Both the position numbers and the translations under genes were made by a program. Under the pieces are notes generated by a model that saw only the letters and a list, made by a program, of their open reading frames with translations, did not search any database and was not told where the DNA came from. 43,350 nt of DNA from Planctomycetota bacterium (GTDB lineage Bacteria > Planctomycetota > Phycisphaerae > Phycisphaerales > UBA1924): contig JAFEBN010000006.1 in assembly GCA_018242645.1 (NCBI GenBank), forward strand, positions 1 to 43,350, read 5' to 3'. Of the stretch, positions 1 through 43,350 are shown piece after piece. Within the stretch, counting starts at the first letter, position 1. Every line of letters starts with the position of its first letter.

Positions 1-713
1 GCATCGCACAGGATGTCTTCGCCGATGCCCTCCACTTTGTACACGTGGGGCGTCGGCATTGTCTTGGTGTAAAAGTAGTGATAGTGCACGCTGCCGATGG
101 GGTCGACGCCGACGATCCGCACCTGCGGGTGGTTCTTCTTGAAATAGCGTCCGATGCCGGAGATCGTGCCGCCGGTTCCGGCGCCCGCAACCACCGCGTC
201 CAACTTTCCCCCCGTCTGCTTCCAGATCTCGGGGCCGGTCGAGCGTTCATGGGCGTCGATGTTGAGCGGGTTGTGGTACTGGTTCACGTAGAACGCGCCC
301 GGCGTCTCGCGGGCGATGCGCTTGGCGGTTTCCACGTAGTGCTGGGGCGAATCGCCCGGCACGTCGGTCGGGGTGATCACGACTTCCGCGCCAAAGGCCT
401 TGAGCATGTTGACCTTTTCGAGGCTCATCTTGTCCGGCATGGTGAAAACGCATCGGTAGCCCCGCACCGCCGCCCACATGGCCACGCCCTGCCCCGTGTT
501 GCCGCTGGTGTTCTCGACGATCGTGGCGCCCGGCTTAATCAGCCCCTGCTTCTCGCTCTCGTTCAGAATGTGGACCGCCATCCGGTCCTTGATCGAGCCC
601 GTCGGGTTCATGTACTCGCACTTCACGAGCACAGTGGCGGAGTTGGGCGGCACGACCTTGTTGAGCCGCACGAGGGGAGTATTACCGACCGCATCGAGGA
701 TGTTGGCGTGCAT
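1..713 (-). CDS. Cysteine synthase / cystathionine beta-synthase family, 3' part cut off
   Basis: PLP-dependent beta-replacement enzyme joining a serine-type substrate with sulfide or homocysteine in cytoplasmic cysteine metabolism. About 237 codons are visible from an ATG at 713; the C-terminus lies beyond the left edge. Seen: NTPLVRL near the N-terminus, the PLP-lysine motif GSIKDRMA, the phosphate-binding loop ENTSGNTG, and GAGTGGTISGIGRYFK. The later stretch DPIGS...YKVEGIGED resembles bacterial and eukaryotic cystathionine beta-synthases more than short CysK proteins, so CBS-type chemistry is possible. Whether a CBS regulatory domain follows cannot be seen. There is no good Shine-Dalgarno sequence before the ATG. 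The neighbour at 848 is divergent. The family is certain; the exact substrate is not. Confidence 0.9.
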   Translation of the reverse strand, partial: MHANILDAVGNTPLVRLNKVVPPNSATVLVKCEYMNPTGSIKDRMAVHILNESEKQGLIKPGATIVENTSGNTGQGVAMWAAVRGYRCVFTMPDKMSLEKVNMLKAFGAEVVITPTDVPGDSPQHYVETAKRIARETPGAFYVNQYHNPLNIDAHERSTGPEIWKQTGGKLDAVVAGAGTGGTISGIGRYFKKNHPQVRIVGVDPIGSVHYHYFYTKTMPTPHVYKVEGIGEDILCD

Positions 714-847
714 AGGGAGGATTACCTTATCAAAAGGCCTTTGGTCGAGCCGCTTGGCGACGATACGCCGGCCAAGGCTCGCGGTCGCATCCGGCGACCG
801 CCCGGTGCATCCAAGAATGGCCCGGCAACGATTGCCACGGATAACCC

Positions 848-2290
848 ATGACTATCGACAAACGCCCCACAACGCTCGGCGAACTCCGGGCTTCCGGCTG
901 GAAGCCGCGGAGCGTGAAGGCCGAACTGCGAGACAATCTGACCCGCGCCCTGCGTTCGGGCGACACCCTTTTTCCCGGCATCATCGGCTTTGAGAGCACC
1001 GTCATCCCCGAGGTGGTCAACGCCATCCTCGCCGGGCACGACATGCTGTTCCTGGGGGAAAAAGGCCAGGCGAAAAGCCGCCTCATGCGCCAACTTGTCC
1101 GCTTTCTGGATCCGGCGATCCCCTACCTCGATATTCCCGCCGACTTCCGGGGCGGCTGCCCGGTCCATGAAGATCCGACCCGCCCCATATCAGCGGTCGG
1201 CAAGGCCTTCCTTGCAGAACACGGCGACCGGGCCCCGATCGCCTGGTGGAACCGCGAAGACCGCTACGCCGAGCGCCTGGCACCTGGAACCAAGTTTGCC
1301 GATGTGGTCGGCGAAATCGACCCCGGAAAACTCGCCGGGGGTGCGAGCATGTCGGTGGAGGAGTCGCTCCACTTCGGACTGATCCCCCGTATGCACCGCG
1401 CGATCTTCGCGATGAACGAGCTCCCCGACCTCGACGACCTCGTCCAGGTCGGACTTTTCAATATCCTCGAAGAGCGCGATGTTCAGATCCGGGGATATCC
1501 GGTCCGCTTCGACCTCGACATCGTCATTCTCTTCTCCGCAAACCCGAGCACCTACAACCGCTCCGGCAAGGTCATCCCGCAGCTGAAGGACCGCATCGGC
1601 AGCACCATCCAGACGCACTATCCGCTCGAGCGGGATCTGGGCATCGACATCATGGAGCAGGAAGCGGCCCGTGAACAAGGCTCGGACTTCCTCGGGGGTG
1701 ATTACCCGGTCATCATCCCCCGCTTCATGAAGGAGATCGTCGAGCAGTTTGCGATGACGGCTCGGAAGAGCAAGTACGTCGATCACGCCTCGGGTGTCTC
1801 GGCACGCTTGAGCATTGCCATGTACCGCACGATGATCGCTTCCGCCCGTCAGCGGGCGATCCGGCTCAACGAGAAGCCGGCGGTCCCCCGCATCAGCGAT
1901 CTGGCCCACTTCCACACCGCCGCGGCGGGGAAGCTCGAACTCGACATGATGGGCAGCCATCAACTCTCCGAGAAGCAGGTGCTCGAGGCGATCGCCGCGG
2001 AGGCCATCCGCACGGTGTTTGCCGAGTACGTGAGCCAGCACGGCTTGGCGGAAATCGGCGAGATTTTCGCGAAGGGCGTGAAGATCGAGGTCGGCGACAT
2101 GCTGCCGAGCTCGCACTACGAAAAACTCCTCAAGCGCGTTCCCCCGGTCTGGGACAAGGCGTTCGAGGTCAACGCGTCGATCGACGCCGGGGTGCGCGCG
2201 AGCTGCGTCGAGTTCGTGCTGAGCGGGCTGTACGCCGCGGATCGCATCAGCCGATCCCAGCGTCACGGGACCATTACCTACGAAACCTGA
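848..2290 (+). CDS. AAA+ ATPase, ChlI/MoxR-like
   Basis: 480-residue AAA+ ATPase of the magnesium-chelatase-I/MoxR branch, which works with VWA proteins as a chaperone or metal-insertion motor. Walker A is GEKGQAKS at 70-77. The Walker B position reads [11 protein letters not shown] at 185-195, so Asn190 replaces the usual Asp before the catalytic Glu191. Sensor-1-like [14 protein letters not shown] and a downstream arginine-rich lid follow. The gene is one base from the next ATG (TGA at 2288-2290, ATG at 2292), so the two are almost certainly co-translated. The client is unknown. It is not a true BchI/ChlI candidate, because no bacteriochlorophyll genes are present. Similar NEL-type ATPases paired with VWA proteins are, to my knowledge, widespread and uncharacterised. 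Confidence 0.88.
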
Positions 2291-2291
2291 C

Positions 2292-4040
2292 ATGGCACCG
2301 GGCGATTCCATCTCCACCGGCGGCGGGTCAGCGGGACGCGCACCCGACACCCCGCCGGGGCTTGTGCATACCTATCTCGGCTACGACCCAAAGAACTTTC
2401 CGTCGCCGACGGCCCCGCCACCGGACCTTGCATCGGCCGCGATGGAGCACATGCTCGTCTACGGCTCCACACGCGATCTGACGCCCGAGGAACTGGCCAA
2501 CGCCATCAGGCTCGATCCGCGGCTGTTTCCAAAGCTCGGCCCGAGCCTGGATTCGCTTATCGCGATGCTCGAGGAACGCAAGAAGCGCATTCTGGAGACC
2601 TACGAGATCGAATCCGCCCGCCAATCCGCCGCGGCGGACTATCGCGATGCGCTGGCCGATGCGAATCCCCCGGGCAAATTCCGCGACGCGTTCCAAAAAT
2701 TCGCGCGCACGGAGCAGATCCGCGATCTCGAGAAGCTCTGGGAAGCGCAGAAGGATGACAACTCGCCGTTCGCGCAGGAACTCATGCGCATCATGACGGC
2801 ACTCGGCGATCGTTACCAGCTCGACAAGGCGGCGGGCAAGTACACCTTCACGGGGCGCGAAGCGACGGATGTGGAGCACGCGCTGGAGCTGAAAGACGAA
2901 CTGGAGACCATCGATCGCCTGCTGGAGCAGCTCCGCCAAGCCAAGGACACGGCGCAGCTCGCGATCATCGATCTGGACGACCTCGCCGAGTTCACACAGT
3001 CCGAAGACCTCGAGAACATCAACGAACTGCAGCGGCAGATCGAGGACTACCTCCGCCAGGAGATGGAGAGACAGGGCATCGAGCAGGCCAGCCGCGGGCT
3101 GAAACTCTCGCCCAAGGCAGCGAGGATCTTTCAGAATCGCGTACTGACCGAAATCTTCAGCGAACTGCAGGCCGCACGATCGGGACGGCATACCGGTCCC
3201 ATCACCGGCGAGGGGGCGGTCGAGCTGCCCAGGACCAAGCCCTATGAGTTTGGCGATTCCATCGCCAACATGGACGCGCCGAGCAGTTTTATCAACGCGG
3301 CGATCCGCGCCGGGCGAGCGCCGGGCGCGCGACTGCGCCTCGAACTTGGCGATATTGAGATCCACCGCACGCGCAACTCCCCCCGGTGCGCGTCGTGCGT
3401 GCTGCTCGACATGTCGGGATCGATGCGGTACGGAGGCCAGTACATTCACGTCAAACGGATGGGGCTGGCGCTGGACGGCCTGATCCGCTCGGAATACCCG
3501 GGCGATTTTCTCAGCATCATCGAGATGTACACCTTCGCGAAGGTGCGTTCGACCAGCGAACTGCCATCGCTGATGCCCAAGTTGGTCTCGATTCACAATC
3601 CCGTGGTGCGATTGAAAGCGGATATGAGCGACCCGAAAACCGTCGAGTCGCGCATCCCGCAGCACTTCACCAACATCCAGCGAGCGCTCCAGCTCGCCCG
3701 CCAGCTGCTCTCGGTGCAGGACACCCCCAACCGCCAGATCATGCTGATCACCGACGGTCTGCCCACCGCGCACTTCGAAGGCAGCGACCTCTACATGCTT
3801 TATCCGCCCGACCCACGGACCGAAGAGGCCACCATGCGCGAGGCCAACCTGTGCTCGCGTGAGGGGATCACCATCAACATCTTTCTGCTGCCGAGCTGGT
3901 CACAGACCAGCGAGGACATCCGTTTCGCGCAGCGCATGGCCGAAACGACCGGCGGACGCGTGTTCTTTACCGGGGGTCAGGATCTGGATCGCTTCGTGCT
4001 GTGGGACTATGTACGCCAGCGCCGCGCGATCATCGGCTGA
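2292..4040 (+). CDS. VWA-domain protein paired with AAA+ ATPase
   Basis: 582 residues. The first ~360 are mostly helical and charged, with coiled-coil-like Glu/Arg/Leu-rich stretches around 85-115 and 195-265. The C-terminal third is a von Willebrand A domain with a complete MIDAS start, DMSGS at 373-377, and a later ITDGLPT segment. There is no signal peptide or membrane segment, so it should be cytosolic, like ChlD/BchD or the VWA partners of MoxR ATPases. Coupling to the upstream ATPase (1-nt gap) suggests the VWA protein is the substrate adaptor of a two-component AAA-VWA machine. The client cannot be read from the sequence. The gene ends 9 nt from the convergent ftsY stop. Confidence 0.87.
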   Translation: MAPGDSISTGGGSAGRAPDTPPGLVHTYLGYDPKNFPSPTAPPPDLASAAMEHMLVYGSTRDLTPEELANAIRLDPRLFPKLGPSLDSLIAMLEERKKRILETYEIESARQSAAADYRDALADANPPGKFRDAFQKFARTEQIRDLEKLWEAQKDDNSPFAQELMRIMTALGDRYQLDKAAGKYTFTGREATDVEHALELKDELETIDRLLEQLRQAKDTAQLAIIDLDDLAEFTQSEDLENINELQRQIEDYLRQEMERQGIEQASRGLKLSPKAARIFQNRVLTEIFSELQAARSGRHTGPITGEGAVELPRTKPYEFGDSIANMDAPSSFINAAIRAGRAPGARLRLELGDIEIHRTRNSPRCASCVLLDMSGSMRYGGQYIHVKRMGLALDGLIRSEYPGDFLSIIEMYTFAKVRSTSELPSLMPKLVSIHNPVVRLKADMSDPKTVESRIPQHFTNIQRALQLARQLLSVQDTPNRQIMLITDGLPTAHFEGSDLYMLYPPDPRTEEATMREANLCSREGITINIFLLPSWSQTSEDIRFAQRMAETTGGRVFFTGGQDLDRFVLWDYVRQRRAIIG

Positions 4041-4049
4041 GCGATCGGC

Positions 4050-5012
4050 TCACTGCTCGAAGAGCGCATCGACAAATTGCTCGGGGTCAAACGGCTGCAC
4101 GTCGTCCGGCGTTTCGCCGATGCCCACGAACTTCACCGGGATGCTGGTCACCTCGCGTACCGCCACCACGATGCCACCCCGCGCCGTGCCGTCGAGCTTG
4201 GCGAGGAAAATGCCCGTGACTCCCTGCGGCTTGTCCGAGCTGTCGCCGGGGTTGCCCGCCGCGATCGCCTTGTTGAACTCTTCCGCCTGGCGAAGCGCAT
4301 TCTGCCCCGCGGTCGCGTCCAGCACCAGGAGCACCTCGTGAGGTCCGCCGGGAATCTGCTTGCCGACGACGCTGCGGATCTTGGTCAGTTGACGCATGAG
4401 CGGGTCCTGCGTTTGCAGCCGGCCCGCGGTGTCAAGGATGAGAACGTCGACGCCCCGGGACTTGGCCGCCTGGCAGGCGTCAAAGGCGACCGCCGCCGGA
4501 TCGCCGCCCTGTTGACCCTTGATGACATCGATCCCGAGCCGCTCGCCCCAGATTTCGAGTTGACGCACAGCGCCGGCGCGGAAGGTGTCGCACGCGCCGA
4601 GCATCACCTTCAGACCCCGCGATTGAAGTTGTTTGGCGAGCTTGCTGATGCTCGTGGTCTTCCCGGCGCCGTTCACGCCTGTCACGAGAATGACCGTCGG
4701 CTTCTGCACGGCGAATCGCAATTCCCTGTCCTGGGCCGGCCACATGGCCTTCAGTTCGGACTTGAGGTAGTCGAGCACCTGCTCGCCCCGGTCGATCTTG
4801 CCTGCGCGGAAATCTTCTTCGATCCGCGTCACGAAGCGGTCGGTGGTCTTCACGCCCACATCCGCTTCGATCAGCCGGCGTCGAATTTCGGCGATGGTCG
4901 CCTCATCGAGCTTGCGCCCGAGCAGCAGCGAGCGCAGACCCGAGACGAACACCTCGCGCGTCTTGGCCAGCCCGCCCTTGAGCTTCGCTGTAATGGCCGA
5001 GAACAGGCCCAT
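4050..5012 (-). CDS. ftsY: Signal recognition particle receptor FtsY
   Basis: GTPase receptor that docks ribosome-SRP complexes at the inner membrane. I place the start at the ATG at 5012 (320 aa, beginning MGLFSAITAKL). The upstream open frame is out-of-frame nusB sequence rich in Arg. The NG domain is complete: a helical N domain in residues 1-95, G1 loop TGVNGAGKTT at 111-120, then DTFRAGAVRQLE, DTAGRLQ and KLDGTARGG. The G4 motif is AKLD rather than TKLD, a mild variant. There is no acidic A domain, which is common outside enterobacteria. The start overlaps the nusB stop as TGATG, so ribH-nusB-ftsY is one translationally linked unit. Confidence 0.95.
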   Translation of the reverse strand: MGLFSAITAKLKGGLAKTREVFVSGLRSLLLGRKLDEATIAEIRRRLIEADVGVKTTDRFVTRIEEDFRAGKIDRGEQVLDYLKSELKAMWPAQDRELRFAVQKPTVILVTGVNGAGKTTSISKLAKQLQSRGLKVMLGACDTFRAGAVRQLEIWGERLGIDVIKGQQGGDPAAVAFDACQAAKSRGVDVLILDTAGRLQTQDPLMRQLTKIRSVVGKQIPGGPHEVLLVLDATAGQNALRQAEEFNKAIAAGNPGDSSDKPQGVTGIFLAKLDGTARGGIVVAVREVTSIPVKFVGIGETPDDVQPFDPEQFVDALFEQ

Positions 5013-5530
5013 CAGTCGTTTGCACCCCCACCGACACCCGCATCCCCGCGTTCTTCCCCGCCTTCGCCCGTTTCGCCCGCCTCGGGCGCTTTTTTCTTGC
5101 CCTTGGCCGCTTGCCGCTTGGAAGCCTGATCGAGAAGCGCATTGATGAACCCGGGCGACTTCTCCGTGCTGAATTCCTTGGCGAGTTCCACGGCCGAGTC
5201 GATCGCCAAGGGTGCGGGCACGCCGCCGCCGTGCATTTCGTAGTGCGCCAGGCGGAGCAGGGCTCGATCGACCGCCGCTTGCCGATACGCCGGCCATTCC
5301 GGTGCCAGGTGCTTCATCACGTCATCGCAGCGCTTGCGATCGCCGTAGGCGGCACGCGCTAACGCCCACGCCGCGACCTGCTGCTTGGGGGTCACACGGG
5401 CTTCTTCCAGTGTCGGGTCGTCCCCGTGCAGAACGGAGGACTCCAGTTCCGCATCGCTCAGTTCGCCCCGGGCGTCCAATTGGAACAGCGCCAAAAAGGC
5501 CATGCGGCGTATCAACTTCTGCTCGCCCAT
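5012..5530 (-). CDS. nusB: Transcription antitermination factor NusB
   Basis: 172-residue RNA-binding antitermination factor acting with NusE/S10 on rRNA operons. The all-helical NusB fold is visible from RRMAFLALFQLDARG at the N-terminus to the typical VDRALLRLAHYEM and INALLDQASK segments. The last ~35 residues are a low-complexity Lys/Gly/Glu tail absent from most NusB proteins. The ATG at 5530 directly abuts the ribH stop (5531-5533), the usual ribH-nusB arrangement. The stop shares a base with the ftsY start. Family assignment is secure. Confidence 0.94.
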   Translation of the reverse strand: MGEQKLIRRMAFLALFQLDARGELSDAELESSVLHGDDPTLEEARVTPKQQVAAWALARAAYGDRKRCDDVMKHLAPEWPAYRQAAVDRALLRLAHYEMHGGGVPAPLAIDSAVELAKEFSTEKSPGFINALLDQASKRQAAKGKKKAPEAGETGEGGEERGDAGVGGGAND

Positions 5531-6070
5531 CTAGCGCTTCCTCCCTGAACCACGCCGCAGCTTGTCGGGCAGTGAACGGGCGATCCGCGATTCGCGGCCG
5601 TCCCGCACCGCACGCAGCGTCTCGATCGTGTCGAGCAGCGCCTCCACCGCTTCCTCGCCCTTGTTTCCGTGTTCGCCCCCCGCCCGGGCCTCGGCCTGAG
5701 CGGAGTTCTCGACCGTCAGCACGCCGAAGGCGATCGGAACACCTGTCTTGATCATCGATTCCTGGATCGCCCGGGCGACGCTGTCCGCGATCACGCGGTC
5801 GTGGATCGTCTCGCCCCGGATCAGGCAGCCCAACGCCACCACGCCCGCGAAACGCCCGGTCCGTGCCGCGGCGTCGCAAAGCACCGGCAGTTCGAACGCC
5901 CCCGGTGCATCGAAGACTTCGGGCGTCCGCCCGGTGCGCCGGACCGCCGCCTCGATGGCGCCCAGGCACAGCCTGTCGGTCACGGTCGCGTTGTAACGGC
6001 TCACCACCACCGCGACGCGGGGCTGCTCGTGCTTGGAAGCACCTTTGGACGACCTTCGTTTGACGGCCAT
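5531..6070 (-). CDS. ribH: 6,7-dimethyl-8-ribityllumazine synthase
   Basis: Penultimate riboflavin-pathway enzyme, condensing 5-amino-6-ribitylamino-uracil with 3,4-dihydroxy-2-butanone-4-phosphate. 179 residues, slightly long, with a basic N-terminal extension (about 15 residues) and a basic C-terminal tail. Diagnostic pieces are VVVSRYNATVTDRL, the substrate-binding PGAFELPV, GCLIRGETIHDRVIA with the catalytic-region His, and PIAFGVLTVEN. It heads the ribH-nusB-ftsY unit and lies 51 nt downstream of mlaE on the same strand, so read-through from that cluster is possible. No FMN riboswitch was noticed upstream. Confidence 0.95.
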   Translation of the reverse strand: MAVKRRSSKGASKHEQPRVAVVVSRYNATVTDRLCLGAIEAAVRRTGRTPEVFDAPGAFELPVLCDAAARTGRFAGVVALGCLIRGETIHDRVIADSVARAIQESMIKTGVPIAFGVLTVENSAQAEARAGGEHGNKGEEAVEALLDTIETLRAVRDGRESRIARSLPDKLRRGSGRKR

Positions 6071-6121
6071 GGGGCGGATGGTACGTCCCGCGCCCGGGGG
6101 TTTCCGGAATTCGGGCCGCTT

Positions 6122-6973
6122 CTACACGAGCCCCAGTGCGAAGAAAATCGTGGTGAAAACCAGGTCGCAGACGATCACCGCGACGACCGACTGCACCACC
6201 GTGCTCGTCGTCGCGATTCCCACGCCCATCGCGCCTCCGGTGACCTTCAGCCCGTTATAGCAGGCGATGATCGCGATCAGAAGCCCGAACACGGCGCCCT
6301 TTGAAACGCCGGTCGCAAAGTCGACCAGTTTCACCTGGTCGTACAGGTTGCTCATGAATGCCGCGTAGGGAATATCCAGCGCCGTCATAGAAATGCCCAG
6401 CGCCGCCGCGACGGCCACCAGATCGCCGATGACCGAGATCGCCGTCAGAGACAGGATCGATGCGATCACGCGCGGCACAACCAGGAACTTCACCGGGTTC
6501 ATCGCGTGCGCTTCGAGCGCCTCGATTTCTTCGCCGACCACCATCGTTCCGATTTCCGCCGCGATGGACGCGCCGGCGAAACCGGTCAGCACGATCGCCG
6601 CGATCAGCGGGCCCAGTTCGCGCAGCACCGCGACGCCCACGATGTTGGCCACCTTGTCTTTCTGTCCGAACTCGTCAAGGGGGGGGCTGAGCTGAAAGGC
6701 CAGAATGAGTCCCACGCAGCCCGAGACGAGACTCACGATACCGATCGATCGGACGCCGATTCGCACGATCTGCGAGATGATCGCCGAGCGTCCGATGCGG
6801 ACCTTTGGCTGATACGTCGAACGGATGACCCAGTGCGCCGCGTCAAAGAACAGGAGGGTGATCGCGCCGATGTGCGACAGAAAGCCGATCGCCCGATCGG
6901 AGAAATAGCCAAGGAACCGCATGGGCGGCTGCGGCGGCGTCGAGTTCCCGGGATTGCTGACGGCTTGGCTCAT
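6122..6973 (-). CDS. mlaE: MlaE-family ABC transporter permease
   Basis: Inner-membrane permease of phospholipid/hydrophobic-compound ABC transporters (MlaE, DUF140). I choose the ATG at 6973 (283 aa); the open frame upstream runs into the STAS gene. Several hydrophobic helices are visible, and the family core ELGPLIAAIVLTGFAGASIAAEIGTM appears in pieces (ELGPLIAAI, GFAGASIAAE), followed by EEIEALEAHAMNP, the coupling helix that contacts the ATPase. No MlaF ATPase or MCE-domain MlaD lies next to it here, so partners must be elsewhere. The adjacent STAS protein could be an MlaB-like subunit or part of the sigma-factor switch. Confidence 0.9.
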   Translation of the reverse strand: MSQAVSNPGNSTPPQPPMRFLGYFSDRAIGFLSHIGAITLLFFDAAHWVIRSTYQPKVRIGRSAIISQIVRIGVRSIGIVSLVSGCVGLILAFQLSPPLDEFGQKDKVANIVGVAVLRELGPLIAAIVLTGFAGASIAAEIGTMVVGEEIEALEAHAMNPVKFLVVPRVIASILSLTAISVIGDLVAVAAALGISMTALDIPYAAFMSNLYDQVKLVDFATGVSKGAVFGLLIAIIACYNGLKVTGGAMGVGIATTSTVVQSVVAVIVCDLVFTTIFFALGLV

Positions 6974-6977
6974 TCGT

Positions 6978-7328
6978 TCAGGGCTTGGCGAGTGCGTCCG
7001 CCAGTGTGGGGCAGATCTCGAACACAGTATCAAGTCTGGCGATCTTGAAGATCGCGAAGACCTTGTCGTTCATGCCGCACAGGATGAGCCGGGTCTTGTT
7101 GCGCTTTGAGATCTGGAGCGATTCCACCAGGGTCGCAACACCCGGGGTGTTCATGTAATCGACCTTGGCGAGGTCCACGACAATGCGGGCAGACTTGGCG
7201 TCGTGGGCCTTGCGGAGCCATGTGCGGAAGACGGTGGCCTCGCTGTAGCCGATTTCACCCTGGGGGGTGACGACCACGGCAGGGCCCTGGGTCTCGAATC
7301 CGACTTGCAACGTCTGTCCCTCAGGCAT
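6978..7328 (-). CDS. STAS-domain anti-anti-sigma factor or MlaB-like protein
   Basis: 116 residues from the ATG at 7328, which has GGAGGAAAGGG upstream and overlaps the kinase gene's end by 8 nt. It is a single STAS domain: central strands IVVDLAKVDYMN, then TPGVATLVESLQ, then LILCGMNDKVFAIFKIARLDTVFEI. The SpoIIAA phospho-site motif normally reads DSSG; here it is N-T-P-G, with Thr as the only candidate phospho-acceptor. It lies between an RsbW-like kinase and an MlaE permease. It could be an anti-sigma antagonist, an MlaB-type transporter subunit, or both. I favour partner switching because of the overlap with the kinase gene. Confidence 0.82.
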   Translation of the reverse strand: MPEGQTLQVGFETQGPAVVVTPQGEIGYSEATVFRTWLRKAHDAKSARIVVDLAKVDYMNTPGVATLVESLQISKRNKTRLILCGMNDKVFAIFKIARLDTVFEICPTLADALAKP

Positions 7329-7809
7329 GAGAACCCTTTCCTCCGTCGCACGAACAACCCGCACCGGTGATCAGGTGCTTCTCCAGCGTCAGCCGCATGC
7401 CCCCGGCGGGGCGCTTTTCATAGGTCACCTTATCCATCACTTCTTTGATGACATGGACGCCGAGCCCGCCGGGCCGGACATCGGTCAACTCGCGGCCCTT
7501 GATCTTGTCCGGCTCGATCTGGCGGGCCAGGTCCTCGATCACGATCCGGATGCCCGTGACCGAGTGCGACTTCTCCACCGGCCAGATTCCCAGCCAGATC
7601 GGACGGTCGGGCTCGTTCTCGTAGCCGTGGCGCATGATGTTGCACAGCGCTTCATCCACGGCCAGCGCGATCTTGTTGCACTCGAGTTCCTCGAAGCCGA
7701 ACCGGCGGCTGATCGCCTGCACCATGTCGCGTGCGCCGGTGGTATATGTCGGGTTGCTGAGCAACTCGAGCCGGACGTGCGCGCCTTTCATGGCTTCTGA
7801 GGGAGTCAT
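7321..7809 (-). CDS. RsbW/SpoIIAB-like anti-sigma serine kinase
   Basis: 162 residues from the ATG at 7809, chosen because it overlaps the upstream lipoprotein stop as ATGA; an in-frame longer start at 7905 lies wholly within that gene. It has the GHKL ATPase fold of anti-sigma kinases: N-box VDEALCNIMRHGYEN and glycine-rich box VRPGGLGVHVIKEVMD. The very C-terminus carries two Cys near a GAGCSCDGG tail, which is unusual and could bind metal or simply be disordered. In partner switching it binds a sigma factor or other effector and phosphorylates the STAS partner encoded directly downstream. No sigma factor gene is adjacent. Confidence 0.86.
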   Translation of the reverse strand: MTPSEAMKGAHVRLELLSNPTYTTGARDMVQAISRRFGFEELECNKIALAVDEALCNIMRHGYENEPDRPIWLGIWPVEKSHSVTGIRIVIEDLARQIEPDKIKGRELTDVRPGGLGVHVIKEVMDKVTYEKRPAGGMRLTLEKHLITGAGCSCDGGKGSHA

Positions 7810-8198
7810 CCAGAACGCTCCGAACCCTTCCGCTTCCCCCGTCGTGAGCCGGAGGACCGGCCGACCGACTGCTGTCTTGCGTACTGCTCCGCCCACGCTT
7901 GCCACTCCTTGACGCTCGCCTCCCGCTCCGCGCGAGGCGCCGCGTAGTCGTAACCTCGGGTCGTGCCCGTCCGACGCTCCAGCACGGTGATCGCCAGCAT
8001 CCTCGTGTCCGCGTCGTCGTCGTCGAGCTGTGCCACAAGCTTCGGATAGTCGGCCGGATCGGTCGAATCCGCCGCCTGGACGGTTGCCATCATGCGCATC
8101 TGCGGGTTTGGAGAATCAAACCCGGGGGTGTAGCTGCAACCCGCCCATGCCCCCATCGACGCCAGAAGCAAGGTTGCTCGAATCTTCACGCAAACCAT
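7806..8198 (-). CDS. Small HEAT-like lipoprotein
   Basis: 130 residues. It has an N-terminal signal of lipoprotein type (basic start, hydrophobic LLLASMGAWAG, Cys at about residue 21), so it is probably lipid-anchored. The middle part, about YPKLVAQLDDDDADTRMLAITVLE, resembles one HEAT repeat. The C-terminus is basic and Ser/Gly/Arg-rich. It is the first gene of a four-gene minus-strand set (lipoprotein, kinase, STAS, permease) and overlaps the kinase start by 4 nt. Upstream, AGGAG lies 12 nt before the ATG. Its role is unknown; an envelope sensor for the switch is only a guess. Confidence 0.75.
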   Translation of the reverse strand: MVCVKIRATLLLASMGAWAGCSYTPGFDSPNPQMRMMATVQAADSTDPADYPKLVAQLDDDDADTRMLAITVLERRTGTTRGYDYAAPRAEREASVKEWQAWAEQYARQQSVGRSSGSRRGKRKGSERSG

Positions 8199-8277
8199 CG
8201 TATCAGATCGCTCCTAAACAAGACCGATCCCATCCGACAACCGTACACTCCGAAATCTGTCCAGGAAGGACTATCGG

Positions 8278-9873
8278 TTGACCAGCAAACCGCAAACCAA
8301 GAACCCTCTCGCCGGCCCCGCAATCGAGGGAGATGTCGTCCCGGTCATCGATTTCGGGGGCCAGACCGCGCAATTAATCACCCGTCGCATCCGCGATGCG
8401 GGCGTCTACTCCGTCCTGGTCGCTCCCACCATCACCCCTGCCGAACTCCGCAAGCTCGCCCCGAAGGGCATCGTGCTCTCCGGCGGCCCCTCCAGCGTGT
8501 ACGAACCGGGCGCGCCCACCATCGATCCCGCGATCTTTGACATGGGCATCCCGATCCTGGGCATCTGTTACGGCATGCAGCTCGCGGCGCACCTGCTCGG
8601 GGCCAAGGTGGATCCCGGCCAGCATCGTGAGTTCGGACGCGCCACGGTCGGCATCACCGATCGCACCGACCTCTTTGCCCTGCTCCCCGAGAAAATGACC
8701 GTGTGGATGTCGCACGGGGACCAGGTGTTCGACGGCGAGAAGGCCCACTTCGAAACGCTGGCTTCCACGCCCACCTGCCCGTTTGCCGCGGTTCGCAGCC
8801 GCACGGGCAACCGTCGCTTCTACGGCGTGCAATTCCACCCGGAAGTCACCCATACACCGCACGGATCCGAGATCCTCCAGAATTTCCTGCTCAACATCTG
8901 CGGCTGCCGCAACACCTGGCGGATGACCGAGTTTGCAAAGGCCGCCGCCGATCGCGTGCAGAAGCAGGTCGGTTCGAGCCATGTCGTCTGCGGGCTGTCA
9001 GGGGGCGTTGATTCCTCGGTTGCCGCCGCACTCATACACAAGGCCATCGGCTCGCAGCTCACGTGCGTCTTCGTCGATACCGGCCTGCTCCGCAAGGGCG
9101 AACGCGAACTGGTCGAAACGACCTTCCGCGACCACTTCCGCATGGACCTTCGCGTCGTGGACGCGTCGCGGGACTTTTTGAGCGATCTGGCCGGCGTGAG
9201 CGACCCGCAGGAAAAACGCAGGCGCATCGGACACCGGTTCATCGAGGTCTTCAAGCAGGCATCCCGCGATATCAAGGATGCGCATTTCCTCGCGCAGGGC
9301 ACGCTCTATCCCGATGTCATCGAATCCGGACAGGGGCACGCGGGTCAGTCCGCCGGGATCAAGCTGCACCACAACGTCGGGGGCCTGCCGGAGCAACTCG
9401 GCTTCGAACTTGTCGAGCCGCTCCGCGACCTGTTCAAGGACGAAGTGCGCAAGCTTGGCGAGGTGCTGGGCTTGCCCGATCAGATCATCTGGCGCCACCC
9501 GTTCCCGGGCCCGGGTCTGGCGGTACGTGTGCTCGGTGAAGTCTCCGAGCCCAAGCTCGAAATTCTCCGCGAGTGCGACGAGATCGTGCTCGAAGAGATC
9601 ATCGCCGCCAACCTGTATCGCAAAACCAGCCAAGTGTTCGCGGTGTTGCTGCCCGTGCAGTCGGTGGGCGTGATGGGCGATGGGCGCACCTACGACTTCT
9701 GCGTTGCGGTTCGCGCCGTGGAAACGCAGGATTTCATGTCCGCCGACTGGGTACGACTGCCCTACGAAGTTCTGGGAGCGATCAGCAGCCGGATCATCAA
9801 CGAAGTCCGTGGTGTCAATCGGGTGGTCTATGACATCTCCAGCAAGCCGCCGGCGACAATCGAGTGGGAATGA
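8278..9873 (+). CDS. guaA: GMP synthase (glutamine-hydrolysing)
   Basis: 531 residues. Converts XMP to GMP with ATP and glutamine in purine synthesis. The start is TTG at 8278, supported by AGGAAGGA at 8263-8270. The class-I glutamine amidotransferase domain (about 20-205) has nucleophile Cys97 in GICYGMQ and the His/Glu dyad in QFHPEVTHT. The ATP pyrophosphatase domain follows with the PP-loop SGGVDSS near 240. The C-terminal dimerisation part ends with the family's KPPATIEWE. All catalytic motifs are intact. The end overlaps the next gene by 44 nt if that gene uses its ATG. Confidence 0.97.
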
Positions 9874-10432
9874 CGCGATCGAGTCGGGCCCGCTGGTCTA
9901 CCTCCGCCGCCCGCGAGCGGAAGACCGACCCGAGTGGATCGCGCTTCGCGAGAGCAGTCTCGACCATCTGCTGCGCTGGGAGCCCAGACAGAAGATCCGA
10001 TCCGAAGCCGAGCGCTGGGAAACGTTCTTCGGCACCAGCGATTCCGAGGAGCGAAAGCGTTTCCTCATCTTTCGCCACGAGGACGGCGCCATGGTGGGTT
10101 ACGTGGGTCTTAACGGCATCCGCCACGGCGCTCTTCTGGGGTGCGACCTCGGCTACTGGATCGGCCGGCCATTCACCCGGCGCGGCTATATGACCGAGGG
10201 CCTCCTGCTCGCGATCCGCCACGCCTTTCAACAGCTCAAACTGCACCGCGTGGAGGCGAATATTCAGCCCGTCAATGCGGCATCCATTGGTGTCGTGAAA
10301 AAAGCCGGGCTGCGCTTCGAGGGCGTCGCGCTGCGCTTCCTGCAGATCGACGGGAAATGGTGCGACCACGAGCGCTGGGCGATGACCGTGGAAGAGTGGA
10401 AAGACCCGTTTGCGCGGGGCCGGAAGGCGTAA
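9830..10432 (+). CDS. GNAT acetyltransferase, RimJ/RimL-like
   Basis: 200 residues if the ATG at 9830 inside guaA is used; no ATG, GTG or TTG occurs between it and the conserved start of the domain ([15 protein letters not shown]). The N-acetyltransferase fold of the RimJ/RimL type is clear: [18 protein letters not shown] (acetyl-CoA-binding strand and loop), the helix [21 protein letters not shown], and [17 protein letters not shown]. These enzymes acetylate protein N-termini or small amines; the substrate is unknown. It is tightly coupled to guaA. It is the last core gene before the island, and the left 41-bp repeat begins 45 nt after its stop. Confidence 0.86.
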
Positions 10433-10476
10433 CTGCCCGGTCGGGAAATCCCCTTTGGTGAATCCAAAACGAAAAC

Positions 10477-10517
10477 GGCGGACTCCACTTTCTGGAATCC
10501 GCCGCAAAAGCGGAGAG
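10477..10517. repeat. Left 41-bp direct repeat, candidate att site
   Basis: Matches 18601-18641 at 37 of 41 positions in the same orientation. It contains an 11-bp inverted repeat (GGCGGACTCCA / TGGAATCCGCC, one mismatch) and ends with GCGGAGAG, the same 8 nt with which the right copy enters the tRNA-Ser 3' end. An A-rich run (10466-10475) on its left would give a U-tract on the minus strand, yet no minus-strand gene lies just upstream. That fits a displaced tRNA 3' end plus terminator left by integration. The alternative is a dispersed terminator-like repeat. Confidence 0.65.
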
Positions 10518-10762
10518 CTGATCACTTGTAAGGAAACGTCTTGCAAGAGCAACTGCAATTTGATTGCAAAGGCCGATGTGTCATCGATTCGAATCGCCCC
10601 ACGCCCTGCAATTTCCTTTATGTAAAGGACTTGCGCGTTATCGCCCCGCGGACCCCCGACAAGTCGGGAAGACAGTCCAAATACGTCCGATAACACGCTT
10701 GCGCCTTTGCGATCAGTCGCGGCCACTCCGCTCCTGCGCCATGGTCCCATCCGCGCCTTCCA

Positions 10763-10826
10763 CCCCCCCACCCCCTATCCCCCACCCCTCACCCCTCACC
10801 CCTCACCCCGCACCCCGCACCCCCCA
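10763..10826. repeat. C-rich tract with CACCCC(T/G) heptamer tandem repeat
   Basis: Six consecutive 7-bp units run from 10783 to 10824 (three CACCCCT, two CACCCCG, one CACCCCC), preceded by further C5-C7 runs from 10763. The minus strand therefore carries at least eight closely spaced runs of four or more G, a textbook G-quadruplex-forming pattern, and the plus strand is i-motif-like. It is not coding. Confidence 0.85.
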
Positions 10827-11220
10827 CGCCAACTCTTGGGACCCTTCGCACGAAAGGATGGCCACGACCACACGCCTTGTTCCTCCTCGCCAAGGTGGTC
10901 GAGGGGGACGCTTGTTCGCGTCGGTCGTGGGCGGAGTCTGTCGTACAGGCGCTGACGCTTGCGGCCGTGCCGTTGCATCGCCGGACTGATCGCACGAAAC
11001 CCAGCTTTGCCCCGCGAGGGAAACGCCTCGGCCCTGATGCTCCGGCGTTCTCATCGGAGCCCGCGGAACGGGATTCTGCAAGCCGGACCCTTTCCCCGGA
11101 CGACCGGGACGACACATGCAAACCCGCCACCCCCCACGGCGCCCGATGCGTTCACGCATACGACAACTCAGAGTCCGCCACTTTCACATTTGGACGCTGT
11201 TGTAGTGGTTCAGCCGTCTG

Positions 11221-11239
11221 TGGACAACTTATCCACAGC
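11221..11239. promoter_or_regulatory. Two facing DnaA-box-like 9-mers
   Basis: TTATCCACA (11231-11239) equals the classical DnaA box. The complement of 11221-11229 is TTGTCCACA, one base away from it. They face each other with a single base between, inside a near-perfect 21-bp palindrome (11220-11240). The pair is ~145 nt upstream of the methyltransferase start. It could be a replication-initiation or DnaA-regulated site of the element. No dnaA, dnaN or parAB genes are nearby. Confidence 0.55.
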
Positions 11240-11356
11240 GGCAGAAAACCAGCGTCTCGATGTTGACCCCCTCCAACAAATGCCTACGGTGCGCAAGCGT
11301 GGGGGGCGTATCTCGTTGCTGTCGTAACAAAGGGAAACAAGAGAGGGAGGTATCGC

Positions 11357-11443
11357 ATGTTCACGCAAAGGAGTTCGCGCATTGAACGTTCAACGAGTTG
11401 CGATCGATCGCATCAAGCCCGCCGTATACAACCCGCGTCTTGA
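11357..11443 (+). CDS. Possible 28-residue leader peptide
   Basis: An ATG at 11357 follows GAGGGAGG with ideal spacing and opens a 28-codon frame rich in Arg and Ser, closed by TGA at 11441-11443. It overlaps the start region of the methyltransferase gene, whose TTG is at 11382, in another frame. It could act as a translated leader that controls access to the downstream TTG, or it could be chance. There is no homology information. Confidence 0.25.
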   Translation: MFTQRSSRIERSTSCDRSHQARRIQPAS

Positions 11444-12809
11444 CCTCAAACCCGGCGACCCTGAATACGAAAAACTCAAGCGCAGCCTGAGCGAGTACGG
11501 ACTGGTCGAGCCGCTCGTCTGGAACGAGCGCACCGGCAACCTGGTTGGGGGACACCAGCGATTCAAGGTTTTGCTGTCCACCGGCGCGACCCAGGTCGAC
11601 GTCAGCGTGGTCGATCTGTCACCGCAGCGCGAGAAGGCGCTCAACCTCGCGCTCAACAAGATCGGCGGGGATTGGGACTCGAAAAAACTCGCGGCGTTGC
11701 TGGACGAGATGGTCCGTCTCGACAACCTGGATGTGACGCTGACGGGATTCGACCTCCCCGAGATCGACGATCTGATCGCGCGGCAACTGCTGGCGACCGA
11801 GCACGACGAGTCGTTTGACGTCGAAGCCGCGCTGGCCCAGGCCGGCCCGGCAGTGACCCGACCGGGCGATTTGATCCTCCTCGGCACCGATTCGCGCACG
11901 CAGCACCGTCTCTTGTGCGGCGACAGCACGGACCCCCACCACGTCCGGCGGCTGATGAACGGCCAGAAGGCCTCGCTCTTTGCCACCGATCCGCCGTACC
12001 TCGTGGACTACAACGGCACCAACCACCCGGGCACGAGCCGAGCGGACGTGCTGCGAAAGAACAAGGACTGGTCGGGCACGTACGGCGAACGCTGGGGATG
12101 GGACGAGTTTGAAGCCAACAAGGAGCTGTACGCCAAGTTCATCGCGGTCGCCGTTGCCGAAGCGATCCACGAGAACGCGGCGTGGTATTGCTGGCACGCG
12201 TCGAGACGCCAGGCCATGCTGGAGGCCGCATGGGAAGCGCACGGCGCCTTTGTCCATCAGCAGATCATCTGGAACAAGAACCGCGGCATCCTCACGCGCT
12301 CCTGGTACTCCTGGCAGCACGAGCCCTGCCTCTTCGGCTGGAAGCGCGGCCAGAAGCCCTTCAAGGCCGACGATGCGGCGTTCCTCACCAGCGTCTGGGA
12401 CGTCCCCACGCTCGCCACCGGCGATGAGCGCCCCGACCACCCCACCCCCAAGCCGCTGGCGCTCTTCGAGATTCCGATGAAGCAGCACACCCGCGGCGGG
12501 GATGTCTGCTACGAGCCTTTCGCGGGTTCGGGGACGCAGATCATCGCCGCGCAGCGCCTCGGACGCCGCTGCTACGCCCTCGAGCTTTCCCCGGTGTATT
12601 GCGACCTCATCGTGCGGAGGTTCATCGCGTTCGCGGGGCCTTCGGCGGTCGCTCCGGAGCTTGCCGAGAAGTACGCGCTGCCCCGCGCAAAGGAGGCGAT
12701 CGCCTTGACCGAGCCGAAGACCCCATCCCCGCCGCGCTCTTCGCCGCCGGTGCCCGAGAGCTTGTCCGCACGTTCCGCCGAAGGCAAGGAGGCGGTGCAT
12801 GGTGATTGA
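11382..12809 (+). CDS. ParB-like/DNA methyltransferase fusion, phage type
   Basis: 475 residues from a TTG at 11382, backed by AAAGGAG eight bases upstream. Residues 1-95 form a ParB/Srx-like domain with GGHQR at 56-60, where ParB proteins have GERR. From ~160 a beta-class DNA methyltransferase follows: motif IV DPPY at 203-206 precedes motif I FAGSGT near 380, the order of beta-class N6-adenine or N4-cytosine enzymes, with the terminal RCYALELSPVYCDLIV typical of them. Such fusions commonly sit beside terminases in phages and methylate phage DNA before packaging. The last 30 residues are Pro/Ser-rich. It overlaps the next gene by 11 nt. All motifs look intact. Confidence 0.9.
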   Translation: MNVQRVAIDRIKPAVYNPRLDLKPGDPEYEKLKRSLSEYGLVEPLVWNERTGNLVGGHQRFKVLLSTGATQVDVSVVDLSPQREKALNLALNKIGGDWDSKKLAALLDEMVRLDNLDVTLTGFDLPEIDDLIARQLLATEHDESFDVEAALAQAGPAVTRPGDLILLGTDSRTQHRLLCGDSTDPHHVRRLMNGQKASLFATDPPYLVDYNGTNHPGTSRADVLRKNKDWSGTYGERWGWDEFEANKELYAKFIAVAVAEAIHENAAWYCWHASRRQAMLEAAWEAHGAFVHQQIIWNKNRGILTRSWYSWQHEPCLFGWKRGQKPFKADDAAFLTSVWDVPTLATGDERPDHPTPKPLALFEIPMKQHTRGGDVCYEPFAGSGTQIIAAQRLGRRCYALELSPVYCDLIVRRFIAFAGPSAVAPELAEKYALPRAKEAIALTEPKTPSPPRSSPPVPESLSARSAEGKEAVHGD

Positions 12810-13461
12810 AAACAGTGACGGCGGCCGCTCGGCGATCGCGCTCCTGCGAGACATTCAAGCGGGCATCCTGGGAGGAAGCAGCCTCGCCGTTGCCGACCGG
12901 CGGCGAATCGTCGAGCATCTCAACCTCGAGGGATACTCGGTTCAGGAGATCGCGGAGGTGCTCAAGATCTCCGACCGAACGATTACCCGTGATCGCACGG
13001 CCATCCGCGAGCAGAACGCGATCAAGGCCGATCCGAAGCTGGTCGGACAAGCGGTCGGAAATATGGTCGCACAGGCGGAAGCGTCGGTGGCGCGGTTGCG
13101 GCGGATCGCCCGCGACAAGTCAACCCCGGCCTCCGCCCGCGTCGAGGCCGAAGTCGGGGCGTGGCGAGTCACGCTCGAATGCACGCAGTCGCTGCAGAAG
13201 CTCGGCTATTTGCCCACCGCGCCGCAGCAGATCCAGGGGCAGTTTGTCACAGCCTCGTTCACGGGCGACCAGCTCGCCGAACTGCAGCAAACGCGACAGG
13301 AACTGCAACGACTGAAGGACATCGCTGTGGACGAATCCTCCGTGCGTGCGCTCGACGCAACTCTTGGCGAGGTCACGGGGGCCATCGTGCTGGCCGAAGC
13401 ACGCCAAAGGGCGGCCGAGATCGTCGAGTCGCGGAAGGAAGGAGCGACCGATGCCGACTGA
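12799..13461 (+). CDS. Small-terminase-like HTH protein
   Basis: 220 residues. The N-terminal part contains a helix-turn-helix (about 45-75: GYSVQEIAEVLKISDRTITRD), followed by a helical central region and a C-terminal coiled-coil-like stretch rich in Gln, Glu and Leu (about 155-215). This layout, a DNA-binding HTH plus oligomerisation helices directly before a large terminase, matches phage small terminase subunits. It overlaps the methyltransferase end by 11 nt and the terminase start by 11 nt. Sequence identity to a specific TerS family is not recognised, so the call rests on architecture and position. Confidence 0.65.
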   Translation: MVIENSDGGRSAIALLRDIQAGILGGSSLAVADRRRIVEHLNLEGYSVQEIAEVLKISDRTITRDRTAIREQNAIKADPKLVGQAVGNMVAQAEASVARLRRIARDKSTPASARVEAEVGAWRVTLECTQSLQKLGYLPTAPQQIQGQFVTASFTGDQLAELQQTRQELQRLKDIAVDESSVRALDATLGEVTGAIVLAEARQRAAEIVESRKEGATDAD

Positions 13462-15106
13462 AGGCCCTGCGCAATCACTCTCGAATGTTCGCCGATCCAT
13501 CGGCGCGGAAAGCATCCTTCAGTTCATCAACACGTATCTTCCTTCCTACCGCACCTCTCCGTTCTCGCGCATGCACGAGGAGGTGGCGACGCTACTCGAG
13601 GACGCGACCAAGAACCGCGGCTCGCTCCTGGCAATCGCCGCCCCTCGCGGACACGCCAAGAGCACTCTTGTGACGCTGGCACTGGTTCTCTGGTGCTTGT
13701 GCTACAAGAAGGAACGCTACATCGCGATCGTCTCGGGTTCGGCGGAGCTCGCGACGACGCTGCTGGCGAGCGTAAAGAAGGAGCTGGAGTCGAACGTCCG
13801 ACTGCGTGAGGATTTTCCCGAAGCCTGCGGCAATCCTCCCACGCTCAAGCCGGGTGCCTGGCGCAAGGACCAGATCCTCACCGTGGATGGACGCATGGTC
13901 AGCGCGCACGGACAGGGCGGTCAACTTCGAGGCCGGCGCAACCGCCAGGATCGACCGGGTCTGATCATCTGCGACGATCTCGAGAGCGATCTTCTGGTCC
14001 GGAGCAGCGAGTTGCGTCAAGGACTCGAGACCTGGTTCAACGGGACGCTTCTCAAGATGGGCACCGGGTCGACCAATGTCGTGGTGGTTGGAACCATTCT
14101 GCACCACGATTCGCTGCTGGCCAAGCTGACCGACCCGCGTCCCGGCAAGACCCCCGGATGGAAAAAAGCCGTCTACCGCGCCGTTGAACAAGACGCGGAC
14201 CGCGCCGATCTTTGGGAACACTTCAACGCCGTCTACAACGGTCAGGAAACGGACGAACACGGCCGCAGCGGGCCCGAGGCCGCCACGGGGTTTTTCGAGA
14301 GCCGGAAGGAGGAAATGCTCAAGGGCTCCAAGGTATTGTGGCCGGAGCGCGAGGACTATGCGGCGCTGATGATCATGAAAACCAGGGAAGGCCGCGCCGC
14401 TTTCAGCGCGGAAAAGCAGAATCAGCCTCTGAGTCCCGAGGACGCGATCTTTCGTTCAGATGAGTTTGCGTTTTGGAGCGATCGATTCGCGAGCGAGCAG
14501 GAACTGCTGGCCTTCCTCGGGGACCGAGCCGAGTTTTACGGCGGTGTTGATCCCAGTCTCGGCAAGGCCGGCAAGAACCGCGATGACACCGCGATCGTGA
14601 CGATCGGTCGTGATTCACGGGACGGCCGGTTCTATGTGCTGGATGCTGACATCCGCAAGCGCAAGCCCTCGGAGATCATCGAGGCCCTGATCGAACTTCA
14701 TCGTTTCAGAGATTACCGCATGGTCGGAGTGGAGTCGGTTCAGTACCAGGAGTTCTTGGCGCAGGAGCTTCAGGAGCGCAGCCGCAAGGCGGGTAGAGAG
14801 ATTCCCGTCTGCCAAGTGCGATCGGTCTCGGACAAACTCGGCCGCATTCAAAGATTGCAGCCACTGGTGACCAGCGGCGGAATCCAGTTCAGCCGAAAGC
14901 ACGTGAAACTCTTGGAACAGATGGAGCAGTTCCCCATGGCCGCACATGACGACGGCCCGGACGCGCTGGAGATCGCGATCAAGACCGCCCAAGACTTGGG
15001 CGGAACTCAACCCTTTGTCGAGTTTATCGACCTTGACGAGACAGACGATGTGGCGGGAGATGAGAGGATGTGGAAGGATGTAACAGGTCCTTATGGGATC
15101 CAGTAG
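13451..15106 (+). CDS. Phage terminase large subunit
   Basis: 551 residues from the ATG at 13451, preceded by GGAAGGAG; an in-frame longer start lies inside the previous gene. ATPase domain: Walker A variant APRGHAKST at 64-72, Walker B LIICDDLE at 171-178, and coupling region VVVVGTILHHD near 209-219. RNase-H-like nuclease domain: Asp367 in GGVDPSLG, Asp378/379 in RDDTAIV, VESVQYQ, and C-terminal DDGPDALEIA. These are the metal-ligand positions of headful-packaging nucleases. Both enzymatic domains appear intact. No portal, protease or capsid gene follows; the next 180 nt are empty and then gene direction reverses. So the packaging motor is an orphan here. Confidence 0.9.
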   Translation: MPTEGPAQSLSNVRRSIGAESILQFINTYLPSYRTSPFSRMHEEVATLLEDATKNRGSLLAIAAPRGHAKSTLVTLALVLWCLCYKKERYIAIVSGSAELATTLLASVKKELESNVRLREDFPEACGNPPTLKPGAWRKDQILTVDGRMVSAHGQGGQLRGRRNRQDRPGLIICDDLESDLLVRSSELRQGLETWFNGTLLKMGTGSTNVVVVGTILHHDSLLAKLTDPRPGKTPGWKKAVYRAVEQDADRADLWEHFNAVYNGQETDEHGRSGPEAATGFFESRKEEMLKGSKVLWPEREDYAALMIMKTREGRAAFSAEKQNQPLSPEDAIFRSDEFAFWSDRFASEQELLAFLGDRAEFYGGVDPSLGKAGKNRDDTAIVTIGRDSRDGRFYVLDADIRKRKPSEIIEALIELHRFRDYRMVGVESVQYQEFLAQELQERSRKAGREIPVCQVRSVSDKLGRIQRLQPLVTSGGIQFSRKHVKLLEQMEQFPMAAHDDGPDALEIAIKTAQDLGGTQPFVEFIDLDETDDVAGDERMWKDVTGPYGIQ

Positions 15107-15286
15107 GCGCGACTTCAGCTGTTTTGCTCCATGTGCGAAACTGTCCGATCAGATGGGTGTCTCGAACTCGGCATGATGTCGGCGGCCGTTAGTAGGTCGG
15201 TCCGACCAAAGAGAGCGGAGAAACGAAGTTGGACGGCCGCTGGTGCACCCCACGCCTTACGGGCGGATCGACTCGCGCCGTGGCGA

Positions 15287-16480
15287 TTATCCGAGACCCA
15301 GAATCCAACCCTCCACTGCTGCCGTCGCTCGATCCTCGGGGGAGATGTCGGGGTTCAGGAACTCCGTGAGACCGCCATCAACATCCGCCCGCCGCAGCCA
15401 CTCCGCCACGCTCCAGGCGTCATGCTGATCTTGTGTGCGGTCGGCCCTCGGCAACGACCGGCTCCACAGCGACGGGTAGGCCTCGGCGATGACCGAGCGA
15501 CCCAGAGTCGGCGTCCATCCGTCGAACGGCCAGAACTGGATGCGGCCGCCGAGCCGCTCGCGGATGTACCTCAGCCAGGGCAGGCCCGCGTGGGTCGACT
15601 TGGCGACCGAACCCTGCACATCGAAATGGAACACCGACTTGGCACCGCCCGCTCGTACTTCAGTGAGACGCCTCCAGCGGCGGTCGCCCATGCGCTCCGC
15701 GCCCCGCCCGACATTCCCATCGCGCACGAAGTCGACGTATGTGTTGTCGTCGTCGGTCGGCCAGTGATCGTGAAAGTCGTCGAGGAACGCGTGCCAGTCG
15801 CGCCGTAGGCCGTGCCGCTCGAAGTACTTCATCGGGAAGGAGAACCCGTGGTCGATGCCGACGATGGCGGGCTCGTTCTCCGAGAGCCGGGCGACAAGCC
15901 ACTCCGCAACGCCGCGGCGGGTCCAGTGCTTCTTCAGCCCTTGCGACGGCCGCACCTCGACCGGAGCGGCGCTGCCCTCCGCCATGTAGACCCGGAGCCC
16001 GGGCAGGCTCGACGTCGGCGTCTGTGCGCCGGAGTAGTCGATGCCGATGTAGCGGGCGAAGAGTGCGCGAGAGGTCTCTCCTCTGGGCTTCCGCACCAAT
16101 GACCCGTCACGAGCCGCGAGCAGTTCTGCCGCCCGACGCACAATGGCCGTCAGGTGTCCTCCCTCGAATGCCCCCAAGAGATGCCCTTCGCAAAAGCGAT
16201 CCTGCCGAAGGTGAGCCGTGAGGAGCCGAGCCAATGTCAGTGTGTCGGCCGAGGCGACGTTCGCAGGGTCGTTCACGAGCATCTGGCACTCCGGCCCGTG
16301 CGCCCACTGTGACCAGTCGAAGTCTGTGAGCACCCATCCCCAGCGATACGCCACATCATTCAGGGCGTTGATCGCGGTATCTGGATCTACGCCGGAGGTC
16401 CTGAACACAGGGAGCAGCATGGCAAGGCCACGCAGACGCTCGTCCCATGCAGTCGACGTTGGATCGGGTCGTTCGGCCAC
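15287..16480 (-). CDS. DUF6508 plus RNase-H-fold (DUF429-like) fusion
   Basis: 397 residues from a GTG at 16480. Residues 1-125 resemble DUF6508, a small domain of unknown function, with DRFCEGHLLGAFEGGHLTA. From ~143 a second domain begins with YIGIDYSGAQ and has IVGIDHGFSFP and later an AEAYPSLW segment. Asp-containing first strands and a late Pro-Ser motif resemble the RNase-H-fold DUF429 predicted nucleases. Neither function is established. The gene is intact, opposite in direction to the terminase and next to degraded helicase/nuclease pieces, so it is probably accessory cargo. Domain calls are from memory of family patterns. Confidence 0.7.
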   Translation of the reverse strand: MAERPDPTSTAWDERLRGLAMLLPVFRTSGVDPDTAINALNDVAYRWGWVLTDFDWSQWAHGPECQMLVNDPANVASADTLTLARLLTAHLRQDRFCEGHLLGAFEGGHLTAIVRRAAELLAARDGSLVRKPRGETSRALFARYIGIDYSGAQTPTSSLPGLRVYMAEGSAAPVEVRPSQGLKKHWTRRGVAEWLVARLSENEPAIVGIDHGFSFPMKYFERHGLRRDWHAFLDDFHDHWPTDDDNTYVDFVRDGNVGRGAERMGDRRWRRLTEVRAGGAKSVFHFDVQGSVAKSTHAGLPWLRYIRERLGGRIQFWPFDGWTPTLGRSVIAEAYPSLWSRSLPRADRTQDQHDAWSVAEWLRRADVDGGLTEFLNPDISPEDRATAAVEGWILGLG

Positions 16481-16577
16481 GGCTAGAGCCTAGGGCACCC
16501 CTCACATATACTCGCCCGGCAATATGATCAGCGTGTTCCGATGCCCACATATTGCTACAGCCGGATCGAGTGCTTGA

Positions 16578-16961
16578 TCCGATGCGATTACGACGATCAC
16601 CCACATCGAGCGCCGGGGCGACGACGTCGGGCAGTTCCGGACGAGCGAAGGACCGCTGTGTTCCTATTGCGAATACCAGCAGATTTGTCGAGCACGGAAC
16701 CACCTATATCAGGTGCACTTGATGCTAGAGAGCGATCTGGCCAAGGAACCCGCGGTTGCGTTTGTCGATCGGTGGGCCGAGCTCGAAGTCAAGCGGAAGC
16801 CCCGACAGAACGAGAAAGGCGATTTCGAGAAGCAGATTGAGGACATCCGGCAGGCGCTCGTGGCGATCTTCTGCCGCTCAGACCGATCGCCCTCGAGTAC
16901 GAGCACGGTGCCCTCGGCGTTGCCTACGAGAATGATCCAATCACCCCCGCTTGGGCAATAG
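16578..16961 (+). pseudogene. Remnant of a PD-(D/E)XK (RecB/AddB-type) nuclease
   Basis: An open frame of 127 codons after a TGA at 16575 has no proper start. Its first 100 residues look like the C-terminus of an AddB/Cas4-type PD-(D/E)XK nuclease: EGPLCSYCEYQQICRARN carries the CxxCx5C cysteines that hold an iron-sulfur cluster, followed by a helical tail ending near QIEDIRQALVAI. The catalytic half is missing upstream. After ~16860 the frame becomes Ser/Thr/Pro-rich and probably no longer original. It overlaps the end of the antisense helicase frame. A 5'-truncated relic is the best reading. Confidence 0.6.
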
Positions 16962-18010
16962 GGGTCGTACTCGTCCCAATTGAGCACTTTGGAGCTCACA
17001 CGCAAAGCTGTTAGGAATGGGGACTCGCGCTGCTTCTCAGTGACAACGACGAGTTTGGAGATGGCGCGAGAGCATGCGACGTAGAACAGCCTGCGCTCGT
17101 CGTCGATCAGGCTGCTTGGCGTATCTCCGAAGACCCGCCCGAACACCCAGTCCGGATGAACTTTGGGAAACCGCCGCTCCACTGCGTCCAGCACGACTAC
17201 CACGTCTGCCTCGCGGCCCTTGTACGCATGGACCGTTCCGACATGTAGCTGCTCCTTTTCCGAGTCAGTCAACCCGTCGCGAATGAGCATCGCCAATCGC
17301 GCCAGATCGTCTTTCGGATAGTGCCCCTCATCCGGCATACATACCTGGTATGGAAGATATCGCTGCCGTGCCAGCAAAGCGATGGACTTGCCTGCTTTGA
17401 GTGGCGCACGCACGATCCTTCGGATTGCAGGCGTAATGGTGTCGCCTTGCCAGTGATGCGCCTCGGCTGCGCTCGGACGAAGTACTGACAAATCCGCCAG
17501 AAGCACCTCTCCGATCGGAGCATCCGCGCGAGCTTTGGCGGGTTCTCCCTTGTTCTCCATGATTCGGTTACCTGCATCGACGACCGCACGCGCAGAGCGG
17601 TGGTTTGTGGTAATGGCCAGTTCTTTGGTCCGCTCGAAGCGCGTTGCGAACTCGCGGAAGAAGCTCAAGTTCGAACCCGCGAAGCCATTGATCGCTTGCC
17701 AGTCATCTCCGACGCAGAACACCCGAATACTCGGATTGCGAGCACGGATTGCGTTCAAAAGCAGATCGAACAGTGGCGAAAAGTCCTGGTACTCGTCAAC
17801 CATCACGAAACTCAGCTGCGTGAGGTCGCCAGCGCCTGACTTGCGCTCGAACGCCGTCGTGCCACTTCTCACCAATTGCGCTGCGTTTTCAAGCAGTCCG
17901 TCGAAATCTTCCTGGTTCTCGGCTTTGAGCCGATTCAGGTACGCGCGGTAGGCCTCGCCCGCGATCGAGAGTACGTCGAGCTCAATGTCATTCAGATAGT
18001 CATGCTCACG
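16709..18010 (-). pseudogene. 5'-truncated UvrD/Rep-type superfamily 1 helicase
   Basis: The open frame runs from 18343, but only the part after ~18010 (from REHDYLNDIELDV) looks like helicase; the first 110 codons are antisense to the recombinase fragment. Present: motif II VMVDEYQDFSPLF, motif III FCVGDDWQAINGFAGSN, motif IV region, motif V VGTVHAYKGREADVVVV and motif VI RLFYVACSRA. Missing: the whole N-terminus with the Walker A GxGKT motif and motif Ia, so no ATP binding is expected. The frame's tail (below ~16890) is antisense to the nuclease remnant and doubtful. The break coincides with the recombinase fragment, suggesting insertion or deletion there. Confidence 0.75.
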
Positions 18011-18011
18011 G

Positions 18012-18377
18012 ATGCGTCGGTTCGATGGCCGCAGGATGCTGGTGTCGCCTGAGGGCGACGCCTTGATTACTCCGGTCGAAGCAGACGGACGACCGATGCC
18101 CCGGCCGCACTTGGTGCTTGCCATCGGGCAGGCCTTTGCGTGGCACCGGGAACTGATGCGGACCGGAGAGTCGATCGAGTCGCTGGCGCGTCGGATAAAG
18201 GTGGCCGACTCCCACATCCACCGGCAACTGGCACTGACCCACCTCAGCCCCTCGATTCTCTCCGAAGCTTTGAGCGGCCGACTCCGATCGCGGATCACAA
18301 TTTCCGATTTGGTGGCGGCTGGGCAACAGCTCGCGTGGTCCAAGCAGGTTGCTGCGATCGGCCCAAAGCAGGGCTAA
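18012..18377 (+). pseudogene. C-terminal fragment of a recombinase-type protein
   Basis: 121 codons from an ATG at 18012 without a ribosome binding site. The pattern HLVLAIGQAFAWHRELM, then SIESLARRIKVADSHIHRQLALTHLSP and ILSEALSG resembles the C-terminal helical region that follows the catalytic domain in large serine recombinases, or small stand-alone relatives found beside them. The catalytic resolvase domain is absent, so it is either a relic or an accessory protein. It lies 220 nt from the right repeat and the tRNA-Ser gene, where an integrase/recombinase of an integrated element is expected. Family recognition is from memory and moderate. Confidence 0.5.
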
Positions 18378-18587
18378 ACCCCAAGCTGGTTCGCTTCCCG
18401 ACCGCTGCTTACTGGCGACCGGTGACCTCACGGTTTGGCTCGCTCCAGAGGCGGCATGTCGAATCTCCACACTGGAAAGTTGGCCTCCACAGACTTTTTC
18501 CCATGTTTGTCCGGATTCGAGGCGTGTGTGTGGACTTCCCCAGCCCGGCTTGCGGGATTCTCGCAGATTCCCACGCCAAATCCCGCC

Positions 18588-18629
18588 AAAAAGAAAAAGC
18601 GGCGGACTCCAGTCTCTGGAATCCGCCGC
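18588..18629 (-). terminator. Intrinsic terminator of tRNA-Ser(CGA)
   Basis: Stem with arms 18599-18611 and 18617-18629 (one mismatch) and a 5-nt loop, followed on the minus strand by CTTTTTCTTTTT. It lies 6 nt beyond the tRNA 3' end. The same stem is part of the 41-bp repeat. Confidence 0.8.
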
Positions 18630-18641
18630 GGAAGCGGAGAG
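18601..18641. repeat. Right 41-bp direct repeat, candidate att site
   Basis: Partner of 10477-10517 (4 mismatches, no gaps). Its last 7 nt are inside the tRNA-Ser(CGA) acceptor stem. The order from right to left is intact tRNA, repeat/terminator, island, second repeat, core gene. That is the order expected when an element integrates into a tRNA 3' end and restores it. Confidence 0.65.
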
Positions 18642-18723
18642 GGGGAGATTCGAACTCCCGAGAACCCTTACGAGCTCTGCCGGTTTTCGAAACCGGTCCA
18701 TTCAACCGCTCTGGCACCTCTCC
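18635..18723 (-). tRNA. tRNA-Ser(CGA)
   Basis: 89 nt. The acceptor stem GGAGAGG/CCTCTCC pairs fully and the discriminator is G. The anticodon stem CCGGT/ACCGG encloses the loop TTCGAAA, with anticodon CGA reading UCG codons. A long variable arm, typical of class-II tRNA, and a T-arm with TTCGAATC are present. CCA is not encoded. The 3' end abuts the repeat and terminator. Confidence 0.95.
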
Positions 18724-18740
18724 GACACAAACCGAGGACG

Positions 18741-18769
18741 ATCTTTCGGCGCCGGCCCCCCACGGTCAA
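18741..18769 (-). promoter_or_regulatory. Likely promoter of tRNA-Ser(CGA)
   Basis: On the minus strand, TTGACC (18769-18764), a 17-nt spacer and AAAGAT (18746-18741) give a start about 10 nt before the tRNA 5' end. The -35 is good and the -10 weak. It lies just after the coaC stop. Confidence 0.5.
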
Positions 18770-18772
18770 CAC

Positions 18773-19414
18773 TCATTTCCGGCGAGAGGCGGATTTCGGG
18801 CGATCCAGAAGCGTCGTGAGAGCTCCGAGAAGCTCTTCCGGCTCGCTCATGCGACCTTCCCCCACCGCCCGGCACGCCTGCCAGCCGCTGCCCGGACCGG
18901 CGAGGTAGAACCCGTCCTCCACCAGTTGCTTCACGTTCCGCTGCGTGCTGTTCTGGGCCCACATCACTTCGTTCATGGCCGGCGCCAGCAGCACGGGCGT
19001 GCGTGCCCGATCGACTGCGGCAAGGATCAGCGAAACCACATCGTCCGTGCGACCCGTCGCGAGCTTGGCGAGAAAATCCATCGTCGCGGGCGCCACGATC
19101 GCCAGGTCCGCCGCCTTCGCAAGCGATACATGCTGCGGGTCCTGCGACTCCACGTGCTCCCACGCGCTGGTATACACGTGCCGGCCGGACAGCGCCTGGA
19201 AAGTCAGCGGGCCTACAAAGTGCGTGGCCGATTCGGTCATCGCCACCGTGACTTCCGCCCCGGCCTGCGCCAGGCGGCTCACCAATGTGCAGGTCTTGTA
19301 CGCGGAGATCCCGCCGGTCACACCGACAAGGATGCGCTTGCCGCGGAACAGCGTGCCATCGGCGGCCGCAACGGGCTGCTGATCGGAGGACGCGGTTTGG
19401 CGATTTCGTGCCAA
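18773..19414 (-). CDS. coaC: Phosphopantothenoylcysteine decarboxylase (CoaC)
   Basis: 213 residues from a TTG at 19414. Flavoprotein that decarboxylates 4'-phosphopantothenoylcysteine in coenzyme A synthesis. Seen: the FMN-binding start RILVGVTGGISAYK, a HVSLAKAADLAIVAPATMDFLAKLATG segment shown here in outline only, APAMNEVMW with the substrate-binding Asn, and the active-site Cys in GWQACRAVGEGRMSEP. The protein ends there, so the CoaB synthetase half of a usual CoaBC (about 400 aa) is absent and must be encoded elsewhere. It lies 20 nt downstream of rpoZ on the same strand, a common rpoZ-coaBC arrangement. The start is uncertain within ~20 residues. Confidence 0.9.
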   Translation of the reverse strand: MARNRQTASSDQQPVAAADGTLFRGKRILVGVTGGISAYKTCTLVSRLAQAGAEVTVAMTESATHFVGPLTFQALSGRHVYTSAWEHVESQDPQHVSLAKAADLAIVAPATMDFLAKLATGRTDDVVSLILAAVDRARTPVLLAPAMNEVMWAQNSTQRNVKQLVEDGFYLAGPGSGWQACRAVGEGRMSEPEELLGALTTLLDRPKSASRRK

Positions 19415-19434
19415 GGGCGAGCCCGGCCCGAGAT

Positions 19435-19686
19435 TTAGAGGAGGGCTTCGGCCGGCTCGCGCGAGACGTCCTTGGTCTCGACCAGCGACGAGTCGTTGAA
19501 GTCCAGCGTGATCTTGTCGGACATGATCTCTTCGATCACGATCTCGAGGTCGGTGCGGCCGTTGCGCTCAACCAAGGGGCGGGCGCCTTCCATGAGCTGG
19601 ACAAGCCGGCGCTGGATCAGCGCGCAAAGCTTGAACCGGCCGCCGACCTTGTTGACAATCCCGTCGCTCTTGAGGGCTTCGATCAT
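19435..19686 (-). CDS. rpoZ: RNA polymerase omega subunit
   Basis: 83 residues. It resembles the omega subunit in the segment VGGRFKLCALIQRRLVQL followed by MEGARPLVE, the family's helix-turn-helix region that clamps the beta' C-terminus. The C-terminal half, with DLEIVIEEI and an acidic tail, is also usual. ATG at 19686, with AGGA about 12 nt upstream. It is the first gene of an rpoZ-coaC pair and diverges from the DUF3553 gene. Confidence 0.88.
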   Translation of the reverse strand: MIEALKSDGIVNKVGGRFKLCALIQRRLVQLMEGARPLVERNGRTDLEIVIEEIMSDKITLDFNDSSLVETKDVSREPAEALL

Positions 19687-19759
19687 GCTTCTATCGGTCC
19701 TGTCTTTGGTGGCCCTTTCCGGCGCCGGGGCAAGCCGCCCCGCGATCGCCGGAATTCGC

Positions 19760-19788
19760 TTGCGTGCGATTTCCGGATCACCTATACT
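19760..19788 (+). promoter_or_regulatory. Sigma-70-type promoter in the rpoZ/DUF3553 gap
   Basis: TTGCGT (19760-19765), a 17-nt spacer and TATACT (19783-19788) point right. The predicted start near 19796 leaves a ~245-nt leader before the DUF3553 ATG at 20042. The rest of the 355-nt gap (19687-20041) shows no gene. Confidence 0.55.
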
Positions 19789-20041
19789 GCCGCGAGCGAA
19801 TCGGACGACGATCGCGGTGACGATTCATCCAAAGTGCCCCAAGGGTGGACCCCGGAAGCACGGTGGGCGATGCGTGCGACGCCGCCGTTCATTCGCAGTG
19901 TGAATAGTTTAGGCTCGTTTCGGTGGGAAAGCACGTCCGAGGCTCTTTGGCCCGGCCTATCCGTGCCCCCGTTCGCCCGCAGGGCTCCGATGGCCCGGTT
20001 TGGCTCCAGGCGCTTCCCGCCCGCGGCTCGGATTGATCGAC

Positions 20042-20674
20042 ATGTCCCAACTCGCCCGTGAGTGGAACGTCGGCAGCAAGGTTCGTCACCCGGGGCGTCC
20101 GGAATGGGGCGTCGGCGTGGTCACATCGGCCCAATCGCTCGTTCAGGAAGGCGTCCGCTGCCAGCGTCTGACCATCCGGTTCGACAAAGTCGGCAGCAAG
20201 ACGCTCTCAACCGCCTTTGCCACGCTTCTCGGAGCCTCCGACAACCCGCCCTTCGTCTCCGCTCGCCCGTCTTCGGAAACAACATCAATGTCCTCCACCG
20301 ACGCCATTCTCAGCCGCGAAGCCAAGGCCGCCACCGAAGAGACGTTCCTTCGTCTGCCCGACGACGCCACGGACCCCTTCGTGACGCTGGCTAAGCGGGC
20401 CGCGGCCACGCTCAACCTCTACCGCTTTACTCCATCGGGTGCATCGCTGCTGGACTGGGCAGTGATGCAATCCGGCATGCGCGACCCGCTTAGTCGTTAC
20501 AACCGGCACGAACTGGAGACGCTGTTCCAGCGCTTCCGCCAGAACCTCGACGCCCACGCCCGCAAGACGCTCAAGGAACTAAAGAAGGTCGATGCCGCGG
20601 CGTTCGCCCAGGTGCTCAGCCAAGCCTCGCCCGAAGCCCAGGCTGCCGTGCGTCGCATCGACATCAACCGTTGA
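20042..20674 (+). CDS. DUF3553 domain protein
   Basis: 210 residues from the ATG at 20042 (MSQLAREW); a longer frame from 20000 begins in unlikely sequence. Residues 5-65 match the DUF3553 pattern: WNVGSKVRHPGRPEWGVG, a middle Val/Thr-rich strand, and a final ITIRFD-like strand, here LTIRFDKVG. This small SH3-like fold occurs in DNA- or RNA-related proteins. The remaining two thirds are helical and charged, with LDWAVMQSG and a Leu/Arg/Gln-rich helix near 160-185. The function is unknown. It is probably transcribed from the promoter at 19760. Confidence 0.75.
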   Translation: MSQLAREWNVGSKVRHPGRPEWGVGVVTSAQSLVQEGVRCQRLTIRFDKVGSKTLSTAFATLLGASDNPPFVSARPSSETTSMSSTDAILSREAKAATEETFLRLPDDATDPFVTLAKRAAATLNLYRFTPSGASLLDWAVMQSGMRDPLSRYNRHELETLFQRFRQNLDAHARKTLKELKKVDAAAFAQVLSQASPEAQAAVRRIDINR

Positions 20675-20874
20675 GATTTCGCCACAGGCCGTCCAGGTGG
20701 ACCGGAGACCGGCGTGTTTTCCCGGACGGCGCCTGGCCCGGCGTCGATAGAGCCGTTCCACGCCGCTGTTTTCCGGACGCGCCGGGTTCGGCACGCGTGT
20801 CCGGGCTTCGGCCCCGCTGTTGCATTGTCTCTCCCGTCACTCCTTCCACGGAAGGAACTACAACGGAGAGAGAC

Positions 20875-21153
20875 ATGAACGAACAGGACTTCCAGAAGAA
20901 ACTCGGCGAACTCATGGCGCAGATCGGCGAACTCCCCGAAGCCGATCGCGGCCCGCTCGAAGCGATCGCCGACGAAGCCCGCACCCGGCACGACAAAATG
21001 CGTCAGACCATCGGCGACCTTCAGGAGTCGCTTGATTACTTGCGCCTCAGCGTGAAGTACCTGGTGTTCGATCTGGAAGCCACGCGGCGCGAGAACGACT
21101 ATCTCCGCAGCCTCCTTGAGAAACGCGCCGCCGATTCCGATGGCGCGGAGTAA
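20875..21153 (+). CDS. Small coiled-coil protein
   Basis: 92 residues, ATG at 20875 with GGAGAGAG upstream. Almost entirely helical, with heptad-like Leu/Ile spacing (residues 5-25 and 38-85) and the pair DLQESLDYLRLSVKYLVFDLEA / RRENDYLRSLLE. There is no signal or membrane segment. I recall similar short conserved proteins in planctomycetes but no assigned function. It stands alone, 200 nt after the DUF3553 gene, and is closed by a strong terminator. Confidence 0.75.
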   Translation: MNEQDFQKKLGELMAQIGELPEADRGPLEAIADEARTRHDKMRQTIGDLQESLDYLRLSVKYLVFDLEATRRENDYLRSLLEKRAADSDGAE

Positions 21154-21188
21154 GCCCGGCCAAACACTCCATCCAGCCCCCCCCAAAG

Positions 21189-21240
21189 GCGACGGCTCCG
21201 CGCGACACGACTCCAACGCGCTGGAGCCGTCGCGTCTTTT
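21189..21240 (+). terminator. Strong intrinsic terminator
   Basis: The 11-bp stem GCGACGGCTCC (21189-21199) / GGAGCCGTCGC (21223-21233) has a second inner GCGCG/CGCGC pairing and is followed by GTCTTTT. It ends the transcript of the 92-residue protein gene before the tRNA. Confidence 0.85.
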
Positions 21241-21258
21241 GCCCGCCGTCCGTCGGCC

Positions 21259-21288
21259 TTTGCCGCCTCGAGGCCGATCGGCTATCCT
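21259..21288 (+). promoter_or_regulatory. Possible promoter of tRNA-Ser(GCT)
   Basis: TTTGCC (21259-21264), an 18-nt spacer and TATCCT (21283-21288) would start transcription a few bases before the tRNA at 21299. The match is moderate, and the -35 is weak. Confidence 0.4.
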
Positions 21289-21298
21289 TCCGCTCGCC

Positions 21299-21389
21299 GG
21301 AGAGGTGGCCGAGAGGCTGAAGGCGGCGGTTTGCTAAACCGTTATACTGGTTTAGGCCGGTATCGGGGGTTCGAATCCCCCCCTCTCCG
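21299..21389 (+). tRNA. tRNA-Ser(GCT)
   Basis: 91 nt. The acceptor GGAGAGG/CCTCTCC is fully paired, with discriminator G. The anticodon stem GCGGT/ACCGT encloses TTGCTAA, with anticodon GCT reading AGC/AGU. A long variable arm and the T-loop TTCGAATC are present. CCA is not encoded. Unlike the other tRNA-Ser in this window, no flanking repeat is seen. Confidence 0.96.
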
Positions 21390-21620
21390 CTTTCTTTCGC
21401 GACGGTCCTTCAAGACCTTCGCGGATTTCGCACTCGCCACGCTCCACGCGTGGCGTTTGTCGTTTTGGACCCGCCATCGCTCGGTGTGCGTTCTTTCACG
21501 TGCATTCCGCAGTAATACGCACGATTGCATCCTCGTTTAGGCGGGATTCACCAATGCCTTACGGGTGCCGGTCACTCTTGGCTCGCACGCGGCCTCCGCG
21601 TTCTTGCAAGGACGAATCCC

Positions 21621-22277
21621 ATGACGAGCATTCCGACTTCGATGGCCGACACCAACACCTATGTCGCACGCGATCTCCGCGTGATCACCGGCTGGGGCCC
21701 GATCATGATGGGCGCGATCTGCGCGATCGGGTTGCAGTTCATCTTCACCGTGCTCGGCATTGCGCTGGGCGCGAGCGCCGGCGACACGACCGACGTCAAT
21801 ACCACTTCAGTACGGACCGTGGGCGTCGCGGCGGGGCTCTGGTGGCTCATCACCGGCACAATCGCCCTGGCCGTGGGCGGCTTCGTGTTTGGTCGGATGT
21901 CGGGCCTTCCCCGTTCCATCCCGCTGAAGCTCGAGGCTGCCACGCTGTGGGGCGTCGTCGCGCTCTTTGGCTTTCTTGTCGTGTGGTCGGGCGCCGGGAT
22001 GCTCTCGCAGGCGGCATCCCCCATCGCGACTGCGGCAACCGCCTACGACGCGTACAACACGCCGGCGAATCGCGGAAGCATTTCCGAACGCGGGACCAAC
22101 GGCGTCCGGGACCTGGCGAACGCTGCAACATCTCCCACGACCACGCAGGTCAACGCGGAAGACGCGCGTCGCGCCGCCCGCAACGCCTCTTGGTGGTCGG
22201 TGGTGGGATTGCTGGTGGGCCTTGTCGCGACGGTAAGTGCCGCGGCGGCCGCTGTCCCCAAGAACCGCCTGCCCTGA
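21621..22277 (+). CDS. Four-helix membrane protein of unknown function
   Basis: 218 residues from the ATG at 21621, with AAGGA upstream; a frame open further upstream lacks a plausible site. Four hydrophobic segments are visible: around 25-50 (MMGAICAIGLQFIFTVLGI), 70-92, 103-125 and 190-212. Between the last two lies a 60-residue Ala/Thr/Asn-rich loop. The N-terminus precedes a conserved-looking GWGPIMMGAI start often seen in small planctomycete and proteobacterial membrane proteins. The function is unknown. It is followed 31 nt later by a lipoprotein gene and likely co-transcribed with it. Confidence 0.75.
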   Translation: MTSIPTSMADTNTYVARDLRVITGWGPIMMGAICAIGLQFIFTVLGIALGASAGDTTDVNTTSVRTVGVAAGLWWLITGTIALAVGGFVFGRMSGLPRSIPLKLEAATLWGVVALFGFLVVWSGAGMLSQAASPIATAATAYDAYNTPANRGSISERGTNGVRDLANAATSPTTTQVNAEDARRAARNASWWSVVGLLVGLVATVSAAAAAVPKNRLP

Positions 22278-22308
22278 GTTCGTTCCTTCCGTTTTAGGAG
22301 TCCACGCC

Positions 22309-22602
22309 ATGGTCAATCGCCTTCGCCCCGGTTCTCGCAACCGAGTACTTTGTTTCGCCTGTGTATCTGCATGTCTGGTCGTCGCCTGTGAGCGCACAAG
22401 CGACAACCGCACGCCCAGCACGACCGACACGAACCCGAACAGCACGTCACCGTCGGGCACCAACCGCCCGCAGCCGAACACTCCGGCCAACAACCCACCT
22501 GCGAATCCCCCGACGAATCCTCCCACGAATCCGCCCGGCAACCCGAACAACCCGTCCCCCAGCCCCACGAATCCTCCGCCCGCGAATCCTGGGCCTCGCT
22601 AA
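22309..22602 (+). CDS. Pro/Asn/Thr-rich small lipoprotein
   Basis: 97 residues, with TTAGGAG upstream of the ATG at 22309. The signal has a lipobox VVAC with Cys at about residue 27. The mature part is entirely low-complexity, built of NPPTNPP- and NPPANP-like repeats, so it is extended and probably spans part of the periplasm or cell wall. No fold or function can be assigned. It is the middle member of a three-gene set. Confidence 0.7.
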   Translation: MVNRLRPGSRNRVLCFACVSACLVVACERTSDNRTPSTTDTNPNSTSPSGTNRPQPNTPANNPPANPPTNPPTNPPGNPNNPSPSPTNPPPANPGPR

Positions 22603-22616
22603 AGGACGTGCAAGCC

Positions 22617-22853
22617 ATGGCGAAACAGCAGCAGTCACCGTCCGGCGCGCCCCAGGCTCATAGCGAAAAGGACTTGGACGAGGCGCTAAAGGCGACGTTT
22701 CCAGCAAGCGATCCGGTTTCGCTGCACGGAGATGATGCCGACGACAAGGCCAAGCAGAGCCCCGATCAGTCGTTGCAGAGCGGTTCGCAGAAGACGGGCG
22801 AGAGCGCGGGTAGTGGCGGGCAGGGCCGCCCCAAGAAACCCGGCAACACCTGA
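22617..22853 (+). CDS. Small disordered protein with FPASDPVS motif
   Basis: 78 residues, ATG at 22617, with AAGGA overlapping the previous stop. The only ordered-looking part is DLDEALKATFPASDPVS (about 20-36), a motif shared by many short bacterial proteins of unknown function. The rest is Gln/Ser/Gly/Lys-rich and disordered. It is the third gene of the small operon and is followed by a hairpin terminator. Confidence 0.72.
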   Translation: MAKQQQSPSGAPQAHSEKDLDEALKATFPASDPVSLHGDDADDKAKQSPDQSLQSGSQKTGESAGSGGQGRPKKPGNT

Positions 22854-22868
22854 CGAAGCGACTCAAAC

Positions 22869-22913
22869 ACAACGCCCCGTCCGCCTGCAAAGGCGTGCGG
22901 GGCGTTGTTCTGT
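22869..22913. terminator. Bidirectional terminator hairpin
   Basis: The 11-bp perfect stem ACAACGCCCCG (22869-22879) / CGGGGCGTTGT (22898-22908), with a TTCTGTTT tail on the plus strand, separates the plus-strand small operon from the convergent response regulator. Confidence 0.8.
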
Positions 22914-22935
22914 TTCCCGGTGTCGAGCTCTTGGT

Positions 22936-23610
22936 TTAGTCCAGCACGCCGAAGCGATACCCGGCGTTCTTGACCGTGTGTATCAGCGGCCGGGAGCCCG
23001 CGCGATCGATCTTCCGCCGCAGAGACGAGATGTACACATCGATCACGTTGCTGGTGGGCTCAAAGTTGATATCCCACACGTTCTCGCCGATTTGGGCGCG
23101 GCTGAGCACGCGATTGGGATTCCGCATCAGATACTCCAGCAGCGCAAACTCGCGGGAAGCCAGGTCCCACTTCTGCTCGCCTCGGCTCGCGCGTCGGGTG
23201 TACAAGTCGAGTTCGAGGTCGTCGCAGCGGAGGACCTTGTTGTCGACCGACTGGGCACGACGCACCATCGCCCGCATTCGGGCTACGAGTTCTTCGAAAC
23301 GGAAGGGTTTCGCGAGGTAGTCGTCGGCGCCCGAATCGAGCCCCTGCACTTTGTCCTCCGTGCTGCTGAGCGCCGTGAGCATCAGGATCGGCGTCGAGAC
23401 GCTGCGCCGGCGCAGGTTGCGGCAGACCTCGAACCCGTCACGATCCGGGAGCATGAGATCCAGCACGATCGCGTCGAACGAGCCGGCCGCGGCGAGGTCC
23501 TCGCCTTCGGTGCCGGTGAAGGAAAGTTCGGCGTCGAACCCGGCATCCTTGAGACCCGTTTGGATGCCGCGGGCCATTTTGACGTTGTCTTCGATGACCA
23601 ATGCTCTCAT
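22936..23610 (-). CDS. OmpR-family response regulator
   Basis: 224 residues from the ATG at 23610; AAGGAG 14 nt upstream favours it over a TTG at 23631. Receiver domain: acidic pocket EDN at 8-10, phospho-acceptor Asp51 in VLDLMLPD, LTALSS and the Lys of AKPF. Winged-helix DNA-binding domain: WDLASREFALLEYLMRNP, NVIDVYISSLRRKID and the terminal TVKNAGYRFG. It is a complete OmpR/PhoB-type regulator, similar to the CusR/QseB branch. No histidine kinase gene is adjacent; the only kinase in the window is at 41277. Confidence 0.92.
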   Translation of the reverse strand: MRALVIEDNVKMARGIQTGLKDAGFDAELSFTGTEGEDLAAAGSFDAIVLDLMLPDRDGFEVCRNLRRRSVSTPILMLTALSSTEDKVQGLDSGADDYLAKPFRFEELVARMRAMVRRAQSVDNKVLRCDDLELDLYTRRASRGEQKWDLASREFALLEYLMRNPNRVLSRAQIGENVWDINFEPTSNVIDVYISSLRRKIDRAGSRPLIHTVKNAGYRFGVLD

Positions 23611-23961
23611 GGACGCTGACTCCTTGTACAAGGGCTGCTACAAAGGCCGCGATCAACCGACGCCCCAACCCGATAGCGCCCGGTTCCCGCACGATGGCTT
23701 TGACTCTGTCGGACGTGCGTTGTTGAACGCACAACTCTGACGCGTCGAGCAGCGGGCACTCGGGCGTGTTGCGATGCTACCGGGCAAGCACTCGCCGCAC
23801 CACTCTCATGCCGCTACTCGACACGAGAAACAGCGTGATCGGGCGGAGAATCTGCATCGTGCATGAAAGATAAATTCGTTCTCACGCGGCGCTCAGGCAA
23901 GGTTTAACCTGCGTTCGGCGGACTTTCGCATGACGAGATGCCGCGAAGTTTGATTCGAGCG
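23611..23961. other. Gap without a gene
   Basis: About 350 nt between two response-regulator genes on the same strand. Frames crossing it are shadow-like extensions. It should hold the OmpR-type gene's promoter, but I see no clear -35/-10 pair. Nothing else is recognised. Confidence 0.5.
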
Positions 23962-24468
23962 TCAGCTCGCGTTCTTTCCGTTGGAACGACGCCCGAACAC
24001 GCGCTGCAGAAAGCCCGGCGGCTTGATGTCGATGGACGAGGCGGTGTCCACGCGCGCCATCATCGCGGCGTAGGCGCCGAACATCTTTTCGCCCGCGGCG
24101 ACTCGACGGATTGCTTCGATAATGGCTCGCGAATCTTCCGCCTTGGACAGATATCCCCACGCGCCCGCATCGGCCACGGCGCGAACCGACTCGGGCGCAT
24201 CGTGTCCGCTGAGGATCATCACGCGGGCTCCGGGCGCACATCGCGACAAACGACGGATCATGTCGACAGCGTCCTGGCCGGGCATGTGCAAATCCATGCA
24301 CACCACGTGCGGATTTTCGCTCGCGGCTTTTTCACAGAGCGCCTGCGCGTCCGAAACCCATCCAAGCCAGACGAACGCAGGATCGCCGGACAGCTTTCGC
24401 GCAAGCACATCCGCGACGAGTTCGTTGTCCTCGACGCACATCACGCGAATAGCACTCGGCACACCCAA
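23962..24468 (-). CDS. Stand-alone receiver-domain response regulator
   Basis: 168 residues from a TTG at 24468, chosen because GGAGG lies eight bases upstream; alternative GTG/TTG starts lie within 15 nt either side. A single receiver domain: EDN at 13-15, phospho-acceptor Asp59 in VVCMDLHMPG, ILSGHD and the Lys of LSKAED. The sequence resembles NarL/FixJ receivers, but the C-terminal ~45 residues lack an HTH and end in a basic, Asn/Ser-rich tail. It may act through protein contact rather than DNA binding. No kinase is adjacent. Confidence 0.85.
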   Translation of the reverse strand: MGVPSAIRVMCVEDNELVADVLARKLSGDPAFVWLGWVSDAQALCEKAASENPHVVCMDLHMPGQDAVDMIRRLSRCAPGARVMILSGHDAPESVRAVADAGAWGYLSKAEDSRAIIEAIRRVAAGEKMFGAYAAMMARVDTASSIDIKPPGFLQRVFGRRSNGKNAS

Positions 24469-24619
24469 CCGCGGCACCTCCAATGAAGTGATCTTAACTG
24501 ATCGCCGTCACCGGAACCAGATTTCTTCCGTGCAAAGACACAAATAGCACAACAACTTCGAATCGGCAACGGATCCCGGCTGTTGGGGAAGGTATTTTCC
24601 CGAACCTCGCGTGCGATCG

Positions 24620-25579
24620 TCAGAGGGGTTCGATCCACTCGCGGCGCACCCAAGTGGTCCGCCCGTCGGCCAGATGCACTTTTTGCCATTGTCCGCGGGT
24701 TTCGTCGATGCGCACTTCCAGCCCGGGTTTGAGCTTCTCTTCAAACGTCGGGTCGTACACCTCGGAAGGGCCGTTACGTGCGATCGCGTTGGAAGCGACA
24801 ACGACCGCACCGTCTGACGCTGCGGAGGCTCGCGAAAACAGTGTCAAGACTGCGAGAAGACACACCGTGCCGGCGGCGCCAACCTGCCACCGCCGGACGG
24901 AACGGATCCGGAGCACCCGTGCCGCCAGCAGGCCGAATGCAGTGAAGTATGCAACGACGGCCACGGCCAGCAATACTCGAATGGACACCGCACGCGTGAG
25001 CCAGTCTGTGCCAGATCCTACCAAACGGGAGATTTGGTTCCAGGCGGCCGTAAAACCGCCTTCCCGAACCGACGTCTTTCCGACGGCGGCACCAGTGGCG
25101 AGCGCTTCGGTTCCCGCAGCTTTGCGGGCCGCCGCCAGCCCACCGCGCGCGTCCTCATTCCGGGGATCGAGTTCGAGTGCCCGCCTGTAAGCCAAAATGG
25201 CGCGGGGCCAGTCTCCGCCGAACGTCGACGCATTTCCGATGTTGGTTTCGAGCGTGCTGTTCTGGATACCGTCCCGTTGAGCGAGTTCACGCCAAACGGC
25301 CGCGGCCTGCTTGAACAACGATTCGGCCCTTGGGCGATCGGTCTTCCAGAGTTCCTGGGCCTGACTGAAGAGCTGGTTACCCTTCTGGAACATCGCTTCC
25401 GAGGTGAGGGCTGCTTCCGATTTGGGAGAAGAACTCGGTACGGATCTCAGCGGTGCCGTCGTGCCCGTGGCTGGGATGGCTGTGGAGTCGGCGGGGGCGC
25501 CACGTGTGAGCGGTGCGATGGCGCACGCCGCGATGAGCGCCAAACCCAAGGCACGCCATGTGGGATAGAGCGATTTCAT
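24620..25579 (-). CDS. BatE-like TPR/SH3 membrane protein
   Basis: 319 residues. Signal peptide (1-27), a Ser/Pro linker, then TPR-like helices (about 60-155, with DWPRAILAYRRALELDPRNEDA), two membrane segments (about 197-220 and 232-250), and a C-terminal SH3-type domain with NGPSEVYDPTFEEKLKPG and WQKVHLADGRTTWVRREWI. This is the layout of BatE-type proteins that close Bat (aerotolerance) operons. Its ATG overlaps the BatD stop by 4 nt. The role is envelope-located and probably structural within the Bat complex; its biochemistry is not established. Confidence 0.82.
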   Translation of the reverse strand: MKSLYPTWRALGLALIAACAIAPLTRGAPADSTAIPATGTTAPLRSVPSSSPKSEAALTSEAMFQKGNQLFSQAQELWKTDRPRAESLFKQAAAVWRELAQRDGIQNSTLETNIGNASTFGGDWPRAILAYRRALELDPRNEDARGGLAAARKAAGTEALATGAAVGKTSVREGGFTAAWNQISRLVGSGTDWLTRAVSIRVLLAVAVVAYFTAFGLLAARVLRIRSVRRWQVGAAGTVCLLAVLTLFSRASAASDGAVVVASNAIARNGPSEVYDPTFEEKLKPGLEVRIDETRGQWQKVHLADGRTTWVRREWIEPL

Positions 25580-27459
25580 GCGTCGGCCAGCTCCCGCAGA
25601 AGAGCCTCAGCGTCTCTCTTGGCAGAGGCGAGATCGATGGGCTGTCGATCAAACGAGGCTCCCTCCAGTTGCAGCAAGAGGCGTTGAAGGCCGGCGCGCG
25701 AGCCGGAAGGGATGAACGCACCCGCTGCGTCGCTCGAAACAACCGCGCTGGGCTCTGCGCCGAAGAACGGAGCCACGCCCGATCGCACGGCGTGCAGGAG
25801 GGCTTCGGGTCCGGCGGCGCCGCTGATGCGCCCGATTGCCTGCCGCACCGCGGCACGCCTCACGGCGCGCAGCGGGTCGGTGTGCTTCTGCTTCCAGGCC
25901 CAGGCGAAAGCGAACGCCAGAACGGCGGGAGGAAGCAGGAGAACCGCGATTCCGGTGGGTGTGCGTGTCGCCGCAGCCAGGTTGAGGCGCTGATCGCGCA
26001 GGGCATCGAGCGATTCAGAGTTCGCCAGAACCCCTCCACCGCCCGGCGTCAGTTTGGCTTGCACGCCGACAGGCATGGAGAAGCCCGGGGCACCGCCGGA
26101 ACGCAGCGCATCGGCCGCGGTCACCTCACGAGAAGCCCGCACCTTGAGGGGGATCGGCTTGCTGGACGCGACGGCGTACTGCCCGGTCTTGGTATCGAAA
26201 TAGGGCAATCGCACCGCGGGAATCTCGGTCACGCCCGTTGAAGTTGGACGGATCGTGGTGGAAAAAGATCGCTCGCCCGCCATCGAGGCCATCGCCCCGG
26301 TTGCGGCTTCCCAACCTTCCGGTGCGGGCTTGAACGCGCTTGCAAAGTCCGCCTGCGAGTCCAGGTCAGGCGCCTTGAGAGCATCGAGGGGCTCTGGCCC
26401 GGTGATCGTGACCGTGAACGGAATCGGATCGCCCACATTCGCTTCGGTGTTGCCGGCCTTGGTCTCGATGGCGTACTCGCCGACGAGGCCTGCAAAGTCG
26501 GCCGGTTTGCCGGCGGTCGGCAAGGGCTTCACTTCCAGCGTGACCGAGTTACTGGGGATCACCGTCCGACGGGTGCTGTTGAATGAATCAAAGAACGAAT
26601 CCATCATCGAACCCGGGCGCTGAGAAACGACTTCGTCGGTGGCAACCCGGAACGGGCCCACTTCGATCTTGCCCGGTTCACGGGGTGTGATGACAAGATC
26701 CAGCGTGATGCGCGGCACCTGCCGGCCGCCCAGTTCGCCGAGGCCTTGGGTCACGATCGCTTCACCACCGAGGAAGCCTACGACTCGATACGGCTCGTTG
26801 TTCTGGGGTGGCCGGTTCCGAGTGGCAATAGGGCGCGGGTCGATCGCCCCGACGTCGTACTGCGTTCCGCCATCAGAACCGCTGAACGACGCGGACCGGA
26901 CGTTGCTGCCGAGGAGCCACACGAGTTTCATGTGGACGGGCTGCCCCACGTATGCGGTCTTTGTCTCGCACTCAAGGGTGAGCCGGAAGTTGGGATTGCC
27001 TTTGGGCTCGGTGACGCTGAACGAAATACTTGGCACTTCGAGCTTGTAACCATCGACCTCCATCGTGAAACCCGCGACGGTGCTCCGACCCTTCGCGCTG
27101 GGGGTCACGCGCCACTGCATGATGTAGCGCAGCACCGAGTTTTCGGTGGTTCGCCCGTTGATGATCATGACCGAGCGACTGGATTCGTCGTGGCCGCCGA
27201 TGTACTCCACTTTGGCGCCCGGGACGGTGAGCCTTGCAGGCGGGTCGGCCGCGGAAACACCGTCGATGGTGATCTGATAGACGACCGAATCGCCAAGGTC
27301 GACCGAGTCGGCCGATAGCTGAACGGTTGCCTCAGGCGGTGAGTTCGAAGACTTGGTCTTCTGCGCCCAGGCAGGGGCGGCGAGCATCAACAGGCAGGCG
27401 CACAAGCACCCCCCGGCCCACCTCCAAACCGCCGAGCTGTGTAGTTGCGTGATCGTCAT
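25576..27459 (-). CDS. batD: BatD oxygen-tolerance family protein
   Basis: 627 residues. Signal peptide (1-32, ending AWAQ), then a large periplasmic beta-rich part with the family's VQLSADSVDLGDSVVYQIT start and repeated Ig-like segments, including TAYVGQPVHMKLVWLLG and a later AIETKAGNTEANVGDPIPF. One membrane helix near 505-525 and a ~100-residue cytoplasmic helical tail follow. BatD is thought to present or assemble the VWA proteins BatA/B at the membrane. The start shares a base with the batB/C stop (TAATG), and the end overlaps the batE-like gene by ATGA. It is the normal length for the family. Confidence 0.88.
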   Translation of the reverse strand: MTITQLHSSAVWRWAGGCLCACLLMLAAPAWAQKTKSSNSPPEATVQLSADSVDLGDSVVYQITIDGVSAADPPARLTVPGAKVEYIGGHDESSRSVMIINGRTTENSVLRYIMQWRVTPSAKGRSTVAGFTMEVDGYKLEVPSISFSVTEPKGNPNFRLTLECETKTAYVGQPVHMKLVWLLGSNVRSASFSGSDGGTQYDVGAIDPRPIATRNRPPQNNEPYRVVGFLGGEAIVTQGLGELGGRQVPRITLDLVITPREPGKIEVGPFRVATDEVVSQRPGSMMDSFFDSFNSTRRTVIPSNSVTLEVKPLPTAGKPADFAGLVGEYAIETKAGNTEANVGDPIPFTVTITGPEPLDALKAPDLDSQADFASAFKPAPEGWEAATGAMASMAGERSFSTTIRPTSTGVTEIPAVRLPYFDTKTGQYAVASSKPIPLKVRASREVTAADALRSGGAPGFSMPVGVQAKLTPGGGGVLANSESLDALRDQRLNLAAATRTPTGIAVLLLPPAVLAFAFAWAWKQKHTDPLRAVRRAAVRQAIGRISGAAGPEALLHAVRSGVAPFFGAEPSAVVSSDAAGAFIPSGSRAGLQRLLLQLEGASFDRQPIDLASAKRDAEALLRELADA

Positions 27460-29711
27460 TACCAGTCCTTTTCCACCGGTTGAGGCTTGCCGCGAAGCGC
27501 CCGAAGTATCTGTTGCCGTGCGTCGCGCTCCCGCCGCTCCTTGTCGAGCAGCTGCGACGCGGTCTGGTCGTACTTGGGCTTGTCGTCTTTGGGCTTGCCC
27601 TCTTTTCCGTCCTTGCCTTTCTGGTCTTTGGTGTCCTTTTCCTTCTGTTCGGCCTGTCGAGCCTCATCCGCCGCTTGCTGCTCGGCCTTGGCAGCCTCAT
27701 CAAGGTGTTCCGCGGCACGGCGCTGGTGGTCTTCAGCCTTCTTCGCGTCGCCCTTGTCGAGCGCTTCAGAAGCCGCCTGCTGCTCCTGCTGCGCTTTTTC
27801 CATTTGTTCCTGGGCCTGCTTGGATGCCTGCTGCTGCTCTGCCTGCTGCTTGGTTTGCTCGTTCACGTTGTCTTGTGCCGCGTCCGCCTGCCGGGATTTC
27901 TCCGATCGCTGCTGCTCGTCCTGCTGCTGAGAAGCGTCCTTGGACTTATCCGCGGCCTGTGACTGCTGCTTGGAGAGATCCTTCAGCTTGTCCGCATTCT
28001 GCTGATGCTGCTGCGACTGCTGATTCTTGCCGCCACTCTGCTGCGATTGATCCTGCTTGCCATCCTGGCCCTGTTCGTCCTGGTTCTGGTCCTTACTTTG
28101 TTGATCCTGCCCCTGCTTATTTTGATCCTGTTTCTGCTGATTCTTCTGCTGCTCCTGCTGCTTCTGCTGCTCCTCAACATCCCGGATCATCTTCCGGACG
28201 ATCTCGACATTGCGGGCGGCCTCTGTGTCGTCGCTGTTGGAATCGAGCGTGGATTTGAACGCCGCAGCCGCTGCGCCGAGCTGCTGCTTGAGTTTCTCCG
28301 GATCCGTTTTCTGGCCCTGCGCCGCCGTTGCCTGCTTCAGCAAACTCTGGCCCAGGTTGTACCGGGCGCGGGCGGACAGTTCCGCGTTCGATGATTCCAG
28401 GTCCGCTTTCCGGAACAGTTCCGCTGCTTCGTCGAACTTGCCGCCCAGAAACGCCTCTCGCCCCTTGTTGTACAAATCGTCCGCTCTTGGCGCCACCAGC
28501 GCCGCGCCCGCCGCGGATTCACCGGCGGGCGTGGCCCCGTCGGCCTTCTTCGGACTGGGCGGCGGCGAGTCGGCGGCAAACGTCCGGGGAGTCAAAAGCA
28601 TCCCCGCCAGCACCATCGCCAGCACGCCCGCGCGAACTGGAAGCGGCTCAAACTGCTTGCGAACCGGCACTCGCACGCGGATAAAGGACTCGAGCACGAG
28701 GCAAACGGCCCCGGCAATCAGGAAGTACGGGAACAGTTCTCGATAGGTCACGTTGGACTTTGTTTCCGTTTCCCGTTGCTCCGCGCTTCCGGCAAGATCG
28801 TGATACACCTTGTCGAGGTTGATGGTGCCGGTTCCGACGTTTAAGAAGACGCCCCCGCCACCGTTTTCGCCCCCGGCGCTTGCGGCGGCTTCGGCGATTG
28901 CCGCGAGGGTTGTCCCTTCCATCTTGCTGCGCACCCGCTCGCCGTGATACTCCAGATACCTCTGGTTGTCACGTTCTTCGGCGGGTACCGGAACCCCCTC
29001 AACTTCACTGCCGATGCCGATCACGATGAGCCGGACGCCCTGCTCGGCGGCCTGTTTGGCTGCTTCCTGCGGGAAACTGCCCTGATCTTCCCCATCGGAG
29101 ATGAGCACGATATCGCGGAAGCGTCCCGGGCCGGGCTCGAATACGTCGGACATCGCCTTGCGGATAGCATCGCCGATCAGCGTGCCGCCCCGGGGCACCG
29201 ATGACGGTCCCAGTTCGTCGAGCGCCATGCGAAAGAAGCCGTAGTCCATGGTGAGCGGACTTTTGACCACCGGCACGCCGGCGAAAGCAACCAGGCCCAC
29301 GCGATCACCCTGGAGCGTGTTGACCAGGTCATTGATCCAGAGTTTGGCGCGCCCGAGCCGATTTGGCACAGCATCCTTCGAGAGCATGCTCCGTGAAACG
29401 TCGACTAGGAAAACCACGTCGCGCCCGCGGACGCTCACAGTCTCCTCTTCCGGATCGGCCTGCGGGCGGGCGAGGGCAACCACCACAAAGCTCAAGCCCG
29501 CGCAGAGAAGGACGTTCTTGATACCGGCTCGAACGCTTGAGGGCGCTGTCTGCTGGGGTGTCTGACCCGCGAACAGTTCCAGGGCCCGCTTCGAGCGTCG
29601 GAACGCCGCCCATAAAAGCAACGCCACCAGCGGGACCGCGAGCAACAAAAGCAACACGCCCGGGGCGCCCAAGCGCCAGGGAGCCGCCGTTGCGATCTGG
29701 AGGGGCATCAT
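27459..29711 (-). CDS. BatB-BatC fusion: VWA plus TPR and Gln-rich tail
   Basis: 750 residues. Two N-terminal membrane helices (about 17-35 and 64-82), a VWA domain with complete MIDAS DVSRS at 104-108, a membrane helix near 330, a second hydrophobic segment near 363-380, then TPR-like repeats (about 410-480), and finally ~230 residues of Gln/Lys/Asp/Glu-rich low complexity. In most Bat operons BatB (VWA) and BatC (TPR with acidic/Gln-rich tail) are separate; here they are one chain, with a second signal-like segment at the junction. ATG 29711 overlaps the batA stop as ATGA; a second Met follows at once. No frameshift is seen, so the fusion looks real. Confidence 0.85.
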   Translation of the reverse strand: MMPLQIATAAPWRLGAPGVLLLLLAVPLVALLLWAAFRRSKRALELFAGQTPQQTAPSSVRAGIKNVLLCAGLSFVVVALARPQADPEEETVSVRGRDVVFLVDVSRSMLSKDAVPNRLGRAKLWINDLVNTLQGDRVGLVAFAGVPVVKSPLTMDYGFFRMALDELGPSSVPRGGTLIGDAIRKAMSDVFEPGPGRFRDIVLISDGEDQGSFPQEAAKQAAEQGVRLIVIGIGSEVEGVPVPAEERDNQRYLEYHGERVRSKMEGTTLAAIAEAAASAGGENGGGGVFLNVGTGTINLDKVYHDLAGSAEQRETETKSNVTYRELFPYFLIAGAVCLVLESFIRVRVPVRKQFEPLPVRAGVLAMVLAGMLLTPRTFAADSPPPSPKKADGATPAGESAAGAALVAPRADDLYNKGREAFLGGKFDEAAELFRKADLESSNAELSARARYNLGQSLLKQATAAQGQKTDPEKLKQQLGAAAAAFKSTLDSNSDDTEAARNVEIVRKMIRDVEEQQKQQEQQKNQQKQDQNKQGQDQQSKDQNQDEQGQDGKQDQSQQSGGKNQQSQQHQQNADKLKDLSKQQSQAADKSKDASQQQDEQQRSEKSRQADAAQDNVNEQTKQQAEQQQASKQAQEQMEKAQQEQQAASEALDKGDAKKAEDHQRRAAEHLDEAAKAEQQAADEARQAEQKEKDTKDQKGKDGKEGKPKDDKPKYDQTASQLLDKERRERDARQQILRALRGKPQPVEKDW

Positions 29712-30769
29712 GCGACCCTCCTGATCACAAAGTGGCCGATGAGCAGTTCCAGCGCCAGCAAGGCCAGACTGGCCGCGGCGATGGGCATGAACAGCTCCGT
29801 GCGCCGTGAATGCTCCTGGGTGTCGATCTTCGTCTTTTCAAGCTTGTCGATTTCGGCGTAAGCCTCTTCGAGCGCTCTGGGGTCACCTGCGGCGAAATAC
29901 GCTCCGCCGGTGTCCTTCGCGATGGAACGCAGCATCTGCTCGTCCACGGCGTTGCCCTGGGGCACGCGGCGTTTGCCGAACGGCGTATCGATCGTCACGA
30001 TCCGCTCGCCCGCTCCAACACCGATCGTGTAGACGCGAATACCCCAGTCCTTCGCGAGCTTGGCGGCGTCGTAGGGCGACACTTCCCCCGCGTTGTTCTG
30101 CCCGTCGGTCATCAGGATGATGATCTTGGACTTGATCTGAAAATCCGGCTTGCGACCGTCGATGGTCTTATCACGCGCGACTTCTTCTTCCGCCCGCTTG
30201 AGTCTCGCGGCCGCGAGCGCCAAGGCATCGCCGATCGCCGTCCCGTCTTCCGATCGGTTTTCTACCGGCTTCAAACGTGCCGCGGCTTCGATAAGGGGTT
30301 CGTGCACGCGCGCCATGGGTGAAATTGTGTCCGCGTACCGGGCGAAGGCGATGAGGCCGATCATGTCGCCGTTGCGGCCACGCAGCCCCTTGCCGTCGCC
30401 TTTCACAAAGTCGATCAATGCTCGCCTTGCGACTTCGTTCTTGCTCTCCTTCGAGTCGCCGATTTCTTCCGCCATGCTTCCGGAGCGGTCGTAGACAATC
30501 TGAATGGCGAGGCCTTCGGTGGAGGTCGTCTTCCAACCGGTGGAAGCCTGCGGTCGAGCGATGGCGAAGATCAGCGCCGTCAGCGCCAGCACACGGAGCG
30601 CTGTCGGCAACCAGAGCAACGCGATACGCCACGTGACGACCCCGAGCGATGCGATGCCGTCTGCTCCGGGCAGCGGAATGGCCCCGACGCGAGCCTTCCT
30701 CCACGCGGCGTACGCCACGAAGGGCAGCACAAGCAGGGCTAACAGGGCAAACGGGTACGCCAGGCTCAC
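29708..30769 (-). CDS. batA: BatA VWA membrane protein
   Basis: 353 residues from a GTG at 30769 that overlaps the previous stop (GTGA). N-terminal membrane helices (about 3-22 and 48-70) with the typical IARPQ after the second, a VWA domain with perfect MIDAS DRSGS at 94-98 and ILMTDGQNNAG, and a C-terminal membrane anchor (about 328-348). The domain faces the periplasm in Bat proteins and is proposed to bind client proteins in a metal-dependent way. The sequence is intact. Confidence 0.92.
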   Translation of the reverse strand: MSLAYPFALLALLVLPFVAYAAWRKARVGAIPLPGADGIASLGVVTWRIALLWLPTALRVLALTALIFAIARPQASTGWKTTSTEGLAIQIVYDRSGSMAEEIGDSKESKNEVARRALIDFVKGDGKGLRGRNGDMIGLIAFARYADTISPMARVHEPLIEAAARLKPVENRSEDGTAIGDALALAAARLKRAEEEVARDKTIDGRKPDFQIKSKIIILMTDGQNNAGEVSPYDAAKLAKDWGIRVYTIGVGAGERIVTIDTPFGKRRVPQGNAVDEQMLRSIAKDTGGAYFAAGDPRALEEAYAEIDKLEKTKIDTQEHSRRTELFMPIAAASLALLALELLIGHFVIRRVA

Positions 30770-31752
30770 GCGGCCCTCCCCTGCTGCTGACCGGCCAAAA
30801 GGTTTCGCAGGGCTTCCGCGGCCGACTTGAGCTTTGGCGCCAATTCAGATCCAGAGACCGATCTGCCGGCATACCGGCTCGCATCGAGTTCGCCGAGCGT
30901 GCTCGCGAGCGTTTCGGCGTCTGTAGAAGAAAAACCCGTCCCGAGCCTCGAACGCAGTTCATCGGCCGAAGCGGCGGCCAGACCGGGGCCGATGCCCGCT
31001 CCGAGTGCGCGCCTGATCGCCCCCGCCGCGGCGTGCTGCTGTTCGGGGCCAACAGACGGGCCGACACTTGCGGCAAGTTGCTCGATCTCACGCACGGCGA
31101 GCAGTGCGGTGCTGGGGGTCGTGGCGCTTCGCGCGCGAAGCCACCAACCGGCGCCAAGTCCCGCACACACGGCCACCAGCGCCCCGAACAACGCGGGCAC
31201 CGTGCTTCCCTTGGGAGGCTCTGGAAGCGTGTATGCGTCGCGGATTGTGCCGGTATCAGGCGGCTCGTTCTTGTCTTTGGGTTCCGGCGCCAGGGAGACG
31301 ACTTCGATCTTGACCGGGGCGGTGCGCGCCAATCCGGCCTGGGATGTGCCCGGCACCTTCCAACGAACCTCGAGTTCCGGCAGGGAGTACGCGCCGGGCA
31401 AGTACGGCTCGAGCGCGTAGACCCGACGCAAGATCTGGACGAGACCCTGCGCGGTCGCTTTGACTTCCGGTGCGATGTCTTTCACCGACGAGAGCGTGAA
31501 TTCCCCGAGGCGGTCCACCGGCGCGGGAAGGTCGATCTGGACATCGGCGGGCGCTTCCACCGTGATTTCGGCTCGCAGATCCTGAGCGACATTGATCCGA
31601 CTGCGATCGACCCGGAGGTGGACTCGCACGGGCCCGGATTCGATGCGCTGCTCAGGGGCGGTGGAGGGCTGCGGGCTATCGGCGGCGATCACGACCTGCG
31701 CGCCGCACGCGATGAACACAGCACAGAGGATGGTGGCGACCCCGCGTTTCAT
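30766..31752 (-). CDS. Bat-operon membrane protein with BatD-like N-domain
   Basis: 328 residues. Signal peptide (1-23), a periplasmic beta-sandwich resembling the first BatD repeat (VRVHLRVDRSRINVAQDLRAEI in outline, then LGEFTLSSV), one membrane helix (about 183-205), and a ~120-residue cytoplasmic helical tail. Similar genes lie between DUF58 and BatA in many such operons, sometimes labelled DUF4381-like, though I am not certain of the family. It overlaps the DUF58 stop by 4 nt and the batA start by 4 nt. Confidence 0.75.
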   Translation of the reverse strand: MKRGVATILCAVFIACGAQVVIAADSPQPSTAPEQRIESGPVRVHLRVDRSRINVAQDLRAEITVEAPADVQIDLPAPVDRLGEFTLSSVKDIAPEVKATAQGLVQILRRVYALEPYLPGAYSLPELEVRWKVPGTSQAGLARTAPVKIEVVSLAPEPKDKNEPPDTGTIRDAYTLPEPPKGSTVPALFGALVAVCAGLGAGWWLRARSATTPSTALLAVREIEQLAASVGPSVGPEQQHAAAGAIRRALGAGIGPGLAAASADELRSRLGTGFSSTDAETLASTLGELDASRYAGRSVSGSELAPKLKSAAEALRNLLAGQQQGRAA

Positions 31753-32654
31753 AGCGAACGTCGACGCTCCCGCATCTGGAAGTAACGAACCAAATCGGTC
31801 ACGAATGGCCGATCGGTCCGCAGAACCACCCGATCGGATTTCGTACGGCCGAAAACTTCCGCCAGTTCGGCTTCGCGCTTGAGCGCCGCGGCTTTGTACC
31901 TGGTTCGCATGGAGCGGGAGGAGGTATCGAGCAACTGCAGTTTGCCCGTTTCGGGGTCTACCACTTCCACGATACCGACATCCGGCAGTTCGCTCTCGCG
32001 CGGATCGGTGATGTGCAGTCCGATGACCTCTTGCTTTCGGGCGAGCAGCCGCAGCGGACGCTCGAACGAGGCAACGCCTCCGGGCGTCAGGAAGTCGGAG
32101 AGCAGGAAGACAATCCCACGGCGCGGCAGCACATGGCCGAGCCGCAAGAGCACGCGGCCGAGGTCGGTGCCCTTGGAGCGGGGCTCGAAACTCAGCAATT
32201 CTCGCAGCAACCTCGAAGAGTTGCCCCGCCCTTTACCGGGAGGCAGGAACAATTCCACATCGTCGGTGAAAAGGCACAGCCCCACGCGGTCGTGATTGGC
32301 GGATGCCGAGAGCGCCAGCACCGCGGCCGCCTCGATCGCGATTCGGCGCTTGAGACGCGAACCGGGTCCGCTCGCCGATCCGAACACTTCGGACGCCGAC
32401 AGATCGACGGCAAGAAACACGGTCAGTTCGCGTTCTTCGACGAATCGCTTGATGAACGGCTTGCCCGAGCGCGCGGTCACGTTCCAGTCGATAGCACGAA
32501 CATCGTCGCCGGGCTCGTACTCGCGGACATCCGCGAACTCGATTCCCCGACCTTTGAACGCCGTGTGGTATTCGCCGGCAAAGAGACCCTCGACCCGGCG
32601 CTTTGTCCGGACCTGGAGCCTGCGCACTTCTTTCATCAAGTCCTGCGTCAGCAT
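31749..32654 (-). CDS. DUF58 VWA-like protein of Bat operon
   Basis: 301 residues from the ATG at 32654 (MLTQDLMKEV); a longer frame enters the moxR end. The DUF58 signature is clear: GRGIEFADVREYEPGDDVR, then AIDWNVTARSGKPFIKRFVEERE, and VFLAVDLSASEVFGS, a VWA-like first strand with DLSAS in place of DxSxS. It is cytosolic. DUF58 proteins always accompany MoxR ATPases and probably form its VWA partner on the cytoplasmic side. It starts 13 nt after moxR. Confidence 0.92.
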   Translation of the reverse strand: MLTQDLMKEVRRLQVRTKRRVEGLFAGEYHTAFKGRGIEFADVREYEPGDDVRAIDWNVTARSGKPFIKRFVEERELTVFLAVDLSASEVFGSASGPGSRLKRRIAIEAAAVLALSASANHDRVGLCLFTDDVELFLPPGKGRGNSSRLLRELLSFEPRSKGTDLGRVLLRLGHVLPRRGIVFLLSDFLTPGGVASFERPLRLLARKQEVIGLHITDPRESELPDVGIVEVVDPETGKLQLLDTSSRSMRTRYKAAALKREAELAEVFGRTKSDRVVLRTDRPFVTDLVRYFQMRERRRSL

Positions 32655-32667
32655 GGCGATTGAACGT

Positions 32668-33651
<984 letters not shown>

Positions 33652-33945
33652 GCCTCGCAATTCCTTCGCTGGTCGCCCCGCGTCCTGCGGCCACTGCGCA
33701 GCGCCCGGGCGCCAACGACAACATAGCGACCGGACTGGCGGTGCGGAGCTTCCGCCCTCCCTGGAATCAACAGATGCGCCAAGGGCCGCCTTCCGTCATT
33801 GAACAGACGACGCCGACCCGTCGTAGGTTTTGACTCAGCAAGAGTTTGCGTTGACTTTCCGCCCCAACCCGTCGCGGGGGGCCGGAGCACGAGCCCCGAA
33901 TTCGGTGGCGTCGGCTCCGACCCCCGCGCTTGTGATCCCAAGAAA

Positions 33946-34947
33946 TCAGGAGGCCGCCGGGGCGGTCGGTTCCCAGACCTCGGCTGCCGCGAGGGCGAAG
34001 CGTTTGCGAGCCTGGCCAACTCCGCCGGCACGATTGGCGTTGAACCGTTCGGTCGCCAGCGCGTCACCAAGGAATCGTGCGACGCGCATCGTGGCCGGTT
34101 CGGTCACAGCGGCCTCGATCGCCGGGTTGTAGTTCGTCGTTGAGTTGATGTCGTAGGTGTATTTCCGCCCGTCCAGTCCTTCGACAAACTCGATGCCGCA
34201 GATCGAAATGCCGTGTGCCCGCAGGAAGGCGCGGTAGCGTTCGAGGAGCGGGTCGGCAAAGCCGGGCCGCAGCGTGAACGTCGCATCGCGGTCGCAGGGC
34301 GAGCAGGCATCCGCCGGGCAGAGTTCGAAGCCGTCGAGCGTGCGTGACTGGATGGCGTACACGAACTCCCCCCCGACAAACTCGGCCCGGGTGATGACAG
34401 GTTGAGCGGAACGGATGTACTCCTGAAGGACGACCACCCCGTCGGGCGGCAGTTCGATGTCTGGTGATGACAGATAGGTCACGAGCTGGTTGAGCGACGT
34501 GATGAGACGCACGCCCTTGCCCCGCCCGCCCCGATTGGGCTTGATGATGAACGGAACGGGGAAGCCGCGTGCGGCATCGAAGATCGCTTCGCGCCCGCCG
34601 ATGACAGCGACCGACTTTGGCGTACGAATGCCTGCGGCGCGGAGGGCCTGATGCTGCCGGATTTTGGAAATCTCGAGCTCGAACGCGGAGGAGCCGTTGA
34701 TCACCCGCCTGCCGCGCATCTCGAGCCAGTTGAGCAGCTCGCGGGTGTGCGGCACGCTGTACGCATGGCCCCGGGTGTACGAGCTGGGGCTCATGCGATT
34801 AAAAAACACGCCTTCGGGCGGCTCGGCATCGAGGTCGATCGATCCCTGATCGACATACCACTCCGCCCAAGGTAGACCGAGCGAATCGAGCGCTCGGCCC
34901 AGGGGGGCAATCCATTCCGGATTCTCGTTGATGATGTACACCTTCAT
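33946..34947 (-). CDS. ATP-grasp ligase, RimK-like
   Basis: 333 residues from the ATG at 34947 (MKVYIINENPEW). ATP-grasp fold: an N-terminal pre-grasp domain, LRAAGIRTPKSVAV, the ATP-binding lysine and glycine loop in FIIKPNRGGRGKGVRL, VVVLQEYI, and the metal-binding YDINSTTNYNPAIE. It resembles RimK and other carboxylate-amine ligases that add amino acids to peptides or cofactors. Cys-rich ELCPADACSPCDRD near 215-228 is unusual and might bind metal. The substrate is unknown and no peptide partner gene is adjacent. It is driven by a promoter near 35147-35176. Confidence 0.85.
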   Translation of the reverse strand: MKVYIINENPEWIAPLGRALDSLGLPWAEWYVDQGSIDLDAEPPEGVFFNRMSPSSYTRGHAYSVPHTRELLNWLEMRGRRVINGSSAFELEISKIRQHQALRAAGIRTPKSVAVIGGREAIFDAARGFPVPFIIKPNRGGRGKGVRLITSLNQLVTYLSSPDIELPPDGVVVLQEYIRSAQPVITRAEFVGGEFVYAIQSRTLDGFELCPADACSPCDRDATFTLRPGFADPLLERYRAFLRAHGISICGIEFVEGLDGRKYTYDINSTTNYNPAIEAAVTEPATMRVARFLGDALATERFNANRAGGVGQARKRFALAAAEVWEPTAPAAS

Positions 34948-35146
34948 CGCGAACACTCCAGATGCCAATGGCGGCATCATGCGGGAAAAAGCAGGTTTTT
35001 GAGGGGAATCAGAGGGACTCAGTTCAGACCAGCGCGAGCGTCAATGCTGCGAGCGATGGTGTTGACAACGCCACGTGCGGCACATCTGGCCGGCACATTG
35101 CATGGAGTTGTCATGAACAAGCGTCATAGTTCCTCGACTTGGATAG

Positions 35147-35176
35147 AGCATAAACCGCGCGGTTACGCCGAGTCAA
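35147..35176 (-). promoter_or_regulatory. Promoter of the ATP-grasp gene
   Basis: On the minus strand, TTGACT (35176-35171), an 18-nt spacer and TATGCT (35152-35147) are one of the best -35/-10 pairs in the window. The predicted start near 35140 gives a ~190-nt leader to the ATG at 34947. Confidence 0.6.
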
Positions 35177-35218
35177 GACAAAAACACACGATTTCCGGGG
35201 CGGACCGGACCCGGCCCT

Positions 35219-36091
35219 TCAGGAAAGCGTTCGGAGCCGGGGTGCTTCGGCCCAGCGCAGCTTGGTTATCAGGGTCGACCAGTACGACGACTGCGGATTG
35301 CGAACCAGCAAGGCACGCCGGTCGTGACGCGTGATGAGCACTGTGTCATCCTCGCCGAGCTTGGTGAGCACCTGCCCATCCACCACCAGCGTGGTGCCGT
35401 GGCCGTCGTCGTTGTTCACGCGGGTCACAACGATCTCAATCCGGCTCTGCAGAGGAACGACGATGGGCCGGAAACTCAGCGAGTGCGCCGCGATCGGCGT
35501 GATCGCCATGGCTTCCACTTCCGGCGAGACGATCGGTCCCCCCGCCGACAGGTTGTACGCGGTGGAACCCGTCGACGTGCTCACGATAAGGCCATCGCCG
35601 CTCACCGTGGGCCCTACGTTGCCATCGATCGAGAGCGCCATGCGGATCATGCGATAGGGCGGGCCGGCGGTGAGGACACAGTCGTTGGCGGCGATTGACT
35701 CGAAGCGCGGGCGGCCTTCTGCGCCCGTGACGCGCACGGAGAGCAAGGGGGTTTCGTGAACAGCAAGCGGCGCATCGCCGAAAGCCTCGCTCGCGGCACG
35801 CGTGAGCGCGGGCATATCGAACTCGGCCATGAAACCGAGTTTTCCGAAGTTCACGCCCAGAATGGGCTTGCCGAGAGGTACCAGCCGGCGCAGCTGGCCC
35901 AGCAGCGTGCCGTCGCCTCCCAAGATGACGAATAAATCGGCGCTACGCGCCAGATCGTCGAGGCCCGAATCCGAAGCGTCCACCACGCCCGCGAGCTGCC
36001 CGTGCCGCTCGATCAGTCCCTGCACCTTTTCAAAAGCAACGCAGGCGTCCTGCTTTTCCCGATTGACGATGAGCAGCACACGCCGCGGCAT
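35219..36091 (-). CDS. nadK: NAD kinase
   Basis: 290 residues. Phosphorylates NAD to NADP with ATP. Family motifs are all present: ILGGDGTLL (58-64 core GGDG), NFGKLGFMAEF, and the substrate loop STSTGSTAYNLSAGGPIV. The ATG at 36091 is 9 nt after the dxs stop at 36101, so it is the last gene of the rsmB-ptsN-like-ispA-dxs-nadK run. Supplying NADPH for the isoprenoid pathway is a reasonable functional link. Confidence 0.96.
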   Translation of the reverse strand: MPRRVLLIVNREKQDACVAFEKVQGLIERHGQLAGVVDASDSGLDDLARSADLFVILGGDGTLLGQLRRLVPLGKPILGVNFGKLGFMAEFDMPALTRAASEAFGDAPLAVHETPLLSVRVTGAEGRPRFESIAANDCVLTAGPPYRMIRMALSIDGNVGPTVSGDGLIVSTSTGSTAYNLSAGGPIVSPEVEAMAITPIAAHSLSFRPIVVPLQSRIEIVVTRVNNDDGHGTTLVVDGQVLTKLGEDDTVLITRHDRRALLVRNPQSSYWSTLITKLRWAEAPRLRTLS

Positions 36092-36100
36092 GGGAGCAGT

Positions 36101-38224
36101 CTAGCGACGCGTCGCCTTGTGTTCCGAAGTCCGTCCGGAGACGAGGCTTGAGCGGGTGCGGCGCACGGAGGGCGTCTTGTTCACGCCTTCGGAGTTTTGG
36201 GCGGCTTCCGAGATCACTTTCAGCAGGCCCATGGTGTCGAGCCCCACTTCGGCTAGCTGCTTGGCGCGAGAATCCTGCAGCACCCAGCGATCCGGCAAAC
36301 CATGGCGAGTGATTCTGGCCTCATGCAGGCCGAGTTCCTGGGCGGCTTCCAGCACGGCGGAGCCGAATCCGCCGACCACGCTGTGGTCTTCCACGGTAAC
36401 GATCGGAATCCCTCGCTCGACAAGCGACTCGATGAGGTTGGTATCGACGGGCTTGGCGAAGCGAGCGTCCCAGACGCCGACCCGTAGAACGCCTTCCAGC
36501 TTTTCCGCCGCCTCGCACGCGTTGATCGCGGGGGTGCCGAAGGCGAGCACGGCGACGTCCATCTCGGCCTTCGCTGCGGCAAAATCGGGGGTCAGGCAGC
36601 GAGCTTTGCCCAGCTCGAAGGGCGGGCAGCGTTTGCCTGCGAAGCGGTCGCTGACCACGTCGCGTGGATAGCGCACCGCCGACACGCCTCGCTCGCAGCC
36701 GCGAAGGAACTCGATGGCCGCGCGGAGCGACGGCTCGTCGATTGCGGCCGTCAGAATTGCCCCCGGCAACGTGCGCAGAAGCGACACGTCGCAGAAGCCA
36801 TGGTGCACGGCGCCGTCGCCGCCCACAAGTCCGGCGCGGTCGAGCAGCAGGCGGACCGGAAGGCCCTGGAGCGCCGCTTCCTGGAATGCCTGGTCGAAGG
36901 CACGCTGGAGGAACGTCGAATAGACGGCAAAGAACGGTTTCCAGCCGGTCTTGGCAAGACCCGCCATCATGTCGAAGGCGTGGCTTTCGCAAATGCCGGT
37001 GTCGAAAGCCCGATCAGGGAACCTCGAGAGCGCGCGGGTGAGACCCGTTCCGTCCGGCATGGCGGCCGTCGCGGTCACCACACGCTTGTCACGCTCCATC
37101 ATGTCGAGCATGATGTCGCCGACCGCGGCGGTGAAGCTGCGACCTTCGCTTTTGATCTCGACGCGGCAGCCCTCGCGGACCAGTTCGCCCACGTTCTCGC
37201 CGTCCGGATTCACGATCTTGAACGCGCCCGGCGAATGGAACCGGCTCGAGTCCTTCTCGGCGAACTCGTATCCCTTGCCCTTGACGGTCTTGACGTGCAG
37301 CACCATAGGGCGATCGAAATCGCGAGCTTCGCGCAGGAAACCCACCAGCGTGGGGATGTCGTGGCCGTCGATCGGGCCGACGGTCAGCAGGCCGAAGTGC
37401 TCAAACCAGCCGCCTTCGATCTTGTCGGTGTGGAACCAGCTCTTGGCGGCTTCACCCGCGGCGTGGTAGGCCTCTTTGAGCACGCTGCCGCCGGGCAGAC
37501 GCTTGAGCGCCTGCTTGGCTTGTTTCTTGAACTGGCCGTAGCCCTGGCTGAGTCGGAAACGATCAAAGTAGTGTGCGAGCGCGCCCTGGGGCTGGCTGAT
37601 GCTCATCCCGTTGTCGTTGAGCACAACCAGGAACTGACGCTTCAGCGTTCCGGCGCCGTTGAGGCCTTCCATTGCCACGCCGTTGACGATCGATGCATCG
37701 CCGATCATCGTGACGACACGCCGGCCTTCGGGAGCGGCCTTGGGGTCAAACCCGTCGCCGTTGAGCGTGTCGCCTCGGGCCATGCCCACGGCCGTCGAGA
37801 TGCCGGTACCGGCGTGCCCGACGCGGAAAAGGTCATAGGGGGATTCGGCCGGTTCGGGGAAGCCCGCCATGCCTTCGCGGGTACGAAGGTTGGACAGCAT
37901 GCCCAGCCGCCCGGTCAGGAGCTTGTGCGGATAGCACTGGTGGCCCACATCAAAGAGCAGCCGGTCGTGCGCGAAATCAAAGACGTAATGCAGCGCAACG
38001 GTGAGTTCCACCACCCCCAGATTGGGAGCTAGATGTCCGCCGACCTTGGACACTTGATCGTGGATGGCACGCCGAATTTCGGCGGCGACCGCCGGCAATT
38101 GCTCGACCGGAAGCTTGCGGAGATCGGCTGGCCCCTTGATCGACTCGAGGAGGGGGAACCCGGACCCCTTGGCGGCCGCCTTGTCTTTCCCCGTGCCGCC
38201 GCTTGCCGAAGCCTTGTCAGCCAT
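36101..38224 (-). CDS. dxs: 1-deoxy-D-xylulose-5-phosphate synthase
   Basis: 707 residues from the ATG at 38224; the open frame extends further but into ispA-side non-coding sequence. TPP enzyme making DXP from pyruvate and glyceraldehyde-3-phosphate, the first step of the MEP pathway. Motifs: DVGHQCYPHKLLTGR, TPP/Mg site GDASIVNGVAMEGLN...LNDNGMSIS, and the transketolase pyrimidine-binding part with the catalytic Glu region (DTGICESHAFDMMAGLA). The N-terminal ~22 residues are a Lys/Ala/Gly-rich extension. A ~700-residue length is slightly above the usual 620-640, with the C-terminus also extended and basic. Directly upstream of nadK. Confidence 0.95.
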   Translation of the reverse strand: MADKASASGGTGKDKAAAKGSGFPLLESIKGPADLRKLPVEQLPAVAAEIRRAIHDQVSKVGGHLAPNLGVVELTVALHYVFDFAHDRLLFDVGHQCYPHKLLTGRLGMLSNLRTREGMAGFPEPAESPYDLFRVGHAGTGISTAVGMARGDTLNGDGFDPKAAPEGRRVVTMIGDASIVNGVAMEGLNGAGTLKRQFLVVLNDNGMSISQPQGALAHYFDRFRLSQGYGQFKKQAKQALKRLPGGSVLKEAYHAAGEAAKSWFHTDKIEGGWFEHFGLLTVGPIDGHDIPTLVGFLREARDFDRPMVLHVKTVKGKGYEFAEKDSSRFHSPGAFKIVNPDGENVGELVREGCRVEIKSEGRSFTAAVGDIMLDMMERDKRVVTATAAMPDGTGLTRALSRFPDRAFDTGICESHAFDMMAGLAKTGWKPFFAVYSTFLQRAFDQAFQEAALQGLPVRLLLDRAGLVGGDGAVHHGFCDVSLLRTLPGAILTAAIDEPSLRAAIEFLRGCERGVSAVRYPRDVVSDRFAGKRCPPFELGKARCLTPDFAAAKAEMDVAVLAFGTPAINACEAAEKLEGVLRVGVWDARFAKPVDTNLIESLVERGIPIVTVEDHSVVGGFGSAVLEAAQELGLHEARITRHGLPDRWVLQDSRAKQLAEVGLDTMGLLKVISEAAQNSEGVNKTPSVRRTRSSLVSGRTSEHKATRR

Positions 38225-38381
38225 TGTTGAAGCCGTCCGATGCGCGTCCGTGCCGGCCTGACGATCCGGCGAACTCAGCGCCGAATGGCCGTCCTTTGAC
38301 GCAGAAAGCGTAGCAACGACCGCCGCCCCGCGTTGCCGGAGCACGTTCCCCCGCCGAGGTCCAAATGTTCGCTCGGACGGC

Positions 38382-39299
38382 CTATTTCGTCCGGGTCGCC
38401 AGGAAGGCGGCGAGTTCTCGGAGCGCAGTCGCCCGCTCGCCCAGAGGCTGAAGACATCGCTCAGCATCGGCCAGGAGTCGCCGTACTTCATCGCGGCAGC
38501 GCGCCGCCCCGGCAACGCCGCCGCCGTAGGCGATCGGATAGGTGAGCTTGCCCGCCTCCTGATCCTTGCCGGTCTTTTTTCCGACCAGTTCGCTGGGCTG
38601 CTCGACGTCGATCAGGTCGTCCACGATCTGGAACATGAGGCCGATTGCATCGCCGTAGCCGCCGAGCGCCGCAACGGCCTCCGGGCTCCCTCGCCCGGAA
38701 AGTCCGGCACAGGTCGCGCCCATTGTGCACGAAGCGCGGATGAGCGCGCCCGTCTTGTGCTGGTGAATGGTGCGGACGCGTGCGAGCGTTTCCCTGCCGG
38801 GCGCGGTCCCCGGAATCGTGTCGTGCACCTGCCCGCTGATCATCCCGGTTGTCGCGCGCACCAGGTCGCGAACCAGTCGGATCGACAACTCCGGCGCCTT
38901 TTCGAGCTTGGGTGAAACCACGCCGGTGGTGAGCGGTTCGAACGCCAGCGTCATCATGGCATCGCCCGCGAGAATCGCCATCGCCTCGCCGGCGTGCTTG
39001 TGCAGCGTCGGAATACCGCGACGGAGATCGTCGTCGTCCATCGCCGGCAGATCGTCGTGGACGAGGCTGAAACAGTGAACAAGCTCGATCGCCACGCACG
39101 CCGGGAGCGCGTCGTGCGGCTCGCCGCCCGCGGCGGCGCAGGCGTGCAAGGCGAGCACCGGCCGAAGACGCTTGCCGCCCGAAAGCAGCGCATACTCAAT
39201 CGCGGCGCGAAGATGGTCACCCACTTCCAGACGCCCGGCGTAGTTCCGCAGAGCCGACTCGATTTCGGGGAGCACCGCGAAGGGATCCCGCGGGCTCAT
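38382..39299 (-). CDS. ispA: Polyprenyl (farnesyl/geranylgeranyl) diphosphate synthase
   Basis: 305 residues. Chain-elongating prenyltransferase of the trans type. First Asp-rich motif VHDDLPAMDDDDLRRG near 81-95, second Asp-rich motif FQIVDDLID near 238-246, and the GGKRLRPVL substrate motif near 41-49. The region before the first Asp motif suggests a short-chain (C15-C20) product; the product length is not certain. The ATG at 39299 overlaps the PTS gene stop as ATGA; dxs starts 157 nt downstream. Confidence 0.94.
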   Translation of the reverse strand: MSPRDPFAVLPEIESALRNYAGRLEVGDHLRAAIEYALLSGGKRLRPVLALHACAAAGGEPHDALPACVAIELVHCFSLVHDDLPAMDDDDLRRGIPTLHKHAGEAMAILAGDAMMTLAFEPLTTGVVSPKLEKAPELSIRLVRDLVRATTGMISGQVHDTIPGTAPGRETLARVRTIHQHKTGALIRASCTMGATCAGLSGRGSPEAVAALGGYGDAIGLMFQIVDDLIDVEQPSELVGKKTGKDQEAGKLTYPIAYGGGVAGAARCRDEVRRLLADAERCLQPLGERATALRELAAFLATRTK

Positions 39300-39778
39300 G
39301 CGGGCTTTCCGGCCGCGGGAGTCGCCTGCTGCTGCGAGCGGAGCAGGTCGAAGATTTCCTGGGGTGACTGGGCCGCGTACACCCGCTGGCGGAACTGCTC
39401 CATCATCATGAGGCGGCTGACCTGGGCGAGCGCCTGGATGTGATCGCTGGTTCGATCGGGCGGGCTAGCGAGCAACACGATGAGACGGACGGGCTGGCGA
39501 TCGATGGAATCAAAGTCCATCGGCTCCCTGGGCTTGCCGATCGCCATGGCGAGCGAGGTCATGCCTGCACACTTGCCGTGAGGAATGGCGAGGCCGTGGC
39601 CGATCCCCGTGGTTCGGGTCTGCTCGCGCGTCCAGACCGCTTCCTTGAGTGCCGCGGGATCCTTGACCCGCCCGGTGGAGGCGAGCACGTCGACCAGTTC
39701 GCCGATCACGCCCAGCTTGTCGGTCGCCGCGAGCGGTGCACGGATGCAATCGATGCTGAGTATGTCGAGGAGATTCAT
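39296..39778 (-). CDS. PTS EIIA (PtsN-like, fructose/nitrogen type)
   Basis: 160 residues from the ATG at 39778 (MNLLDILS). A PTS EIIA domain of type 2: TRTTGIGHGLAIPHGKC with the phospho-accepting His67, and the later VRLIVLLASPPDRTSDHIQALAQ in outline. No EIIB/C sugar permease lies nearby, so a regulatory PtsN-like role is more likely than transport. Overlap with ispA by 4 nt ties it to the isoprenoid operon, an unusual neighbourhood. Downstream targets are unknown. Confidence 0.9.
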   Translation of the reverse strand: MNLLDILSIDCIRAPLAATDKLGVIGELVDVLASTGRVKDPAALKEAVWTREQTRTTGIGHGLAIPHGKCAGMTSLAMAIGKPREPMDFDSIDRQPVRLIVLLASPPDRTSDHIQALAQVSRLMMMEQFRQRVYAAQSPQEIFDLLRSQQQATPAAGKPA

Positions 39779-39844
39779 GGAGCGCTCGTGAACTCGATCG
39801 GCCAAATCAACGGGCGAGAGTGTACGCCCGCAGGGGGAGCGTTA

Positions 39845-41191
39845 TCAGCCCCGGGATCGCATGACAGCGACGTACGAACCGTCCCGAGCCGAGGTGGGAT
39901 CGCCGCCCGGTGCGCCCGCCGGCAGATGCCGCGTTTCGCCGAGCAGTTCCAATCCGAATGTCGTGACGGCCCATTCCCGCTGGCTCTGGTTTTCCTCGGG
40001 CTCGAGGCTGCAAGTGGAGTACGTCAGGATTCCGCCGGACCGAAGGAGCGAGAGTCCTTTTTCGACAATGGACCGCTGCAGTGCCTGCAACTCCCCCACG
40101 GCTTTCGCGTTGATCCGGTAGCGGGCTTCCACGCGACGGGCCAGTACACCCGAGTTCGAGCACGGCACGTCGAGCAGAACAAGGTCGGCGGCATCCGGCT
40201 CGCCGAGTTCCTCGACATGAGCAACTCGCACACGTGCCGCATCGGGGAGCGCCTCCCGAAGCGCCGCAAGGCGTCGACGGTCAACGTCGGCAGCCATGAT
40301 GCGTGCCTGGGAAAATGCCCGGGCGAGCTGGCGCGTCTTGGTGCCCTGGCCCGCGCAGAGGTCCAGTACGGTGCGGATGCCCCCAGGCGGAACCAAGCGT
40401 GCAACGGTGCGCACGACATCGGCGGAGGATGGGTCTTGCACCCACAGTCGTTCGCGCTGCAGGACGCCCCTGAGCGAAAGGCGATCGGCTTTCCACACGA
40501 TCGCGAGAGGCTCATTGTGTCGGATCGCCCGTCCTTCGGTCACGAGCCGCTCGCCGCCAGCCGGATCGGATTCGATGTTGAGGATCGTCGGCGCGGGCCC
40601 GGTGGCCTTGAGCGCCATCGACGCGGCCACCTCCCGGCCGTGCGCCGTCACCCAGCGATCAAGCAAGCCCCGGGGCAAGCTGGTCTGGATGCTCAGTCGC
40701 TGCGTGAAATCTTCCGGCAGGATCGGCCTCTGAAGGTGAAGCACGCGGCCGGAGCCGTCCAACAGCAGATCGCGCCGGTCCGCCCAGTTCGACGGTGCGG
40801 CGGCACGGTCGCCTTTCAGTTCGGCGACGCGACGGAGGACCGCATTGACCAACCCGCCGGCGCCCGGCCGAATCCTCGCCTTCGCGTAACGCACACTCTC
40901 ATCCAGGGCCGCATGATCGGGTACGCGATCGAGCAAGAGCAGCTGCGCAGCGCCGGCCAGGAGAACCGCCTGGAGGTCGGGCTCCAGCGCGTCGAATCGC
41001 TGTTTCAGGCCCAGGCCGATGACGAACTCCAGCGTGAACCAGCGACGGAGCACCCCATCCACGATGGCGTGAGAGAACGCACCGTCCCGCGAATCATCGA
41101 ACGCCCCTTCCGGGCTGATGGCCAGATCGGGAAAACGACGCACGTGCGACGCGATCGTTTCGATCGCGAAAGCGCGCGCCGCGTCCGGCAT
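39845..41191 (-). CDS. rsmB: 16S rRNA m5C967 methyltransferase RsmB
   Basis: 448 residues from the ATG at 41191; a GTG at 41239 is possible. The N-terminal NusB-like RNA-binding domain (1-125, with GAFSHAIVDGVLRRW and LVNAVLRRV) is followed by a Rossmann SAM-dependent methyltransferase. SAM motif LDLCAGQGTKT near 268, catalytic motif IV DVPCSNSGVL and motif VI TYSTCSLEPEEN carry the two active Cys of m5C enzymes. The length equals that of the usual RsmB. It diverges from the sensor kinase at 41277 and precedes the PTS gene by 66 nt. Confidence 0.93.
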   Translation of the reverse strand: MPDAARAFAIETIASHVRRFPDLAISPEGAFDDSRDGAFSHAIVDGVLRRWFTLEFVIGLGLKQRFDALEPDLQAVLLAGAAQLLLLDRVPDHAALDESVRYAKARIRPGAGGLVNAVLRRVAELKGDRAAAPSNWADRRDLLLDGSGRVLHLQRPILPEDFTQRLSIQTSLPRGLLDRWVTAHGREVAASMALKATGPAPTILNIESDPAGGERLVTEGRAIRHNEPLAIVWKADRLSLRGVLQRERLWVQDPSSADVVRTVARLVPPGGIRTVLDLCAGQGTKTRQLARAFSQARIMAADVDRRRLAALREALPDAARVRVAHVEELGEPDAADLVLLDVPCSNSGVLARRVEARYRINAKAVGELQALQRSIVEKGLSLLRSGGILTYSTCSLEPEENQSQREWAVTTFGLELLGETRHLPAGAPGGDPTSARDGSYVAVMRSRG

Positions 41192-41276
41192 CTGGCGGTC
41201 GGGCGGCTGGCGGGGATGCTCGGAACGGGCTTGCCTCACGGACGACTCTAGTCGCCACGTAAAATCGAACGCCCGC

Positions 41277-42893
41277 ATGACCGAGCGACCCGGCCCCAAA
41301 CCCTTGTCCACCCGGCGCATCATCGCCAAGATGGTGCCCTTGCGGGCGACCGCACGCGAATTGCTCGCGGGCATGCGCATCCGCAAGAAGCTCTTTTTCC
41401 TGCACACGTTCTTCTCGCTCGCGCTCACGTTTGTGCTGCTCGTCGCCCTGCGCCCGGCGATCGCCCGCATCGTGGACCGTGCCGACTCACGGGCCTCCGT
41501 GGATTTGCTCGGGGCCATTCTGCCGGGCTTGGCGTCCACGTCGCCCGAAGATGTTGAACGGATCCGGTCGTATCTCAAAGCTCGCAGCCACGTCACCACC
41601 CGCGAAGGAAGCGCCGCCGAACTGGGGATCCCGCGCGAAGTCGCGGTGAACGCGAGCGTGTCGCCCGGCACCGTGTACGAGCTCAACGCGCCGCCCTGGG
41701 AGGCCTCGGCGGTGGCGTTTATCCCGCAGGCGGGCTCGAGCGAGGGCAAGTACGTCGTCCTGTCGGCGACGAGCCCCGAGGCACGTTCCGGCGTGGTGTG
41801 GCTGTATCTCTACACGCTCTTCGCCCTGCTCTTCGTGTACGGTCTTGTTGCGCTGGCCCTTGAGATCTTCGTCCTTCCACAGTCGGTCTACGACCCGATT
41901 CGTCGGATACTCGAAGCGGATAAAGCGGTGCAGGAAAACCAGGGCGACGCCAGCGAACTCGTCGCCGAGGTGCACATCCCGCAGGACGAACTCGGGGAGA
42001 TCATGCGGTCGCGCAACGACTCTGTCCGGGCCTTGCGCCGGAATCAAACGGCTCTGAACGACGCGCTGGCGCAATTGGAAACGACGGCCGGGGATCTCAA
42101 GAAGAAGAACTACCTTCTGGAAACGGCCCAGCGCAACCTGGCGGACGCGGACCGCCTGGCAAGTCTCGGCATGATGTCCGCAGGCATCGCGCACGAGTTG
42201 AACACGCCGCTGGCCGTCATCAAAGGAAGCGTCGAGCAGATCGCGCAAGACCCATCGCGACCGATCGAGCCGTCAAGGGCGGCCCTGATGCTGCGGGTGG
42301 TTCAGCGACTCGAACGCCTCAGCGAAAGCCTGCTCGACTTCGCGCGCGTGCGCCCGCCCCAGTCGCGCGCGGTCGGCCTCGCGGGGCTGGTCGACGAGGC
42401 GGCAACACTGGTCCGTCTGGATCGATCGATCCGGATGCCCGCGCTGGAGAACCGGGTTCCGCAGGGTTTGACGACCGTGTGCGATGCGGACCGCATGACG
42501 CAGGTGCTTGTGAACCTGATCCGCAATGCCGCGGATGCGATGGCGAGCACTTCCGGTCGCGAATCGAAGATCACCATCGACGCCGACGAGACCCACAAGG
42601 ACGGCCAGCGCTGGGTCAGCCTCCGGGTCGCGGATAACGGGCCGGGGATCAGCCCGGCGATTCTGCCGCGGCTCTTCGAGCCGTTCGCGAGCACGCGACT
42701 CGACAGCCGCGGAACGGGGCTGGGGCTGGCCGTCGCCGAAGGAATTATCCGTGAACACGGGGGTGTTCTGCTCGCCCGGAACATCGCCGGACCGGGGCAG
42801 TCACCCTTGGGAGCGGAGTTCGAGATCCTGCTGCCCCAGGGGGCCGAATCAGGGCCGGTGACAAACGGATACTCTGCGGGCACGAACCCATGA
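41277..42893 (+). CDS. Sensor histidine kinase
   Basis: 538 residues from the ATG at 41277. Two membrane helices (about 42-62 and 183-203) bracket a ~120-residue periplasmic sensor without a recognised fold. A HAMP-like stretch (about 205-265), a coiled coil, and HisKA with His306 in SAGIAHELNTPL follow. The HATPase has N-box QVLVNLIRNAADAM, G1 VADNGPGIS, and G2 RGTGLGLAVAEGI. The HELNTPL sequence is typical of kinases of the NtrB/ZraS branch. The stop overlaps the regulator's ATG as ATGA, so the pair is co-translated. The signal is unknown. Confidence 0.92.
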   Translation: MTERPGPKPLSTRRIIAKMVPLRATARELLAGMRIRKKLFFLHTFFSLALTFVLLVALRPAIARIVDRADSRASVDLLGAILPGLASTSPEDVERIRSYLKARSHVTTREGSAAELGIPREVAVNASVSPGTVYELNAPPWEASAVAFIPQAGSSEGKYVVLSATSPEARSGVVWLYLYTLFALLFVYGLVALALEIFVLPQSVYDPIRRILEADKAVQENQGDASELVAEVHIPQDELGEIMRSRNDSVRALRRNQTALNDALAQLETTAGDLKKKNYLLETAQRNLADADRLASLGMMSAGIAHELNTPLAVIKGSVEQIAQDPSRPIEPSRAALMLRVVQRLERLSESLLDFARVRPPQSRAVGLAGLVDEAATLVRLDRSIRMPALENRVPQGLTTVCDADRMTQVLVNLIRNAADAMASTSGRESKITIDADETHKDGQRWVSLRVADNGPGISPAILPRLFEPFASTRLDSRGTGLGLAVAEGIIREHGGVLLARNIAGPGQSPLGAEFEILLPQGAESGPVTNGYSAGTNP

Positions 42894-43350
42894 CACCGGC
42901 GGAACACACCCCCACCAATTCGGCGCAGCCCCGGCTGTCGATCGTCTGCCTCGACGACGACGAGGATTTCCGGCAGTACATCCGATCGGTGCTCGAGGCC
43001 GACGGTCACGAGGTCCGCGTGTGCACCAACGCGGCGGAATTTTTCGGCGCCTGCGAACACCGGCTTCCCGATCTTGTCCTGCTCGACATCAAGATGGGGC
43101 GTGAGTCGGGCGAGACGGTGCTGGAAGAGATCCGCAAACGCTGGAGCAAGCTGGCGGTCGTCGTCGTGACCGGGTACCCGTCGATGGACTCCATGCGAGA
43201 AACGTTCAAGCGGGACGTCTTCGATTACCTGGCCAAGCCATTTTCGCTTGTCGAATTGAGGCGCGTGCTGTCCCAGGCCACGGCCGCGCTCGGACTCGGC
43301 CAACGACCCCAGGACAAACTGCGAGCGGAACTGGGCCGCCAGATCCGTCT
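42890..43350 (+). CDS. Response regulator, cut by right edge
   Basis: About 153 codons are visible from the ATG at 42890, which overlaps the kinase stop by 4 nt; the frame is open to the end. Receiver domain: acidic pocket DDDED, phospho-acceptor Asp in LVLLDIKMG, the switch Thr in VVTGYPS, and the Lys in LAKPFS. After the receiver a helical linker begins (LRAELGRQIR), suggesting an output domain beyond the window. With an NtrB-like kinase this could be an NtrC-type or an HTH regulator; the visible part cannot decide. Confidence 0.88.
   Translation, partial: MTPAEHTPTNSAQPRLSIVCLDDDEDFRQYIRSVLEADGHEVRVCTNAAEFFGACEHRLPDLVLLDIKMGRESGETVLEEIRKRWSKLAVVVVTGYPSMDSMRETFKRDVFDYLAKPFSLVELRRVLSQATAALGLGQRPQDKLRAELGRQIR

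Follow-up and report, generated by a model that had tools for sequence, protein, structure and literature searches.

The analyzed window, i.e., the whole stretch of 43,350 nt from contig JAFEBN010000006.1 (assembly GCA_018242645.1), carries an island of about 8 kb between guaA-GNAT and tRNA-Ser(CGA)-coaBC. The features of this locus are as follows (window coordinates, strand, description):

8278..9873, +, guaA, left chromosomal flank; syntenic with GNAT and tRNA-Ser(CGA)-coaBC in congeners G002, G004 and G006
9869..10432, +, GNAT acetyltransferase, left chromosomal flank; Pfam Acetyltransf_3
10472..10517, +, left att-like copy: hairpin (minus-strand sense) and 8 nt of tRNA-Ser 3′ end; 41/46 identity
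10518..11381, no strand, left element end without convincing gene; 0.87 kb from left repeat to methyltransferase
11382..12809, +, ParB-like/N4-N6 DNA methyltransferase, intact; N6_N4_Mtase 2.8e-16, phrog_498 9e-116
12799..13461, +, small-terminase-like HTH protein (TerS), intact; HTH domain, same position in relatives
13451..15106, +, terminase large subunit (TerL), intact; phrog_38 6e-103, Terminase_6C, TIGR01630 above cut-off
15287..16480, −, DUF6508-containing protein, cargo; Pfam DUF6508 4e-25
17030..18022, −, UvrD/Rep-type helicase without N-terminal part, cargo relic; Pfam UvrD-helicase from profile position 147
17955..18377, +, C-terminal ~136 aa of a large serine recombinase; phrog_14161, aligned to the G131 recombinase
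18596..18641, +, right att-like copy: tRNA terminator and 8 nt of tRNA-Ser 3′ end; repeat identity, folding
18634..18723, −, tRNA-Ser(CGA), target gene, intact; ARAGORN
18773..19414, −, coaBC (dfp), decarboxylase part, right chromosomal flank; TIGR00521 similarity, congener synteny

Gene content and ends of the island

The accessory content listed by an initial sequence-only reading was largely recovered, with a methyltransferase, TerS and TerL, a recombinase fragment and a helicase of the UvrD type that is truncated, but the "nuclease relic" that it also reported has no Pfam match. The methyltransferase combines a ParB-like N-terminus with an N4/N6 methyltransferase domain and is 37-66% identical in elements of the family described below, in which TerS is 34-43% identical and keeps its position. 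The helicase relic is GajB-like according to PADLOC (GajB 2.6e-29). In an alignment with the recombinase of a relative (G131, 600 aa), the recombinase relic corresponds to residues 465-599 and its homology is limited to these residues; the catalytic domain is thus absent from the window copy and therefore the element can neither excise with its own enzyme nor mobilize itself. The truncated helicase and recombinase genes abut at about 17955-18022 and are divergently transcribed, so that one deletion could remove both 5′ ends. The G+C content of the island is not set apart from its surroundings. At the DNA level, its left end does not resemble those of relatives; this non-coding end includes an inverted pair of DnaA-box-like sequences, CTGTGGACAACTTATCCACAG, at 11218-11238. 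A second TerL, 35% identical and possibly belonging to another element, was found elsewhere in the same genome (C231:1236-2684).

The flanking repeats, first described as 41 bp matching at 37 positions, are real and in the same orientation but slightly longer, with 46 nt in each copy. The next-best match to the 46-mer in the window reaches 25/46, in agreement with the earlier statement that the window holds no third copy. The genome-wide search that had been suggested gave the same picture: neither a 124-nt query nor a search for the hairpin pattern revealed any copy besides these two in the genome (3.4 Mb in 261 contigs, 83% complete). As initially noticed, the right copy overlaps the end of tRNA-Ser(CGA), the last 8 nt of which (GCGGAGAG) it includes, the remainder being the terminator hairpin of this tRNA, and the left copy consists of the same 8 nt and a hairpin, without a tRNA. 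The two copies fold at −28.5 and −27.3 kcal/mol (the latter for the left one), with z about −4, and both form strong hairpins that are terminator-like on the minus strand only. Since none of the predicted genes of the element reads leftward into the left hairpin, the left copy is an orphan tRNA tail.

The insertion site in congeners

Comparison with relatives lacking the island, which the sequence-only reading had proposed as a check, revealed an empty site in three congeners. In these genomes, guaA-GNAT lies directly beside tRNA-Ser(CGA)-coaBC, with a gap of 20 bp in G002, 16 bp in G004 and 15 bp in G006, and GNAT is 79-81% identical to that of the window. In an unrooted FastTree tree of guaA, GNAT and coaBC, the genome carrying the window is placed next to a clade made of these three congeners and G007. 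The empty sites show that the 8-kb stretch is an insertion at the 3′ end of tRNA-Ser(CGA); its limits are exactly GNAT, next to the left copy, and the tRNA, which carries the right one. The locus shows, besides empty sites in relatives, an intact tRNA at one end and a displaced 3′ fragment in the same orientation at the other, as in tRNA-targeted islands. A chance arrangement of dispersed terminator repeats around unrelated accessory genes is extremely improbable: both copies are indeed strong terminator hairpins, but only two exist in this 83%-complete assembly, both end in the same 8 nt of tRNA, no gene reads leftward into the left one and relatives have empty sites. A dispersed terminator family was accordingly rejected. 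Jointly, these features are best explained by a decayed integrative element located at about 10518-18641, at the 3′ end of tRNA-Ser(CGA), a reading that we consider highly likely.

The same gap between GNAT and the tRNA is occupied by other genes in G007 (6.5 kb) and G003 (9.2 kb), around which repeats of the type found in the window were not detected. As read from ORFs, these genes encode a transporter, a TPP enzyme and a hydrolase in G007 and MoxR/DUF58/Bat-type proteins in G003. With such other genes in the gap, this site is either a permissive one or one that has been used more than once. Two other genomes, G001 and G005, are rearranged at this locus. The hairpin is absent from the three congeners with an empty site, and a related one accompanies this tRNA in G007, where no element is present. 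Because of the latter, the hairpin found beside the tRNA in the window may be host-borne; it may also be element-borne.

A serine recombinase family convergent to tRNA-Ser genes

Homologues of TerL and of the recombinase were searched for in 201 genomes of the order Phycisphaerales. Several contigs exhibit the same gene order as the window: methyltransferase-TerS-TerL, variable genes, in many cases for anti-phage defense, often a DUF2924 gene, a recombinase of ~600 aa and a tRNA-Ser gene on the opposite strand. Among 25 loci with the recombinase C-terminus, 20 (including the window) have a convergent tRNA-Ser past the recombinase, at 184-388 bp from its stop codon in 18 cases (257 bp in the window) and at 1209 bp in the two others (G002 and G003). 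A second scan, on GTDB species genomes, found 32 loci, nearly all in Phycisphaerales; 30 of them have 500 bp or more of downstream sequence, and in 23 of these 30 a tRNA-Ser follows at a distance of 176-388 bp, it being noted that the sets of 25 and 30 loci overlap. The neighboring tRNA-Ser genes of the family have CGA, GGA, GCT or TGA anticodons. The intact recombinase of G131 carries Resolvase (PF00239, 3e-40) and Recombinase (PF07508, 2e-16) domains and matches the structures of the TP901-1 and phiC31 integrases. Apparent UvrD matches in relatives were discarded, as they are antisense readings of the recombinase C-terminus and not helicases.

As a crude control, we used 30 loci from relatives encoding a Pfam Recombinase domain (reading frames were chosen automatically and some are wrong). 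A tRNA-Ser is in reach in two of the four loci with the C-terminus of the family, compared to one of the 26 without it, three others of these 26 having a tRNA-Pro or tRNA-Glu. These counts suggest that the C-terminal domain of the recombinase goes with tRNA-Ser. Overall, homology and gene order show that the relic of the window belongs to a family of large serine recombinases convergent to tRNA-Ser genes, which makes the "recombinase fragment" of the first description a serine-type one.

Large serine recombinases devoid of the family C-terminus were also observed against tRNA 3′ ends at five loci (L061:8568-10334, L212, L190, L216 and L208), the tRNAs being Ser-GCT, Ser-CGA, Pro-CGG (twice) and Glu-CTC; at L061, the recombinase ORF continues into the tRNA-Ser. 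Serine recombinases at tRNA genes may thus be common in the phylum Planctomycetota. A recombinase of the family lies beside a tRNA-Ser(TGA) on a contig labelled as a Gammaproteobacteria MAG (L168), reflecting mis-binning or a wider host range. Six loci (L163, L172, L173, L175, L183 and L184) carry a methyltransferase 3-7 kb from the recombinase and no recognizable TerL, and are possibly smaller elements.

Among nine elements, that of the window and those of eight intact relatives, the left att copy was recognized in two, the window and G097 elements; in the other seven, no tRNA 3′-end match of useful length was found upstream of the methyltransferase gene. The left repeat of G097, about 1.0 kb before the methyltransferase gene, has a terminator hairpin and ends after exactly the same 8 tRNA nt as the window repeat. 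The sharing of so few tRNA bases, which had been noted as a weak point, is therefore a feature that recurs. Beyond the repeat, ~160 nt of the left copy of G097 closely match the right arm of G131-type elements, as in a tandem or attP-like junction, which suggests that one tRNA was used for integration more than once; this left end likely has a tandem or inverted history. Another tRNA-Ser faces the G097 repeat (L126), its 3′ end being about 190 bp away. Furthermore, the elements of G131 and G197, located at tRNA-Ser(GCT), share their hairpin with G097, where the tRNA is tRNA-Ser(GGA); in these elements, the terminator is apparently carried along. Empty tRNA-Ser(GGA) sites gave no limits for the element of G002, as no shared flank was found in the piece of G002 searched; the downstream side of this tRNA differs in every congener.

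These observations would fit two or more successive integrations at one tRNA, the left copy being the right-end scar of an earlier element. For the window, such a history is rather unlikely: the 39 bp between GNAT and the left copy do not significantly match the right arm (6% of shuffles are as good), which led us to reject this flank as a right-arm scar, and the hairpin of G007, found at the same tRNA without an element, is maybe host-borne. Nevertheless, the 46-nt identity exceeds the crossover core of serine integrases and includes the terminator, and therefore the two copies may not mark one event. The initial proposal that the repeats are attL and attR of one element thus holds as regards an insertion, the recombinase family lying at tRNA-Ser in the same geometry, whereas the two copies may or may not date from one integration.

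The insertion at tRNA-Ser was very probably made by a large serine recombinase. An intact recombinase would act on an attP site in which the tRNA 3′ end is duplicated and join it to the corresponding end of the tRNA-Ser of the host, recombination being predicted inside AAGCGGAGAG. Integration would rebuild the tRNA, which would keep a terminator, and would leave the displaced tRNA tail and terminator at the far end. A later deletion then probably fused the divergent helicase and recombinase genes with the loss of both 5′ parts; by this deletion, the element would now be fixed in the chromosome.

Terminase genes, cargo and comparison with known elements

Relatives of the window element carry the recombinase and TerS/TerL; in compact elements, TerL is separated from the recombinase by 1.5-7 kb. 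In the larger elements of G002, G097 and G197, this interval contains defense or metal-efflux genes: G002 encodes a DrmMI-like methylase together with a helicase of the DpdE/DISARM type, G097 has metal-efflux genes (read from sequence), and G197 encodes a Wadjet JetC protein, a CBASS cyclase and a SAVED-peptidase effector. In G109, the defense cargo stands left of the methyltransferase gene and comprises a ThiF/E1-like protein with JAB domain and DUF6527. A thymidylate kinase, a 5-hmdU DNA kinase (HMUDK_hel, 2e-109) and a thymidylate synthase are encoded in G131 (L115:8639-11384), and similar genes were seen in G097; judging from these domain matches, the trio of G131 is likely a thymine-hypermodification (DNA-base modification) cluster in a terminase-bearing island.

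Scans of part of the ORFs of the window and of the relatives read, including those with an intact recombinase, revealed no gene for a capsid, portal or tail protein. Consequently, the element resembles a satellite or cargo island more than a full prophage, and, as a refinement of the sequence-only reading, the family looks like terminase-bearing islands and not like whole prophages. We also considered an ordinary temperate prophage remnant that inserted at the tRNA and lost its structural genes by deletion. In its favor, methyltransferase-TerS-TerL genes are of phage type, with a TerL near the Mu-like/DMS3-type terminases, and the window is clearly deleted in part, since the N-terminus of the recombinase is lost. 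However, the relatives read with an intact recombinase also showed no capsid, portal or tail genes, the space where these could stand is short in the compact elements and filled by the cargo listed above in the larger ones, and a host-type P-type ATPase gene (read from sequence) lies directly left of the methyltransferase gene in G131, all of which makes this origin improbable.

The retention of TerS and TerL makes transfer by packaging plausible. Since the family keeps methyltransferase-TerS-TerL without virion genes, intact members might be packaged, in a satellite-like manner, in the particles of another phage, their cargo defending the host. A family of capsid-less terminase islands that insert at tRNA-Ser by serine recombinases and spread as satellites in phage particles, with the window as a decayed member, is therefore proposed tentatively, at a little under an even chance.

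SCC elements insert in rlmH and have no terminase. Like the window family, they are islands with variable cargo moved by large serine recombinases (Ccr), and a strong similarity to the CcrB NCBIfam model was detected (1e-42, yet far below its cut-off); the family differs from them by its terminase genes and by its insertion at tRNA-Ser and not in rlmH. Most phage satellites use tyrosine integrases. Satellites such as PICI, P4-like and cfPICI elements are small, have no or few virion genes, carry terminase genes in some cases and defense cargo, and insert site-specifically (PMC13376191, PMC9122126). The window family resembles them in these traits but differs by a large serine recombinase, by the presence of both TerS and TerL and by having no known helper. 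An Islander-type island has, like the element of the window, a tRNA at one end, a displaced tRNA fragment at the other and the island between them; the Islander definition restricts integrases to the tyrosine family and, in 2014, serine integrases were not known to target tRNA genes (PMC4383910). According to a 2011 article, serine recombinases at tRNA genes are rare, the examples named being mycobacterial AICEs in tRNA-Leu and phiRSM1 in tRNA-Ser (PMC3218068). These AICEs resemble the window family by a serine recombinase at a tRNA gene, but they are conjugative, use another tRNA and have no terminase module mentioned for them (PMC3218068). A precedent is provided by the Ralstonia filamentous phages phiRSM1 and phiRSM3, which integrate in reverse orientation at a serine tRNA 3′ end by means of a serine recombinase, with the core TGGCGGAGAGGGT, which shares GCGGAGAGGG with the right site of the window (PMC3816273). 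By its description, phiRSM is set apart: its Int is a small, resolvase/invertase-type enzyme of a 9-kb filamentous phage, whereas the window family combines a ~600-aa large serine recombinase with terminase genes of dsDNA phages. A recombinase clade tied to one tRNA family through four serine anticodons contrasts with the statements of both surveys (PMC4383910, PMC3218068).

A partial coverage of the literature gave no match to a published account of this family. What is new here is the large serine type of the recombinase, the tie of its family to tRNA-Ser across Phycisphaerales and the presence of terminase genes without virion genes, which raises the question of the role of a terminase in an element that has no capsid. 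The cargo shows that CBASS, Wadjet-type, DISARM/Dpd-type and metal-resistance genes are able to travel in this phylum. Planctomycetes have few integration tools, and this family offers naturally occurring large serine recombinases whose target is conserved and can be predicted, of use both in studies of target choice and in planctomycete genetics.
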